Source of the DNA: Nitrosospira multiformis
GTDB lineage: Bacteria; Pseudomonadota; Gammaproteobacteria; Burkholderiales; Nitrosomonadaceae
Assembly: GCF_900111585.1 (NCBI RefSeq)
Contig: NZ_FOHI01000006.1
Location: 1-64,000 of the forward strand
Direction of reading: 5' to 3'
DNA length: 64,000 nucleotides
A program made the position numbers and the translations under genes. The notes below the pieces were generated by a model. It was not told where the DNA came from, did no database searches, and saw nothing but the letters and a program-made list of their open reading frames with translations. Of the stretch, positions 1 through 64,000 are shown piece after piece (the stretch's first letter is position 1; the number at the start of each line of letters is the position of its first letter).

Positions 1-2
1 TG

Positions 3-317
3 GCTATTGACGATTTCGGTACCGGCTATTCCAGTTTGTCCTATTTGCGGCAATTTGCCATCGACCGGCTAAAAATAGATCAAAGCTTCGTTCGTAATCT
101 TCCCGAGAACATCGACGCCAAAGCTATTATTTGCGCCATTGTAGCGATGGGGCGCAGCCTTGGCCTACGTGTAATGGCGGAAGGTGTAGAGACGGAAGCG
201 CAAGCTCGCTTTCTTCAAGACATCAATTGTGCGGAAAGCCAAGGTTATCTATATGCAAGCCCCATGATGCCAAATGATTTTGAAGCGTGGCTAAAAGGCA
301 GGAAGCCAGGTTTTTAG
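3..317 (+). CDS. C-terminal part of an EAL-domain cyclic-di-GMP phosphodiesterase
   Basis: The gene enters from outside the window, so only its last 104 codons are visible; the reading frame is open from base 3 to a TAG at 315-317. The fragment opens with the [10 protein letters not shown] motif of EAL domains, whose two aspartates help bind the catalytic metals, followed by LKIDQSFV, the AEGVE segment and QGYLYASPM near the end. EAL enzymes hydrolyse cyclic-di-GMP to pGpG. Whether a GGDEF or sensor domain precedes the EAL domain cannot be seen. The intact motifs and clean end give no sign of decay. A probable terminator follows directly. Confidence 0.9.
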
Positions 318-339
318 GTGCTCGCACTACCATTCATTA

Positions 340-365
340 ACCCCTCTGCCGGGGGTCACTTTTTA
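340..365 (+). terminator. Probable intrinsic terminator after the EAL gene
   Basis: ACCCC (340-344) pairs with GGGGT (352-356) around a 7-nt loop and is followed after CAC by a run of T (361-364). It lies 23 bases past the EAL stop codon. The stem is short but GC-only in its core, so a functional terminator is likely but not certain. Confidence 0.55.
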
Positions 366-420
366 AGCATTAACAGCCCTAATGGAAGCCCCTGGTATTA
401 GCAGGCGTCTGTGGTATTAG

Positions 421-559
421 CGCGAAGGCCGCAAGGTGATGGATTTTTCCCGCAATACCTTTTATCGCTACCCATCAGTGATGGAATCAGGTGTATTGAT
501 GTCGCTATGGACGTCGGAGAAAGTCGGATGTCAAGAATTCGATTGAAGAAGCAACTGAG
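421..559 (+). pseudogene. Decayed transposase fragment (IS481-like helix-turn-helix region)
   Basis: From 421 one frame reads EGRKVMDFSRNTFYRY, which resembles the helix-turn-helix start of IS481-type transposases (typically V-M-G-Y/F-S-R-D/N-T-F-Y-R-Y). After about base 495 the similarity moves to other frames: a piece resembling D-x-A-M-D, then from 524 SDVKNSIEEATE, which resembles the K-P-N-V-K-N-R-I-E-E-A-T-E stretch that follows in that family. A TAG precedes the first piece (418-420) and another stop lies beyond 565. So only about 45 codons survive, with at least two frameshifts and no catalytic region. The family assignment is from memory of the motif and needs a translated search. 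Confidence 0.45.
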
Positions 560-692
560 CCACTATAGCCATTTTGCCACCTTGCTCTATCACGCACCCT
601 GGTATCCATCTCAAACGGCGCAATCGCAAGCATTCCACCCGCACTCAGCTTTGTGTCAAAAGCTGCAATGGCAATGTAACAAGAAGCAACGC

Positions 693-2726
693 CTATGCGA
701 TACGGGACTGGCGAACCTGGGAAACGGGAATAATTGATTCCGCACTCGAATATTCCGGAACCCATCTGGGCAGCTCCCGCTTGACCTCTTCGTCGCTCAG
801 GACCGGATGCTCCTCAAGCCATGCCAGCAGAGCCGTCAGCCATTTTTTGTCTACCTGACGCGCTTGCGCGATACGCAATTTGGGGTGGGGTGTGGGAAGC
901 GTATTTTCGTCATCCGCCAACAGTTCTTCGTAGAGTTTTTCACCGGGACGCAAGCCATTGTAAACAATTTTTATTTCATCCTCGCTCAATCCGGAAAGAC
1001 GAATCAGATCTCGCGCAAGATCGGCGATTTTGATCGGTTCGCCCATATCCAGCACGAAAATTTCGCCTCCACGCCGCTTTCCGCCCATCAACCCCGCCTG
1101 TAGAACCAACTGCGCTGCTTCGGGTATGGACATGAAATAACGGGTGATTTCCGAGTGCGTTACCGTTATCGGTCCCCCTTTTTCAATCTGCTCCCGGAAC
1201 TTGGGAATCACGCTGCCCGCGCTGCCCAGCACATTACCGAAACGCACCATGACGAATCGCGGCTCCTGCCTCCTTTCAAGCCTGCTGCCCAGAACAATTT
1301 TCCCGGAGGCATTTTCGACAGGACTGTCAGGAGATGCAATCGACTGCTGTAACGCCTGGCATACCATTTCAGCCAGGCGTTTGCTCGCACCCATGACATT
1401 GGTCGGGTTGACGGCCTTGTCGGTCGAAATCAGGACGAATTTCTCCACTCCGTACCGGATGGCGGTTTGCGCGAGGACATAGGTTCCACGCACGTTGTTC
1501 AGCACCGCCTGCCATGCATTTTCCTGTTCCATCAGGGGCACATGCTTGTAGGCGGCTGCATGAAACACGATAGCCGGTCGGTATTGCAGGAATACCTGTG
1601 ATAAACGCGCTTCATCCTTGACATCGCCAATGGCGAATATCATGGGAATCTCTGGAAAATCGGCCTGGAATTCCTGTTCTATGCTGTACAGCGCAAATTC
1701 ATTCAATTCAAACAGCACCAGTTGAGCCGGTGTAAATTTGGCGATCTGCCGGCATAACTCCGATCCGATCGAACCACCCGCGCCTGTAACCAATACCGTT
1801 TTTCCCGTCAGTAAATCGTGTAGTCCATCGTTATCCAGCACGACGGGATCCCGCCCCAGCAAATCTTCCGGCTCGACCGTCCGGATTTGTGACACCTTGA
1901 TGTTGCCGCTCACCAGATCGTTATAGGAAGGGACGATCAAAGCCTTTACCCCTGCCGCCGCGCACAGTTGCAAGGCTCGACGACGGTCGCGCAGGAGGCG
2001 GTCGGGACGGCGGCGATCAGAGTGGGCGCGATAGGATTTGCGGCGATCTGAAGCGGAGGAGGTGAGGGCGATAATGGCATGCGCGACACCCAGTTTCCGG
2101 GCTACCTCCGGCAGATCGTTGATGCGGCCCAGCACTTTGAACCCGTGCAGCATCAGCCCCCGCTTGGCCGGATCGTCGTCAAGGAAGCCTGCGACGCGCC
2201 ATTCCACATTGCGCGTCAGCTCTTTTACCAAACCGACAGCAGCATCACTTGCTCCTATCACAAGGACGAGACTGCCCCCCGTTTTACTTCGACCGTAGAG
2301 CCGGTGCTCTTTCCAGAACCGGTAAGCGAGACGGCTGCTTCCCATGATGAACAGCAGCAGGATGGGAGCCAGTATCAGCACCGTTCTGGGGACACCGACC
2401 AGTATCTGGAACATGTATAGCACCAATGGGACGGCTGCGGCCGAGGCGGATACGGCAAACAGGATGCGCCGCAGATCAGGCAGGCTTGCGTAATGCCAGA
2501 GTCCACGATACAGGCCAAAGAATAAGAAGGCCGCTGCGTGTATCGGGACCACCCACGGCAGGATCTCTTCTAAAGATGCCAGATAAACGAAGGGTATCTC
2601 GAAATTGAAGCGGAACAGGTAAGCCAGCGACCAGGCGATGGCGGCAGCTACAACATCATGCCCGAATGCAATAACCGTTCTTATGTTGAGTTTGGGTGCT
2701 GGCATGCTATGAACCGTCTGCGCCAT
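693..2726 (-). CDS. Membrane-bound UDP-sugar 4,6-dehydratase (WbpM/CapD/FlaA1 family)
   Basis: This 677-residue protein has four hydrophobic N-terminal segments (roughly residues 15-130), a CoA-binding-like Rossmann region (LVLVIGASDAAVG near 150) and a C-terminal short-chain dehydrogenase domain. The dehydrogenase domain starts at VLVTGAGGSIGSELCRQ near residue 310 and carries AAAYKHVPLME and STDKAVNPTNVMGASKR. Large members of this family convert UDP-GlcNAc to a 4-keto-6-deoxy sugar for O-antigen or capsule. In this family the usual catalytic Tyr of YxxxK is replaced by Met, and MGASK is present here. The start ATG overlaps the end of the WbpL-like gene by 20 bases, so the two are probably co-translated. 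An arginine-rich insert near residue 230 comes from a 30-bp repeat (1980-2048). Confidence 0.92.
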   Translation of the reverse strand: MAQTVHSMPAPKLNIRTVIAFGHDVVAAAIAWSLAYLFRFNFEIPFVYLASLEEILPWVVPIHAAAFLFFGLYRGLWHYASLPDLRRILFAVSASAAAVPLVLYMFQILVGVPRTVLILAPILLLFIMGSSRLAYRFWKEHRLYGRSKTGGSLVLVIGASDAAVGLVKELTRNVEWRVAGFLDDDPAKRGLMLHGFKVLGRINDLPEVARKLGVAHAIIALTSSASDRRKSYRAHSDRRRPDRLLRDRRRALQLCAAAGVKALIVPSYNDLVSGNIKVSQIRTVEPEDLLGRDPVVLDNDGLHDLLTGKTVLVTGAGGSIGSELCRQIAKFTPAQLVLFELNEFALYSIEQEFQADFPEIPMIFAIGDVKDEARLSQVFLQYRPAIVFHAAAYKHVPLMEQENAWQAVLNNVRGTYVLAQTAIRYGVEKFVLISTDKAVNPTNVMGASKRLAEMVCQALQQSIASPDSPVENASGKIVLGSRLERRQEPRFVMVRFGNVLGSAGSVIPKFREQIEKGGPITVTHSEITRYFMSIPEAAQLVLQAGLMGGKRRGGEIFVLDMGEPIKIADLARDLIRLSGLSEDEIKIVYNGLRPGEKLYEELLADDENTLPTPHPKLRIAQARQVDKKWLTALLAWLEEHPVLSDEEVKRELPRWVPEYSSAESIIPVSQVRQSRIA
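1980..2048 (-). repeat. Degenerate 30-bp in-frame repeat inside the WbpM-like gene
   Basis: On the minus strand GATCGCCGC occurs at 2048-2040 and again at 2018-2010, and the related GACCGTCGT at 1988-1980, exactly 30 bases apart each time. The translated unit is ten residues beginning (S/R)DRR. The repeat adds about 20 arginine-rich residues between the N-terminal Rossmann region (ending IIALTSS) and ALQLCAAAGVK, a place where homologues as I know them have only a few residues. Confidence 0.7.
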
Positions 2727-3699
2727 GCCCCAGACGGCGATCGCAAAGGCGCATCATGATCAGATAAATTCCGATCCACGCGATCACCATTCCGAACTGG
2801 ACGTTCGTGTGTTGCCGAGTCGCCCAGAGGGCGCTGATGGCTGTGGCTGACATCAGAACGTAACCGATCAGAGCCGTATTGCGATGACCCAGACCGCTTC
2901 GCACCAGGCGCTGGTAATAATGCTCGCGATGCGCCCGCCAGATTTTTTCGCCTCGCAGTCCGCGTTTTATCAAGGTGACGGAAGCATCGACGATAAACGG
3001 CGAAAATACGAGCAAGGGAAACCAAGCGGGCCAGCAGCCATTCATCCATCCCATCATACCTAATGCCGCAGCAAGGAACCCGAGCGGAATCGAGCCCGCG
3101 TCTCCCATGAAAATGCGCGCGGGATGAAAGTTAAACAACAGAAAAGCCGCTGCTGCTGCGGCAATGCAGAAGTTGGCAATTGCAAAGGTCTCGTTTCCGG
3201 AAATCCATGCTGTCGCTCCATAGCAACTGAAACCGATCAGTGTCATGCCGCCTGCCAGTCCATCCGAACCATCCATGAAATTATAGAGGTTGAGCATCCA
3301 GGTAATACCGAGTGCGGCTGCCACGGCGACAAGCCAGCCGTGAGCGGTAGCAAGGGTCACGGCAGAAAACCAGGTTCCGAGCGCCGTATAGATGACAAGC
3401 CTTGGCCATACAGGCAGGCTGCGAACATCATCGGCGAAAGATATCGTTACCAGCAGCACAACTGCAATCCATATCGACACCGGTGGTTTTACCGGCAGAA
3501 ACGTCCATGAGACGAAAATCCCCGACATCAGCCCCAGGCCTCCTGTGCGGGGAACGGGACGAGTATGCAGCGATCGGGAGTTCGGCTGGTCCAGGATTTT
3601 GAGAACATTCCCTTTGATCAGATACGAAATTGTCCCTAGCGACATGGCAAACGCTATGAATGGTGGGATCAGATATGAAATCGAGGAGCCGGAATTCAT
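2707..3699 (-). CDS. Polyprenyl-phosphate sugar-1-phosphate transferase (WbpL/WecA-like, GT4-type)
   Basis: A polytopic membrane enzyme of about 330 residues that transfers a HexNAc-1-phosphate from a UDP-sugar to undecaprenyl phosphate, the first step of O-antigen or capsule repeat-unit synthesis. Family marks are DQPNSRSLHTRPVPRTGG near the N-terminus, NLYNFMDGSDGLAGG (metal- and substrate-binding aspartates) and FMGDAGSIPLG. About ten hydrophobic segments are visible. The ATG at 3699 puts the first membrane helix directly after the start; an in-frame ATG at 3765 would add 22 residues but has no Shine-Dalgarno-like sequence. The pairing with the downstream dehydratase mirrors wbpL-wbpM of Pseudomonas aeruginosa. 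No other polysaccharide genes follow in the window. Confidence 0.9.
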   Translation of the reverse strand: MNSGSSISYLIPPFIAFAMSLGTISYLIKGNVLKILDQPNSRSLHTRPVPRTGGLGLMSGIFVSWTFLPVKPPVSIWIAVVLLVTISFADDVRSLPVWPRLVIYTALGTWFSAVTLATAHGWLVAVAAALGITWMLNLYNFMDGSDGLAGGMTLIGFSCYGATAWISGNETFAIANFCIAAAAAAFLLFNFHPARIFMGDAGSIPLGFLAAALGMMGWMNGCWPAWFPLLVFSPFIVDASVTLIKRGLRGEKIWRAHREHYYQRLVRSGLGHRNTALIGYVLMSATAISALWATRQHTNVQFGMVIAWIGIYLIMMRLCDRRLGHGADGS

Positions 3700-3771
3700 G
3701 ATCGGATTATAGCCCTGATGACTTATGAGGCGCATGCGTGCATACTTCAGGCCATGCCAGTCCATTGCGCG

Positions 3772-3810
3772 GGGAGGATGGGGTCAATAATAACGATTTT
3801 CGATCCTCCC
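3772..3810. promoter_or_regulatory. Inverted repeat between divergent genes
   Basis: GGGAGGAT (3772-3779) and ATCCTCCC (3803-3810) form a perfect 8-bp inverted repeat around a 23-nt AT-rich loop. It sits between the divergent WbpL-like gene and the symporter gene, so it could be an operator or a leader hairpin. No function can be assigned from sequence alone. Confidence 0.35.
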
Positions 3811-3938
3811 TCGCCAGCACCTCATTTGCTCTGCACAGTCCACTTCCAGCCCGCGATTATGTTCGACATTGTCGGAAGAATATTCTGAAAATGTCTGTAC
3901 GAGTTCGCACATAGCAGCGCACGTCATAAAAAACATTG

Positions 3939-5207
3939 ATGAAAAAAATCTCGCTCAATACGCAAATATTGTGGGGTGTATTCGCCGGACTCTTCCTGGG
4001 TCTGGGTTTATCCCTGCTCGATGAAGAGTCAGCTACTTTTCAGGTCGGATTATATGCCGCCGAGCTGCTTGGAACGCTGTTTATCGACCTGCTGAAAATG
4101 GTGCTCATTCCGCTCGTGTTCACATCGATCGCAGTAGGTGTGGCCAACTTGCGGGTGCACCAGCAGATGCATAAGGTATGGAAAGCAACCCTTGGTTTCT
4201 TCCTGCTTTCGATGGCGCTGGCTGTTCTGCTGGGTTTGACTGCCGCCAACATTGTCCGGCCCGGAGAAGGGTTGCAGCTTGCAATGTTCCAGGATGACAT
4301 GCAGAAGTTTCAGGCCGCGCAGATGCCTTTAACGGAGTTTATTGCGCAACTGCTTCATTCGCTGTTTCAGAACCCCATGACAGCCCTGGCTCAGGGTAAT
4401 GTGCTCGCAGTGGTCGTTTTCGCACTCTTGCTGGGCATTGCAATGGTGGTGGGCGGGGACCGCTACGCCAACATCCTCATACTGCTGCAGGAGCTGCTAG
4501 AGCTGATGCTGATGCTGGTTGGCTGGATCATGCGCCTTGCTCCGCTCGGCATCATGGGGCTGCTGGTAAAACTCGCTGCCACACAGGACGTGGCTTTACT
4601 TGCCACGTTGGTCGAGTTTATCGTTGTAGTGATTGGGGCCACTCTGTTGCACGGAATAGTAGTGCTTCCGCTGATTCTTTATCTGGTCACGGGAATGACG
4701 CCGTTCAAATTCTGGCGCGGCGGCCGCGAAGCACTGATAACAGCTTTTGCGACCAGCTCCAGCTCAGCCGCTTTACCCGTCACGTTACGCTGCGTGGAAC
4801 AGCACCTGCATGTCAAACGCGACATTGCCGGATTTGTCATCCCATTAGGTGCAACATTGAATATGGATGGCACCGCTTTGTACGAAGCCGTGGCAGCATT
4901 GTTTGTGGCCAACCTTGTCGGGATAGAACTTAATCTCGCACAGCAGATGATCGTGTTTTTGACTGCGATGCTGGCTGCCATGGGTGCTCCGGGCATACCC
5001 AGCGCCGGAATGGTCACCATGGTGGTCGTGCTGCAATCGGTCGGCTTGCCGGCGGAGGCTATCGCCATTCTGCTGCCTGTCGACCGCTTACTGGATACAT
5101 TCCGCACCGCTGTCAATGTCGAGGGGGACATGGTGGGGAGTCTGGTCGTGCAGAAATGGGTGAGGAAGGAGTCTATGGGTGGTTCCAGAAGTGGTTCCGA
5201 AGGGTAA
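3939..5207 (+). CDS. Dicarboxylate/amino-acid:cation symporter (DAACS family, GltP/DctA-like)
   Basis: A 422-residue inner-membrane transporter of the DAACS family, which takes up glutamate, aspartate or C4-dicarboxylates with protons or sodium. The sequence shows eight hydrophobic stretches plus the two re-entrant loops. The first loop carries the serine-rich TSSSSAALPVT motif and the second GIPSAGMVTM. GATLNMDGTALYEA supplies the NMDGT ion-binding motif, and LLPVDRLLDTFRTAVNVEGD is the substrate-binding helix. The ATG at 3939 gives MKKISLNTQILWG, the usual start; a TTG one codon upstream is less likely. The substrate cannot be told from the motifs. In an autotroph it may serve organic-acid or amino-acid scavenging (inference). 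Confidence 0.92.
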   Translation: MKKISLNTQILWGVFAGLFLGLGLSLLDEESATFQVGLYAAELLGTLFIDLLKMVLIPLVFTSIAVGVANLRVHQQMHKVWKATLGFFLLSMALAVLLGLTAANIVRPGEGLQLAMFQDDMQKFQAAQMPLTEFIAQLLHSLFQNPMTALAQGNVLAVVVFALLLGIAMVVGGDRYANILILLQELLELMLMLVGWIMRLAPLGIMGLLVKLAATQDVALLATLVEFIVVVIGATLLHGIVVLPLILYLVTGMTPFKFWRGGREALITAFATSSSSAALPVTLRCVEQHLHVKRDIAGFVIPLGATLNMDGTALYEAVAALFVANLVGIELNLAQQMIVFLTAMLAAMGAPGIPSAGMVTMVVVLQSVGLPAEAIAILLPVDRLLDTFRTAVNVEGDMVGSLVVQKWVRKESMGGSRSGSEG

Positions 5208-5232
5208 GAGATATTAAGGGCCCGAAGAGGGG

Positions 5233-5257
5233 GTAGCGGTTTCCCGGCTACTTTCTC
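5233..5257 (+). terminator. Weak terminator-like hairpin after the symporter gene
   Basis: GTAGC (5233-5237) pairs with GCTAC (5247-5251), with partial extra pairing inside the loop, and is followed by TTTCTC. It begins 26 bases past the symporter stop codon. The T-tract is poor. The rest of the 324-base gap to the next start (5208-5531) shows no gene I can support; it holds this hairpin and the palindrome at 5471-5489. Confidence 0.35.
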
Positions 5258-5470
5258 GAGGACAGATTGGACTGCGGTGACAGCCAGACGCGCCGAGCTC
5301 AATATGGCTTTACCGGTCTTCCTCGCGACGTTCTCCATCGAAGTTCTCTCCATAGGTGCATGGATTACCTCCTCTTCATCGTGTGACTCTCGATCATTCC
5401 CGATTTGCTGGCAAGACCTGTAGCGGGGTTGCAAGGCCCTTCATTTCGAAAATGCCCGGAAGCTCTTCAG

Positions 5471-5489
5471 GTGCGACAATTTGTCACAT
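5471..5489. promoter_or_regulatory. Imperfect palindrome upstream of the Asp-box/TonB receptor genes
   Basis: GTGCGACAATTTGTCACAT is a near-palindrome with a perfect core GACAA-T-TTGTC. It ends 42 bases before the ATG at 5532, a suitable place for a repressor or activator site. It does not match a Fur box as I know it. The bound regulator is unknown. Confidence 0.35.
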
Positions 5490-5531
5490 TCCCACCCTTT
5501 CCGAAATCGATTATTCTTGTATCGCTATTCC

Positions 5532-6767
5532 ATGAGGAAGTCGATGTTTGCCATCCCGGGTTTTGCCGGACTCTTTCTGGCGCTTGTTTCCACAGCTGCC
5601 GTTGCAGCAGAGCCGCATTCGACCGGTGAAACCCATCATCATCCGGCAATGCATTCCGCAAAATCCGCCAAGACCACGTTGGCGGTAGGGGTGACCCTGG
5701 ATCAGGATGGGCGGTTATGGCTGGCGAGAGTTGTCGACCAGCGCTTGCTGGTTTCCTGGTCGGAAGACGGCGGGAGCAGTTTTTCCGAGCCCGCAGTTGT
5801 AACACCTGAACCGGAAAACATATCCATTGATGGCGAGAATCGTCCCAAGATCGAAGTTGCGCGTGATGGCAGCGTACTTGTGACCTGGACGCAGGTCCTT
5901 CCGCAGAAATATTCCGGCAATGTGAGGTTTTCACGTTCAACCGACTCGGGCCGGACGTTTTCAAAACCCATTACCCTCAATGACGATGGCCGCGTGACCA
6001 GTCACCGCTTCGACTCTCTGGCAATCGACGGGGACGGGAGGGTGATGGTTGCCTGGCTGGATGCGAGGGATCGTGATGCAGCAAGGGAAAAAGGCGAAGA
6101 GTACCGGGGTGTATCGCTCTATACCACGCAATCGCTCAACAATGGTGAGAGTTTTGGCCGGAATCGAAGAATTCAGGAGCACACGTGCGAATGCTGTCGG
6201 ACAGCGCTTACCTGGAGCAGGGACGGACCAGTCGTTTTACTGCGGAATATTTTTGGGGCCAATACCCGTGATTTTGCCGTAGTCAATCTCGATAAGGGCG
6301 GCATAAGAAGGGTAAACCGTGACGAATGGCAGGTCGATGCGTGTCCGCACAATGGAGGAAGCCTTGCAACGGACCGAAGGGGGCAGTTGCATCTCGTCTG
6401 GTTCACAAATGGCACGGCAGATCAGGGATTGTTCTATAAGCGGATCGATGGCAATTGGGAATCGAAACCCAAGCCGATAGGCAACCTGGACGCGCAGGCA
6501 AATCATGCTTCAGTGGTTGCCGATGGAGAAACCGTCATTCTTACCTGGCGCGAATTCGATGGAAATGCTTATTCCGCAAAGATGATGTACTCAAATGATA
6601 GTGGCGAATCCTGGAGTGAACCGATGCGCGTGATGGAATCCGCTGGCGCGACCGACTACCCTGTGCCGCTGATCGATAACAGGAAAGTTCTGATCGTCTG
6701 GAATACTGCAAAGGAAGGTCTGCGTATTTTACCGATCGAGCGGGTGACCGCCCGATATTCCGGTTAG
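5532..6767 (+). CDS. Exported Asp-box (sialidase-fold beta-propeller) protein with a CECC motif
   Basis: A 411-residue protein with a clear signal peptide (MRKSMFAIPGFAGLFLALVS, cleavage after AVAA), so it acts in the periplasm or at the surface. The mature N-terminus is histidine-rich (HHHPAMH). At least four Asp-box-like repeats (S-x-D-x-G-x-x-F/W) are visible: SEDGGSSF, STDSGRTF, LNNGESF and NDSGESW, typical of six-bladed sialidase-fold propellers. I do not see the arginine triad and FRIP motif needed to call a sialidase. Four cysteines occur in two short motifs, HTCECCR and DACPHNGG, which could bind metal or form disulfides. The ATG at 5532 is chosen because it gives the signal peptide. 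A TonB-dependent receptor follows 119 bases later, suggesting a joint uptake role (inference). Confidence 0.8.
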   Translation: MRKSMFAIPGFAGLFLALVSTAAVAAEPHSTGETHHHPAMHSAKSAKTTLAVGVTLDQDGRLWLARVVDQRLLVSWSEDGGSSFSEPAVVTPEPENISIDGENRPKIEVARDGSVLVTWTQVLPQKYSGNVRFSRSTDSGRTFSKPITLNDDGRVTSHRFDSLAIDGDGRVMVAWLDARDRDAAREKGEEYRGVSLYTTQSLNNGESFGRNRRIQEHTCECCRTALTWSRDGPVVLLRNIFGANTRDFAVVNLDKGGIRRVNRDEWQVDACPHNGGSLATDRRGQLHLVWFTNGTADQGLFYKRIDGNWESKPKPIGNLDAQANHASVVADGETVILTWREFDGNAYSAKMMYSNDSGESWSEPMRVMESAGATDYPVPLIDNRKVLIVWNTAKEGLRILPIERVTARYSG

Positions 6768-6886
6768 CCTAAATTCCCCTCTGGATAGACAACGAGCGGC
6801 GGATGCGTGGCGCGGAAAACGAGTGCAAGCATCCGGCATGGCTGTGCTTATCAATAATAAATAAATCGAGAAAGATAATTCAGGTC

Positions 6887-9496
6887 ATGAAACGGATTCC
6901 TTTTGCTCTGGTTGGTTTGCTTTGCGTCCCGTCAACGTGGGCGATTCAAGAGATAGAGCAGCCAAAACAGTTTTTCCAGAAAAGAATTCCCGCTCGTCTA
7001 CCGGCCAACAGTTCATCCATGAATCCGCCGCAGGTAGATGCACCCGTTTCACTAGTGGGAAGTGAGATGCGCTCGGGAACGCTGGTGGCGGAAACGACAG
7101 CCGCAACGACATCCGGTCAACTGCAGATCGATGAAACCGGTGGCAGCGGCAAACCGGATAAGGATAGAGAGGATAAGGAGGACAAGGGGGATAAGGGGGA
7201 CAAGGAGAAGAAAGATGATACGCCAGCGGTTCAAAAAGAAACCGTCTTCAAGGAAATGGTTGTCACCGGTGAGACGGAGCGGGATACGCACTTTACTTCC
7301 CCCTCGACACGCGTGACGCGGACTCAGATCGAACGACAGAATGCGCAGACTACGGAAGAAGTGCTCAAGTACATGCCCAGCTTGCAAATCCGCCAGCGCT
7401 ACGTGGGCGATCCCAACGGTGTTCTGGGCATCCGCGGTGCGGACATGTTCTCGACCGCGCGCAACATGGTTTATGCCGATGGTCTGCCTTTGCACAACTT
7501 CCTGCAGGCAACCTTCAATGGTGCGCCGCGCTGGTCACTGGTGGGACCGAACGAGATCGATTCTGTCGATGTCGTATATGGTCCCTTCTCGGCTGAGTAT
7601 AGCGGCAACTCGATTGGCGGCGTCATCAACATAAAAACTCGCATGCCGCACAAGCAGGAATTCTACGTCGAGAGCAGTCTTTTCATCCAGCCGTTCAAGA
7701 TTTATGGGCCGGACAAAGGAACGTTCATAGGCGATCGGCAGTATGTCTCGTACGGTAATCGGATTCAGGACAAGTTTACGGTATTTCTTGCCTACAACCG
7801 GCTGGAAGCGCAGAGCCATCCGCAGTCTTATTTTATCGACAACACTGGACTATTTGATGTGCCGGGGGGAACGCCGGTTAGCGGCGGCGTCCGAACCCCG
7901 GATACGCGCGGGACGCCCAGCGTCATTTATGGCGATACCGGACCGGAAAAGGTGAATACTCACCTGTTCAAGGGTAAATTCGGGTATGACATTACTTCCA
8001 ATCTTCAGGCGCTCTTTACAGTGGCGTATGAAGATCGAACCCGCAACCAGAATCACCCCCGCAATTACCTGCGCGATGCGAGTGGGCAGCTGTTCTGGGG
8101 TGGGACTGCTCCCCCCTGCTGTGCAGACCCAGGCAATGCGTCTCTGAGTGGTGCCCGTTTCGATGTGGTGCAGCGTGGTTTTGGCGGCAGCCAGGACAAG
8201 CGCGAGACGCTGAATCTGGGTTTGTCGCTTCGCGGCGCTCTGACCCCTGACTGGAACATCGATACTACCATGAGCTATTTCGATGTCCTGAAGGATATTC
8301 GCGCTTCGGCCTTTTTCAATCAGGGTGATCCGGCCAATACCGGGGCCGGGCAGCTGCAGGATTTCCGGAGATTCAGCTGGTTGAATTACGATCTCAAGTT
8401 GAGCGCGCCTGTGCTGCTGGGTAATGACAAAGTATCGTTTCTGGCCGGATATCACTTCGACCAGTACAACCTGAGTTTCCGGCAATATTCCCTGACCGAT
8501 TATTCGACCTTGGCCCGAGGCGCATTGCAGGCCAATCGGAACAACGATGGGCAGACATCGATGCATGCAATGTTTGCGCAATCCACGTTCCGATTCCTGC
8601 CACAATGGGATGTTACCGCGGGAGTACGCCAGGAGTGGTGGGCAGCAACGAAAGGGGTGGTGGGTAACCTCGCGGTGCCGGATCGCTCCCAGGCGGCAAC
8701 CTCACCCAAAGTTTCAGTAGGATATGAACCAGGACAGTGGAAATATCGCTATTCTTTCGGGCGCGCCCATCGTTTTCCGGTTATTGCGGAGCTTTATCAA
8801 TCCTTAAGCACCCCCACGAGCATACTGACCGCGAATGCAATGCTCAAGCCCGAAAATGGCGTGCACCATAACTTCATGGTCGAGTATGGGCTGCCTAAAG
8901 GCTATATCCGGGTAAATGCCTTTCGGGACGATATCAAGGATGCCATTCAGCAGGTAAATACTGTCTCGGGTGTAGTTATTACCAGTGGATTCCAGAATAT
9001 CGGCGAGGTCAGTACGACTGGAGTGGAACTGATCTACGATCAAAGGCGGGTTCTGGGTTCAAAACTCGATTTCATGTTCAATGGCACCTGGATGAACGCG
9101 AAAGTGGAAAAAGGACCGATCGTGGATTTCACTACATCTACCGGCGTACCCGCTGACTATAATCTAACCGGTAAGCAAATCATTCGTCTGCCACACTGGC
9201 GAGCCAATTTTTTTGGCACTTATCATATGACTGAGGCTTGGGATATCTCTCTCTCAGGCCGGTATACCAGCGACTCGTTCAACGACCCCGACAACGGGGA
9301 TCATGTAAACAACGTATTCGGCTCCCAGAGCGATTTCTTCTTCATGGACTTCAAGACCAGCTATCGTCACAAGTTCCAGAACGGTCTGAAAAGCCGGTTT
9401 TCATTTGGCATCAGCAACCTCAACAACGATAAGGCCTGGGTGTTTCACCCCTATCCGCAACGCACATACCTGGTCGAGGCCGCGTTCAGTTATTAG
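6887..9496 (+). CDS. TonB-dependent outer-membrane receptor
   Basis: An 869-residue receptor with a signal peptide (MKRIPFALVGLLCVPSTWA). A low-complexity charged linker follows (about residues 90-120), then a TonB-box-like KEMVVTGE, a plug domain (LKYMPSLQIRQRY, LGIRGADMF, IDSVDVVYGPFSAEYSGNSIGGVINI) and a beta-barrel ending in an aromatic residue (EAAFSY). Such receptors import siderophores, haem, vitamin B12, metals or sugars using TonB energy. The substrate is not evident. CGTAPPCC-like cysteines lie in a predicted extracellular loop (TAPPCCADPG). The ATG at 6887 is preferred because it opens the signal peptide; no strong Shine-Dalgarno is seen. It lies 119 bases behind the Asp-box protein and is probably expressed with it. 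Confidence 0.9.
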   Translation: MKRIPFALVGLLCVPSTWAIQEIEQPKQFFQKRIPARLPANSSSMNPPQVDAPVSLVGSEMRSGTLVAETTAATTSGQLQIDETGGSGKPDKDREDKEDKGDKGDKEKKDDTPAVQKETVFKEMVVTGETERDTHFTSPSTRVTRTQIERQNAQTTEEVLKYMPSLQIRQRYVGDPNGVLGIRGADMFSTARNMVYADGLPLHNFLQATFNGAPRWSLVGPNEIDSVDVVYGPFSAEYSGNSIGGVINIKTRMPHKQEFYVESSLFIQPFKIYGPDKGTFIGDRQYVSYGNRIQDKFTVFLAYNRLEAQSHPQSYFIDNTGLFDVPGGTPVSGGVRTPDTRGTPSVIYGDTGPEKVNTHLFKGKFGYDITSNLQALFTVAYEDRTRNQNHPRNYLRDASGQLFWGGTAPPCCADPGNASLSGARFDVVQRGFGGSQDKRETLNLGLSLRGALTPDWNIDTTMSYFDVLKDIRASAFFNQGDPANTGAGQLQDFRRFSWLNYDLKLSAPVLLGNDKVSFLAGYHFDQYNLSFRQYSLTDYSTLARGALQANRNNDGQTSMHAMFAQSTFRFLPQWDVTAGVRQEWWAATKGVVGNLAVPDRSQAATSPKVSVGYEPGQWKYRYSFGRAHRFPVIAELYQSLSTPTSILTANAMLKPENGVHHNFMVEYGLPKGYIRVNAFRDDIKDAIQQVNTVSGVVITSGFQNIGEVSTTGVELIYDQRRVLGSKLDFMFNGTWMNAKVEKGPIVDFTTSTGVPADYNLTGKQIIRLPHWRANFFGTYHMTEAWDISLSGRYTSDSFNDPDNGDHVNNVFGSQSDFFFMDFKTSYRHKFQNGLKSRFSFGISNLNNDKAWVFHPYPQRTYLVEAAFSY
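7157..7219 (+). repeat. Purine-rich low-complexity coding repeat (Asp-Lys tract) in the TonB receptor
   Basis: The coding strand here is almost only A and G, built from GA(T/C)AAGG units, and encodes alternating Asp/Glu and Lys (DKEDKGDKGDKEKKD). It lies between the signal peptide and the TonB box, so in the protein it is a periplasmic linker. Short repeated units like this are prone to slippage. Confidence 0.7.
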
Positions 9497-9510
9497 GGAG
9501 ATCGACTGGG

Positions 9511-9527
9511 GCGGAACCCGGTTCCGC
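9511..9527. terminator. Hairpin between convergent genes
   Basis: GCGGAAC (9511-9517) and GTTCCGC (9521-9527) form a perfect 7-bp stem with a CCG loop. It lies 15 bases past the receptor stop and 16 bases past the serB stop on the other strand. Neither side has a strong T-tract, but the position suits a bidirectional terminator. Confidence 0.45.
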
Positions 9528-9542
9528 TACTTCTAGCATTGT

Positions 9543-10373
9543 TCACTGGAACAGATTGACTACGCCATCGAGCCCGACATGGTTGAGCGCGTAAGTAGCT
9601 TTCGCCTGTACCACCGGTTTTGCATGATAAGCAATGCTGACCCCTGCCTCCTCCATCATTTTGAGATCATTGGCACCATCGCCGATGGCAATGACCTGTT
9701 CCCGCTTCAGTCCCAGTTCTTCGCGCACTTTTTTCAGCACTTCCCCTTTTCCGCTCGCCCCGATGATATCTCCCAACACCTTGCCTGTCAGTTTGCCATC
9801 TGAGACCTCAAAGCGATTGGCCGCGGCATAATCGAGATCCAGCCTGGTTTTTACTCTGTCAGTAAAAAAAGTGAAACCACCGGAAATGACCATGGTTTTG
9901 AGACCAGCGGATTTCATGTGTTGCAGCATCTTTTCCGCTCCGGGGCTCAACCGAACCCGTTCGTCATATACCCGCTGCAGGGCGTCTTCATCCAGTCCCT
10001 CCAGCAATGCCGTTCGGAGTCGCAGGCTTTCTGCAAAGACGATTTCCCCACGCATGGCCCTTTGGGTGATTTCCGCAACCTGCGCCTTTACGCCCTGCAT
10101 ATCCGCGATCTCATCAATGGATTCGATCGCGAGCAGGGTTGAATCCATATCCATCGCAACCAGGCCAAAATCGGATAGCCGAGCCGATGGGTCGACGAAA
10201 GCAAAATCAAGATCCGCTTCAGCACAATATGCGGCCACCTCTTCCCGCCGGGCTGCATTTTTAAGCCGGAAGGCTTGCCCCGTGATACGTTCGATATGGT
10301 TTGCGTCGACCAGTTTCGCCAGTTCCCTTAAATCGCTGTTCTGGATTTCAAGTCCTTGTATGATGAGGTTCAT
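9543..10373 (-). CDS. serB: Phosphoserine phosphatase SerB
   Basis: A 276-residue HAD-family phosphatase that converts O-phosphoserine to serine, the last step of serine synthesis. Motif I is AMDMDSTLLAIE (nucleophile and acid aspartates), motif II is VISGGFTFF, the motif III lysine lies in SGKGEVLKK, and motif IV is IGDGANDLKMM. The first 80 residues form a small N-terminal domain as in enterobacterial SerB. The ATG at 10373 (MNLIIQGLEI) is chosen because upstream codons in the same frame are compositionally unlike protein, and a GGA lies about ten bases ahead of it. It is convergent with the TonB receptor and divergent from the SH3 lipoprotein gene. Confidence 0.95.
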   Translation of the reverse strand: MNLIIQGLEIQNSDLRELAKLVDANHIERITGQAFRLKNAARREEVAAYCAEADLDFAFVDPSARLSDFGLVAMDMDSTLLAIESIDEIADMQGVKAQVAEITQRAMRGEIVFAESLRLRTALLEGLDEDALQRVYDERVRLSPGAEKMLQHMKSAGLKTMVISGGFTFFTDRVKTRLDLDYAAANRFEVSDGKLTGKVLGDIIGASGKGEVLKKVREELGLKREQVIAIGDGANDLKMMEEAGVSIAYHAKPVVQAKATYALNHVGLDGVVNLFQ

Positions 10374-10874
10374 GTTGTTGTTCCAATTATTGTCAAGAAT
10401 GTCCGACAGCCGTGCAAGGAAAGCCGAAGGAACTCGTTCGGCGGTGGCGTTTCCTGCGAATGGGCGTGGAGCAGTTAGAGCGTTGCCCCTGTATGCGGGT
10501 GGCGGCAATCAAAGTTAACATTTACCGCCTGAAATGTTCAATGTTGAAAGAAGCGCGTGTTTTTAGCGGAAGCGGATATTTTTCATAAACCTAGCATTTT
10601 GCCATCAATCTCCAATAACTTCCATATGCATTCTCTCTCTATCTTGATCTCTTCGCAATCTCTCGAATAATGAGGTGAACCCGGCCTGATTCTCGAAGAA
10701 GCCCACTTTGCAGGGCTATATAATCCTAATCCTGATATCAGCTTCTTCCAGTTTCGAGCGATCATTGGGCATGTTAACCGGGATCGCACAATCGGTTCTT
10801 TCAGACGTGCGCCTGACGTCGGGTAATAATAATCATCCAAAGTATTTCTATATAAGAATCGGAGTTGAAAAATC
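10374..10874. other. Intergenic region between divergent serB and the SH3 lipoprotein gene
   Basis: No gene is supported in these 501 bases. The part nearest the lipoprotein gene is AT-rich and has two TATA-like patches (CTATATAATCC near 10720 and CTATATAAG near 10850), but neither has a convincing -35 box. A GGAG at 10861-10864 is the ribosome binding site of the downstream gene. Confidence 0.5.
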
Positions 10875-11738
10875 GTGCAATTACTCAGACAGGCCCTCAG
10901 ACTTTACAGATATCTGAAAATGTGGCCGGAGAAAATATCCGCTCAAGTCGTATTCGTGCTTATTGGTATGAATATTGCCGCGTGCAGCCATATCCAGAAA
11001 GTGCATTCAACCGCACCCGAGCCCACAGGAAATTTCCCCCTCGCCCGTGAAATGGCACAGTTTGAATTCGGCTGCAGCAACCTGCGTGCGGAAAGGGAGG
11101 CACAGCAGCAGGAAATTCAACGCTTGCAGAAGCTGCTGGCAGAGAAAGAGGCCTATATTCGCAGTCAGGAAGTGCGGCAGCAGGATCAGCAGAAGGCGTT
11201 GCAGGAAACCAGCAACCGCGCCGCGCATGCTCAAGTCAGGCTCAGGCGGCTGGCCACCCGCCCTACCGCCGCCTCCACCATAGCAGAGGTTGAAATGGGC
11301 ATGGAAAACCTGAAATCTTCCTCCTTTACAGGTTCCGAACCGATTCTGCAAACCCAGGCGCAGCGTTTGCTGGACGCGGCCGCTCACGCGTATGCGGTGG
11401 ACAATTATGCCGCTGCAATGGATTACGCCTCGCAGGCGCGTGAATTCATCAACATGATGAGGAACAACAGTACGCGCAAAGCCTCCGATCCACAACAGGT
11501 CACCGTGCTGTTCCAGGTACCCATTCCGCTGCGCGCCATTGCCAACAGTAAGCTGCGTGAAAAACCGGGGCTGAAGGCACCGATTCTGGGAGTGCTGAAA
11601 AAAGAGTCGGCAATGACGGCAGAGGCCTATAGAGGAGAGTGGTTGCAAATTCTTACCGCAGATGGCCGGTCGGGATGGATATTCAGTACGCTGGTGGAGG
11701 CGCAGGTGGCCAAAGGAATCGATATGGTTGTCAAATAG
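10875..11738 (+). CDS. SH3-domain lipoprotein with a coiled coil
   Basis: A 287-residue predicted lipoprotein. GTG at 10875 is supported by GGAG ten bases upstream. A hydrophobic stretch (VVFVLIGMNIAAC) ends in a lipobox-like IAAC near residue 37. Then follow a glutamine/glutamate-rich coiled coil (about residues 70-120, LRAEREAQQQEIQRLQKLL), an alanine-rich helical region (about 150-200), and a C-terminal bacterial SH3-type domain (about 210-280: SKLREKPGLKAPILGVLKKES, YRGEWLQI, GRSGWIFS). SH3 domains of this kind often bind peptidoglycan or peptides in the envelope. I do not recognise a named family. It is anchored to a membrane and faces the periplasm; the exact role is unknown. Confidence 0.75.
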   Translation: MQLLRQALRLYRYLKMWPEKISAQVVFVLIGMNIAACSHIQKVHSTAPEPTGNFPLAREMAQFEFGCSNLRAEREAQQQEIQRLQKLLAEKEAYIRSQEVRQQDQQKALQETSNRAAHAQVRLRRLATRPTAASTIAEVEMGMENLKSSSFTGSEPILQTQAQRLLDAAAHAYAVDNYAAAMDYASQAREFINMMRNNSTRKASDPQQVTVLFQVPIPLRAIANSKLREKPGLKAPILGVLKKESAMTAEAYRGEWLQILTADGRSGWIFSTLVEAQVAKGIDMVVK

Positions 11739-11741
11739 GAT

Positions 11742-13379
11742 TTAGCGGGAGAAGTATGCCCGATTGCGGCCGGTGCGCTTGGCTTCGTAAAGTGCATTGT
11801 CGGCGCGGGAGAATACTGCTGTCGTTGTGCTGTCGTCGGGTCGGCACTCCACGGCCCCGATACTTACCGTGATTGATATCGTCGATTTTCCGACCCGGTA
11901 GGTCAGGTTTTCCACATGGGCGCGGATGCGCTCAGCGGTTTTGACAGCCTGATCGATGTAGGTCTCGACCAGGATGATGATAAATTCATCGCCCCCGTAG
12001 CGCGCCGCATAATCAATACTGCGGATCGACTGGAGAAGGATTTGCGCAACCTTGGCCAGGATTTTGTCGCCGGTAATATGGCCGTATGTGTCATTGAGTG
12101 TCTTGAAGTGGTCGATATCCAGCATTAGCAGTGCAAAGGGCCGTTGCGTGCGTCTGAATCGCGCGAGTTGATCGGCCAGGATGGCATCGAGCTTGTTGCG
12201 ATTATAGAGGCCGGTGAGGCTATCGGTAATCGAGAGTGTTTCAAGCATCCGGTTTTGTTGCTGCATGGCTTCATGCGCAGCCATGATTTCGGCGTGGTTC
12301 CGGCGCAATCTGTCTGCCATCTGGTCAAATACCTTCGTGAGGTGACCGATCTCGTCATTTCGCGTTGCGGAGAGCCGCACTTCCAGGTCACCATCTGCGA
12401 TCCGGTCCGCCGCACGCATAAGACGTTGCAGCGGCACGACGATTGAGCGCCCCATCTGGAATGCCGCAGCGGCTACGATTAGAACCAGCGTGCCGACCAG
12501 TATCAGGAGCATATTGCGCAGTTCGATCCAGTCGCCATAGACGGCAGCCCGGTCGCGCTCCGCCAGAATGGTAAGGGGGAATTCACGGGATACATCGGCC
12601 AGACCGATTACTTCATGGCGTGTCAATCCCCCGAAAAACAGGGATTTGCCAGGTCGTGCGAGAAGATCCCGCAACGAGGAGGCATCGAGTTGCGCCATGG
12701 TTTCTCCCTCTGTCGGGGTGCCGATGAGAACACGACCGTCCGGATCCAGCAGAAATACCTCGCCCGGCGGTGATGTCGAAGAACTCTTCAAATGGGGCTG
12801 CAGGTTGCGCAGGTCAAGCACGGCTATCAGGGCGCCCATCAATACGTTGTCGTATGACAATACCGGAACCGCGACGCTGAGAGTCGCAGTGCTGTACTGC
12901 TCGTTCCAGTGAGGGGGGGCGATCACAAGACCTTCCGTGACCGAGTTTTGCGGCCACTCATCGGGGAGGGTTGCTCCCGCGGGTTTTTCGGCGCTGCTGG
13001 CGATAATTTTTCCGGATGCGTTCATCACGGTCAATTCCCGTATCGCATCGAGTTTTCCCTGAACAGACTGCAGGTAACGCGCGAGAGCTCCCGGGTATTT
13101 GGCCGACATATCCGTGCGGCGCTGATAAGATGCGGATAATGCTTCGATGACCGCCCCGGATGCTGCGGTAACGTGCGCTTCATGCGCGCGCCTGTCGAGC
13201 CAGAATTCTATTTCCCGGCCCGCATAATCCGTGAGCGCGCGAAGCTCGCGTGTGACATTGGCGTTGATCTGCGCTTCACTCTGCCTGAATGTCAATAATC
13301 CGAGCCCCAGCGACGGGATCAGCGTAGCCATGGTGGCGAACACCACGAGTTTGCTTTTAATGCTCTTTAGAAGCGCCAT
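11742..13379 (-). CDS. Membrane diguanylate cyclase (dCache-HAMP-GGDEF)
   Basis: A 545-residue inner-membrane signalling enzyme that makes cyclic-di-GMP from two GTP. One membrane helix lies near residues 10-30 ([21 protein letters not shown]). A periplasmic dCache-like sensor follows to about 280 ([13 protein letters not shown]). A second helix ([17 protein letters not shown]), a HAMP linker ([23 protein letters not shown]), a short coiled coil and a C-terminal GGDEF domain complete it. The active site RYGGDEF is intact, and RSID lies five residues before it, matching the RxxD inhibitory I-site. So it should be an active, product-inhibited cyclase. It ends three bases from the convergent SH3 lipoprotein stop. 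The ligand of the sensor is unknown. Confidence 0.93.
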
Positions 13380-13398
13380 TGGACGGAGTTCCGGATAA

Positions 13399-13426
13399 AG
13401 GTTACTTAATGGACAAATACTGTCAA
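13399..13426 (-). promoter_or_regulatory. Possible sigma-70 promoter of the GGDEF gene
   Basis: On the minus strand a perfect TTGACA (13426-13421) is followed after 16 bases by TAACCT (13404-13399). The -35 box is consensus but the -10 box matches only three of six positions. The start codon is 20 bases further on. Confidence 0.35.
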
Positions 13427-13566
13427 AAATTCAGCAGAATTATTCCGAAAAACAGCGATTGAAATGAGGCTGCAGATCGCTAGATCAATGTCCCCGGGAC
13501 CGACGCAATTCTATATACCCCGTTTCCGCCTCCATCTACTGAGAATGCGTCGCTTTCCACCCTATC

Positions 13567-16500
13567 TTATGTGCTCAATTCGATAAACAAGTCCATTATC
13601 CGCCTGACCCGTTCTCTCGCCTCCGCGATGCACGTTTTTATTTTCAATCGATCAGGTCCGGAAAGCTGGTAGTCGCGGCTGCGCTGAAGAAGGGCGACAA
13701 TCCTTGCAGCATCCACGGGGGGATTGGGTGTAAATTGAACCTGAATGGATTCGCTGCTTGCCTCAACACGAATGATTCCCAGCGGCGCTGCAGCGATACG
13801 TAAACGGTGGCAATCGAGCAATGCCTTGACCGGATCCGGTAATAGGCCGAAGCGATCCGTCAATTCAATCTGCATTTCATCCAGTTGCTCATCGCTGGTG
13901 CAATTGGCCATGCGTTTGTACAGGATCAGCCGCTCATGTATATCACTGCAATAATCCTCCGGCAGCAAAGCGGGAACATGCAAGTTGATTTCCGTGGCAA
14001 CCCCAAGGGGGTGTTGCATGTCGGGCTCCTTGCCTTCCTTCAGTGATCGCACGGCCGCATCCAGCATACTGGCGTAGAGGCTGAAGCCGATTTCCTGTAT
14101 CTCGCCGCTTTGGGATTCCCCGAGGACTTCACCGGCGCCGCGAATCTCGAGGTCGTGCATGGCGAGGTAGAAGCCGGCCCCGAGCTCTTCCATGGACTGA
14201 ATGGCCTCCAGGCGCTTCCTGGCCTGAGTCCCCAATGCCTCTTCCTCCGGTACCAGCAGGTAGGCGTACGCCTGATGATGGGAGCGTCCTACCCGCCCAC
14301 GCAGTTGATGCAGTTGCGCCAGCCCGAATTTATCCGCCCGATGAATGATAATGGTATTGGCAGTGGGCACATCGATGCCGGTTTCGATGATGGTTGTACA
14401 GAGCAGCAGATTAAACCGCTGCTGGTAGAAATCTTTCATCACATGCTCCAGCTCGCGTTCCCGCATTTGTCCGTGGGCGATGCCTATTCGCGCTTCGGGC
14501 AGCAGGCGGGCGAGCTTGTCATGCATCGTCTGGATGGTACTCACCTCGTTATGTAAAAAATATATCTGCCCGCCCCGCTTCAACTCCCGCAGACAGGCCT
14601 CGCGAATGATTCCCTCGGAAAAACGGTTTACAAAGGTTTTGATGGCCAGCCGCCGTTGCGGCGCCGTTGCAATGACGGAGAAATCGCGCAATCCCTCCAA
14701 TGACAAGGCCAGTGTGCGTGGAATAGGCGTGGCGGTAAGTGTCAGGACATCCACTTCGGAGCGGAGGCTTTTCAACTGTTCCTTGTGGCGCACACCAAAA
14801 CGGTGCTCCTCGTCGATAATGACCAACCCCAGGTTTTTGAATCTGACGCCTTTCTGGATCAGCTTATGCGTACCGATCACGATGTCTATCTGCCCGTCCG
14901 CGAGGCCCGCCAGCGCCTGGGCCTGCTCCTTGCCTGAACGGAAACGCGACAGCTCGGCAATTTTAACCGGCCATTCTTCCGCGATCAGGCCGAAACGATC
15001 CGAAAAATTCTGGAAATGCTGTTCCGCCAGCAGCGTGGTAGGAACCAGCACCGCGACCTGCCTGCCATCCGCGACCGCGACAAAAGCCGCCCTTAGCGCC
15101 ACCTCCGTTTTGCCAAAACCCACATCTCCACAGATGAGCCTGTCCATGGGGCGGGCGGAGGTCAGGTCGTCGATTACCGCAGCGATGGCGCTCGCCTGAT
15201 CCGGGGTTTCCTCGAATCCGAAACCTTCGACGAACGCCTCGTAATCCTGCTCTTTCAGCCGAAATGCGTGGCCAACGCGGGCGGCACGCTGGGCATAGAT
15301 GTTGAGCAGTTCCGCCGCGGTATCGCGTACCTGCTGCATCGCCTTGCGCTTTGCCTTATCCCACTGGCCGCTGCCCAGCTTATGCAGGGGTGCGGATTCC
15401 GGTGAAGCGCCGCTGTATCGTCCGATAAGATGCAGTTGCGAGACAGGTACATACAACTTGTCGCCACTAGCGTATTCCAGCGACAGAAACTCCGTTTCGC
15501 CTTCTCCCAGATCCATGCTGACGAGCCCGAGATAACGACCTATGCCGTGTTGTTCATGTACGACCGGATCGCCCGCCTTGATCTCTGACAGATCGCGCAG
15601 AACGGCATCGGCGACCGCGCTGGTCTTGCGCGAATCCCGTTCACCCCGGCCGTGCAGGTGTCTGGCATAGAGCTCGCTCTCGGTTACAAAAGCTATTCCT
15701 TTCGCCGGGTGTATGAAGCCATTGTGCAACGGCCCCACACCGAGCACGAAGGGTTTAGTGCTTGCGCGAAATTGCGCATAGTTGTCGCATATGTCCGGAT
15801 TGAGCCTGTATTGCCTCAAATGATCGGCAATCAACTCACGCCTGCCCAGACTTTCGGCAAGGAGCAACGTTCTTCCCCCTCCGGAGGATTCGAATTCAGC
15901 AATAAAGGCAGAAAGTTTTTCCGCCGGATTCACGGCGCGACGATCGACCTGGAGCGGGGGCAAAGGAATGCTGAAACCTTGCATCTCGACTCCACCGGTT
16001 TTCTTCGCCAGTTCTTCCGACGGGATCTCGATGCGCGGGTAGGGTTTCAACGCGCCGAAGAATGCTTCCGTGGTAAGGAACAACTCTGCGGGTTTCAGTA
16101 GCGGCCGGTCGCTGTCGCCCCGCAGAAGCTGATAGCGCGCCTGAGTGTCATGCCAGAAACTCTCTACCATTTGATAAAGTTCATGATGCAGGCACAACAG
16201 CGCTGTTTGCGGCAAATAATCGAACAGTGTGGCAGTATGCTCAAAAAAAAGAGGCAGATAGTACTCGATACCCGCGGGACTGCCACCCTTGCTGATATCC
16301 TTGTAAATGAGGCTTCTGGAAGGATCTCCCTCGAATTTTTCACGGAATCTGCCTCGAAAGCGGGTACGGCCTTCTTCATCGAGAGGAAACTCGCGCGCCG
16401 GCAGTAATCGTATCTCGGTAACCGGATAAACGCTTCTCTGGGTATCGACGTCAAAGGTGCGGATGGTTTCGATTTCGTTATCGAGCAGGTCGATCCTATA

Positions 16501-17034
16501 GGGCAACGGGCTTCCCATCGGAAACAGGTCGATCAGTCCGCCACGTACGCTGTATTCCCCCGGTGAAAGTACCTGAGTCACATGGCTGTAGCCAGCCAGG
16601 GTCATCTGGCTGCGCAACGCGTTCAGGTCAAGGGTTTCGCCGCGAGCGAGAAAGAAAGTGTGTGCTGCCAGGTACTCGGGCGGCGGCATGCGGTACAGGG
16701 CCGTGGTGACAGGCACAATCAATATATCGCAGGCGCCATTCATGAGTTGGTAGAGCGTCGCCAGTCTTTCGGAAACGAGGTCCTGATGCGGCGAAAAAGT
16801 ATCGTAGGGCAACGTTTCCCAATCCGGCAGTAGCCGGGTTCTCAGCTCCGGGGCAAAAAAAGGTATTTCCTCCAGCAGTCTTTGGGCGTCCAAAGCGCTT
16901 GCCGTAATAATGGCAACGGGCTTTGCTTTCGCTTCCAGCGCCAGTTGGGCGAGGACAAGCGAGTCGGAAGATCCGTCAAAGTGACCGTAGCGAATAGTCG
17001 ATCCGGATGAGGGAATGGTCAGCTTGAATGCCAT
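13567..17034 (-). CDS. mfd: Transcription-repair coupling factor Mfd
   Basis: An 1155-residue ATP-dependent translocase that removes RNA polymerase stalled at DNA damage and recruits UvrA. The order is a UvrB-homology region (WETLPYDTFSPHQDLVSERLATL), a CarD-like RNA-polymerase-interacting domain near residue 500 (DPVVHEQHGIGRYLG), superfamily-2 helicase motifs (Walker A CGDVGFGKTE, DEEH in IIDEEHRFGV, TATPIPRTL) and the C-terminal regulatory domain (ALLPEDYCSD). Length matches the family (about 1150). It reads leftward behind recJ with a 225-base gap, so it may have its own promoter. Confidence 0.97.
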   Translation of the reverse strand: MAFKLTIPSSGSTIRYGHFDGSSDSLVLAQLALEAKAKPVAIITASALDAQRLLEEIPFFAPELRTRLLPDWETLPYDTFSPHQDLVSERLATLYQLMNGACDILIVPVTTALYRMPPPEYLAAHTFFLARGETLDLNALRSQMTLAGYSHVTQVLSPGEYSVRGGLIDLFPMGSPLPYRIDLLDNEIETIRTFDVDTQRSVYPVTEIRLLPAREFPLDEEGRTRFRGRFREKFEGDPSRSLIYKDISKGGSPAGIEYYLPLFFEHTATLFDYLPQTALLCLHHELYQMVESFWHDTQARYQLLRGDSDRPLLKPAELFLTTEAFFGALKPYPRIEIPSEELAKKTGGVEMQGFSIPLPPLQVDRRAVNPAEKLSAFIAEFESSGGGRTLLLAESLGRRELIADHLRQYRLNPDICDNYAQFRASTKPFVLGVGPLHNGFIHPAKGIAFVTESELYARHLHGRGERDSRKTSAVADAVLRDLSEIKAGDPVVHEQHGIGRYLGLVSMDLGEGETEFLSLEYASGDKLYVPVSQLHLIGRYSGASPESAPLHKLGSGQWDKAKRKAMQQVRDTAAELLNIYAQRAARVGHAFRLKEQDYEAFVEGFGFEETPDQASAIAAVIDDLTSARPMDRLICGDVGFGKTEVALRAAFVAVADGRQVAVLVPTTLLAEQHFQNFSDRFGLIAEEWPVKIAELSRFRSGKEQAQALAGLADGQIDIVIGTHKLIQKGVRFKNLGLVIIDEEHRFGVRHKEQLKSLRSEVDVLTLTATPIPRTLALSLEGLRDFSVIATAPQRRLAIKTFVNRFSEGIIREACLRELKRGGQIYFLHNEVSTIQTMHDKLARLLPEARIGIAHGQMRERELEHVMKDFYQQRFNLLLCTTIIETGIDVPTANTIIIHRADKFGLAQLHQLRGRVGRSHHQAYAYLLVPEEEALGTQARKRLEAIQSMEELGAGFYLAMHDLEIRGAGEVLGESQSGEIQEIGFSLYASMLDAAVRSLKEGKEPDMQHPLGVATEINLHVPALLPEDYCSDIHERLILYKRMANCTSDEQLDEMQIELTDRFGLLPDPVKALLDCHRLRIAAAPLGIIRVEASSESIQVQFTPNPPVDAARIVALLQRSRDYQLSGPDRLKIKTCIAEARERVRRIMDLFIELST

Positions 17035-17259
17035 TCTGTTTTAATTTGAGTCAGGTGGTTTTAATAAATGACAGCAGGTAACAATAGGGTGAGCGCCGGG
17101 CGCGAAAAGTCAATGGATTGTAATCAAACAGGAATTGGACAACCACCCCAACGGAATTTGACCCTCGCGGCATCATGCTAGCCGGTCGAATATTATATGT
17201 CAGCCATGGAGCGGATATTCTGGGTAAACGCGGCGTACGAAATGAACGAGGATTCGTGA

Positions 17260-19101
17260 TTACATCATGGTTGCTTCTGACCAATGCTCCAGGACAAATT
17301 GCAGGGAAACGTCACCCTTGAAGTCATTTACCTGTAACCGATAAACGGCATCTATTACCCCGGGAAGAGGCCCGTCGTGGAGGAACAGTATGGCGTCATA
17401 AAGAAAGACTGATTTCTCCGGCTGGTCGTTTCCGGTTTCGGCCCCCGCCTTTCTTAATTTTAATTTAAGGTGCTTTTGTCCGACGACACGCTGGTCTTCC
17501 ACATGAAAGCGGCTGCGAAATGCAGGTTGCGGGAATCCTTGTCCCCATACCTGCCGCACGAGCTGTTCCGCCAGTTCCAGAGTTATTTCGGATTCGTCCA
17601 GATCCCCGTCGGTTTCGATGACTCGTTTGAGATCCGCCGGCCCCAGCAGTTCCCTGGCAGTTTGTTCGAAGGCGTCACGGAATTTTTCGAAATCGCATGT
17701 ACGAATGGTCAGACCAGCTGCCGCGGAATGACCTCCGAATTTAAGCAAAAGTCCGGGACAGCGTTTGGAAACCAGATCCAGCGCATCTCTCAAGTGGAAG
17801 CCCGGTATGGACCGTCCCGACCCTTTCAGCTCATCCTGGCCTCCCGGTGCAAATGTGATAACCGGGCGATGAAATTTATCCTTTATGCGCGACGCCAGTA
17901 TGCCGATTACCCCTTGATGCCAGCCAGGATCGAAGAGGGTCAAGGCATAGGTGTTCGTCGCCTCTTGCGAGGAATCATTTGAGGGGAATACGCCTGACCC
18001 CTGGGGCATATTCGATGGCCGCAGGGGGGACGAGTCCTGCAAACTACTGCTACCAGAAAAGATATTCTCCAGCATGTTCAGCGCACTATCCCGCATGTCG
18101 GATTCAATTTCCTGCCGCTTCCGATTGAATGTGTCCAGTTGCAGCGCAAGCTGGGCAGCGCGCGAGGGGTCATCGGTAATGAGGCACTCGATTCCCAGGG
18201 ACATATCGTCCAGCCGTCCTGCCGCGTTCAGTCTCGGTCCAATCATGAAACCCAACTCGTAGGCGGAGGTTTGCCTGAAATTCCGGCAGGCGATGTTGAT
18301 CAGAGCATTGATGCCCGCGCATCCGCTTCCCTTGCGAATGCGTTTCAAACCCTGCTGTACCAGGAGCCGATTGTTGTCGTCGAGCTTCACGACATCTGCC
18401 ACCGTGCCCAGCGCAACCAGATCCAGCAGGCTTCCCAGATTTGGTTCCTGCTGCGGAGATACAAACATGCCTTTTGCGCGCAACTCGGCCCGCAGCGCGA
18501 GCATGACATAGAACATGACGCCCACACCGGAGAGGTGTTTGCTGGGAAAATCACAGTCCGGTTGATTGGGATTGACGATGACGACCGCCTCAGGCAGCGT
18601 ATCGCCTGGAAGATGATGATCAGTGACGAGAACCTGCATTCCGAGGCGATTAGCCTCGGCAACGCCTTCCACGCTGGCGATGCCATTATCGACCGTAATC
18701 AGAATATCCGGGCGATGAACACCGGCGGCAGCCACTCGTACGATCTCCGGGGTAAGACCATAGCCGTACTCGAAGCGATTGGGGACGAGGTAGTCGACCT
18801 GGGCGCCGAATTTCCTCAATGCGCGTATTCCTACGGCACAAGCCGTAGCGCCATCCGAATCATAATCGGCTACGATCAGCAGGCGCTTGCGGAGTGCAAT
18901 CGCCGTCGCCAGAAATTGCGCCATTGTCGTTGCATTCTTCAGGCGTGCAAAGGGGATTAGCCGGGACCAATCGATCTCGAGCTGGCCTGGCTCTTCGATA
19001 CCGCGTGCAGAATAGACACGGGCCAGGACGGGGTGGAAACCGTGCCGGATTAGTGTATCAAAAGTCTGATGAGGGTAATTGCGGACGATGATATTGGGCA
19101 T
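17260..19101 (-). CDS. recJ: Single-stranded-DNA-specific exonuclease RecJ
   Basis: A 613-residue 5'-3' single-strand exonuclease used in recombination, mismatch and base-excision repair. DHH-family motifs are present: VADYDSDGATA near 77-87, TVDNG near 136, TDHH at 160-163, and a C-terminal DHHA1 region with FGGHSAAAGLT near 445. The protein is longer than E. coli RecJ (577 residues), largely because of a serine-rich insert at about residues 348-384 (bases about 17950-18060). This insert interrupts the segment just before DPGWHQGVIGI. It lies 72 bases downstream of the DUF1207 gene on the same strand and upstream of mfd, forming a small repair neighbourhood. Confidence 0.96.
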   Translation of the reverse strand: MPNIIVRNYPHQTFDTLIRHGFHPVLARVYSARGIEEPGQLEIDWSRLIPFARLKNATTMAQFLATAIALRKRLLIVADYDSDGATACAVGIRALRKFGAQVDYLVPNRFEYGYGLTPEIVRVAAAGVHRPDILITVDNGIASVEGVAEANRLGMQVLVTDHHLPGDTLPEAVVIVNPNQPDCDFPSKHLSGVGVMFYVMLALRAELRAKGMFVSPQQEPNLGSLLDLVALGTVADVVKLDDNNRLLVQQGLKRIRKGSGCAGINALINIACRNFRQTSAYELGFMIGPRLNAAGRLDDMSLGIECLITDDPSRAAQLALQLDTFNRKRQEIESDMRDSALNMLENIFSGSSSLQDSSPLRPSNMPQGSGVFPSNDSSQEATNTYALTLFDPGWHQGVIGILASRIKDKFHRPVITFAPGGQDELKGSGRSIPGFHLRDALDLVSKRCPGLLLKFGGHSAAAGLTIRTCDFEKFRDAFEQTARELLGPADLKRVIETDGDLDESEITLELAEQLVRQVWGQGFPQPAFRSRFHVEDQRVVGQKHLKLKLRKAGAETGNDQPEKSVFLYDAILFLHDGPLPGVIDAVYRLQVNDFKGDVSLQFVLEHWSEATMM

Positions 19102-19173
19102 GTCAGGGATAGAAGCTCAGACACGCCCAGTATAACGCTTTACACTTCCCGGTTTTTTTACAGTGATGAGCGG

Positions 19174-20337
19174 TCAGAAATGGTAGTGCGCTCCAATACC
19201 GAGATAGTCCACCCGCTGCCTGAAAAACTGGCCCGTCGGGGAGTTTCCGTGAAAATACTCAACCAGGAACTGAAGGTTGCGGCCGAATGCCCGGAAGTGA
19301 TCCAGTTGAACCCCTGCCCGCGCGGATACATCGGCATTCCAGTCGTTCTGCTGATGGTTCTTGAGGTCAACCGCCACGATCGGCCGCAGCGGTAAAAACG
19401 CGATCCGCCATGGGCTTCGAAACTCGACACCATATTGTATAGACCAAGGCTTGATGGTGGAGGGTTCCTTGTGGAAGATTCCACCTCCGCCGCCGTAAAC
19501 CCTCACCCCGTACGGAAGTTCATAAGACAGCCTGAGATCGGCTCCCTCATAGCTGAGGTTGATCCGCTCCAGGTCGGTTAACCTGCGCAGTAACAATTCA
19601 TCCCCAAGATGAGAGCTTTGATGATAGATACGTCCGAAAGCAGAAAAGTGACCTGCCCGCACGCTTCCATAAGCGGATGCTATGAAATCGGTATTGATGA
19701 GATCGGCCGAAGGCGCGCCGAGGTTGAAATCGCTGAAGACGGCAGCTTGAAGACCTGCTTCCCACTGTACAGTGGATTGTCCGAAATTCGCGCGATAGAA
19801 GGGAATGGTTTCACCAAAGCTGACAGCGGCATTGTTATTTCCGTCAATATTGTTTCCGACATAATTGCGATATGCGGCGGAGAAATGCGCCCAGCGCGGA
19901 TCCGCCAGTAAAGGCTTGAACAAATGCCCTTCGGGTAGCATTCCGGTTGCCAAAACGGTGGGACCCGCCGCGGGTACGCCTGCTTCGGTCTCGGTCGTTC
20001 CCGCTCCAGGCTCCCGAGAGGTGACGGAAGGGTGTTGAATAGGCTTGAATGCCTCGCGCTCCGCGGTCCTGCTGACACTTTCTTCCGCTATGGTGACCCC
20101 GGCCACTCCCGGAATTTTCGATAGTGCCTGAACAATCTGCGCACGGTTCTCGGATTTCAGTTTATCCTCGCTTACAGTAATGATGCCATCTTTCACCACC
20201 AGAGTCGGAATCTCCATTCCAAAGCCATGTTTCAGGACACCCGCTGCGTAACCGGCGATATAGGCATCCTCCGTTACTGCAGCATGGACAGTTGAGGTAA
20301 AAAACAACATGACTGCGATGATATTCAGATAACGCAC
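19174..20337 (-). CDS. DUF1207 outer-membrane protein with an N-terminal BON-like domain
   Basis: A 387-residue exported protein. The GTG at 20337 is preferred over an in-frame TTG at 20361: AGGGGAA lies just ahead of it and it opens a signal peptide (MRYLNIIAVMLFFTSTVHA). Residues about 20-85 look like a BON domain (YAAGVLKHGF, VVKDGIITVS, ALSKIPGVAGVTI), a fold that often contacts membranes or glycans. A proline/threonine-rich linker follows. The rest (LFKPLLADPRWAHFSAAYRNY onward) is the DUF1207 family, predicted to be a beta-barrel and ending in an aromatic residue (GAHYHF). The function of DUF1207 proteins is not known to me. The BON fusion may anchor the barrel on its periplasmic side (inference). 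Confidence 0.8.
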   Translation of the reverse strand: MRYLNIIAVMLFFTSTVHAAVTEDAYIAGYAAGVLKHGFGMEIPTLVVKDGIITVSEDKLKSENRAQIVQALSKIPGVAGVTIAEESVSRTAEREAFKPIQHPSVTSREPGAGTTETEAGVPAAGPTVLATGMLPEGHLFKPLLADPRWAHFSAAYRNYVGNNIDGNNNAAVSFGETIPFYRANFGQSTVQWEAGLQAAVFSDFNLGAPSADLINTDFIASAYGSVRAGHFSAFGRIYHQSSHLGDELLLRRLTDLERINLSYEGADLRLSYELPYGVRVYGGGGGIFHKEPSTIKPWSIQYGVEFRSPWRIAFLPLRPIVAVDLKNHQQNDWNADVSARAGVQLDHFRAFGRNLQFLVEYFHGNSPTGQFFRQRVDYLGIGAHYHF

Positions 20338-20544
20338 GGTTTCCCCTTTTTTGATATTCAATCGAGAACAGAATGCGACATTTAGCCTTTCTGCTGCTTT
20401 GTGTGCTTCGCGACTGGCTCTTTGCTCGCCAGAGCGGTGTATAAGAAATAATGTGCTAAAAGACCGGGAAGTAAAAAGACTTCGGGTTCCATTTTAAAAT
20501 AGTGTTCACGTTGCCGCCCGTAAACTCCGCGCTCAATGGAGGAG

Positions 20545-20649
20545 CCCGCAAACCGCGGGGACCGTGGAATGCTAGTGGAGAACCCCTGACAAGTCGGTAT
20601 GATTGCGCACACATCGCGCATTGAGACTGATTGTCCTCATTGCGCTTTT
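20545..20649 (+). promoter_or_regulatory. Two leader hairpins before the SMR pump, the second terminator-like
   Basis: The 337-base gap between the divergent DUF1207 and SMR genes holds two stem-loops on the plus strand. CCCGC (20545-20549) pairs with GCGGG (20555-20559). GCGCATTGAG (20616-20625) pairs with CTCATTGCGC (20636-20645) with one mismatch and is followed by TTTT (20646-20649), 25 bases before the SMR ATG. No rightward gene ends upstream, so a terminator here would act on the pump's own leader, as in attenuation. I do not see the known guanidine (ykkC) riboswitch signature. Confidence 0.45.
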
Positions 20650-20674
20650 CTGAAATGGCTTGAGGATGCCCGGT

Positions 20675-21004
20675 ATGCAATGGTTTTTCCTGTCTGTTGC
20701 AATTGTCAGTGAGGTGGTGGCAACCTCAGCCCTGAAATCGAGTAATGGTTTTACGCAGTTCTGGCCATCAGTAGTTGTCGTGGCGGGCTATGCCGTTGCT
20801 TTCTTCTTTCTCTCCCTTGCCTTGCGCACCCTGTCTGTGGGAATCACATACGCTGTCTGGTCTGGCGTCGGCATCGTCCTCATATCGCTTGTCGCCTGGT
20901 TCTTTCTCGGGCAAGCGCTCGATGGTCCTGCTATCCTGGGTCTCGCGCTCATTGTTGCCGGCGTGGTTATCCTGAACGTATTTTCCAGATCCACCATTCA
21001 TTGA
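20675..21004 (+). CDS. Small multidrug resistance efflux pump (EmrE/QacE-like)
   Basis: A 109-residue, four-helix inner-membrane antiporter that exports cationic drugs or quaternary ammonium compounds in exchange for protons. The essential glutamate of helix 1 is present (VAIVSEVVATSALKSS), as are GFTQFWPS, AVWSGVGIVLISL with the conserved tryptophan, and the C-terminal NVFSRSTIH resembling EmrE. These features fit the EmrE/Qac branch better than the SugE/Gdx guanidine exporters. The ATG at 20675 is chosen because GAGG lies nine bases upstream; the ATG at 20666 is too close to it. The natural substrate is unknown. Confidence 0.93.
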   Translation: MQWFFLSVAIVSEVVATSALKSSNGFTQFWPSVVVVAGYAVAFFFLSLALRTLSVGITYAVWSGVGIVLISLVAWFFLGQALDGPAILGLALIVAGVVILNVFSRSTIH

Positions 21005-21249
21005 CGGATATTCTGGTCCGAGAAGGAAACTCCGGGAAGAAATACAGGACTAATTCTCCATTTCCCCGTTCGTCCACTTTTATCGCCGCTTTCTTCACCC
21101 GGTGTACCAACGTCCAATTGTTTTGGCAGTGGGAGTTGCTACGATTCGATTCACCTGCCCGCCCGGCTTGTTACGGCCTCTCCAATCGGCAATAACGGAA
21201 TACGAGACCGAACCGGCATTGTGAGAATGGGCTTGGGATCGGAGATCGA

Positions 21250-22368
21250 ATGATGAGTATCAGGAAAATTGTCTGGCAGTTGAGCATGTGTGCGGGGATT
21301 ACGCTTTCGGCAAATGCGTACGCGCTCGCGTTATTTCAGTCCGAATCCGTCGCGTCTGCCGCCCCACAATTCGAATATCATATTTCCTGGGGCAGGGGGG
21401 AAGCGGATGGTCCTGAGGGTACAGCGGGACATTCAAGTCATCCATCCTGGAACCGGTCGCCGAACTTCCTTCTGCCGTTGGCTGCGGGATATTTCGATAT
21501 GCTTCCCCCGTTCGAGAATCTTGCTTCTCCATCAACCGGTTTATATCTTACTCTGCTCAAAGGGGATGAAGCTTTCGTCGTCAATATTGCAGGTTTCACC
21601 AATGATGAGGCAGGGCTGGTAAACATGCTCGCCCTTCCGGATCTGTTCATGCAAGCACAGTGGCAGCCCGTCGAAGGCAACTCACAAATTACACCGTTTA
21701 CCCCACATTCTTCTTATAGTGGCAACGTAGCTCGGGCAAGAAATACGCCGCAAGAATGCGCGCAACTGCGCGAGGTTCGGAGAAGCAGGCTGGAGCTAAG
21801 GGATGGGGACTGCATTGGCTTCGGGGGTGGTTCGGATGGAAGCGGTAATGCGAATAGAAATGGGAGCAGGGCTGGGGGAGGCTCCAACGCCATCATCGCT
21901 CGAAATAGAAATGCCCGTGACAGCAATGCCGGTGATGGCGCCTATATCGGAGGTAGCGGTGGCGGAGGTGGAGGTGGACCGGGGGGGGGGCGTGACGCTG
22001 CCACTCCAGGTACAGACGAGAATGGCAATGGCGGCGGCATGTCTCCACCAAGCAGTAATAATTCTGACCCGGATAATGGCAGTGAAGGCAATCCGGGCGG
22101 AACCGAAGGGAGCGGGTCCAACCAGGATAATGAGAATGGTGGAACGGGCGAAGGCAGCAATGGGGGAGGAGGAACCGGAGGAGAGGACGGAAGTAGCGGG
22201 AATGGCGATACCGGGAACTGGAACAACCCGGAGGAAGGGGAGGGTCCGCCCCCAAGCGAAGTAACGGAAGTAACGCTCCTCCCTGAGCCCGCTACACTAG
22301 CGCTTCTCGCACTGGGTCTGGCTGCGCTGTACGCCGTGCGCAGAAATCAGGGCAAGATTGCCGGCTGA
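21250..22368 (+). CDS. PEP-CTERM surface protein with a glycine/serine/asparagine-rich region
   Basis: A 372-residue exported protein. GGAG at 21241-21244 precedes the ATG, and a signal peptide runs to about ANAYA. Residues about 30-150 form a mixed region without a recognised domain. About 190-330 is low-complexity Gly/Ser/Asn/Glu (runs such as GGSGGGGGGG and PDNGSEGNPGG). The C-terminus is a textbook PEP-CTERM sorting tail: LPEPATLALLALGLAALYAVRRN, that is PEP, a membrane helix and a basic end. Exosortase cleaves such tails, releasing the protein to the surface, usually in exopolysaccharide-producing bacteria. The glycine-rich middle suggests a flexible matrix or spacer role (inference). 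No exosortase gene is in the window. Confidence 0.85.
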   Translation: MMSIRKIVWQLSMCAGITLSANAYALALFQSESVASAAPQFEYHISWGRGEADGPEGTAGHSSHPSWNRSPNFLLPLAAGYFDMLPPFENLASPSTGLYLTLLKGDEAFVVNIAGFTNDEAGLVNMLALPDLFMQAQWQPVEGNSQITPFTPHSSYSGNVARARNTPQECAQLREVRRSRLELRDGDCIGFGGGSDGSGNANRNGSRAGGGSNAIIARNRNARDSNAGDGAYIGGSGGGGGGGPGGGRDAATPGTDENGNGGGMSPPSSNNSDPDNGSEGNPGGTEGSGSNQDNENGGTGEGSNGGGGTGGEDGSSGNGDTGNWNNPEEGEGPPPSEVTEVTLLPEPATLALLALGLAALYAVRRNQGKIAG

Positions 22369-22481
22369 ATCTGCCCGGAACTTATAAAAGGAGACTGCAG
22401 CACATACTGTCACAGACGCGATCATTTCGCGTAAGATTTCCTGCCCTTTTTCCACGCCGTCGCCGTGGTTCGTCCCTTTTT

Positions 22482-22530
22482 ACCTGGCATGGAAGCCGAA
22501 AAAGTGTCAATCTGCTTTCCGATGCCAGGT
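22482..22530. terminator. Stem-loop downstream of the PEP-CTERM gene
   Basis: ACCTGGCAT (22482-22490) and ATGCCAGGT (22522-22530) form a perfect 9-bp inverted repeat, extended inward by GGAAGC against GCTTTCC. It lies about 110 bases past the PEP-CTERM stop. No T-tract follows, so it may be a factor-dependent terminator, an mRNA-stabilising structure or a protein site. The rest of the 377-base gap to queF shows no gene I can support. Confidence 0.4.
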
Positions 22531-22745
22531 CGAATTCTGATTAGCCGGGATAAAATCGGCTAGAGCGTTTCTTTCATTATTCAAATCAGTGCTGGCGATG
22601 TTTGCCATTCGTGCAACTTCCCGACAGGGCGCCGCGATTATTTCATCCGCATGTTTCTTCAGGTGGATCGCCGGCTGGCATGGCGGCGGGTGTCACTTGC
22701 TGAACAGGGTTGCATCCCGTGGCGGATTGGTGGTGGATGGCAGAC

Positions 22746-23165
22746 TCATCCGCGCGTGGAGGGTTGGCTATCGAAACGGAAGAGGTCTACGGAGGGCAAG
22801 GGAGCCCAGCCGGATTGACGGTGGTCTGCAACGACCGTGGTGAAAATGCCGCCACGCACGTAGAATTTTGCTGTGAGACGTAGATAACGAGGCTCCAGGG
22901 TTGTGGCCAAGTCATCGACAATCCGGTTTGTCACCGCTTCGTGGAAAGCGTTCTCGTCACGGAAAGACCAGATATAGAGCTTGAGGCTTTTAAGTTCGAC
23001 ACACTTCTTGTCAGGAATATAATCAAGAATCAGGGTCGCAAAATCGGGCTGGCCGGTTTTGGGGCACAAGCAGGTAAACTCGGGAATCTCCATATGGATA
23101 TGGTAGTCCCGCTCCTGAGTAGGATTGGGGAAGGTTTCCAGGTTTTTATCGGGGTGGCTGGGCAT
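22746..23165 (-). CDS. queF: NADPH-dependent 7-cyano-7-deazaguanine reductase QueF
   Basis: A 139-residue enzyme of the short (YkvM) QueF type that reduces preQ0 to preQ1 in queuosine synthesis for tRNA. It carries the QueF motif in [13 protein letters not shown] (about residues 57-69), the catalytic cysteine in [13 protein letters not shown] and the metal/substrate glutamates. Its fold is that of the tunnelling-fold (GTP cyclohydrolase I-like) family. No other queuosine gene is nearby. It is transcribed leftward, divergent from smc. No preQ1 riboswitch is evident upstream. Confidence 0.95.
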
Positions 23166-23308
23166 TCTCTTATCTCTGTCAAAATCGGTTAGAATGAGCT
23201 CCCTTGGGAGGCTTTTCCCAGGATGATTCGAAATGTTCCCGAACCGGAAGCTTCATCCAGGAGGTTACCTTCTGCGGCTGCACATTATAACTGCTTGCAA
23301 ACGACAAA

Positions 23309-26300
23309 TTGCGTCTCTCCCACATCAAACTCGCTGGTTTCAAATCCTTTGTTGATCCTACGGAAATTCCCCTTCCAGGGGATCTAGTGGGAGTCGTGGG
23401 CCCCAATGGGTGCGGGAAATCCAATGTCATCGACGCTGTCCGCTGGGTTCTGGGGGAATCAAGAGCCTCCGCGCTACGCGGTGAATCGATGCAGGACGTC
23501 ATTTTTAACGGCTCCACGACCCGCAAGCCCGTGGGCAGGGCCAGTGTGGAGCTGGCGTTTGACAACAGCCTTGGCAAGGCAGCAGGGCAGTGGTCGAGTT
23601 ATGCGGAGATTTGCATCAAGCGGGTACTGAGGCGCGACGGAGAATCCACATACTACATCAATAATATTCATGTGCGGCGTCGCGATATTGCCGATATTTT
23701 TCTTGGCACCGGGTTGGGAGGGCGCGGCTACGCCATCATCGAGCAGGGAATGATTTCCCGCATCATCGAAGCCAAGCCGGAGGAGCTTCGTGTATTTCTG
23801 GAGGAAGCAGCCGGTATTTCCAAATACCGGGAGCGGCGGCGTGAGACGGAATCGCGCCTGGCGGATACCCGCGAAAATCTTCTGCGCGTAAACGATATCT
23901 GCCAGGAGTTGGAAAAGCAATTAGTGCGTCTTGGGCAGCAGGCGGAAATAGCCCGCCGGTTCGAGGACTTGCAGAGTCGATTGGACAAGGCACAAAATCT
24001 ACTGTGGTTTGCCCGTAAACAGGAAGCTGCCTCGCAACGGGCACTGGCGGAAAAGGAAATTCAATCTCTGCAAACAACCCAAGAAGCCGAGGCGGCGGCG
24101 TTGCGCAGGGCCGAAAGGCAGCTTGAGGAAAAGCGCGCGGACCATTTTGCGGCGAGCGATCTTTTGCATGATGCTCAGGGCGAGCTGTATGCAGCCAATG
24201 CCGAAGTGGCGTACACTGAACAGCAGATACAGCACGTGCGGGAAAATTATCAGCGCATCGCGCAGCAGATTGCCGCAATGAGGCACCAGCTTGAGCATTA
24301 TGCCACGCAGGCCGATACTGCGGCGGACAGCTTGAATCGCTGGCGCGAGGAGTACGAACAGGCGCGATCGGGCAGCGAGGCGAGCAAACAGAAAGCCACG
24401 GTGGAGAATGAAAAATTGCCGCTGGCCGAGACCGCTTTTCGCACGCGTCAGGAAAAGCTTGCCGAGGTGCAGCGTGACCTGCTGCTGGCGGAGCAGTCGG
24501 AGCAGCTCGAAAAGAGCCATCGCGCCCATGCCGAAGAAGCACTTCAGCAGCTCGAAATACGCCGCAAGCGATTGCTGGTTGAGTACGCCGCCTTGCCTGA
24601 ATCAAAGATCGAGGAGTTATCGGATCTGACCCGCGAGGCGGAAGCGACTGCTCACGATCTGAAACAAAAGCAGGAGGAGTTTGGGCAAACAGAAAATCTG
24701 CTGCTTGACGCTGAGGAAGTCAAACGCGAGTTTGTGCGCAACGTGCAGGCGCTGGAACAGCAGGTCGTGCAGGCTGAAGCGCGGCTGAGCGCGTTACAGC
24801 GTCTGCAGGGACGTCTTGAAAGCAGTGAAGGACTGAATACCTGGTTTGCAAGGCATCGGCTCGATTCTCTACCGCGGTTGTGGCAAGGCATACAGATAGA
24901 GAAAGGGTGGGAAGACGCGCTTGAAGCTGTCCTGCGCGAACGTTTGAACGGTACACGCGTGGCGCAGTTGGAGGTGGCGCTCGAGTGGACCAATCCTCCG
25001 CCAGGGAAGTGTGCGCTGTTCGAGCCGGCAGGGATGAGGCTGCAAAAGGCTGGAAAGGTAGCAGAGGCTGAAGAGGGAGTCGACAAACCTGCCAGAGACG
25101 GGGAAGCAGGAGTCGCATTGCGGTCCTATCTGACCTGCAGCGATACGAGCGTAAAATCTGTAGTGGATGAATGGCTGAACGGTATATTTGCGATTGATAG
25201 CCTTGAAGCAGGGCTCTCCCGGCGAAACCTGCTCTCGCCGGGTGAAATGCTGGTGACACGGGAAGGTTGTGTGGTTACCTCTCATAGCCTCACCTTTTAC
25301 TCCCCTGACTCGCAGTTGCATGGCGTGCTTGCACGGCAGCGGGAGATCGCGCAGATTGAAGTGGAAATGGAGGCGTTGAGAGCGAAGCTCGATGTCGAGC
25401 AGTCGGCGCTCGATACCGCAGGAAACACGTGTTACGATCTGGAGTCATCCCTGTCCAGTCTGCGCCAGGAGAATGAACAGCTTCAGCAATTGCACCATAA
25501 TGTGCAGATGCAGGCATTGAAGCTGACACAGACGGTCGAACGCAGCGAGCAGAGACGCAAGCAGATCGATAGCGATCTGGCGGAAATCGAGCAGCACGCA
25601 GAGGCAGAGGCTTCCCGTCAGGGCGGTGCCGAAGCAAGGCTGAGCGAGCATGGCGTGCGGATCAAATTCCTGCAGGAGCAGGTACGAACGGAACAACTTG
25701 CGCGAGATGCCGCTGAAGAGTCGCTCATCAGTCAACGCCGTCTGGCTCAGAATGCATCAAGGGAAATGCAGGAAGCTGTCTTTCATGAAAAAACCTGCGA
25801 GCATAAGATTGCTGAAGCGGAAAATGCTATCGAGGGAATCGAGCGGAGCGTGGGTGAACTCAAAGCTCACCTGGAAAAATTGCAAGTCGAGCAAGACAGT
25901 TTCGATGAAGGCCAGTTGGTTGGAATGCTGGAGGAACGGCTGACGTTGCGTGAGCAGCGTGAACAGAAACTGGCGGAGGCGCGTAATGCCCTCGAAGCCC
26001 TTGCTACGGAATTGCGGCAGATAGAGCAGGAGCGAATGGCTTCCGAACAAAAATTGCATCCGTTGCGGGAGGCTATCAACCACATGCGTCTCAAGGAGCA
26101 GGAGGCGCGAATTACCGAGAATCAGTTTTGCGAACAACTGCAGGGATGCGAAATTCCTGAAGAAGAATTGATAAACTCTCTGGGAAAGACGCGTCCTGCC
26201 GCATTGCAGAGCGAGGTGAACCGGCTGCGTGGCGACATCACTGCGTTGGGGCCGGTCAATACCGCCGCGCTCGACGAATTGCAGTCTTGCCAGACTCGAA

Positions 26301-26872
26301 AGACCTATCTCGATTCACAGGCGCAGGACCTGGAAGAGGCGTCGGAAACACTCAGGAATGCAATACGGCGCATAGATCGTGAAACCCGCGAGCGGCTGCT
26401 CGAAACGGTTGAGAAGGTCAATGCTCATCTGGGCGACATGTTCCCCACCATATTCGGGGGTGGCCATGCGAAGCTGATGCTGAGGGGTGAAGAAATTCTG
26501 GATGCGGGCGTACAGATTGTCGCTCAACCGCCGGGCAAGAAAAACAGTTCGATTCATTTGTTATCCGGTGGCGAAAAGGCGCTGACCGCGCTGGCGTTTG
26601 TATTCTCTCTATTTCAACTCAACCCGGCACCCTTTTGCATGCTGGATGAAGTGGACGCTCCCCTGGACGACAGCAATACTGAACGTTTCTGCAATCTTGT
26701 GCGGAAGATGTCGCGTCAAACCCAGTTTGTATTTATCAGTCATAACAAAATTACCATGGAAATGGCGCAGCAATTAATAGGGGTTACCATGCAGGAGAAA
26801 GGTGTGTCGCGCGTGGTGGCGGTAGAAATGGAGGAGGCTGTAAGACTGGGCGATACAGCCTTGGCAACGTGA
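23309..26872 (+). CDS. smc: Chromosome partition protein SMC
   Basis: An 1187-residue SMC ATPase that compacts and segregates chromosomes. The N-terminal Walker A is VVGPNGCGKSNVIDAVRW near residue 32. Two long coiled coils (about 170-500 and 670-1010) flank a hinge (about 520-650). The C-terminal head has the signature LLSGGEKALTALAF and Walker B PFCMLDEVDAPLDDSN. The start is a TTG: family members begin MRLxxIKLxGFKSF, which fits exactly here. No clear Shine-Dalgarno precedes it, so translation may be weak. It leads an smc-zipA-ligA unit, with zipA seven bases downstream. No scpA or scpB is in the window. Confidence 0.97.
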   Translation: MRLSHIKLAGFKSFVDPTEIPLPGDLVGVVGPNGCGKSNVIDAVRWVLGESRASALRGESMQDVIFNGSTTRKPVGRASVELAFDNSLGKAAGQWSSYAEICIKRVLRRDGESTYYINNIHVRRRDIADIFLGTGLGGRGYAIIEQGMISRIIEAKPEELRVFLEEAAGISKYRERRRETESRLADTRENLLRVNDICQELEKQLVRLGQQAEIARRFEDLQSRLDKAQNLLWFARKQEAASQRALAEKEIQSLQTTQEAEAAALRRAERQLEEKRADHFAASDLLHDAQGELYAANAEVAYTEQQIQHVRENYQRIAQQIAAMRHQLEHYATQADTAADSLNRWREEYEQARSGSEASKQKATVENEKLPLAETAFRTRQEKLAEVQRDLLLAEQSEQLEKSHRAHAEEALQQLEIRRKRLLVEYAALPESKIEELSDLTREAEATAHDLKQKQEEFGQTENLLLDAEEVKREFVRNVQALEQQVVQAEARLSALQRLQGRLESSEGLNTWFARHRLDSLPRLWQGIQIEKGWEDALEAVLRERLNGTRVAQLEVALEWTNPPPGKCALFEPAGMRLQKAGKVAEAEEGVDKPARDGEAGVALRSYLTCSDTSVKSVVDEWLNGIFAIDSLEAGLSRRNLLSPGEMLVTREGCVVTSHSLTFYSPDSQLHGVLARQREIAQIEVEMEALRAKLDVEQSALDTAGNTCYDLESSLSSLRQENEQLQQLHHNVQMQALKLTQTVERSEQRRKQIDSDLAEIEQHAEAEASRQGGAEARLSEHGVRIKFLQEQVRTEQLARDAAEESLISQRRLAQNASREMQEAVFHEKTCEHKIAEAENAIEGIERSVGELKAHLEKLQVEQDSFDEGQLVGMLEERLTLREQREQKLAEARNALEALATELRQIEQERMASEQKLHPLREAINHMRLKEQEARITENQFCEQLQGCEIPEEELINSLGKTRPAALQSEVNRLRGDITALGPVNTAALDELQSCQTRKTYLDSQAQDLEEASETLRNAIRRIDRETRERLLETVEKVNAHLGDMFPTIFGGGHAKLMLRGEEILDAGVQIVAQPPGKKNSSIHLLSGGEKALTALAFVFSLFQLNPAPFCMLDEVDAPLDDSNTERFCNLVRKMSRQTQFVFISHNKITMEMAQQLIGVTMQEKGVSRVVAVEMEEAVRLGDTALAT

Positions 26873-26879
26873 AGCGACC

Positions 26880-30313
<3,434 letters not shown>

Positions 30314-30325
30314 ACGGGTGGTTTA

Positions 30326-31210
30326 ATGCCAAAAATACGTAAAGCAGTTTTTCCGGTGGCAGGAATGGGTACCCGTTTTCTCCCCGCGACGAAGGCAAAT
30401 CCCAAAGAAATGATGCCTGTTGTAGACAAACCGCTGATTCAGTACGCGGTTGAAGAGGCGATCGCAGCGGGTATCACGGAGATGATTTTCATAACGGGCC
30501 GTCACAAGCGTGCCATTGAAGACCATTTCGATAAAGCGTACGAAATAGAAAGCGAGTTGGAGGCCCGTGGCAAAAATGAAACGCTGGAAATGCTGCGCAG
30601 CATCCTGCCCAAAAACATTCATTGCATTTACATCCGGCAATCGGAAGCACTGGGGTTAGGGCACGCTATCCTTTGCGCGCATCCCGCGGTAGGAAATGAT
30701 CCTTTTGCCGTGCTGCTGGCAGACGACTTGCTCGTGGGCGATGAGCCGATCATGCGGCAGTTGGGCAAGGTGTACGAGGAGAACGGTTGCTCCATTCTGG
30801 CCGTACAGAATGTCGAGCCTGAAGATACCATCAATTATGGCATTGTGAAATGCGGGCCCGGAATGAACGGCTTGCATCCCATTACCGGCATCGTGGAAAA
30901 ACCTGACCCGAAGAATGCTCCCTCTAGGCTGGGTGTCGTCGGACGTTATATTTTGACCCCGAAAATCTTCGAGCACCTGGAAAGGGTGCAGCCGGGCGCC
31001 GGAGGGGAGATTCAGCTGACCGATGGAATCGCCTCACTTTTGCGGGAAGAGCGGGCGCTGGCCTATGAATTCCACGGAACGCGTTACGATTGCGGGAGCA
31101 AGATAGGATACCTCAAGGCAACGATTGCGCTGGCGCTCCAGCATCCGGAGGTCGGGCGTGAGTTTGCGGCGTATCTCGACGCCAGATGCACGGGGCATAC
31201 CAGCGTCTAG
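30326..31210 (+). CDS. galU: UTP-glucose-1-phosphate uridylyltransferase GalU
   Basis: A 294-residue nucleotidyltransferase that makes UDP-glucose from UTP and glucose-1-phosphate, feeding LPS, exopolysaccharide and osmolyte synthesis. The nucleotide-binding motif [20 protein letters not shown] is present, as are [39 protein letters not shown] and [10 protein letters not shown]. It begins 12 bases after ligA and is probably co-transcribed with it. A second homologue starts at 63222. This copy has Asn-Pro-Lys-Glu where the other has Ala-Val-Ala-Lys-Glu, so they are paralogues rather than a recent duplication. Confidence 0.94.
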
Positions 31211-31274
31211 CCATCTATCCGCTGCCCGATCGAATTTTTCCTGTTCCTTATTCTTCATCAGATTACCCGTGCCG

Positions 31275-31820
31275 ATGCTCCCATACCAGGATGCACAGAA
31301 AATTCTGAGAGAAGCAGAGCAGATATTTCCTGCCGATGTTGTAGTGGAAACCGTCAGGCGTATGGCAGCCGATATTACGGCTGTCCTGGCACATCGTTAT
31401 CCTCTGGTGTTGAGCATCATGGGGGGCGCCGTCGTGTTTACCGGGCAACTGCTTCCCCTGCTGCAATTCCCGCTTAATTTCGACTATCTTCATGTCAGCC
31501 GTTACGCTGAAAAGACGCACGGTGGCAGGATCGACTGGAAAGTCTCGCCGGGCGAGAATGTGCAAGACCGGGTCGTACTAGTGGTGGATGATATCCTTGA
31601 CCAGGGAATCACGCTCGCCGCCATCCGTGAATGGGTGATGAGCCACGGCGCAGCAGCATTTTATAGCGCCGTTTTTGCCGAAAAGGATATTGCTAGTCCC
31701 AAGCCGGTCAGCGCGGATTTTGTAGGTCTTGTGGTTCCGAACCGCTACGTCTTCGGCTTCGGCATGGATATCTATGGGGCATGGCGAAATTTGCCCGCCA
31801 TCTATGCCTTGAAAGAGTGA
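31275..31820 (+). CDS. hpt: Hypoxanthine-guanine phosphoribosyltransferase
   Basis: A 181-residue purine-salvage enzyme that joins hypoxanthine or guanine to PRPP, giving IMP or GMP. The PRPP-binding loop VVLVVDDILDQGITL lies near residue 100, IMGGAVVFTGQLL forms the first loop and FDYLHVSRY the flexible active-site loop. The ATG at 31275 is taken as start; GTG at 31269 is equally possible and adds two residues. Neither has a clear Shine-Dalgarno. The methylthioinosine phosphorylase-like gene follows after 16 bases, so the two form a purine-salvage unit: the phosphorylase can release hypoxanthine, which Hpt reuses. Confidence 0.9.
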   Translation: MLPYQDAQKILREAEQIFPADVVVETVRRMAADITAVLAHRYPLVLSIMGGAVVFTGQLLPLLQFPLNFDYLHVSRYAEKTHGGRIDWKVSPGENVQDRVVLVVDDILDQGITLAAIREWVMSHGAAAFYSAVFAEKDIASPKPVSADFVGLVVPNRYVFGFGMDIYGAWRNLPAIYALKE

Positions 31821-31836
31821 GGTAAAATCCAGAAAT

Positions 31837-32583
31837 ATGCTTGCAATTATTGGCGGGACCGGAATGGCCCAGCTTGAGTGCCTTGAAATTTCCCATCAGA
31901 AAGTTGTAACGACTCCTTATGGGGAACCATCAGGTCCTCTGACTTTTGGCAAGATACGTAACAATACCGTCGTTTTTCTGGCGCGTCATGGATACGGCCA
32001 TACGATTCCCCCCCACGAGGTGAATTACCGCGCCAACCTGTGGGCATTGCAGTCGGTGAACCTGACAAGGGTGATAGCGGTTGCTTCGGTAGGGGGAATC
32101 CGTCCTGATCTCGCACCGGGTACGGTAGTGATTCCCGACCAGATCATCGACTATACCTACGGTCGCAAATATACCTATTACGATGGCAAGGACCGGTCAG
32201 TGACCTACATCGATTTCACCGAGCCCTACTGTCCTTTGACTCGCAAGCGTCTCTTGGAAGCAGCAGGACGTGCCGGCGAAAAGGTGCTTGATGGAGGGGT
32301 TTATGGGGCGACCCAGGGGCCGCGACTTGAAACTGCAGCTGAAGTCAACCGGCTGGAGCGGGATGGGGTTGACATGGTTGGAATGACCGGTATGCCTGAG
32401 GCCGCCCTTGCCAAGGAGTTGGGCCTGTGCTATGCAACCATGGCAGTAGTCGCAAATTACGCGGCCGGCCGTAAAAGCAGTGCTCATCTCATCCGTCTGG
32501 ATGAGGCCCATGCCGTTCTGGAAAAAACGATGGTCAGGGTCAGAAATATTCTCGAATGGGTGGTAACGCTCGATGCCGATTAA
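31837..32583 (+). CDS. S-methyl-5'-thioinosine phosphorylase (MTAP/PNP family)
   Basis: A 248-residue purine nucleoside phosphorylase of the MTAP class. It shows the N-terminal AIIGGTG phosphate loop, [19 protein letters not shown], the VASVGGI segment, [15 protein letters not shown] and [21 protein letters not shown], where the substrate base is bound. Proteobacterial members with this MTGMPE form are typically methylthioinosine phosphorylases, as characterised in Pseudomonas aeruginosa. They split methylthioinosine to hypoxanthine and methylthioribose-1-phosphate. The upstream hpt gene supports a hypoxanthine product. The stop overlaps the def start by 11 bases. Methylthioadenosine as substrate is the alternative. 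Confidence 0.88.
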
Positions 32584-33106
32584 ACCTGTCCTCAAAATGG
32601 GGGATCCCCGCTTACTGGAAGTGGCTCGGAAGGTGGAGAATTTCAGCACGCCTGAGTTCGAAGCATTGCTGCGAGACATGCATGATACGATGGAGGCGCT
32701 GGAGGGTGCCGGCCTGGCTGCGCCACAGATCGGGATCGGCCTGCAGGTTGTCATTTTCGGGGTGAAGCGTAATTCGCGCTATCCGGATGCGGAGGAGGTG
32801 CCCTACACGGTATTGGTAAATCCGGTCCTGACCCCCCTCACGGAATATATGGAGCAGGATTGGGAAGGCTGTCTGAGCGTTCCCGGCATGCGCGGGATGG
32901 TTCCCCGGTATGCCAGAATACGTTACGAGGGTTTGGATCAATATGGTAATAGCATAGACCGGACGGTGGAGGGGTTTCACGCGCGCGTGGTGCAACACGA
33001 ATGCGATCACTTGCAGGGGATTCTCTACCCGATGCGGATTACCGATTTTCGTACGTTCGGTTTTACCGATGTGCTGTTCCCGGACAGACCGCCCTTAGCC
33101 GAGTAG
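32573..33106 (+). CDS. def: Peptide deformylase
   Basis: A 177-residue metallo-enzyme that removes the N-formyl group from nascent proteins. All three family motifs are intact: GAGLAAPQI (residues 46-53), EGCLSVPG with metal ligand C100, and QHECDHLQG with H142, H146 and catalytic E143. The ATG lies inside the end of the preceding phosphorylase gene (11-base overlap in another frame), suggesting translational coupling to a purine-salvage gene rather than the usual fmt partner. It is convergent with aroK, 55 bases apart. Confidence 0.95.
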
Positions 33107-33161
33107 CGGTTTTCCAACCGGCGGAGAGGGAAACGAACAGAACTTCCAACCGGTTTTGATT

Positions 33162-33749
33162 TTATCCGGTGCGGGATGAGATCGTCAGTTGTTGTGCCAG
33201 CGATTGAGCTAGATGCCGGGGGCTTCGTTTCCCGCTCTCAACCACGATATGCGCTGTCTCCCGATATAACGGGTCACGCTGCACAAACAGTTCAGCCAGT
33301 CTCGCGCGGGGGTCGGAAGTCTGCAGCAGCGGACGGTTCTTGTCATGCCGGGTGCGGCGCCACAGGTCATCGATGGATGCTCGCAGATATATCACGGTGC
33401 CGCCGTGCTTCAGCATTGTCCGGTTTACTCCACTCAATACGGCTCCGCCTCCCGTTGCCAGAATGATATTCCTTGCATTCATGAGTTCGGACAGTATCTC
33501 GGTTTCGCGCCTGCGAAAGCCTGCTTCTCCTTCGATCTCGAAGATCGTGGGAATGCTGACACCCGTTCGCTTCTGTATTTCCCGATCCGAATCGTAAAAG
33601 GTTTTTTCCAGGAAATGGGAGAGGAGCCTGCCCACCGTCGTTTTTCCGGCACCCATCATCCCAACCAGGAAGATGTTTCCGGTGACTGTGCGATCGTCAG
33701 CCTCCCCTTTCGCATCAACTGCGGGAGCAACTGCATCTGTTGAAATCAT
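33162..33749 (-). CDS. aroK: Shikimate kinase
   Basis: A 195-residue P-loop kinase that phosphorylates shikimate at the 3-position in aromatic amino-acid synthesis. The Walker A motif is GMMGAGKTTVGR (about residues 30-41). DSD in FYDSDREI binds magnesium and shikimate, FRRRE and ATGGGAVL contact shikimate, and NRPLL forms the lid. The first 22 residues are a short extension beyond the usual start. aroB, often next to aroK in proteobacteria, is not here: aroK converges with def on one side and follows an EF-hand gene on the other. Confidence 0.95.
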   Translation of the reverse strand: MISTDAVAPAVDAKGEADDRTVTGNIFLVGMMGAGKTTVGRLLSHFLEKTFYDSDREIQKRTGVSIPTIFEIEGEAGFRRRETEILSELMNARNIILATGGGAVLSGVNRTMLKHGGTVIYLRASIDDLWRRTRHDKNRPLLQTSDPRARLAELFVQRDPLYRETAHIVVESGKRSPRHLAQSLAQQLTISSRTG

Positions 33750-33851
33750 TGGGGGAATTGTAGCGGAAATATAAGTGTTGCACCTATTCCACCACCTCGA
33801 GTTTTCGGTATTCCGCCCGATTTTTCACAGGAATATCAAAAAGGCCGCTAC

Positions 33852-34142
33852 TTACTTCTCCCGGATAGGAGGTGCTTTGGTGAACTCATTCCTGTTCAAC
33901 CTGCCATCCCGATCGATATCAAGACTATGGAAAACCTGGGGAGACATTTTCTGCACCGCGGCTTCCTTCATGGTTATGTACCCATCCTCGTCGGCGTCGT
34001 ACAGTTCCCAGGGGGGTGTGATAACCTCACGCGCATCCGGTTTTCGTTCCGCGGAAACTTCCGCGAGAACCACCGCCGGAAGGCTGAAAGCAATGATGAT
34101 CAACGGAATGGTGAGGCTTCCTGATATATAGCGATTTTTCAA
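33852..34142 (-). CDS. Small exported EF-hand protein
   Basis: A 96-residue protein with two EF-hand calcium loops: DADEDGYITMKE and DIDRDGRLNRNE, both with acidic residues at positions 1, 3, 5 and 12. The start is taken as TTG at 34142: GGAG lies five bases before it and it opens a signal peptide (MKNRYISGSLTIPLIIIAFS, likely cleavage near VLA). A GTG at 34241 would add 33 residues that look non-coding. The product is probably periplasmic and calcium-binding; its partner is unknown. It lies 102 bases upstream of aroK on the same strand and 99 bases after a membrane microprotein gene. Confidence 0.75.
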   Translation of the reverse strand: MKNRYISGSLTIPLIIIAFSLPAVVLAEVSAERKPDAREVITPPWELYDADEDGYITMKEAAVQKMSPQVFHSLDIDRDGRLNRNEFTKAPPIREK

Positions 34143-34241
34143 GTCAGCTCCACTGAATTGCGGTTGGGTTGCGGTTGCATGTAGGGAGGGGGCGGAGGAA
34201 GCAGAAAACTCCGCCCAGCCGTATGGATTGGGATTCCTCAC

Positions 34242-34322
34242 CTAATTCATCAGAAAGTAAACGATGATTAAAACAAACGCAGGTACACCCAGAAGCCAGG
34301 CGATAAAATATTTTCCCATCAT
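34242..34322 (-). CDS. 26-residue single-helix membrane microprotein
   Basis: On the minus strand GGAGAATT leads into two adjacent ATG codons (34322 and 34319). A short frame follows: MMGKYFIAWLLGV, then PAFVLIIVYFLMN, ending in TAG at 34244-34242. The ribosome binding site is close to ideal, especially for the second ATG (seven bases). Nearly the whole peptide is one hydrophobic helix with a lysine at the N-terminal edge. It lies between the YqjK-like gene and the EF-hand gene, all on the same strand, so it may belong to the envelope-stress cluster. I do not recognise a family, and its reality rests on the start signals and composition. Confidence 0.55.
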   Translation of the reverse strand: MMGKYFIAWLLGVPAFVLIIVYFLMN

Positions 34323-34416
34323 AATTCTCCCGAGAAAATTGGAAAACCTTTCTCCATGACCAATTTTTTCCTGTGCTTTTTAAGTGCTGTTGCTTTTATT
34401 ACTCCTACACTCGAAG

Positions 34417-34764
34417 TTACATCCGCCGCCGGGAATTCAGCGATCTTATTACCGCCGGCAGAACCTCACGCATGATCAGCGTTCTCGCGCTGCTGCCGAG
34501 GGCGCCGGAGGACAGAGCAATGCCGCTTTTTACCGCTTTGCTCAACGATCTGGAGGGTACTGCGGACAACACGACTAACAGACCCAGCGAGATAGAGTAG
34601 GGGTGGCGCGCTATGAACCTGAATGTCCGGCTCCGCGGAAAAACATCGTCGCCCATCGCCTGCGTCTGCTCATCCTCATGTCCATACCTGGATCGATATT
34701 CCCTGCGGCTGGCATGCATCCGCTCCAACAGCGCCTTTTTTTCATATTCCAGCGAGGTGCTCAT
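34417..34764 (-). CDS. Small membrane-associated protein after YqjE (YqjK-position gene)
   Basis: A 115-residue protein with a charged N-terminal half (EYEKKALLERMHASRREYRSRYG), one hydrophobic helix at about residues 55-70 (YSISLGLLVVLSAV) and a basic C-terminus (IRSLNSRRRM). Its ATG overlaps the stop of the YqjE-like gene by four bases (ATGA), a sign of translational coupling. In enterobacteria yqjD-yqjE is followed by the small basic gene yqjK; position and character fit, although sequence similarity is too weak for me to name it. It is probably an inner-membrane partner of the two upstream products. Confidence 0.75.
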   Translation of the reverse strand: MSTSLEYEKKALLERMHASRREYRSRYGHEDEQTQAMGDDVFPRSRTFRFIARHPYSISLGLLVVLSAVPSRSLSKAVKSGIALSSGALGSSARTLIMREVLPAVIRSLNSRRRM

Positions 34765-35129
34765 ACGATATCCTTCATCAGCTTGATATCCTGCTGTAGT
34801 TCATCACGCACGGTATCAAAAGCTGAAACAGGATCTGTCTGACCGGGGGTTGCGAAATAAACTACAAAGGCAGTCAATGCATAGAAAGCGACAATTCCCC
34901 AGGCTGAGACCACGCGATAGGGGGTGTCCCAGAAAGTAACTATAACGGCAACTCCCGCGAACACAAGAGTCAGGACGGAGAGAAACGTTATTACGACGTA
35001 GCCGATCAGCCGTCGCTTGAAGTTCCTCCCCTGAATCTCCACGGATATTTTTACCAGCTCAATGTATTCGCTGAGGCGTTCCAGGATGAGAACTCCAATT
35101 TCTTTCGCTTTTTTAATGGTCTCAAACAT
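34761..35129 (-). CDS. YqjE-like phage-holin-family (DUF1469) membrane protein
   Basis: A 122-residue inner-membrane protein with an amphipathic N-terminal helix (ERLSEYIELVKISVEIQGRNFKRRL) and two membrane helices (about residues 42-66 and 75-92). This is the layout of the Phage_holin_3_6/DUF1469 family, to which YqjE belongs. Despite the family name there is no sign of a prophage here. It sits between the YqjD-like gene (37 bases upstream) and the YqjK-like gene (4-base overlap). The three probably act together at the inner membrane in stationary phase or stress, as in E. coli; this role is inferred from the family. Confidence 0.85.
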   Translation of the reverse strand: MFETIKKAKEIGVLILERLSEYIELVKISVEIQGRNFKRRLIGYVVITFLSVLTLVFAGVAVIVTFWDTPYRVVSAWGIVAFYALTAFVVYFATPGQTDPVSAFDTVRDELQQDIKLMKDIV

Positions 35130-35166
35130 GGCGGTTCATCTCGAACTAAGTGGCGGAACGCGTAGC

Positions 35167-35580
35167 TTAGCGACGGGCCAGCAACAGGCCGATTATCAGG
35201 CCGATCCCAGCCGCGTAGCCAACCGATTGAAGAGGGTGTTCACGTATGCACTCCTTCGAGCACTCGACGGCATAGTCGAATTGCTCTTGGGCATCCTCCG
35301 CCAAGTCGTGGGCAGCCTCGCGGGTGTCAGCAATTTTTGCCATCAGTTTTTCCTTAGCTTCTTCCAGGTCAACGTCTGACAGATTGGGAATGCGGGAAAT
35401 GAGATCATCCAGGTCAGCTCTCAGCTTTGCAAATTCGTCCCTTGCCACCGATCCGACTTCCTGGCCTGCCGATTTCGCTGCCCGGCCTACATGCCGGGCC
35501 GCATCGCCCGCATGCTGAGTCATATTTTCTGCAGCTTCCCGAGTATCGCTCGCCGCATTCTTTGAGTTATCCTGTGCCAT
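35167..35580 (-). CDS. YqjD/ElaB-family (DUF883) membrane-anchored ribosome-associated protein
   Basis: A 137-residue protein with a long amphipathic helical region (residues about 10-105: AAENMTQHAGDAARHVGRAAKS, then KLRADLDDLISRIPNL). The conserved REHPLQSVGYAAGIGLIIGLLLARR tail is the C-terminal membrane anchor of the ElaB/YqjD family. E. coli YqjD binds ribosomes and tethers them to the membrane in stationary phase. An AAGGAG sequence stands seven bases before the ATG. It is the first gene of a leftward cluster with YqjE- and YqjK-like genes and is divergent from rpsB. Confidence 0.9.
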   Translation of the reverse strand: MAQDNSKNAASDTREAAENMTQHAGDAARHVGRAAKSAGQEVGSVARDEFAKLRADLDDLISRIPNLSDVDLEEAKEKLMAKIADTREAAHDLAEDAQEQFDYAVECSKECIREHPLQSVGYAAGIGLIIGLLLARR

Positions 35581-35767
35581 ATTCTTCTCCTTTTACTTTT
35601 AATTGGTTTCATTGAAAGATAGGCGGTACTTGTTCAGTACGCGTCAGGTGCCAGTTTCCGGCAGTTGCAATTGCCGGTCTGTTCGTTGACACACATAGCA
35701 CATCCGTAGGTTCCAATCCACAGATTCCTCTCGGTTCCCCTTCGCCAGAGGGCGCTCCTTTTCTGTG

Positions 35768-35790
35768 AATAGTGGAAATAGTGGACCACT
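35768..35790. repeat. 9-bp tandem repeat running into a palindrome, upstream of the rpsB promoter
   Basis: AATAGTGGA occurs twice head to tail (35768-35776 and 35777-35785). The second copy continues into the palindrome AGTGG-A-CCACT (35780-35790). It lies 32 bases upstream of the rpsB -35 box and about 190 bases ahead of the divergent YqjD-like gene, so it could bind a regulator of either. Confidence 0.4.
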
Positions 35791-35821
35791 GTATCCGTAC
35801 CCTGGCGTTACACAAGTTCAA

Positions 35822-35851
35822 TTGAGTGAATCAATTCAGGAATGGTATAAT
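35822..35851 (+). promoter_or_regulatory. Sigma-70 promoter of the rpsB-tsf operon
   Basis: TTGAGT (35822-35827) and a perfect TATAAT (35846-35851) are separated by 18 bases. Transcription would start near 35858, giving an untranslated leader of about 250 bases before the rpsB ATG. The promoter strength fits a ribosomal protein operon. Confidence 0.7.
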
Positions 35852-35857
35852 CTATAG

Positions 35858-36108
35858 TTAACTCGGTCTCGCCCAGTTTTGCAGAGTCAGGTTTGTTTGC
35901 AAGATTGCGTCCTGCTGCCATTTTTCCCGCGGGTACTGCTTCGCGCCGCTACAGTTGCTGCGGTAGCGTTGATTACTGCATGCAGATGGGACGGCCAAGT
36001 TAAACGTCAGTTCAAATTCACACATCTGCCTGTTTCGAAAAGGGTGCTCTGCATTGAAGGGGAGCGACTATGGCGGATGGAGGCTCAACCCTTAAAGGAG
36101 AAAATTTT
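35858..36108 (+). promoter_or_regulatory. 5' leader of rpsB, possible S2 autoregulation site
   Basis: The leader contains short complementary segments: CTAC (35949-35952) with GTAG (35963-35966), and GCAGATG (35982-35988) with CATCTGC (36023-36029). It ends in a strong AAAGGAG (36094-36100) nine bases before the ATG. In E. coli ribosomal protein S2 represses rpsB-tsf through the leader mRNA. Such control here is an inference from the long leader and the pairing segments. Confidence 0.35.
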
Positions 36109-36855
36109 ATGTCAGTAACGATGCGGCAAATGCTGGAGGCGGGCGTTCATTTCGGGCATCAGACCCGCTTCTGGAGTCCCAAGATGGCGCCCTATATTTT
36201 TGGTCATCGCAACAAGATACACATCATCAATCTGGAAAAAACGCTGGTGATGTACCAGGAAGCAATGAATTACGTGCGTCAGTTGGCGGCCAACAAGGGC
36301 ACGATTTTATTTGTCGGAACCAAGCGCCAGGCACGGGATATCGTGCACGAGGAAGCGATGCGCTGCGGGTCGCCCTTCGTCGACCAACGCTGGCTCGGTG
36401 GAATGCTCACCAACTTCAAGACGATCAAGCAATCCGTTAAAAGACTCCATGATATGGAAACGATGATGGAGGATGGAACGCTCGACAAGCTTTCCAAGAA
36501 AGAAGCATTGGATCTGCAGCGCGAACTGGAAAAACTCAATCGCAGTCTGGGAGGCATCAAGGACATGAAGAGCCTGCCGGATGCCATGTTCGTCATTGAT
36601 GTCGGCTATCAGAAAGGAGCGATAACCGAAGCCAGGAAGCTTGGTATTCCTATTGTCGGTATTGTGGACAGTAACCATAGTCCGGTCGGCGTGGATTATG
36701 TCATTCCCGGCAACGACGATTCCAGCCAGGCCATTCGCCTATATGCCCGCGGTGTTGCGGACGCCATCCTGGAAGGCCGGAATCAGGCCATCCAGGAAAT
36801 TGTACAAGGCGATTTCGAGGAAGCGGATGAGGCAGTAGCCGGCGAACAGGGATAA
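36109..36855 (+). CDS. rpsB: 30S ribosomal protein S2
   Basis: A 248-residue small-subunit ribosomal protein. It begins [21 protein letters not shown], the usual S2 start. It contains [44 protein letters not shown] and [10 protein letters not shown], and ends in an acidic tail. The ATG at 36109 follows AAAGGAG; an upstream in-frame ATG at 36070 would add 13 non-conserved residues. It heads the block rpsB-tsf-pyrH-frr and has its own strong promoter (35822-35851). Confidence 0.98.
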
Positions 36856-36870
36856 ATTTCGTCGGAGTGG

Positions 36871-36914
36871 GGCACGTGAATCCGTGCCGGGCGCACATCC
36901 AGCGCTTCTTTTTT
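36871..36914 (+). terminator. Hairpin and T-tract between rpsB and tsf, likely partial terminator
   Basis: GGCACG (36871-36876) pairs with CGTGCC (36883-36888). GCGC (36891-36894) can pair with GCGC (36902-36905), directly followed by TTCTTTTTT (36906-36914). The structure begins 16 bases past the rpsB stop. A leaky terminator between rpsB and tsf is known in E. coli and sets the ratio of S2 to EF-Ts; this element could do the same. Confidence 0.4.
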
Positions 36915-36934
36915 GAAAATTATCTGGAGCGAAT

Positions 36935-37843
36935 ATGGCGGAAATCACCGCACAAATGGTGAAGGAATTGCGCGAGATGACTGGTCTCGGCATGATGGAG
37001 TGTAAGAAGGCCTTAACTGAAACCAGCGGAGACATGAAAGCCGCAGAAGACCTTCTGCGGATCAAAAGTGGCGCCAAGGCGAGCAAGGCAGCCGGACGGA
37101 CTGCAGCGGAAGGGATGGTGGCGGCCCATATCGTGCGTGACGGCAAGAGCGGTGCACTGGTGGAAGTCAACTGCGAAACCGATTTTGTCGCAAGGAACGA
37201 AGACTTCATCAGCTTTGCGCACAGTCTTGCAGAATTGCTGACAACGGAAAGCATAGCGGACAACGAGGCGCTCGCAAATGCCAGGTTGTCAAACGGTGAA
37301 AGCGTGGAGGAGTTCCGGAAAGCGCTGGTAATGAAGCTGGGCGAAAATATCAGCATACGCCGTTTTGCGCGCCATCAGGTAGCCGGTTCGCAGGATCGTC
37401 TTGCTTCCTACCTGCACGGTGCAAAAATAGGCGTCATGGTCGATTATACGGGTGGCGATCAGGCCCTGGGCAAGGACCTCGCGATGCATATCGCCGCCAG
37501 CAAGCCGGTATGCGTGTCAAGCGAGCAGGTTTCTCCGGAGCTGCTGGAGCGTGAACGCCAGATATATACCGCCCAGGCAGCGGAGAGCGGGAAGCCAGCC
37601 GATATCGTTGCGCGCATGGTCGATGGCCGTATTGCCAAATATCTTGCCGAGATAACGCTTCTGGGGCAGCCGTTTGTCAAAAATCCCGATCAGACGGTGA
37701 AACAACTGCTCGCAGAAAAATCCGCCCAGGTCAACGGTTTTACCTTGTATATCGTTGGAGAAGGGATAGAAAAGAAATCTGGCGATTTTGCTGCCGAAGT
37801 CATGGCGCAAGTGGGTCAGGCCAAACAGGAAAAAGCGTCTTAG
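36935..37843 (+). CDS. tsf: Elongation factor Ts
   Basis: A 302-residue guanine-nucleotide exchange factor for EF-Tu. The N-terminal UBA-like domain ([19 protein letters not shown]) and the [10 protein letters not shown] motif that inserts into EF-Tu are intact, followed by two core subdomains ([46 protein letters not shown]). It is longer than E. coli EF-Ts (283 residues), mostly in the C-terminal half. A GGAGC precedes the ATG. It sits 79 bases after rpsB, behind a possible attenuator, and 15 bases before pyrH. Confidence 0.98.
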
Positions 37844-37858
37844 CCCGCCGGATTGATT

Positions 37859-38575
37859 ATGACCATACCCGCTTATAAGCGCATCCTGCTGAAGCTCTCG
37901 GGCGAAGCTCTCATGGGTGACGATAGTTATGGCATCAACCGGGATGTAATCGAACGAATCGTGGCCGAGATAGCCGAAGTGAATCAGCTGGGTGTCGAGG
38001 TTGCGGTAGTGATAGGCGGTGGCAACATTTTCCGGGGGATGACCTCCTCCGCGGAAGGCATGGACCGGGCGACCGCGGATTATATGGGGATGCTGGCTAC
38101 TGTCATGAATGCGCTGGCGTTACAGGATGCGATGCGGCGGGCCGGGCTGGTGAGCAGGGTGCAATCCGCCCTCCGCATCGATCAGGTGGTGGAACCGTAT
38201 ATTCGGGGCAAGGCAATACGCTACCTGGAGGAGGGCAAAGTAGTCATTTTTGCCGCCGGCACCGGTAATCCATTTTTTACGACCGATACAGCGGCGGCTC
38301 TACGGGGAATGGAGATGAACGTGGATATCGTGCTCAAGGCCACCAAGGTCGATGGCGTATATACCACCGATCCCAAAATAAATCCGGATGCAGAACGCTA
38401 CCAGAGACTGTCGTTCGATACAGCCATTGCCGAGAATCTCAAGGTGATGGACGCCACGGCACTGACGTTGTGCCGCGACCAGAAGCTTCCGCTCAAAGTC
38501 TTCAGTATCTTCAAGGCGGAGGCATTGAAACGGGTAGTCATGGGTGAGGAAGAGGGTACGTTGGTGGAGGTCTGA
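37859..38575 (+). CDS. pyrH: UMP kinase PyrH
   Basis: A 238-residue amino-acid-kinase-family enzyme that phosphorylates UMP to UDP. Motifs: [13 protein letters not shown] at the start, [11 protein letters not shown] for UMP binding, [38 protein letters not shown], and [16 protein letters not shown] for ATP binding. The ATG at 37859 is preferred over a TTG two codons upstream. The position between tsf and frr is the standard order in most bacteria. Confidence 0.97.
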
Positions 38576-38710
38576 GTGCTTTCTGGCTACCTTGGCTATC
38601 TGGCCGGACTATAGGGGGCTACAGCTTGAATTGTCGGCATCGTGCTGCGGCATGGACGCCGAAACAGGGACGTCCCGGGTTATATATCATTTACGTCATT
38701 TCTAACTACT

Positions 38711-39268
38711 ATGATTGCCGAGATAAAAAAATCCGCCGAGCAGAAAATGCAGAAAAGCCTGGAAGCATTGAAACTGGATCTGGGCAAGATACGAACCGGA
38801 CGTGCCCACACAGGTCTGCTGGATCACGTCACTGTGGATTATTACGGGAATCCCACAGCAATCAACCAAGTGGCAAACATCAACCTTGCGGATGCCCGCA
38901 CCATTACCGTGGCCCCATGGGAAAAAAAGATGCTGGGGTCGATAGAAAAAGCTATCCGCAATTCAGACCTGGGGTTGAATCCCGCGACCGTAGGCGAATT
39001 GATCCGCGTCCCCATGCCGCCGCTTACCGAGGAACGGAGGCGCGATCTCACCAAGGTGGTAAAGCATGAAGGGGAAGCGGCGCGCGTGGCAATGCGAAAC
39101 ATTCGCCGGGACGCAAATGCTCATCTCAAGGACTTGCTCAAGGAAAAGAAGATTGCCGAAGATGAAGAACGCCGGGGGCAGGATGATATCCAGAAGCTTA
39201 CCGATCGCTATATTGCAGATATAGACAAGCTCCTCCAGGCCAAAGAAGCCGAACTGATGGCCGTATAA
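38711..39268 (+). CDS. frr: Ribosome recycling factor
   Basis: A 185-residue factor, the standard length, that splits post-termination ribosomes with EF-G. It begins [21 protein letters not shown]. It has [23 protein letters not shown], the hinge region, and [20 protein letters not shown], which are characteristic. The ATG at 38711 matches the usual start; an upstream in-frame extension is non-conserved. There are 135 bases between pyrH and frr and 116 between frr and uppS, without recognisable features. Confidence 0.97.
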
Positions 39269-39384
39269 ATGGAGTAATATTGCGGGAAATGAAAGCATAT
39301 GTTTCCGCTTGCCTGTTCTGGAATAGCCGGACCCTGAAATAAAAATACCTTTGATTTCAATTTTGAATCTCAACCGTATTCTCC

Positions 39385-40182
39385 ATGCCAGCCATCATCA
39401 GTTCGACCCGGGAAATACCTGAAACTGGGGAAGTTCCCCAGCACGTCGCCATTATCATGGATGGCAATGGACGTTGGGCAAAAAACCGGTTCATGCCGCG
39501 CATGGCAGGCCACAAGCGTGGGGTGGAGACAGTACGCTCCGCAATCCGGGCCTGCATGGAGCGAGGTGTCAAATACTTGACATTATTTGCCTTCAGCAGC
39601 GAAAACTGGCGCAGGCCACCTGAAGAAGTCGCGTTCCTGATGCAGTTGTTCATAAGCGTGCTGGAGCAGGAGGTATCCAAGTTGCATGAGAACGGTATCC
39701 GTTTCAAGGTAATCGGAGATCTATCGAAATTCGAACCGAAGATAGTCGACTTCATACGCAACGGCGAAGCGCTCACGGCTGCCAATGAACGCTTTACGCT
39801 TACTATCGCGGCCAATTACGGCGGGCGGTGGGATATCATGCAAGCTGTTCGAAAAATGCTCGCCGAATGCCCTCATCTGGCGACCACTTTCGATGAAAAA
39901 GACCTGATGCAGTATTTTGCCCTCAACCATGCGCCGGAACCCGATCTATTCATTCGTACGGGAGGCGAAAAGCGCATCAGCAACTTCCTTCTCTGGCAAC
40001 TGGCATACACCGAACTCTATTTTACCGACACGTTGTGGCCGGATTTTGATGCGCGCGCCCTGGATCTCGCCATCCAGTCCTATCAGCAACGCGAGCGCCG
40101 ATTTGGACGAACCAGCGAGCAGCTTCAGGCAGCGTCATCCTTGCGTGGAGGCAGAGAAGTCGCCGTGAAAGCGACGGCATAG
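39385..40182 (+). CDS. uppS: Undecaprenyl diphosphate synthase UppS
   Basis: A 265-residue cis-prenyltransferase that extends farnesyl diphosphate with isopentenyl units to C55-PP, the lipid carrier for peptidoglycan and O-antigen. Motifs: [11 protein letters not shown] with the catalytic aspartate, [27 protein letters not shown], and [27 protein letters not shown]. The product also serves the WbpL-like enzyme at 2707-3699. About 20 C-terminal residues beyond RRFGRT are not conserved. Confidence 0.97.
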
Positions 40183-40226
40183 CTTCCACACGTTCCGATC
40201 CGTGCTTTTTACTGATCGTCTCAACT

Positions 40227-41039
40227 ATGCTCCGGGCACGGATTCTTACCGCCGTCATTATGCTATCCGTCTTTCTGGCGGCGTTATTCTATCTATCTTC
40301 CATCTTCTGGATGGCGCTACTGCTTGCGCTGACAACCGCCGGCTCGCTGGAATGGACCCGGCTTGCCAGGTTCTCTCTCAACCATACCATCGCTTACCTT
40401 TTATTAACGGTACTGCTGGCAAGCGAGCTCCTGTATGGATTGAGCGACGCAGTTGCTGTTGATCCCTATACGCCCTCATTTCTGGGGGTTTACGTTGCAT
40501 CGCTGATATTCTGGATCTTCGGCGCGACGATTTTCCTGAAATCGAAGCGTCCTGTCGGGAGTGCCGTCCTGCTGGCGTTTATCGGCTGGCTGGTACTGTT
40601 GCCGACCTGTCTTGCGTTATACCAGCTGCGCGCAATCGATCCGCTCCTCCTGCTCGGTTTCATGGGCACCATTTGGCTATCCGATACAGCCGCGTATTTT
40701 TCCGGACGCACCTGGGGAAAAAACAAGCTCGCGCCGAGCATCAGTCCCGGCAAAACCTGGGAGGGGGTGGCTGGAGCCCTTGTTGCGGTACTGGTTTATG
40801 CGCTTATCTGGAGCTACAGCGAGGACGCGATTCCTGCCACGTTATTGATCCCGCTGCTGCTGCTTCTTGCCGCGCTGGGAATCGTGGGCGATTTATTTGA
40901 ATCGCTGATGAAGCGTCACGCCGGACTCAAGGACAGCGGCACTATTTTGCCTGGCCACGGTGGTATACTTGACAGGATCGATGCACTGACTTCAACTCTG
41001 CCCATTGCGGCTCTGGCACTTCTCCTGCTACATACCTGA
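40227..41039 (+). CDS. cdsA: Phosphatidate cytidylyltransferase CdsA
   Basis: A 270-residue polytopic membrane enzyme that makes CDP-diacylglycerol from phosphatidic acid and CTP, the branch point of phospholipid synthesis. About eight hydrophobic segments precede the C-terminal signature [29 protein letters not shown], which carries the metal-binding aspartates. [11 protein letters not shown] is the other conserved loop. The stop is two bases from the dxr ATG, indicating co-translation. Confidence 0.96.
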
Positions 41040-41041
41040 TC

Positions 41042-42229
41042 ATGATCGCTGTTCGTCATCTCACCATTCTGGGTTCCACAGGAAGCATCGGCGTAAGCAC
41101 GCTGGATGTAGTGGCGCGTCACCCCGACCGCTTTCGCGTCGTAGCCCTTACCGCGAACAAGGGCGTCCAGAAAATTCTGGAACAATGCCGGCGTTTTGAG
41201 CCGCGCTATGCGGTGCTGCTGGATGAGGCCAGTGCGGAACGGCTGCAGATGGAAATTCGCGAGGCTGGCCTTGCCACTGAAGTGCTTTGGGGGGTGGATT
41301 CGCTGGAAAAGGTCGCTTCGCTGCCGGAGGTTGATACAGTGATGGCAGCGATCGTGGGCGCGGCCGGGATACGTCCGACATTTGCAGCGGCTGCGACCGG
41401 CAAGCGGGTATTGCTTGCCAACAAGGAAACAATGGTGATGGCCGGGCGCATATTCACGGACGTGGTCAAGGAAAATCACGCCACGCTGCTCCCGATCGAT
41501 AGCGAACATAACGCCATTTTCCAGTCCCTGCCGCAGCACTTTAGCGGCGATCTGCGCGCGGTGGGGGTGCGTCGCATTCTGCTGACCGCATCAGGCGGGC
41601 CTTTTCGCCAGATGCCGCTGGCCGCACTGGAAAATGTAACCCCCGGGCAGGCGTGTGCTCATCCCAATTGGGTAATGGGGCAGAAGATTTCGGTCGATTC
41701 CGCTACCATGATGAACAAGGGGCTCGAAGTCATCGAAGCGCACTGGTTGTTCGAAGCCTCGCCCGAGCAAATAGAGGTCGTCGTTCACCCGCAGAGTATC
41801 ATTCATTCCATGGTCGAGTATGTGGATGGCTCGGTATTGGCACAACTCGGCAATCCTGATATGCGTACTCCCATTGCCCATGCCCTCGGTTTCCCTGAAC
41901 GGATCGAGACTGGAGTCAACCCCCTGGATATGTTCAAGGTCGCCCGGCTGGATTTCGAGGCCCCCGATTTTGAACGCTTTCCCTGCCTGCGGCTGGCATA
42001 TCAGGCACTGGCAAGCGGGGGAAGCGCGCCGGCTGTGCTGAACGCCGCCAATGAAGTGGCGGTGGATTCCTTTCTCAGAGGTCTAATGCCATTCACGTCC
42101 ATTCCCGCCATGATCGAGGATGTCATGCAGACAATTGGCCGCAGGGACATCGCGACTCTGGATGATGTGCTGGCGGCAGACGGCATGGCGCGCGAAGCGG
42201 CCCAAGAATGGCTGACGTGCCTCGCGTAA
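41042..42229 (+). CDS. dxr: 1-deoxy-D-xylulose 5-phosphate reductoisomerase
   Basis: A 395-residue NADPH-dependent enzyme converting DXP to MEP in the non-mevalonate isoprenoid pathway. Motifs: [12 protein letters not shown] for [27 protein letters not shown] with the metal-binding acids, [35 protein letters not shown] and [16 protein letters not shown]. It supplies precursors for UppS two genes upstream. Confidence 0.97.
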
Positions 42230-42533
42230 AGTGTCACAATCATCGGGCTTTCCGGCAGGTCGGACAACGGTTTATCCACCCGTTCTAAGGAAAGCTTCTC
42301 ATTCATCCGGGAGCCGGACAGTTGGCTGGTTCCGTTAGCGCTTATGCGGGCACTATGGCAGATGTGAGCCCGCGGGGCGGCGGATTCGTTTGGGGGGTCA
42401 GCTCTACTAGTTTCGCCGCTTGCGCAAGCCCCATCAGTCCCAATTGCGGCTTCCATTTCATCCATGCGAAGATGGAAGACTTCTTTTATTTCCCCGTATC
42501 AGAGAGTCTGCCGGAACGCAGACCTGTAGAGGC
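42230..42533 (+). other. Intergenic region between dxr and rseP
   Basis: These 304 bases are unusually long for this operon. A plus-strand frame of 71 codons (42322-42537) runs through but has no family resemblance or clear start signal, and it overlaps the rseP start. I see no convincing promoter, repeat or RNA gene. AGAGGC just before 42534 may serve as the rseP ribosome binding site. Confidence 0.5.
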
Positions 42534-43901
42534 ATGACATTCCTTTTCACAATTGCTGCTTTCGTCGTTGCTCTCGGCTTGCTGATCGTGTTTCATGAAT
42601 TCGGCCATTACCTCGTCGCTCGCTGGTGTGGAGTAAAAGTATTGCGTTTCTCCATTGGTTTCGGTCACCCGTTGCTGCGGAAGCAGGTAGGAAAAGACCA
42701 GACCGAATGGGTTATTGCCGCCTTTCCTCTTGGCGGCTATGTGAAGATGCTCGATGAACGTGAAGGAACGGTTGCGCCGGAGGAGTTGCCACGCTCATTC
42801 AACCGCCAGCCGGTTTTGCAGCGATTTGCTATCGTCGCCGCGGGGCCGGTCGCGAATTTTCTGCTGGCGATCGTCCTTTACTGGCTGTTGTTCATGCTGG
42901 GCATCAATGCGATGAAGCCTGTTCTCGGGCCTGTTGCTCCCGCAACCCCGGCAGCATTTGCCGGCTTGGAGAAGGGTGACATTCTGAGGCGAATCGAGGG
43001 CGAGCCGGTCGAAACCTGGCAGGATGCGCGCTGGCTGCTATTGTCCCATGCCGTGGAACGGCCTCCTTCACTTGCCGTAGAGGTGACTGACATCCATGGT
43101 CAGAGCGGGCTGCGGAGGCTGGATTTGAGCAACATCCAGGCGGATGATCTGGACGGGGAGTTTTTAAAGAAAATCGGCCTCAGCAGTTATCAGCCCGAGG
43201 TTAAACCCGTCATTTCGCAGGTGATACCCGATAGTGCCGGAAGCCGCGCCGGGTTGCTGCCGGGCGATGAAATCCTGGCAGTAAACGGGCGGAAAATTTC
43301 CCTGTGGCAAGACCTGGTGCAACAGGTGCGAGACCGGCCGGGATCATCGTTCATGCTGGAAATCCAGCGTGACGGTGCTGTGATCGACAAGGAGGTTGTT
43401 CCCGACAGCGTCACGGAGAATGGAGAAAAAATCGGGAAAATTGGAATTGCGCCGCGGATTGATTCCGATGAGATCGAAAAGCTGTTGATCGAAGTGCGCT
43501 ATCCCTTGGGCACCGCTTTTACCAAGGCGGTAAACAAAACCTGGGAAACTTCGAAGTTCACCTTGCAAATGTTCGGAAAAATGCTGGCAGGTGAGGTGTC
43601 CTGGAAGAATGTAAGTGGCCCCATCACTATTGCCGACTATGCAGGAAAATCTGCCCAGATGGGTCTTTCGCCTTATCTGGGTTTTCTCGCCCTGATCAGT
43701 GTCAGTTTGGGAGTATTGAACCTGCTGCCCATTCCCGTATTGGATGGAGGGCATTTAATGTATTATGTCATCGAAATCGTCAAGGGCAGTCCGCTCTCCG
43801 CGAAAGCGATGGAAATCGGTCAGCAGGTGGGGATGGCACTCTTGTTTGCCCTGATGGCTTTTGCCATTTATAACGACATAAACCGCCTCATCCCCGGTTA
43901 A
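42534..43901 (+). CDS. rseP: Site-2 intramembrane protease RseP
   Basis: A 455-residue zinc metalloprotease that cleaves anti-sigma factor RseA and signal-peptide remnants in the inner membrane. The HEFGH zinc site is at residues 21-25 in the first helix. Two PDZ domains follow (about 110-200 and 210-300: PDSAGSRAGLLPGDEILAVNG). The third motif LNLLPIPVLDGGHL lies near the C-terminus with the last helices. The ATG at 42534 puts the first helix directly at the N-terminus. Four bases separate its stop and the bamA ATG. Confidence 0.96.
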   Translation: MTFLFTIAAFVVALGLLIVFHEFGHYLVARWCGVKVLRFSIGFGHPLLRKQVGKDQTEWVIAAFPLGGYVKMLDEREGTVAPEELPRSFNRQPVLQRFAIVAAGPVANFLLAIVLYWLLFMLGINAMKPVLGPVAPATPAAFAGLEKGDILRRIEGEPVETWQDARWLLLSHAVERPPSLAVEVTDIHGQSGLRRLDLSNIQADDLDGEFLKKIGLSSYQPEVKPVISQVIPDSAGSRAGLLPGDEILAVNGRKISLWQDLVQQVRDRPGSSFMLEIQRDGAVIDKEVVPDSVTENGEKIGKIGIAPRIDSDEIEKLLIEVRYPLGTAFTKAVNKTWETSKFTLQMFGKMLAGEVSWKNVSGPITIADYAGKSAQMGLSPYLGFLALISVSLGVLNLLPIPVLDGGHLMYYVIEIVKGSPLSAKAMEIGQQVGMALLFALMAFAIYNDINRLIPG

Positions 43902-43904
43902 AGC

Positions 43905-46187
43905 ATGAAAGTCAGGTATCTGGTCGCGCTTGTTTCTGCTTTGTGCGCTTCGGCTTCATGGGCACGCGAGCCCTTCGAAGTCAAGGACATCCGGGTGGAA
44001 GGCATACAGCGCACCGAGGCCGGAACCGTGTTCAGTTACCTGCCGGTGAAGGTCGGGGATGTGCTCGACGATGAAAAGGCTGCGGCGGCGATCAAGGCAC
44101 TTTATGCCACCGGTTTTTTCAAGGATGTGCGGCTCGAATCCGAGAACGGTGTCCTGATCGTGGTGATAGAGGAGCGGCCGGCGATTGCTCAGATCACCAT
44201 TGTCGGCGCCAAGGAGTTTGAGAAAGACAAGCTCAAGGAGGGACTGAAACAGGCAGGCCTGGCGGAATCCCGCATTTTCGATCGCTCGACGCTGGAAAAG
44301 GCCGAACAGGAACTCAAGCAGCAATATATGGCGCGCGGCAAATATGCCGTAAAAATCACCACAACCACAACCCCGCTTGAACGAAACCGGGTGGGCATTA
44401 CCTTCCATGTGGACGAAGGTAGAACCGCCAAGATTCGCAAGATCAATATCGTTGGAAATAAAGCTTTCAAGGAAAAGGATCTGTTGAGTGCATTCTCGCT
44501 GCGGACTCCTGGCCTTTTGACATGGCTCACCAAGGAAGACCAGTATTCCAAGCAGAAGCTCGGCGGCGATCTCGAATCGCTCCGTTCCTATTACCTGAAT
44601 CGCGGCTACCTCGAATTCAGCATAGAATCGACGCAGGTATCGATCACACCCGACATGCAGGATATTTACATTACGGTAAATATCGTCGAGGGCCCCAAAT
44701 ATGATGTTTCCGAAATCAAGCTTGCCGGTGAACTGCTGGTTCCGGAAGAGGAACTGCGCAAGCTCATACAACTCTCGGCGGGAGATACGTTTTCCCGCGA
44801 GAAACTGACGGAGTCCATCAAGCTCATCACCGACCGGCTCGGCGATGACGGCTACGCATTCGCCAATGTCAACGCCTCTCCCCAACTGGATAAGGAAAAG
44901 CAGCAGGTGGCGTTCACCTTTTTTATCGATCCCGGCCGTCGCGTCTATGTCAGACGCATCAATATTACTGGTAACTCCCGAACCCGGGATGAAGTGATAC
45001 GGCGGGAAATGCGCCAGTTCGAGGGGGGCTGGTATTCAACCAGCAAGATAAACCGCTCCAAGACGCGGGTCGACAGATTGAATTACTTTACCGCCGTCAA
45101 TGTAGAAACCCCGGCGGTTCCCGGTACCACGGACCAGATCGATGTGAATGTCGAAGTCAAGGAAAAGCCGACGGGCGCCGTCATGTTCGGTGCGGGCTAT
45201 TCCAACATGGAAGGACTGATACTGAGCGGGTCTGTTGCGCAGGACAACATATTCGGTACCGGCAAGTTCGTCAATCTCATGGTGAATACCGGTAGCGTCA
45301 ACAAGACCTATTCATTGTCCTATACCGACCCCTATTTCACCAAGGATGGTGTCACGGCAGGACTCGATCTCTATAAGCGGGTGCTCAACACGCGTACCCT
45401 GTCCTCCGTGATGAACTTCAATACCGACACGCTGGGTGCAGGTCTGCGTTTCGGCATTCCCATCAACGAAAATGACAGCATCATGGGGGGGCTGGGAGCG
45501 GAACAAACCACGATCGATCTTGGGCCTGACAGCCCCCAGCGTAATATCGATTTCGTGAACAAATTCGGGCGGACCACGATCAACATACCTGCAACGCTCA
45601 GCTGGAGGCGGGATGGCCGTGACAGTGCAATCTGGACAACTTCAGGAACCACGCAGCGCGTGTTCGCCGAGGTGGGCCTGCCGGGAGGAGACCTCACTTA
45701 TTACAAATTGAGTTATGACCTTCGCTGGTATTTTCCCATCACCGAGATATTTACGCTGATGTTGAATGGAGAACTCGGATATGGGGAGGGCTATTCCGGT
45801 AAAGAGCTTCCCTTTTTCAAGAATTTCTTCGCGGGCGGCAATACCTCCGTGCGGGGTTACAACATCAGTTCGCTTGGTCCCAGGGACGCAACCAACAGAA
45901 CCTTGGGAGGCAACAAACGTGCGGTAGGTAATATCGAGGTTCTGTTTCCGATGCCCGGCATGAGGAATGACCGCACGGTACGCCTGAGCGCGTTTCTGGA
46001 TGGCGGCACGGTCTGGGGGCCTGGCGGGGTAAGGCCGGAGCAGGAGGGCTTGCGCTATTCTGCCGGTGTCGCCGTTACCTGGATATCCCCTATGGGACCG
46101 CTCAAAATCAGCGTGGCCCAGCCCTTGAACAGCCAGCCCGGCGACAATATACAGCGTTTTCAGTTTCAGTTTGGGCAACAATTCTAG
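43905..46187 (+). CDS. bamA: Outer-membrane assembly factor BamA
   Basis: A 760-residue Omp85 protein that folds beta-barrels into the outer membrane. A signal peptide ends at ASWA. Five POTRA domains span about residues 25-420 (EVKDIRVEGIQRTEAGTVF, ITIVGAKEFEKDKL, IRKINIVGNKAFKEKDLL, VSEIKLAGELLVPEEEL, VYVRRINITGNSRTRDEVI). The 16-strand barrel follows with the lid-loop motif SVRGYNISSLG and ends in an aromatic residue (FQFGQQF). It is preceded by rseP and followed by skp, the standard order. Confidence 0.97.
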   Translation: MKVRYLVALVSALCASASWAREPFEVKDIRVEGIQRTEAGTVFSYLPVKVGDVLDDEKAAAAIKALYATGFFKDVRLESENGVLIVVIEERPAIAQITIVGAKEFEKDKLKEGLKQAGLAESRIFDRSTLEKAEQELKQQYMARGKYAVKITTTTTPLERNRVGITFHVDEGRTAKIRKINIVGNKAFKEKDLLSAFSLRTPGLLTWLTKEDQYSKQKLGGDLESLRSYYLNRGYLEFSIESTQVSITPDMQDIYITVNIVEGPKYDVSEIKLAGELLVPEEELRKLIQLSAGDTFSREKLTESIKLITDRLGDDGYAFANVNASPQLDKEKQQVAFTFFIDPGRRVYVRRINITGNSRTRDEVIRREMRQFEGGWYSTSKINRSKTRVDRLNYFTAVNVETPAVPGTTDQIDVNVEVKEKPTGAVMFGAGYSNMEGLILSGSVAQDNIFGTGKFVNLMVNTGSVNKTYSLSYTDPYFTKDGVTAGLDLYKRVLNTRTLSSVMNFNTDTLGAGLRFGIPINENDSIMGGLGAEQTTIDLGPDSPQRNIDFVNKFGRTTINIPATLSWRRDGRDSAIWTTSGTTQRVFAEVGLPGGDLTYYKLSYDLRWYFPITEIFTLMLNGELGYGEGYSGKELPFFKNFFAGGNTSVRGYNISSLGPRDATNRTLGGNKRAVGNIEVLFPMPGMRNDRTVRLSAFLDGGTVWGPGGVRPEQEGLRYSAGVAVTWISPMGPLKISVAQPLNSQPGDNIQRFQFQFGQQF

Positions 46188-46201
46188 ATCCGGAGATAAA
46201 A

Positions 46202-46729
46202 TTGAAACACAAGATACTGGGACGAACTTTAATCGCCATAACGTCCATTCTCGTCGCATCTATCTACGGAACCGCAAGCGCGCTGGCAGAAGATATCAAG
46301 ATCGGGATTGTCGACACGGAGCGCATTCTGGCTGAATCCGCGCCCGCTGTCAGAGCGCTTAGAAAAATCGAAAAGGAATTCCTCCCGCGGGACCAGGAGC
46401 TCAAGAAACTTGCAATACAGGCGAAGGAGCTTCAGGATTTGCTGGAAAAAGAAGGAAAGCGCATGCCGGAAGCGGAACGCCGCAGCAAGGAGCGCGACTT
46501 GGCTGCGCTTAACCGGGAATACCAGCGCGGGCAACGGCAGTTGCGCGAAGATCTGAGCCTGCGCCAGAACGATGAGGTTGCGGCGCTTCAGTTGACCGCC
46601 ACCAAGGCCATTCAAATCATTGCCGAGACCGAGAAGTACGACCTCATATTGCCCCTGCGCGATCTCGTCTACCGAAGTCCGCGAATCGATATTACTGACA
46701 AGGTACTCAAAGCGCTGGCCGACAAGTAG
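46202..46729 (+). CDS. skp: Periplasmic chaperone Skp/OmpH
   Basis: A 175-residue periplasmic holdase for unfolded outer-membrane proteins, acting before BamA. The signal peptide (MKHKILGRTLIAITSILVAS, cleavage near ALA) is followed by KIGIVDTERIL, the beta-strand of the trimer body. Long helical arms rich in Lys/Glu/Arg follow (about residues 60-130), and LILPLRDLVYRSPRIDIT ends the body. The start is TTG at 46202 with GGAG six bases upstream. The gene is 14 bases behind bamA. lpxD normally follows skp but is absent here. Confidence 0.93.
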   Translation: MKHKILGRTLIAITSILVASIYGTASALAEDIKIGIVDTERILAESAPAVRALRKIEKEFLPRDQELKKLAIQAKELQDLLEKEGKRMPEAERRSKERDLAALNREYQRGQRQLREDLSLRQNDEVAALQLTATKAIQIIAETEKYDLILPLRDLVYRSPRIDITDKVLKALADK

Positions 46730-46838
46730 CTCTGTCGGGCAGGTGCAACGGCACATCCGCCTCTCCTCCGGATCATTCTCAATCCTCTGATCATCCTTTA
46801 TTCACTTCTTATCAAGAACCCGGGAAAACATCGCGCTA

Positions 46839-47279
46839 ATGGATATCCATGAAATTCTGAAATACCTTCCTCACCGTTACCCCTTGCTCCTCGTCGATCG
46901 CGTTCTCGCTTTCGAACCGGGAAAGAGTCTCACCGCGCTCAAGAATGTAACGATCAACGAACCTTTTTTTACAGGACACTTTCCTCATCATCCCGTCATG
47001 CCCGGGGTATTGGTGATCGAAGCGCTGGCGCAGACTGCTGCTCTTCTGACGCTCAAAACAGCCAATGTGGAAGCCGACGAGAATTCCATCTATTATTTCG
47101 TCGGCATCGATAATGCGCGTTTCAAGCGCCCGGTGGAACCGGGCGATCAACTGATACTCAAGGCTACAGTTCTGAGGGAGAGGATCGGAATCTGGAAATA
47201 TGCGGCACGAGCGGAAGTGGACGGCCGCGTTGCAGCCGAGGCCGAACTGATGTGTACCGTCAGGCCAAAAGAGACCTGA
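46839..47279 (+). CDS. fabZ: 3-hydroxyacyl-[acyl-carrier-protein] dehydratase FabZ
   Basis: A 146-residue hot-dog-fold enzyme that dehydrates beta-hydroxyacyl-ACP in fatty-acid elongation. It has [13 protein letters not shown], the active-site histidine in [20 protein letters not shown] with its glutamate, and [17 protein letters not shown]. In most proteobacteria fabZ lies between lpxD and lpxA because it and LpxA share the hydroxymyristoyl-ACP substrate. Here both neighbours are missing, with skp 109 bases upstream and rnhB 32 bases downstream. Confidence 0.97.
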
Positions 47280-47311
47280 AATACCTACGGAAGAGCGGGT
47301 GGAGTTGATGC

Positions 47312-47911
47312 ATGTGCAGCAATGAATACCATTGGGTCTGCGGTGTGGATGAGGCAGGCAGGGGGCCGCTGGCAGGACCGGTGTTCGCTGCCTGCGTGAT
47401 ACTCGATCCGGCGTCTCCTATAAATGGCTTGGCGGATTCGAAAACGCTTACCGAGGGAAAGCGCAACAGTCTGACTCTTGCCATAAAGGCGCATTCGATT
47501 GCCTGGGCTATCGGGTTCGCATCCGTCAGGGAAATAGACCGGCTGAATATACTGCAAGCAAGCCTGCTGGCGATGAAACGCGCGATCGGAAAATTGCAGG
47601 TGACGCCAGCGCGGGTATTGGTGGATGGAAATCACAGTCCCCGCCTGAAATTTCCCGTCACTACCATCGTAAGGGGCGACAGCCTGGTGCCGGAAATTTC
47701 CGCTGCCTCGATTCTTGCCAAGACCGCTCGCGATGCCGAGATGATGGCGTTACACCGGCGTTTTCCCCGTTATGGCTTCGATCAGCACAAAGGATATTCC
47801 ACGGAGCAGCATCTTGCCGCACTGAAAATTCACGGCGTTTCCATTGTGCACCGCCGCAGCTTTGCGCCGGTAAGAGAACTCATGGCAAATGAAAAAGCCC
47901 CGGAATCATGA
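47312..47911 (+). CDS. rnhB: Ribonuclease HII
   Basis: A 199-residue nuclease that removes ribonucleotides misincorporated into DNA. The catalytic acids are in [16 protein letters not shown] (Asp-Glu pair), with further acids in VLVDGNHSP and [26 protein letters not shown] closes the domain. The ATG at 47312 follows GGAGTTGATGC; another ATG four bases earlier is out of frame. lpxB and lpxA, its usual upstream neighbours, are absent. The 215 bases to slyD hold nothing I can name. Confidence 0.96.
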
Positions 47912-48126
47912 ATAAATCCTGCCCTGAATCATGTTTCCGCCAGGCTCCTGCTTCCGGCAATTTCCATTCCGCCTGACCGCCTGCCCTGCAAAAAAGCCAT
48001 ATTCCATTTAAGGACTGCGAATGCAATAATGAATGATTCTCGATGAAGGCATCGAGAGCATGGCTCTTAGCATTTTTATCATTTCCTGAGGAAATTCCTT
48101 ATAACCTAACTTGCAGGCTCAACGAT

Positions 48127-48621
48127 ATGCGAATTGAAAAAGGCACCGTGGTATCGCTCAATTATATTTTGTCTGATTCAACTGGTGAAATTCTGGAGAA
48201 ATCCAATTTTCCTGTAAGCTACCTCCACGGTGGTTACCATGATGAAATGTTTCCGAAGGTGGAAGAGGAGCTGACTCACAAAGAAGCAGGGTACCGTTGC
48301 CTGGTCGTGATGGAACCGGAGGATGCTTTTGGCGAATATGACAGCGATCTCGTGCGGGTCGAGTCACGTAGCCGCTTTCCCGAGGATGTCGTGGTGGGCA
48401 TGAAGTTCGAAGGGGGCGAGGAAGAGTCGGACAATGTCCGGATTTATACAGTGACAGACATTGCCGAAGACAAGGTCGTGGTGGACGGCAATCATCCTCT
48501 GGCGGGGCAGTCGGTTCGATTTGAATGCCAAGTAACCGATGTGCGTCCCGCTACTGCCGAAGAGCTGGCTCATGGCCATGCTCACGGTCCGCATGGTCAT
48601 GGCCACGGGCATGAGCATTAA
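48127..48621 (+). CDS. slyD: FKBP-type peptidyl-prolyl isomerase SlyD
   Basis: A 164-residue chaperone-isomerase. The FKBP domain starts MRIEKGTVVSLNYILSDSTGEILE and is interrupted by the insert-in-flap chaperone domain (about residues 65-120: EDAFGEYDSDLV to GNHPLAG). The C-terminal tail is histidine-rich (HGHAHGPHGHGHGHEH) and should bind nickel or other divalent metals, as in E. coli SlyD, which helps hydrogenase and urease maturation. The ATG at 48127 matches the family start; 28 upstream in-frame codons are not conserved. A small palindrome TTTCC-TGA-GGAAA lies 33 bases upstream. Confidence 0.95.
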   Translation: MRIEKGTVVSLNYILSDSTGEILEKSNFPVSYLHGGYHDEMFPKVEEELTHKEAGYRCLVVMEPEDAFGEYDSDLVRVESRSRFPEDVVVGMKFEGGEEESDNVRIYTVTDIAEDKVVVDGNHPLAGQSVRFECQVTDVRPATAEELAHGHAHGPHGHGHGHEH

Positions 48622-48631
48622 GACGTGAGCC

Positions 48632-48646
48632 CGGTGGAGATCACCG
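48632..48646. terminator. Short hairpin between convergent slyD and mutS
   Basis: CGGTG (48632-48636) and CACCG (48642-48646) form a 5-bp stem with a 5-nt loop in the 44-base gap between the two stop codons. No T-tract follows on either side, so terminator function is only suggested by position. Confidence 0.3.
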
Positions 48647-48665
48647 TTAGAGATATAAGTCGAAG

Positions 48666-51383
48666 CTATTCTTTCTCTGCTGCCTTCTTCAAGGCGTAGA
48701 GCTGCTCCAGGGCCTGTTTCGGGCTCAAATCGTCGGGAACGATAGTGCGTAACAGTGCAAGTACGGGATGCTCCGGCGCGCTGTCATTTTTGTCAACGGA
48801 ACCTTCCGGTATCCTGTCCTGCTTCCAGAAGAGATCGCCCCTGGAGAACAAGTCTCCCTGCGGCTGATTGCTCAACGCTTCCTGCTCAAGTTTCAGCAGA
48901 TATCTTCTCGCTGTTCTTATTACCGGATCAGGCACCCCGGCCAATGCTGCCACCTGGAGACCGTAGCTCTGGCTGGCGGGCCCCTCGTTGACGGCGTGCA
49001 GGAACACGATATGATGCTTGTGCTCCACTGCGCGCAGGTGCACATTGGCGACCTGTGCAAACTCCTCCGCAAGCCGAGTCAATTCGAAATAATGTGTGGC
49101 GAATAGCGTGTAGCTGCAGTTCTTTTCCAACAGATAACGGGCGATTGCAAAAGCGAGCGCCAGTCCATCGAACGTAGAAGTTCCCCGACCCACTTCGTCC
49201 ATCAGCACCAGGCTTTGTGCGGTGGCGTTGTGCAGGATATTCGCGGCCTCGGTCATTTCCATCATGAAGGTGGAGCGCCCTCCCGCGAGATCATCGGATG
49301 CGCCAATCCTCGTGAAAAGCTGATCGAGCGGTCCAATAAGTGCGCTTCTCGCGGGAACAAAACTCCCGCAATGGGCGAGCAGCGCAATCAGGGCAACCTG
49401 GCGCATGTAGGTAGACTTTCCGCCCATGTTGGGTCCGGTAATGACGAGCATCTGCCGCCTGCCACTCGCGCGAGCGCCAAGCTGGACATCATTGGCGATG
49501 AAGCTGTCCACTTGTTTTTCAACTACCGGATGCCGCCCTGCCTGAATTTCGATAATGCTGTCACTGGTAAAAAGGGGCAGGGTGTAGTCAAGTGCCAGTG
49601 CCCGTTCGGCAAAGGTCGCAAGGACATCCAGTTCGGCCACGCTGCGGGCAACCTGCTGTAGATGGTCGATATACTGCGAGAGGATATCCAGCAGCTCGCC
49701 ATACAGCAGTTTCTCCCGCTCCAGTGCCCGGCTCTGCGCAGAAAGCGCCTTTTCCTCGAATGCTTTGAGCTCAGGCGTAATATAACGCTCGGCATTCTTC
49801 AGTGTCTGCCTGCGCCGATAGTCGTCGGGGATTTTCTCGGTGTGCGCATGCGTCACTTCAATGTAAAAACCATGCAGCCGGTTGTATTCCACCTTGAGAT
49901 TCGCAATACCGGTACGGGTCTTTTCGCGGGTTTCGAGTTGCAGCAGGAATTCATCGCAATTGTTGTGTATCGCGCGCAGCTCATCCAGTTCGGCATCGTA
50001 GCCATCGGCAATCACGCCCCCGGTACGCAGCATCACCTCCGGTTCTTCCTTCAGCGATTTCTCCAGCAGCGCAATGAGAGCATTGTCTGGCGCCATCAAG
50101 TGGATGAGTGCCGCGACATGAGCGCTTACGTCACTGCCGTCGCTGCTGTCACTGCTTGTAGTGGCAGTACCGGCAACGGCGTTGTTGACTGCGGGCAGCC
50201 GTTTCAGGCTCTCGCGCAGCCCGGATAAGTCCCGTGGCCGTGCCGATTTCAGTGCGATACGAGCAGTAATGCGCTCGATATCCGTCACACGCTTCAAGCA
50301 GTCACGCACCGAAAGGCAGGGGCCTGATCCTGCTTCCCCCATTAAAAAAGATACACCGTTGAGCCGATTCTGGATCAGCCCGCGGTCGCGAAGCGGATGA
50401 TGCAGCCAGTGGAGCAACAGCCGACTGCCCATGTTGGTCGAACAGGTATCCAGCAGGGACAATAAAGTGGGCGCCGCCTCGCCTCGTATGGTTTCGGAGA
50501 TCTCCAGGTTGCGGCGAGTGGCGGCGTCCATGCGCAGATAAGTATCCTCCCGCTCAACCCGCAACCCCTTGATATGACCTATGCTGGCACCCTGCGTCAG
50601 CCGGGCATAATCCAGCAACGCGCTTGCGGCGCCGAGAGAAACATCCAGATCCTCGCAGCCGAAACCGGAAAGGTCATGGGTACCGAACTGCCGGGAGAGA
50701 TTGCGCACAGCCGCGCCGGTATCGAACTGCCATGCCGGCAAATGCTTCACGCATAACTTCTCCTGCATCACCCTGTCGTTGATCCCGGCGAGATTCAGCG
50801 ATTCCGGCAAAAGAATCTCGGCAGGCTTCAAGCGTTCGAGTTCGGCTGTGAGATTGTTCACCGAAGTCTCCATTACAGAAAATTGCCCTGCTGCAAGATT
50901 CAGCCACGCTAACCCCAGGGTGGATTCATGCACGAGCAAGGCAAGCAGGGCGCTGTCGCGCTTGTCCTCCAGGAGCGCAGCATCCGTCAGAGTGCCGGGG
51001 GTGATGATGCGTGTCACCTGGCGTTCTACCGGTCCTTTCGAAGTGGCGGGATCGCCCACCTGTTCGCAGATGACGACCGGTTCGCCAAGCTTGACGAGCT
51101 TTGCCAGATACTGCTCTGCCGCGTGGTAAGGCACCCCTGCCATCTTGATCGGCTCTCCCGCGGAGGTGCCGCGACGGGTCAGGGTGATGTCGAGCAGCTT
51201 CGCCGCCTTTTCTGCATCATCAAAGAACAGTTCGTAGAAATCCCCCATCCGGTAAAACATCAGCATATCCGGATGCTGCGCCTTGATGCGCAGGTATTGC
51301 TGCATCATGGGGGTATGGTTATTCAATACCACTTCAAATACTGTGGGATCGGTTGAAAGTCTAGCTTTACTGGATTGAGACAT
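48666..51383 (-). CDS. mutS: DNA mismatch repair protein MutS
   Basis: A 905-residue mismatch-binding ATPase. The mismatch-reading motif is in [18 protein letters not shown], with the connector, lever and clamp domains in the middle. The C-terminal ATPase has Walker [26 protein letters not shown] and [16 protein letters not shown], then FATHYFELT. It is about 50 residues longer than E. coli MutS: an N-terminal extension of about 15 residues precedes HTPMMQQYL, and a Ser/Thr/Asp-rich insert (about bases 50117-50188) lies in the lever region. mutL is not in the window. It lies 36 bases downstream of the GH63-type gene. Confidence 0.97.
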
Positions 51384-51419
51384 TCATTTATTTCTTTGTG
51401 AAGTAACCATTTAACCATG

Positions 51420-54116
51420 CTAAGTCTTTGCAGAACCCTGTTGCTTCCAAAACTCCGGAATCCCCTTCCGATATCGCCGCATCACCAGGTTCGCCACCAG
51501 GCCGGTCCAGCCGGTCTGATGAGCCGCGCCTAACCCCCGCCCGGTTTCACCGTGAAAATACTCATGGAACAGCAGCAGGTCGCGCCAATGAGGACTCGTC
51601 TGATGCGGGCTCTTTTCGGGGAAGGCCGGGATCAGCCCGGATTCATCACGGCGGAAAATATCCACCAGCCGTTCCGTCAGCGTATTGGCAGCGTATTTGA
51701 GGTCGATTTTGCAATGATTCAGGCAGGGGGCGGGAAAAGTAAAGGCATCACCGAGGTAACGGTGCATCTTTTCGATAGTCTGAATCAGCAGATAGTTGGT
51801 CTGCATCCACACCGGTCCACGCCAGTTCGAGTTGCCGCCGAAAAGGGGGGAGTCGGATTCGCCTGGAACATAACGGATGACAGCATTGCCGACGCCCGGG
51901 ATATGGCCGAGGCTTCCTTGCGTGGCATGCCGCTTGGAGACGCTGCGCACGCCATGGGGTGAAAAGAATTCTTCTTCATCAAAAATCCGGGGCAATATCT
52001 TGACGAACATCGCAGGGGTCACCAGGGAGAGCAGATGTTCGCCCCGTTCATTGGTGTCGATGGGGCAGGCGCATATCACGCTCCCATCGAACATGCCGCC
52101 CTTGTGTTCCCATAGCAGTGCGGTGAAACGTTTGCGGTTTGCAAGCAGCCGGGCATCCACGACCTCACACGCAAACAGCGGAATGATGCCCACCCAGGAG
52201 AAAACGTCGATGCGGTGCGTCCTTCCATCCGGTTCTACGACAAGATCCTTGAAGAAGCCGTCGGTGTCGTCCCACAGGGAAACGCCTGCTCCGGTATGTC
52301 CGGCAATCGTATTGGCAATTGCCAGGAACTGGCTATAGGATTGGACAGCGATATTCTCATAGGCGGGATCTTCCACCGCAATTTCCAGCGCCATGACAGT
52401 CAATTGCAGGGAAAACATCGCCATCCAGCCGGTTGCATCAGCCTGTTTGAGTGTGTAACCCGGCGGGAGCGGCTCGGAGCGATTGTATACCGAGATATTG
52501 TCCAGTCCGAGGAATCCTCCCTCGAATACATTCGTGCCTGTTGAATCCTTGAGATTGATCCACCAGGTATGATTCAGCAAAAGCTTGTGCAGCACGCGTT
52601 TGAGGAAACCGATATCACCCCTGCCGCGCTGCACTCGCTCGGCCCGGAATACCTTGAGCGCGCCCATTGCGTGCACCGGCGGATTCGCATCGCTAAATGT
52701 CCATTCATATGCGGGGATTTGCCCGTTGGGATGCAGGTAGTTTTCATTCAGCAGCAGTTCGATCTGTTCCTTGGCAAAATCCACGTCGATGAGCGCCAGC
52801 GTGGCGCAGTGAAATGCGAGGTCCCAGGCGGCAAACCAGGGATACTCCCACGTGTCCGGCATGGAAATGACATGGGTCGCCTTGAGGTGGGGCCACGCGT
52901 GGTTGCGCACCTGCTGCCTTGATGCCAGCGGTGTTGCCTGGTCTCCTTTCAGCCAGCCGGAGACGTCGTAGTGATAGAACTGCTTGGTCCATATCATGCC
53001 CGCCAGTGCTTGCCGCAGGATGCGCTGGTCCTCGCTGGGGGCGTCGTCTGTCAGGAACGTGTGGAAAAAAGCATCGGCTTCGGCGCGGCGCTGCGCAAAA
53101 ATCCTGTCCTGATTTTCGAACGGCTGAAGGTTAGGTTCAGCCGTGAGCACCAACTCGATCATGCCTGTTTTGCCAGATGGGATTGCGAGTTTATGCGCTG
53201 CGCCGAATTTTGTTCCCTTTCCCGCGGGATTTACAGCGGATTGCTCACCCTGCACGAGATAACGGTGAAAGGCATCCTTAACATATGCTCCGGCATTGGG
53301 TACGCCCCATAACCTGGTATTGTTGGTTTCATTCTCCGTATAGAGAAGATCGGCTTGCTGCCGGCCGTAGAGATAGTAGTTTCCCAGCGCGGGATGCTCT
53401 GCCATCACCCCCCAGGCAGCATTCCGGGGCGCGGAGGCGGCGTGCAGGAGAGGTTTTACCTCATCTTTTCCGGACCAGGACCAGTAATTGCGAAACCACA
53501 ATTGCGGCAGCAGCCACAGTAAAGCTTCGTCTTTTCCTCGGTTGCTAGCAACTATGCGGATATGCAATTCATGAGGGGACGCCTTGGCGTAGAAGATTTC
53601 CACATCCCAATACCGGTCTTCCGAGAAAGCGTTGCTATCAATCAAGTTGAACGGCGGCTCTGCGCGCGAACGGCGAGCATTTTCCTCGATCAGCTGCGTA
53701 TAGGGGAATGGGGATTGCGGGTATTTGTAGAGGTAATGAAGCCAAGCGTGAGAAGGCGTGGCGTCGAGGTAGAAATAGCATTCCTTTACGTCTTCTCCCC
53801 GATTACCCTGGTTTCCGGCGAGACCGAAGGCGCGCTCCTTGAGGATGGCATCCTTTCCGTTCCAGAGCGCCAGTGAGAAACAGAGATGCTGCGCTTCGTC
53901 CGAGATACCGCCCAGCCCGTCCTCATTCCAGCGATAAGCGCGCGAACGTGCCTGGTCATGGTCGAAATATTCCCAGGGCGTTCCATCCGGACTGTAGTCC
54001 TCCCGCACGGTGCCCCATGCGCGTTCTGAGAGGTAAGGTCCCCATAGACGCCAGGCTTCCCGGCCTTGCCGCTGGTTTTCCAATCGCTGCCGTTCGGCAT
54101 CCGGGGAGGGGGACAT
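51420..54116 (-). CDS. GH63/MGH1-like glycoside hydrolase (predicted glucosidase)
   Basis: An 898-residue cytosolic protein of the prokaryotic GH63-type family, usually annotated as glucosidase. It begins with WRLWGPYLSERAWGTVREDYS and YFDHDQARSRAYRWNEDGLGGI, which are strongly conserved in this group. The (alpha/alpha)6 barrel contains TWEYPWFAAWDLAFHCATLAL, NGQIPAYEWTFSDANPP, NWRGPVWMQTNYLLI and LLFHEYFHGETGRGLGA. No signal peptide is seen. Bacterial GH63 enzymes act on alpha-glucosides or mannosylglycerate; the substrate here cannot be told. It lies between suhB (142 bases upstream) and mutS (36 bases downstream), an odd setting that gives no functional clue. Confidence 0.85.
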   Translation of the reverse strand: MSPSPDAERQRLENQRQGREAWRLWGPYLSERAWGTVREDYSPDGTPWEYFDHDQARSRAYRWNEDGLGGISDEAQHLCFSLALWNGKDAILKERAFGLAGNQGNRGEDVKECYFYLDATPSHAWLHYLYKYPQSPFPYTQLIEENARRSRAEPPFNLIDSNAFSEDRYWDVEIFYAKASPHELHIRIVASNRGKDEALLWLLPQLWFRNYWSWSGKDEVKPLLHAASAPRNAAWGVMAEHPALGNYYLYGRQQADLLYTENETNNTRLWGVPNAGAYVKDAFHRYLVQGEQSAVNPAGKGTKFGAAHKLAIPSGKTGMIELVLTAEPNLQPFENQDRIFAQRRAEADAFFHTFLTDDAPSEDQRILRQALAGMIWTKQFYHYDVSGWLKGDQATPLASRQQVRNHAWPHLKATHVISMPDTWEYPWFAAWDLAFHCATLALIDVDFAKEQIELLLNENYLHPNGQIPAYEWTFSDANPPVHAMGALKVFRAERVQRGRGDIGFLKRVLHKLLLNHTWWINLKDSTGTNVFEGGFLGLDNISVYNRSEPLPPGYTLKQADATGWMAMFSLQLTVMALEIAVEDPAYENIAVQSYSQFLAIANTIAGHTGAGVSLWDDTDGFFKDLVVEPDGRTHRIDVFSWVGIIPLFACEVVDARLLANRKRFTALLWEHKGGMFDGSVICACPIDTNERGEHLLSLVTPAMFVKILPRIFDEEEFFSPHGVRSVSKRHATQGSLGHIPGVGNAVIRYVPGESDSPLFGGNSNWRGPVWMQTNYLLIQTIEKMHRYLGDAFTFPAPCLNHCKIDLKYAANTLTERLVDIFRRDESGLIPAFPEKSPHQTSPHWRDLLLFHEYFHGETGRGLGAAHQTGWTGLVANLVMRRYRKGIPEFWKQQGSAKT

Positions 54117-54258
54117 GATGTTATTTCTCCGGTTGTTTCACACACCTTCCTTGCGTTGCCTATCTTCCTCGAACTGCCTGTCAGGATTGACGGCGATGAG
54201 TCGCGCCAGGAAAACTGAGATTACCGCTTCCGTCTTTTCACGGACGTCCCCGTCGGCA

Positions 54259-55080
54259 TCATCCCGCGCCTTGAGCCGTCTTCAGTTCCGATGTCAGGTG
54301 TGGGGCAATAACCTGCAACAGTTGGCCGAAGACTTTCGGATTACCCGCAACCACGTTGCCGCTTTGCAGATAGGTATCGTTGCCTTCCATGTCTCCTACC
54401 AGTCCGCCCGCCTCGGTAATGAGCAGGCAGCCAGCCGCCATATCCCAGGCTGACAGCCCGAACTCCCAGAAGCCATCGTATCGTCCTGCCGCGACGTAAG
54501 CTAGGTCGAGCGCGGCGGAACCCGGGCGCCGGATCCCCGCCACCCGGGGCATGATATCCTTGAACATGGCAAGGTAAGCCTCGGCATGCGTGAATTCGCG
54601 AAACGGAAAGCCCGTGCCGATCAGGCAGTCGCCAAGCTTAGTGCGCTTGCTTACGCGCAAGCGGTGGTCATTGAGATAGGCGCCTGCTCCACGGCTTGCG
54701 GTGAATAATTCGTTGGCAGTCGGGTTGTAGACCACTGCCTGCGACAAAACGTTTTTATGCATCAATGCGATCGAAACCGAGTAATGCGGGAAACCATGAA
54801 GAAAATTGGTGGTACCGTCCAGAGGGTCAATGATCCACTGATATTCAGACTTGCTAGGATCACCTTGAGCGCCGCTTTCTTCTGCTAGAATGGAATGGCT
54901 GGGATAGGCATCGAGCAGCGTCTCGATAACCGCGTTTTCTGCGGCGCCGTCTACTTCGCTGACAAAATCGTTGTGCGCCTTGCGCGAGACATTCAGTAAA
55001 TCCAGGTTCTGTGCAGCACGATTGATGATGCTGCCTGCGCGGCGCGCGGCCCTTACCGCGATGGTGAGCATGGGATGCAT
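54259..55080 (-). CDS. suhB: Inositol-1-monophosphatase SuhB
   Basis: A 273-residue magnesium-dependent phosphatase of the IMPase family. In E. coli SuhB also takes part in ribosomal RNA antitermination with NusA. Metal ligands are in ILAEESG and [25 protein letters not shown], and the C-terminal motif is [24 protein letters not shown]. The divergent arrangement with trmJ and then iscR is conserved in many beta- and gammaproteobacteria. Confidence 0.95.
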
Positions 55081-55204
55081 TTGTCGGAATTCAAAATAAA
55101 GTGAATAGTGGATTTTAACCCAGATAATCCATCAGGACGCGAGATGATAACGGGGCAAGTGGCGAGACGATTCTATCAATCGGGAAAAATCCGCAGCCAG
55201 GTCC

Positions 55205-56107
55205 ATGAATCCGAGCGGGCGAAATGGCTACAAACTGACTGCTACGCTCGCACAGCCTCAGGAGGCCATCTCTAATGGAGCCTTTGATGGGCTATCCGGA
55301 TTAAATGTGAATCCCCTCCATCTGCTCGATAAAGTCCGAATTATCCTGAGCCATACCAGCCATCCCGGTAACCTCGGGGGAGCGGCCCGGGCAATGAAGA
55401 CCATGGGGCTGGATTCGCTCTATCTTGTGAATCCCAAGTTTTTCCCTGACAAGGAAGCTGAAAGACGGGCCACCGGCGCATTGGATATCCTCCATAAGGC
55501 AAAAGTCTGCGACACGCTCGATGAAGCGCTCAGCGGGACTGTTCTGGCAGCGGCAGTAACGGCCCGACCACGCGATCTCTCCCATGAAGTTTTTGATGGC
55601 CGGCAGGGCGCGGCCAAACTGCTCGATCTTGCGCAAAAGGATTTCGTTGCGCTGGTGTTCGGTACGGAAATGTCCGGACTTACCACGCTTGAGGTCAGCA
55701 AGTGCCAGATTATCATCCATATTCCAGCCAACCCGGAATATTCATCTCTCAATCTTGCCAGCGCTGTGCAGGTCATGGCGTACGAATTACGCACGGCCTG
55801 CATGGGTTTGGTGGAAACCACGCCTGCTTCGTCGACCCTGCGTGGCGGCGGGATGGCGGCCACGTTCGATGAAATCGAGTTGCTTTACGCTCACTTGGAG
55901 CAAGTCGCAATCAGTAGCGGTTTTCTCGATCCGCAGGAGCCGAAACGGCTGATGCAGCGCATGCGAAGGCTGTTTGCCCGCGCGCGGCTGGAAAAGGAGG
56001 AGGTCAATATATTACGGGGGATACTGAGCGCCTGTGAGAAGCGGATGCAGGCGAAGGCTGCCGCTTCCCTGCTTACTCCTGATGCTCCCGAATGCGAACG
56101 AAATTGA
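55205..56107 (+). CDS. trmJ: tRNA (cytidine/uridine-2'-O-)-methyltransferase TrmJ
   Basis: A 300-residue SPOUT-class enzyme that 2'-O-methylates position 32 of several tRNAs. Characteristic are VRIILSHTSHPGNLGGAARAMKTMGL, LYLVNPKFFPDKEAERRATGA, LVFGTEMSGLTTLEV and IPANPEYSSLNLASAVQVMAYELR. The ATG at 55205 gives a 40-residue N-terminal extension compared with E. coli TrmJ (246 residues). A GTG at 55307 with CCGGA seven bases ahead is an alternative start that would give 266 residues. cysE, often next to iscR in betaproteobacteria, is absent. Confidence 0.93.
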   Translation: MNPSGRNGYKLTATLAQPQEAISNGAFDGLSGLNVNPLHLLDKVRIILSHTSHPGNLGGAARAMKTMGLDSLYLVNPKFFPDKEAERRATGALDILHKAKVCDTLDEALSGTVLAAAVTARPRDLSHEVFDGRQGAAKLLDLAQKDFVALVFGTEMSGLTTLEVSKCQIIIHIPANPEYSSLNLASAVQVMAYELRTACMGLVETTPASSTLRGGGMAATFDEIELLYAHLEQVAISSGFLDPQEPKRLMQRMRRLFARARLEKEEVNILRGILSACEKRMQAKAAASLLTPDAPECERN

Positions 56108-56162
56108 ATGATGACGGGAAGAGTTGACGGCAGTCAGGTCTAAACGAAAGTAGCCGGACAAA

Positions 56163-56215
56163 ATAGTTGACCATGACAAAGGGGATTTATATACTTGATC
56201 AATGTTGTCGGGTAT
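56163..56215 (+). promoter_or_regulatory. iscR promoter with two IscR type-1-like operators
   Basis: TTGACC (56167-56172) and TATACT (56190-56195) with a 17-base spacer form a strong sigma-70 promoter starting near 56202. Two sites resemble the type-1 IscR consensus (ATASYYGACT-N5-AGTCRRSTAT). At 56163-56187 the left half ATAGTTGACC matches 9 of 10 but the right half is weak. At 56191-56215, ATACTTGATC-AATGT-TGTCGGGTAT matches 8 and 9 of 10. They cover the -35 box and the start point, as in E. coli iscR, so [2Fe-2S]-IscR should repress its own gene here. Confidence 0.65.
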
Positions 56216-56232
56216 TGGTTGTCGGGTATTGG
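56205..56232 (+). repeat. Perfect 14-bp tandem duplication in the iscR leader
   Basis: TTGTCGGGTATTGG occurs twice without a gap (56205-56218 and 56219-56232). The unit contains the right half of the downstream IscR operator, so the duplication creates a spare right half-site (56220-56229) 14 bases away. The rest of the iscR leader to 56417 has no other feature I recognise. Confidence 0.85.
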
Positions 56233-56417
56233 AATTGTTTACGTGAGAAAGGCGTTCGGAGGGAGCATCTGCATTCAGGACGGGTGCGCGACGGGCGCTT
56301 TCGTTGAATTGAATCAGGAAGATTTGTTCGGAACGCTTTGTTCCGGCAACTCTGCGGGATTTGTCGCCGATTATTTTGTGGTTTCACTCAGTGTCAATTT
56401 CTATTCGGGAGCAGAAA

Positions 56418-56891
56418 ATGCGGTTAACAACCAAGGGCCGTTTTGCAGTAACGGCAATGATCGATCTTGCGTTGCACAGCGCGGACGGGCCGGTTACATT
56501 GGCGGGTATCAGTGAACGTCAGAAAATTTCATTGTCTTATCTTGAGCAGTTGTTCGGAAAGCTGCGGCGCAGCAAGCTGGTGGGCAGTGTGCGCGGCCCT
56601 GGCGGCGGCTATCGCCTGACCAAACCCATGAACGAGGTATCTGTAGTAGACATTATTCTGGCTGTGGATGAGCCCATCGACGCCACCCAGTGCGGAGGCA
56701 AGGAAAACTGCCACAATGATCAGCGCTGCATGACCCACGATTTATGGGCGAACCTGAATGCGCGGATACGCGATTACCTGGCGCTGGTTACACTGGAGCA
56801 GCTCGTATCAAACCCCAAGGTGAAGGATATTGCTGTCTTGCAGGATTTGAGAGTCTGCTCCCCATCGCAACATCGTACAGTTCCTGCCTGA
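56418..56891 (+). CDS. iscR: Fe-S cluster-sensing transcription factor IscR
   Basis: A 157-residue Rrf2-family regulator. It begins MRLTTKGRFAVTAMIDLALH with a winged helix-turn-helix (LAGISERQKISLSYLEQLFGKLRRSKLVGSVRGPGGGYRL). The [2Fe-2S] ligands C92, C98, C104 and H107 fall at exactly the E. coli IscR positions. Holo-IscR represses isc genes; apo-IscR acts at other sites. The ATG at 56418 has GGGAG ahead; an upstream in-frame extension is not conserved. Two IscR-like operators lie in its own promoter. iscS follows 61 bases later. Confidence 0.96.
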   Translation: MRLTTKGRFAVTAMIDLALHSADGPVTLAGISERQKISLSYLEQLFGKLRRSKLVGSVRGPGGGYRLTKPMNEVSVVDIILAVDEPIDATQCGGKENCHNDQRCMTHDLWANLNARIRDYLALVTLEQLVSNPKVKDIAVLQDLRVCSPSQHRTVPA

Positions 56892-56952
56892 ACGGTAAGC
56901 CGGTGGTTTCAAGTCCGATTCTCCATTTCGACGAGTTTGAAGGATCCGGTCG

Positions 56953-58110
56953 ATGACTTACACCTATTTCGACCATAACGCCACGACTGCTGTCGATAAA
57001 ACCGCGCTTGATGTCATGTTGCCGTATTTCCAGGAGGAGTACGGCAATCCCTCCAGCCGGCATGCTCCTGGCATTGCAGCTCGCCGGGCAGTTGATCGCG
57101 CGCGTGAGCAGGTGGGGGATGCAGTGGGGGTGCAGCCATCGCAGGTAATTTTCACCAGCGGCGGGTCGGAAGCCAATAATCTGTTTATTCAGGGTGCCGC
57201 GGGTTACATGAAGCCGGGACAGATTGCGATAAGCGCGATTGAGCATCCCTGCGTGATGAAAACTGCGCAGGAATTAGCGCGGGCTTCGCGCGGAAGCTGG
57301 AATCTGCGCCGGCTGGCAGTCGATAATCAGGGACGACTGGATCCGGCTGACCTCGACGAGGCACTGTCGCATCAACAGTCGGGGCTGGTTTCAGTCATGC
57401 TGGCAAACAACGAAACAGGCGTGATTCAGGATGTTTCGATGGTGGCGGAGAAGGCCCGCGCGCGAGGTGCCTGGATTCACACGGACGCGGTGCAGGCGTT
57501 TGGCAAGATATCTGTCGATTTTGCCTCGCTCAATGTACATGCCCTGACACTGTCATCCCACAAGATTTACGGTCCCAAGGGCGCCGCGGCACTTATCATG
57601 GATAAGCGGCTCCTGCTCAAACCTCTTATCTACGGGGGGGGGCATGAAAGCGGATTGCGTTCGGGTACCGAAAACGTTCCCGCAATTGTGGGATTTGGCG
57701 TGGCGTGCGAGTTAGTCAAGAGACGAATAGCGGAACATACCACGCATATCTCGGCATTGCGCCAGCAACTGGAGCGGGGCCTGCTGGAAATGGGCGGGAC
57801 TGTTTTTGGTCTCGGCGCTTCCCGTCTGCCCAATACCTGCTATTTTGCGCTACCGGGTATCGAAGGAGATACTCTGGTAGTACGTCTCGATAAGGCGGGT
57901 TTCGCGGTGGCAAGCGGTGCGGCCTGTTCCAGTGTCAACCCCGGCCGAAGCCATGTGCTGGAAGCGATGGGGGTGGATCCCGCCCTGGCTCGTTGCGCTG
58001 TCCGGGTAAGTCTGGGCGCCTCCAATTCTTCGGAGCAAGTTGCTGATTTCCTTCGCGCTCTCAGTGCTATCGTGGGGGAACTGGAGCAGATGAGCGCACT
58101 TTCGATCTGA
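56953..58110 (+). CDS. iscS: Cysteine desulfurase (NifS/IscS-like)
   Basis: A 385-residue PLP enzyme that takes sulfur from cysteine for Fe-S clusters and thio-modifications. H98 (AIEHPC) and the PLP lysine K204 (SSHKIYGPKG) are present, and the catalytic C325 lies in VASGAACSSVNPGRSHVLEAMGV, a group-I type loop. It is shorter than E. coli IscS (404 residues), lacking the usual C-terminal tail that contacts IscU, so it may be nearer the NifS-like subgroup. The gene follows iscR, but iscU, iscA, hscB, hscA and fdx do not follow; a gene-free stretch of almost 700 bases comes next. Confidence 0.85.
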   Translation: MTYTYFDHNATTAVDKTALDVMLPYFQEEYGNPSSRHAPGIAARRAVDRAREQVGDAVGVQPSQVIFTSGGSEANNLFIQGAAGYMKPGQIAISAIEHPCVMKTAQELARASRGSWNLRRLAVDNQGRLDPADLDEALSHQQSGLVSVMLANNETGVIQDVSMVAEKARARGAWIHTDAVQAFGKISVDFASLNVHALTLSSHKIYGPKGAAALIMDKRLLLKPLIYGGGHESGLRSGTENVPAIVGFGVACELVKRRIAEHTTHISALRQQLERGLLEMGGTVFGLGASRLPNTCYFALPGIEGDTLVVRLDKAGFAVASGAACSSVNPGRSHVLEAMGVDPALARCAVRVSLGASNSSEQVADFLRALSAIVGELEQMSALSI

Positions 58111-58127
58111 TTGTTTCACTTGATACC

Positions 58128-58147
58128 CGTGAGGAGAGACCCTCGCG
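58128..58147 (+). terminator. Hairpin after iscS
   Basis: CGTGAGG (58128-58134) pairs with CCTCGCG (58141-58147) with one G-U pair and a 6-nt loop, 17 bases past the stop codon. The following bases are not T-rich, so it is at best a weak or factor-dependent terminator. Confidence 0.35.
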
Positions 58148-58460
58148 TGGTCATGTAGAGGTTAAAGAGGTTATACACGTTCACAGTTGAGTGGCTGGAT
58201 GCATAGAGTATAAAGCGTCCAAAAGCTTTTACGAATCTCTCCTCACCGTATTTCCCCATCCGTTTCTCTTCCTACTCTCATTCTCTTCCCGCTGCTGGCC
58301 GGAAATTAGCAGCCAAGGCCCTGAAGGATTGCGGTCACTGGTTTAACGGATTGAAACTTTATTTGCCAGCTTCTTTCAGTTCTTCCAGGATTACATCTGG
58401 ACTCCTTATCCGAGAACACCGGGAGCGAGGAATTCCGGCACCTCGCTCATGTCAAAACAT

Positions 58461-58547
58461 CGTCATATCTGCAAAAGCGGGCGTCCCGATTTTTTTACGC
58501 GAGGATATGATAAGTCAATGGATTTCCGCTTCCGCGGAAATGATGAT
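58461..58547. repeat. Degenerate copy of a widespread palindromic intergenic repeat
   Basis: The left end (CGTCATATCTGCAAAAGCGG) and right end (ATGGATTTCCGCTTCCGCGG, then AAATGATGA) resemble the two arms of the dispersed repeat CGTCATTCCCGCGAAAGCGGG...CCCGCTTTCGCGGGAATGACG common in many proteobacterial genomes. In translation such repeats give the familiar AKAGIP...MDFRFRGND peptide, and here SKHRHICKSGRPDFF and MDFRFRGNDD appear. Both arms carry substitutions, so this is an old copy. Confidence 0.6.
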
Positions 58548-58796
58548 CAAGGTTTTGCTCAAGGGATTCTGTCCCTGCTACAAAATGGCTGCCTTTTGTC
58601 CGTGCAGCCTTCTGTCAACAATTTTGTTCCGGACAGTAGCGAGCCTCTTCCGTAAATTTTTCGCAGTGCCTGTCAGCCCATTCCCGGGCCCGTCTTTTTT
58701 ATCTGCCATCAGAACGATTTATGTTTATACTTTGCGTTAGATGCCTCGCCATGTTTCATTGCTCCGTATCCTTTTTGTCATTTTCATTCATAATCC

Positions 58797-59585
58797 GTGA
58801 CATATAACCGTATCACTGTCCTCTTGCTGCTTGCCTGCACAATGCTCGTCACAGGGTGTGCTACTACCCGCACGCAGGGATCGACAGCGCCGAACGATCA
58901 GAGCACAGACTATACGGATTCGATCGACCCATTTGAGGGTATCAATCGCAAGTTTTACACTTTTACCGATGTGATCGACCGGAAAATCGTCGAGCCGGTG
59001 GCGGAGGTTTATATTGATCACGTCCCCGTCCGGGTGCAGCGCTCAGTCGGGAATTTTTATGACAATATCCAGTATCCGAACGTCGTCCTGAATGATTTCC
59101 TGCAAGGCAAGGTACGCCAGGGGTTTCGTGACGGTCTGCGCTTCGTCGTCAATTCCACCATTGGTATCGCCGGGCTCTTTGATCCGGCTTCTTCCATGGG
59201 TTTCACCCAGCACGATGAAGATTTTGGACAAACACTGGGGGTGTGGGGGGTGAATGCAAACACTTACCTTTTTGTTCCCTTGCTTGGGCCTAGCAGCAAT
59301 CGCGATGTTGCCTCATATCCAGTCGCTCTATTTACGAATGTCCTTTTCTATATCGGAACTTATGTGATCGGTGCCCCCCTCACGGTGCCGCTTTCCGTTT
59401 TGGGGGTCATTGACAAGCGGGCAAGATTGTCCGGTCCGATGAAAATCCGTGATGAAGCAGCGCTTGAGCCTTATCTGTTCGTACGCGATGCCTATTTGCA
59501 GCAGCGCAAGCATTTGATTTACGACGGAAATCCCCCTCCCGAGATTTACGACGATCCCGCGGAGGAGGAGCCAGCGGCTAAATAG
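58797..59585 (+). CDS. mlaA: MlaA/VacJ outer-membrane lipoprotein
   Basis: A 262-residue lipoprotein that removes mislocalised phospholipids from the outer leaflet of the outer membrane together with OmpC-like porins, handing them to MlaC. A signal peptide ends in the lipobox LVTGC (cysteine near residue 21). The family core is DPFEGINRKFYTFTDVIDRKIVEPVAE, VGNFYDNIQYPNVVLNDFLQGK, RFVVNSTIGIAGLFDPAS, EDFGQTLGVWGV and YLFVPLLGPSSNRD. The start is a GTG at 58797 without a clear Shine-Dalgarno. The mlaBCDEF transport genes are not in the window. Confidence 0.95.
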   Translation: MTYNRITVLLLLACTMLVTGCATTRTQGSTAPNDQSTDYTDSIDPFEGINRKFYTFTDVIDRKIVEPVAEVYIDHVPVRVQRSVGNFYDNIQYPNVVLNDFLQGKVRQGFRDGLRFVVNSTIGIAGLFDPASSMGFTQHDEDFGQTLGVWGVNANTYLFVPLLGPSSNRDVASYPVALFTNVLFYIGTYVIGAPLTVPLSVLGVIDKRARLSGPMKIRDEAALEPYLFVRDAYLQQRKHLIYDGNPPPEIYDDPAEEEPAAK

Positions 59586-59775
59586 CGTCCTATTAGCCGC
59601 CTGTTGCATGCGAATGTAGTAGCGCATGAGCTTGAGGCATGCGAGTCGTACGTTTTTCTGCCCGACGGAGTAGTGATCCGGTGGCGTATCCCTTGAAATC
59701 CTGCAAACGTGAGGCTGAGCAGGATGTATTGTTCTCCCCTCTTCCTTACCCGTAAAAGCGCGAGGAGCGTCAACC

Positions 59776-60180
59776 ATGAGCGAGTTCGACCGAAGGATGG
59801 AACGTCCTGTATCTGCTGGACCGCTTCATCTCAGCCATCTCGTCTATCTGTTGCATGGTTTCAGCGTTCTGATGGGAATGCTGGGACCGGCATTCATCAT
59901 TACGACCTTTCTCACCGGGTGGCCCTCGATCGTCGCAGTGATTCTCAACTACGCGAAGCGGAGCGATGTGCGCGGCACCTGGCTTGATTCCCATTTCGGC
60001 TGGCAGATACGCACTTTCTGGTACACCTTGCTTTGGTTGGTGATTGCAGCCCTGTTGTTTGCGACCATCATCGGCATCGGGCTTGCGTACATTCTCATCG
60101 TGGGCACAGGATTCTGGGTGGCATACCGCCTCATTCGCGGCTGGCTGGCATTGACGGAGGGCAGGCCCATGCCGATGTGA
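59776..60180 (+). CDS. Small polytopic membrane protein (DUF4870/COG3671-like)
   Basis: A 134-residue inner-membrane protein with three hydrophobic helices (about residues 25-60, 78-100 and 100-120). The order HLVYLLHGFSVLMG, FLTGWPSIVAVILNYAKRSDVRGTWLDSHFGWQIRTFWYTLLW and GTGFWVAYRLIRGWLAL matches the COG3671/DUF4870-type family as I know it. Members are widespread but of unknown function. It begins 190 bases after mlaA on the same strand. A long stem-loop (60294-60401) lies downstream. Confidence 0.75.
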   Translation: MSEFDRRMERPVSAGPLHLSHLVYLLHGFSVLMGMLGPAFIITTFLTGWPSIVAVILNYAKRSDVRGTWLDSHFGWQIRTFWYTLLWLVIAALLFATIIGIGLAYILIVGTGFWVAYRLIRGWLALTEGRPMPM

Positions 60181-60293
60181 ACGCACACTTCAGTCAACCC
60201 AATCGTCCTGGCTTTTGTATTCGCCTGTCCGATTCTTTCCCCTTGCTAGGTTCGTTTCCATTTCTGTCATCTTTCTTTGCCGGTCTTATCAAT

Positions 60294-60401
60294 AGGACTT
60301 CGGAAGTTTATGTGTGCCACCGTACAGAATTCGGTAATTGCACTCGCTAATATCTACCATTCTGATTCTCCGGGTAGTAGAGATAAATGTTCTGAAGTCC
60401 T
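60294..60401. other. 108-nt long stem-loop (structured RNA or MITE-like element)
   Basis: AGGACTTC (60294-60301) pairs with GAAGTCCT (60394-60401). The stem continues through a G-U and GAA/TTC to 12 pairs, then after a small internal loop TTTAT (60307-60311) pairs with ATAAA (60383-60387). An inner hairpin CTACC (60354-60358)/GGTAG (60373-60377) sits in the loop. It occupies the middle of the 391-base gap between the membrane protein and the Crp/Fnr gene, which otherwise shows no gene. The shape fits either a structured RNA or a miniature inverted-repeat element. Confidence 0.5.
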
Positions 60402-60480
60402 GAAATTGCAGAATGAAAATTGAAGACTGTCTTATGCCCGGAGAGGGGCAGAGTTGCAAAGGAATAAGCTCAGGCCTAGA

Positions 60481-60498
60481 AATACTGCTAATACTGCT
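60481..60498 (+). repeat. 9-bp tandem repeat upstream of the Crp/Fnr gene
   Basis: AATACTGCT is repeated twice without a gap and is directly followed by ATAAAA, making a TATAAA at 60498-60503 that could be a -10 box. No matching -35 box is seen. It lies 73 bases before the regulator's ATG. Confidence 0.4.
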
Positions 60499-60571
60499 AT
60501 AAAACGACAAGCGTTATGGGCGACATGTACCGGCTACATTTTCCGATGCCAGACCTATATTGAAGTTCATC

Positions 60572-61351
60572 ATGCTTCCACCGCAGAGTCCCAAGCAGAA
60601 CAAGATTCTCGCAGCGCTGTCTCCCGGGAGCTATACCCGCTTACTGCCTCTTCTTGAGCATGTGCCCATGCCAGCCGGTCAAGTCATCTACGACCCTGGT
60701 CTTCCTTTCAAATATGTGTATTTCCCGACAAACTCCGTAGTTGCACGTCTGTATGAGACGGCAAGCGGAGCGTGTACACAGACCGGACTCATCGGAAACG
60801 AGGGGTTGGTCGGTGTTTCGGCGCTGCTGGGCGGGGAGAACTATTCTGCTCGCGTTCTGGTGCTGAGCACCGGTAAGGGTTATCGCATTAAAACCAGCTT
60901 CGTAAGGGATGAGTTTGAGCTGGGCGACGAACTGAGGCAATTCGTCCTGCGCTTTGCCCATGCTCTGATGGTCCAAACCGAACAGGTAGCCGTTTCCAAT
61001 CGGTACCATACGGTTGATCAGCAGTTGAGCTATCTTTTATTGATGAGTCTGGATCGTCTGCCGGGAGATGAGCTTCATATAACCCACGAGCAGGCGGGAA
61101 TCATGCTGGGTGTACGTCGCGAAAGTGTAACGGTTGCAGCGCACAAGCTTCAGGCAGCCGGTGCGATTCGCTGCCGCCGCGGACATCTTGCAGTTGCAGA
61201 CCGCCAGCAACTGGAAGCAAGCGCGGGCGAGCAGTATGAGGTCGTAAAAAAAGAATACGAATGTCTGGCAGCGTTTTATGCTTCGCATGCTGTCCATTCT
61301 TCCGAACTGTCTCCTGCAAGATTCAAACGGTTTTTTCAGTCAGCCGAGTAA
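60572..61351 (+). CDS. Crp/Fnr-family transcriptional regulator
   Basis: A protein of about 259 residues with an N-terminal cyclic-nucleotide-binding-like beta-roll (residues about 15-135: MPAGQVIYDPGLPFKYVYFPTNSVVARL, LIGNEGLVGVSALLGG). A dimerisation helix and a C-terminal winged helix-turn-helix follow (LHITHEQAGIMLGVRRESVTVAAHKLQAAGAI). The four Fnr cysteines and the cAMP-binding arginine-serine motif of Crp are not evident, so the signal is unknown. The ATG at 60572 is used; a TTG four codons earlier is possible. It stands upstream of a di-haem cytochrome gene and may control it (inference). Confidence 0.85.
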   Translation: MLPPQSPKQNKILAALSPGSYTRLLPLLEHVPMPAGQVIYDPGLPFKYVYFPTNSVVARLYETASGACTQTGLIGNEGLVGVSALLGGENYSARVLVLSTGKGYRIKTSFVRDEFELGDELRQFVLRFAHALMVQTEQVAVSNRYHTVDQQLSYLLLMSLDRLPGDELHITHEQAGIMLGVRRESVTVAAHKLQAAGAIRCRRGHLAVADRQQLEASAGEQYEVVKKEYECLAAFYASHAVHSSELSPARFKRFFQSAE

Positions 61352-61576
61352 GCCAGGACATTGTCCGGCTGTCCGGCGCCTTCTGCCAGAAGTACTGGAA
61401 TACTGCCTCCTCCCGATCCTGGCCTGACCGCGCGATCATGTGTGCGGTTTCGAACAGAGTTGTTTTCCTGGACATGACATTATTTCAATCGTTTAGCTGA
61501 ATATGGGAAATCCGGACAAGAAAATGCGGGAATAAGTGCGTACTGGCTCCCCGCAGGTAAGAAAGGAGGATCGACA

Positions 61577-63121
61577 ATGAAAAATATGAATATCCTTATC
61601 CTGAGTGCAGGATTCCTCAGCTTGAGTGCGGGAATGAATGGCGCCCTGAGTCAGGACGATCGCGCAAAGCATTCCGCAAATCGTGCCCCGCATGATGCGG
61701 TTGAAGATGCCCAGACACCTCGCCGCGTCTCTGTCACCCGGTCGGAGCAGAAAAAAGACGAACATGATCGTTCCAATATTTTTGATGCAAAGAATGCAAT
61801 GCCTTCCTCGCCAGCTTTTGGGAACCAACCTGATAACGGAAAGGTTCTGGGATTTGATTTTTCCCGGGATCCGTTCAACGCCAAAAAGCCGATGCAAACT
61901 TTTGAGGAAATCATGAAAGCAGATGTGGCTGAGCGCCCAAAGGTAATGCAAACGCAGCGTGAATTGCTGCAGCGGCGATATGATTTGAAGCCCCGGCTGG
62001 ATAAGGAGGCAAAAATGTCGCGCGGCAAGCCGCTGGCGGTGGGCCCCACGGCACGCTTATCGTCGGGCATGACGTGGCAAAAACTCGCCGGAATGGCGCC
62101 TGAAGAGATAAAGAGCAAAAACGCATTTCCATATCCAGCCCTTCCGCATCCCAAGCAATCCACGGGGGGTCAGGTGTTTCCCCAAATGCAGATCGACATG
62201 TTTCCCAGGCTGCAACGATTTGATGTCGATTTCGATTTACCTGAAGCATTCTTGCCGGAGTTTCCACCAGCGATATTCCTCCAGAATCGGCCTGAGTTAG
62301 GGGATGTGTCGCGGGGAGAGGTGGTTTCCATCAATAATTTTCATAGGTTATTTAAAGACATCTTGACCCCCGTCCAGCTCAACGGGTTGCAGATGCTACT
62401 CACGCCACTGCCTCAGGAAGAATTCAATCCGACGGACGATCGTAAAAGTACCGAACCGAGTCTTGGAGTAACTTGCCTCGATTGCCACATCAACGGCCAC
62501 ACGACCGGGCAATTTCATCTGAGTCCCGATATCCGCCCGGAAGAACGCCGATTCCGTCTCGACACGGTAAGCCTGCGCGGTATGTATAACCAGCAGATAC
62601 ACGGTTCGAAACGTAGCCTGCGTTCAGTGGAAGACTTCACAGAGTTCGAATTCCGTACCGCTTATTTCAATGGCGATCCGATCCGTGCAATGAAAAAAGG
62701 CTTTCCCGTATTTGACCGGATTCATGTAAGTCATATGGCACAGCTTCAGAACATGTTCGATTTTCCGCCCGCACCAAAACTCAAGAGTGACGGGAGACTT
62801 GATCCAGCCAAAGCCACGGAAAAGGAAATGCGCGGGGAGAAACTCTTCTTCGGAAAGGGGCAATGCGCAAGCTGCCACCAGCCTCCCACATTCCTGGATC
62901 ATCAGATGCACGATCTGAAGCTCGAACGCTTCCTGAATGAACCAGGAGATGGACCGATAAAGACTTTCACACTGCGGGGTATCAAGGACAGCCCCCCGTA
63001 CCTGCATGATGGCCGTTTGCTGACCCTTGAAGATACAGTCGAGTTTTTCAATCTGGTACTGGGGCTCAAGCTTACGGATGAGGAGAAGTCCGACCTGGTC
63101 GCGTATATGCGTCAACTGTAA
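61577..63121 (+). CDS. Exported di-haem cytochrome c (cytochrome c peroxidase/MauG-like)
   Basis: A 514-residue periplasmic protein with a signal peptide (MKNMNILILSAGFLSLSAGMNG) and two haem-attachment sites, CLDCH near residue 300 and CASCH near 430. The C-terminal domain (FFGKGQCASCHQPPTFLDHQMHDL, TLRGIKDSPPYLHDGRLLTLEDTVEFFNLVLG) is that of the bacterial di-haem peroxidase/MauG family. Residues about 30-280 form a long N-terminal region without a recognised domain. Usual family length is about 350 residues, so this is an enlarged member. GAAAGGAGG lies just ahead of the ATG. It could detoxify peroxide or oxidise a periplasmic partner; which is not determinable. Confidence 0.85.
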   Translation: MKNMNILILSAGFLSLSAGMNGALSQDDRAKHSANRAPHDAVEDAQTPRRVSVTRSEQKKDEHDRSNIFDAKNAMPSSPAFGNQPDNGKVLGFDFSRDPFNAKKPMQTFEEIMKADVAERPKVMQTQRELLQRRYDLKPRLDKEAKMSRGKPLAVGPTARLSSGMTWQKLAGMAPEEIKSKNAFPYPALPHPKQSTGGQVFPQMQIDMFPRLQRFDVDFDLPEAFLPEFPPAIFLQNRPELGDVSRGEVVSINNFHRLFKDILTPVQLNGLQMLLTPLPQEEFNPTDDRKSTEPSLGVTCLDCHINGHTTGQFHLSPDIRPEERRFRLDTVSLRGMYNQQIHGSKRSLRSVEDFTEFEFRTAYFNGDPIRAMKKGFPVFDRIHVSHMAQLQNMFDFPPAPKLKSDGRLDPAKATEKEMRGEKLFFGKGQCASCHQPPTFLDHQMHDLKLERFLNEPGDGPIKTFTLRGIKDSPPYLHDGRLLTLEDTVEFFNLVLGLKLTDEEKSDLVAYMRQL

Positions 63122-63124
63122 TTG

Positions 63125-63142
63125 ATGCTCCCAAGGGAGCAT
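63125..63142 (+). terminator. Hairpin after the di-haem cytochrome gene
   Basis: ATGCTCCC (63125-63132) and GGGAGCAT (63135-63142) form a perfect 8-bp stem with a minimal loop, starting four bases after the stop codon and followed by ATCTTTC. The T-tract is short, so termination may be partial and the downstream galU could be reached by read-through. Confidence 0.5.
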
Positions 63143-63221
63143 ATCTTTCGAGTTTCGCACTTTTGTAACGTCATCAGTGTATATATAGATGATATAGATG
63201 AAGTTTTAGGGGAGATCACTC

Positions 63222-64000
63222 ATGAGCATTACTGCCACACCTGTAATAAATCGAAAAGATGTGCTTTCGTTGACTGCTGGACCCGCTGTTCGCAAATCCC
63301 CGCGAGCCGTGCGCAAGGCTGTGTTTCCCGTAGCTGGACTTGGCACCCGCTTCCTGCCCGCGACCAAGGCAGTAGCCAAAGAAATGCTGCCCATAGTGGA
63401 CAAGCCGTTGATCCAGTATGCGGTGGAAGAAGCGGCTGCGGCAGGTATCGAAGAAATCATTTTCATCACCCATCGGAGCAAGCGCGCCATTGAAGATCAT
63501 CTGCACCGGGCCGTGGAACTGGAAAGCGAATTGGCCTCCCAGGGAAAACATGCTTCGCTGAAAATGCTGCGACAGTTGACGCCGGGTGGCATTCATTTCA
63601 GCTTTGTCCGGCAGGAGGAGCCGCGGGGTTTGGGGCATGCAATTTACTGCGCCCGACATCTCGTGGGCAACGAACCGTTTGCCGTACTGCTTCCGGATGA
63701 TTTGATCGATGGAGATCCTCCTGTGCTCGCCCAGATGGTGTCCCAGTATGAACAAGTCCAAAGTAGCCTCATAGCGGTGCGTCAGGTTACGCGCGAACAG
63801 ACGCGGCGGTATGGAATCGTGGATGCTTTTGATGCAGATGCAGAGAACGATACCCTGAAAATCAGAGGAGTAGTGGAAAAGCCTTCTCCTGACGCTGCGC
63901 CATCCACGATGGCTATCGTAGGTCGTTACGTTTTGTCACCCGCCATCTTTGACTGCATCAGCAATCTCAACCCGGGAACAGGGGGGGAAATTCAGCTTAC
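63222..64000 (+). CDS. galU: Second UTP-glucose-1-phosphate uridylyltransferase, truncated by the window edge
   Basis: The frame starts at an ATG preceded by AGGGGAGA and is still open at base 64000, giving 259 visible codons. After an N-terminal extension of about 30 residues come the family motifs [77 protein letters not shown] and GTGGEIQLT. It is clearly homologous to the galU at 30326 but divergent in loops and longer at the N-terminus, so it is an older paralogue or was acquired separately. Its neighbours lie outside the window; an exopolysaccharide cluster is a reasonable guess. Confidence 0.93.
   Translation, partial: MSITATPVINRKDVLSLTAGPAVRKSPRAVRKAVFPVAGLGTRFLPATKAVAKEMLPIVDKPLIQYAVEEAAAAGIEEIIFITHRSKRAIEDHLHRAVELESELASQGKHASLKMLRQLTPGGIHFSFVRQEEPRGLGHAIYCARHLVGNEPFAVLLPDDLIDGDPPVLAQMVSQYEQVQSSLIAVRQVTREQTRRYGIVDAFDADAENDTLKIRGVVEKPSPDAAPSTMAIVGRYVLSPAIFDCISNLNPGTGGEIQL

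Follow-up and report, generated by a model that had tools for sequence, protein, structure and literature searches.

A conserved, putatively autoregulatory IscR-type promoter in Nitrosospira with a young, probably near-neutral duplication of an operator half-site

In Pseudomonas aeruginosa, iscR is autorepressed by [2Fe-2S]-IscR, and the excerpt of the report describing this promoter places its type-1 sites at -67 to -18, the second of them upstream of the -35 site and none over the transcription start (PMC3899308). The same excerpt quotes the published 25-bp palindromic type-1 consensus, ATASYYGACTRWWWYAGTCRRSTAT. In E. coli K-12, the two type-1 sites of the iscR promoter (A and B) score 24/25 and 22/25 at a spacing of 25 bp. 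Site B, ATAGTTGACCAATTTACTCGGGAAT, is the downstream one and lies over the -35 region, and the second strong site (24/25) stands directly upstream of it. Over the -10 element and the start, E. coli has only a left half-site, and its promoter contains no duplication. A protein-similarity search gave 80 IscR loci, almost exclusively betaproteobacterial, at which type-1 sites were most often spaced 28 bp apart. At the betaproteobacterial loci L063 and L077, three type-1-like sites were observed in a row 5' of iscR, with spacings of 25 and 29 bp, which combine the E. coli-like with the betaproteobacterial arrangement.

The iscR locus considered here lies in a 64-kb stretch of Nitrosospira DNA (the window), and its features are collected in Table 1. 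An earlier note on this DNA had taken the regulated gene to be iscR, and this identification was supported: the product, starting at the ATG at 56418, exceeds the cut-off of TIGR02010, the curated IscR equivalog model, and the [2Fe-2S] ligands C92, C98, C104 and H107 as well as the type-1 discriminator E43 (E. coli numbering) are all invariant relative to E. coli IscR. With PRK10857, a second IscR model, the protein scored 195 bits, under the cut-off of 275. The gene order suhB-trmJ-iscR-desulfurase matches the suhB-trmJ-iscR-iscS order of E. coli. The cysteine desulfurase gene, presumed to be the next member of the iscR operon, is under the cut-offs of both the NifS (530.75 bits) and the IscS models. 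In the 23 Nitrosospira genomes, no match to iscU or hscA exceeded the curated cut-offs, in searches that each placed 1 of the 14 control genomes over the cut-off. Taking iscU together with hscA in the genome as the mark of a complete ISC operon, no such operon was found in Nitrosospira by these models, and iscR with the desulfurase gene (56418-58110) appears to be what is left of an ISC locus alongside a suf system.

Table 1. Features of the iscR region, in window coordinates
Feature	Position	Strand	Remarks
suhB-like gene, before trmJ	54259-55080	-	
trmJ, 5' neighbour of iscR	55205-56107	+	TIGR00050, 206.9 bits (cut-off 167.15)
Type-1-like IscR site over -35	56163-56187	+	18/25; well-matched left half, ATAGTTGACC, and degenerate right half
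Sigma-70-like promoter, TTGACC-17-TATACT	56167-56195	+	Sequence pattern
Type-1 IscR site ATACTTGATCAATGTTGTCGGGTAT over -10/start	56191-56215	+	21/25; kept in 23/23 Nitrosospira
First repeat unit, GTTGTCGGGTATTG	56204-56217	+	Holds the intact right half-site, invariant (100%) across the genus
Second repeat unit plus one base	56218-56232	+	5' leader; carries the spare right half-site, 56220-56229
iscR	56418-56891	+	157 aa; NCBIfam TIGR02010, 213.7 bits (cut-off 207.55)
NifS/IscS-like cysteine desulfurase, 3' of iscR	56953-58110	+	Aminotran_5; best NifS, 384 bits

Every 25-mer of the window was scored against ATASYYGACTRWWWYAGTCRRSTAT, which is the E. coli consensus. The earlier note had proposed two type-1-like operators, one on the -35 box and one on the start of transcription, which is predicted near 56202 from the position of the -10 element. 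The placement held, the second site covering the -10 element and the start; the operators themselves were supported strongly for that second site, the top score of the whole 64 kb, and weakly for the first, whose left half scores 9/10 and right half 5/10. The weaker site, ATAGTTGACCATGACAAAGGGGATT, resembles ATAGTTGACCAATTTACTCGGGAAT of E. coli in sequence and position and corresponds to site B, and the TTGACC shared by the two fits a -35 hexamer. The second strong site of E. coli, in contrast, lies upstream, whereas that of the window lies over the start, 28 bp 3' of the -35 site, which by its spacing is the betaproteobacterial layout. With this spacing, and with only a left half at the E. 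coli start, the statement that the arrangement is "as in E. coli" was half right, valid for the -35 site and not for the start site. The P. aeruginosa promoter is alike in having two type-1-like motifs over polymerase recognition elements and, unlike the window, has no duplicated half-site in the excerpt of PMC3899308.

The operator block is present in all 23 Nitrosospira genomes, sampled as one genome per species. Column conservation was computed over the 20 Nitrosospira promoters without a duplication, after one base had been deleted by script from those of G019 and G020, which have 1 nt inserted between the two sites. The mean was 0.97 and 0.83 for the left and right halves of the -35 site and 0.93 and 1.00 for those of the start site; just 3' of the start site it was 0.45, and the first GTCGGGTATT marks the exact end of the conserved block. 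Constraint on both operators is therefore probable. A conserved IscR-type promoter, autoregulatory by homology, is documented in ammonia oxidisers that, by the models used, have no iscU or hscA and possess a suf operon.

The claim that a 14-bp tandem duplication copies the right half-site was borne out. The two copies of GTTGTCGGGTATTG are perfect, the second ending at 56231 with the period extending to 56232, and 56204-56232 is the longest perfect tandem duplication of the window. Nothing comparable occurred in 20 first-order Markov sequences of the same length, which had on average 0.05 tandem duplications at periods of at least 10 and none at periods of at least 12. In the predicted transcript, the duplication covers approximately +3 to +31; it leaves the intact operator unchanged, and the spare half-site, scoring 9/10, lies 14 bp (about 1.3 turns) 3' of the intact half-site, at about +19 to +28. 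The register that would use it, 56205-56229, reaches 14/25 with a left half of 3/10, and a score of 14/25 or more is reached by some 1,390 of the window's registers, so that this value is background and the second repeat copy yields no new 25-bp operator.

Among the 23 Nitrosospira genomes, the 14-bp duplication was found only in the genome of the window (G000) and in G007, whose second copy reads GTCGGTAT, with one G lost; G003, the closest sister of G000, has one copy. The locus tree is ((G000,G003),G007) with a support of 1.0, on which the history would be either one gain plus one exact loss or two gains. The identical register in G000 and G007 favours one gain, and recombination may also have been involved. 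The change had been described as recent, in agreement with the single copy in G003 and with the lack of this form of the duplication in 21 of the 22 other Nitrosospira; a repeat kept unchanged throughout the family, which the earlier note had set against its own view, is not what the genomes show, as it is sporadic. A separate duplication, TTGTCGGGTATTA-GGGG-TTGTCGGGTATTA, is present about 85 bp before iscR in G010 (L021), where the operator layout is that of the window with an extra TTGTCGGGTATTA just 3'. It differs from that of the window in its 17-bp period and the GGGG between the copies, as an independent event, and its register using the spare half scores 13/25.

Of 30 family spacers, 7 have exact direct repeats of at least 11 bp within 45 bp, and four of the seven repeats lie outside the operator; the 64 kb of the mostly coding window have 3. 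Replication slippage in a tolerant spacer is thus the simplest explanation. Three of the seven fall in the operator block, which accounts for roughly one fifth of what was scanned, and a binomial value of about 0.15, estimated by hand, roughly indicates that this is not unusual. Further short direct repeats with periods of 10-16 were noticed in the trmJ-iscR spacers of G016, G005, G002, G018 and G032; the repeat in G002 duplicates AACAAAATAGT, with which the -35 operator begins, and is a partial copy of the left half-site. Spaced TTGTCGG pairs were considered family-wide and discarded as mostly chance, a reversed control pattern having matched many genomes too. No similar DNA was found in the plasmid collection. 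In the literature, the names Nitrosospira multiformis and IscR were found together in one paper, a denitrification review whose title and opening of the abstract deal with matters other than regulation by IscR.

Taken together, we consider it likely that normal autorepression by holo-IscR operates here and that a young, probably near-neutral slippage duplication has been added in the 5' leader. By homology, [2Fe-2S]-IscR dimers would occupy the -10/start site and, more weakly, the -35 site, and so would exclude RNA polymerase from the iscR promoter. Under a shortage of Fe-S clusters, the IscR cluster would be lost or oxidised and the sites vacated, allowing transcription of iscR and the desulfurase gene. 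A slippage-type event would recently have copied 14 bp across the downstream right half-site, leaving the original operator whole and placing the spare half-site in the non-conserved leader. Since it has no left partner, this half-site would form no second dimer site and is probably near-neutral and easily lost, although it may exert a weak modulatory effect. The striking repeat in the iscR promoter would then be a young, unstable variant, not a conserved device. A counter-point to neutrality is that G010 gained its own, independent copy of this half-site and that the copies are intact in both G010 and G000; with the partial copy in G002, this recurrence could hint at selection.

A functional spare half-site, to which another IscR dimer, or a single subunit, would bind and thereby stabilise occupancy of the start-site operator and tighten or retune autorepression, appears unlikely. 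The letter-perfect copy in G000, the independent copy in G010 and the three-site promoters of L063 and L077 speak for it. Against this stand the missing left partner, the 14-bp offset, unlike the 28-bp spacing commonest in relatives, the overlap of 56205-56229 with the intact site, and the lost base in G007 and the absence of the copy from G003. The earlier suggestion that an extra contact could alter IscR affinity found no support, given the 14-bp offset, a left half of 3/10, a mean column identity of 0.45 in the leader versus 1.00 in the first copy, and the decay in G007. If the spare half-site does matter, the trio G000, G003 and G007 offers a natural comparison of one and two units.

An effect of the duplication on transcription or on the mRNA instead of through IscR, with 14 nt added to the initially transcribed region and a change in promoter escape or leader structure, is quite unlikely. 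The position of the duplication at the beginning of the predicted transcript fits such a role, as does the distance between the -35 site and the ATG, which ranges from 97 to 487 nt across the genus; this wide variation in leader length, however, also suggests tolerance, and shuffled sequences fold almost as well as the leader (z -1.8). A structured leader RNA was dropped as a candidate on the same z value and with no match to an Rfam family. That half-operator duplication is a recurrent, selected tuning of IscR autoregulation in Nitrosospira, as at least two independent copies with periods of 14 and 17 bp might suggest, is decidedly improbable. Draft assemblies are error-prone at tandem repeats, but an artefact of assembly or sequencing is rejected as having next to no probability because G007, a separate genome, carries the duplication too, in the identical register but with its second copy degraded.

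Another IscR, sharing 66% identity with the first, was observed in G000 at L168:3185-9504 (contig 12), about 27 kb past the iscR of the window. It stands first in an operon that comprises iscA/HesB-like, sufB, sufC, sufD, sufS and sufU-like genes, assigned by reading the translations. Like the window promoter, that of this iscR2-suf operon (L163) has one type-1 site over the -35 and another, 28 bp from it, over the -10/start; unlike the window promoter, the promoter drives a suf operon, and its sites are near-perfect (24/25 each) and carry no duplication.
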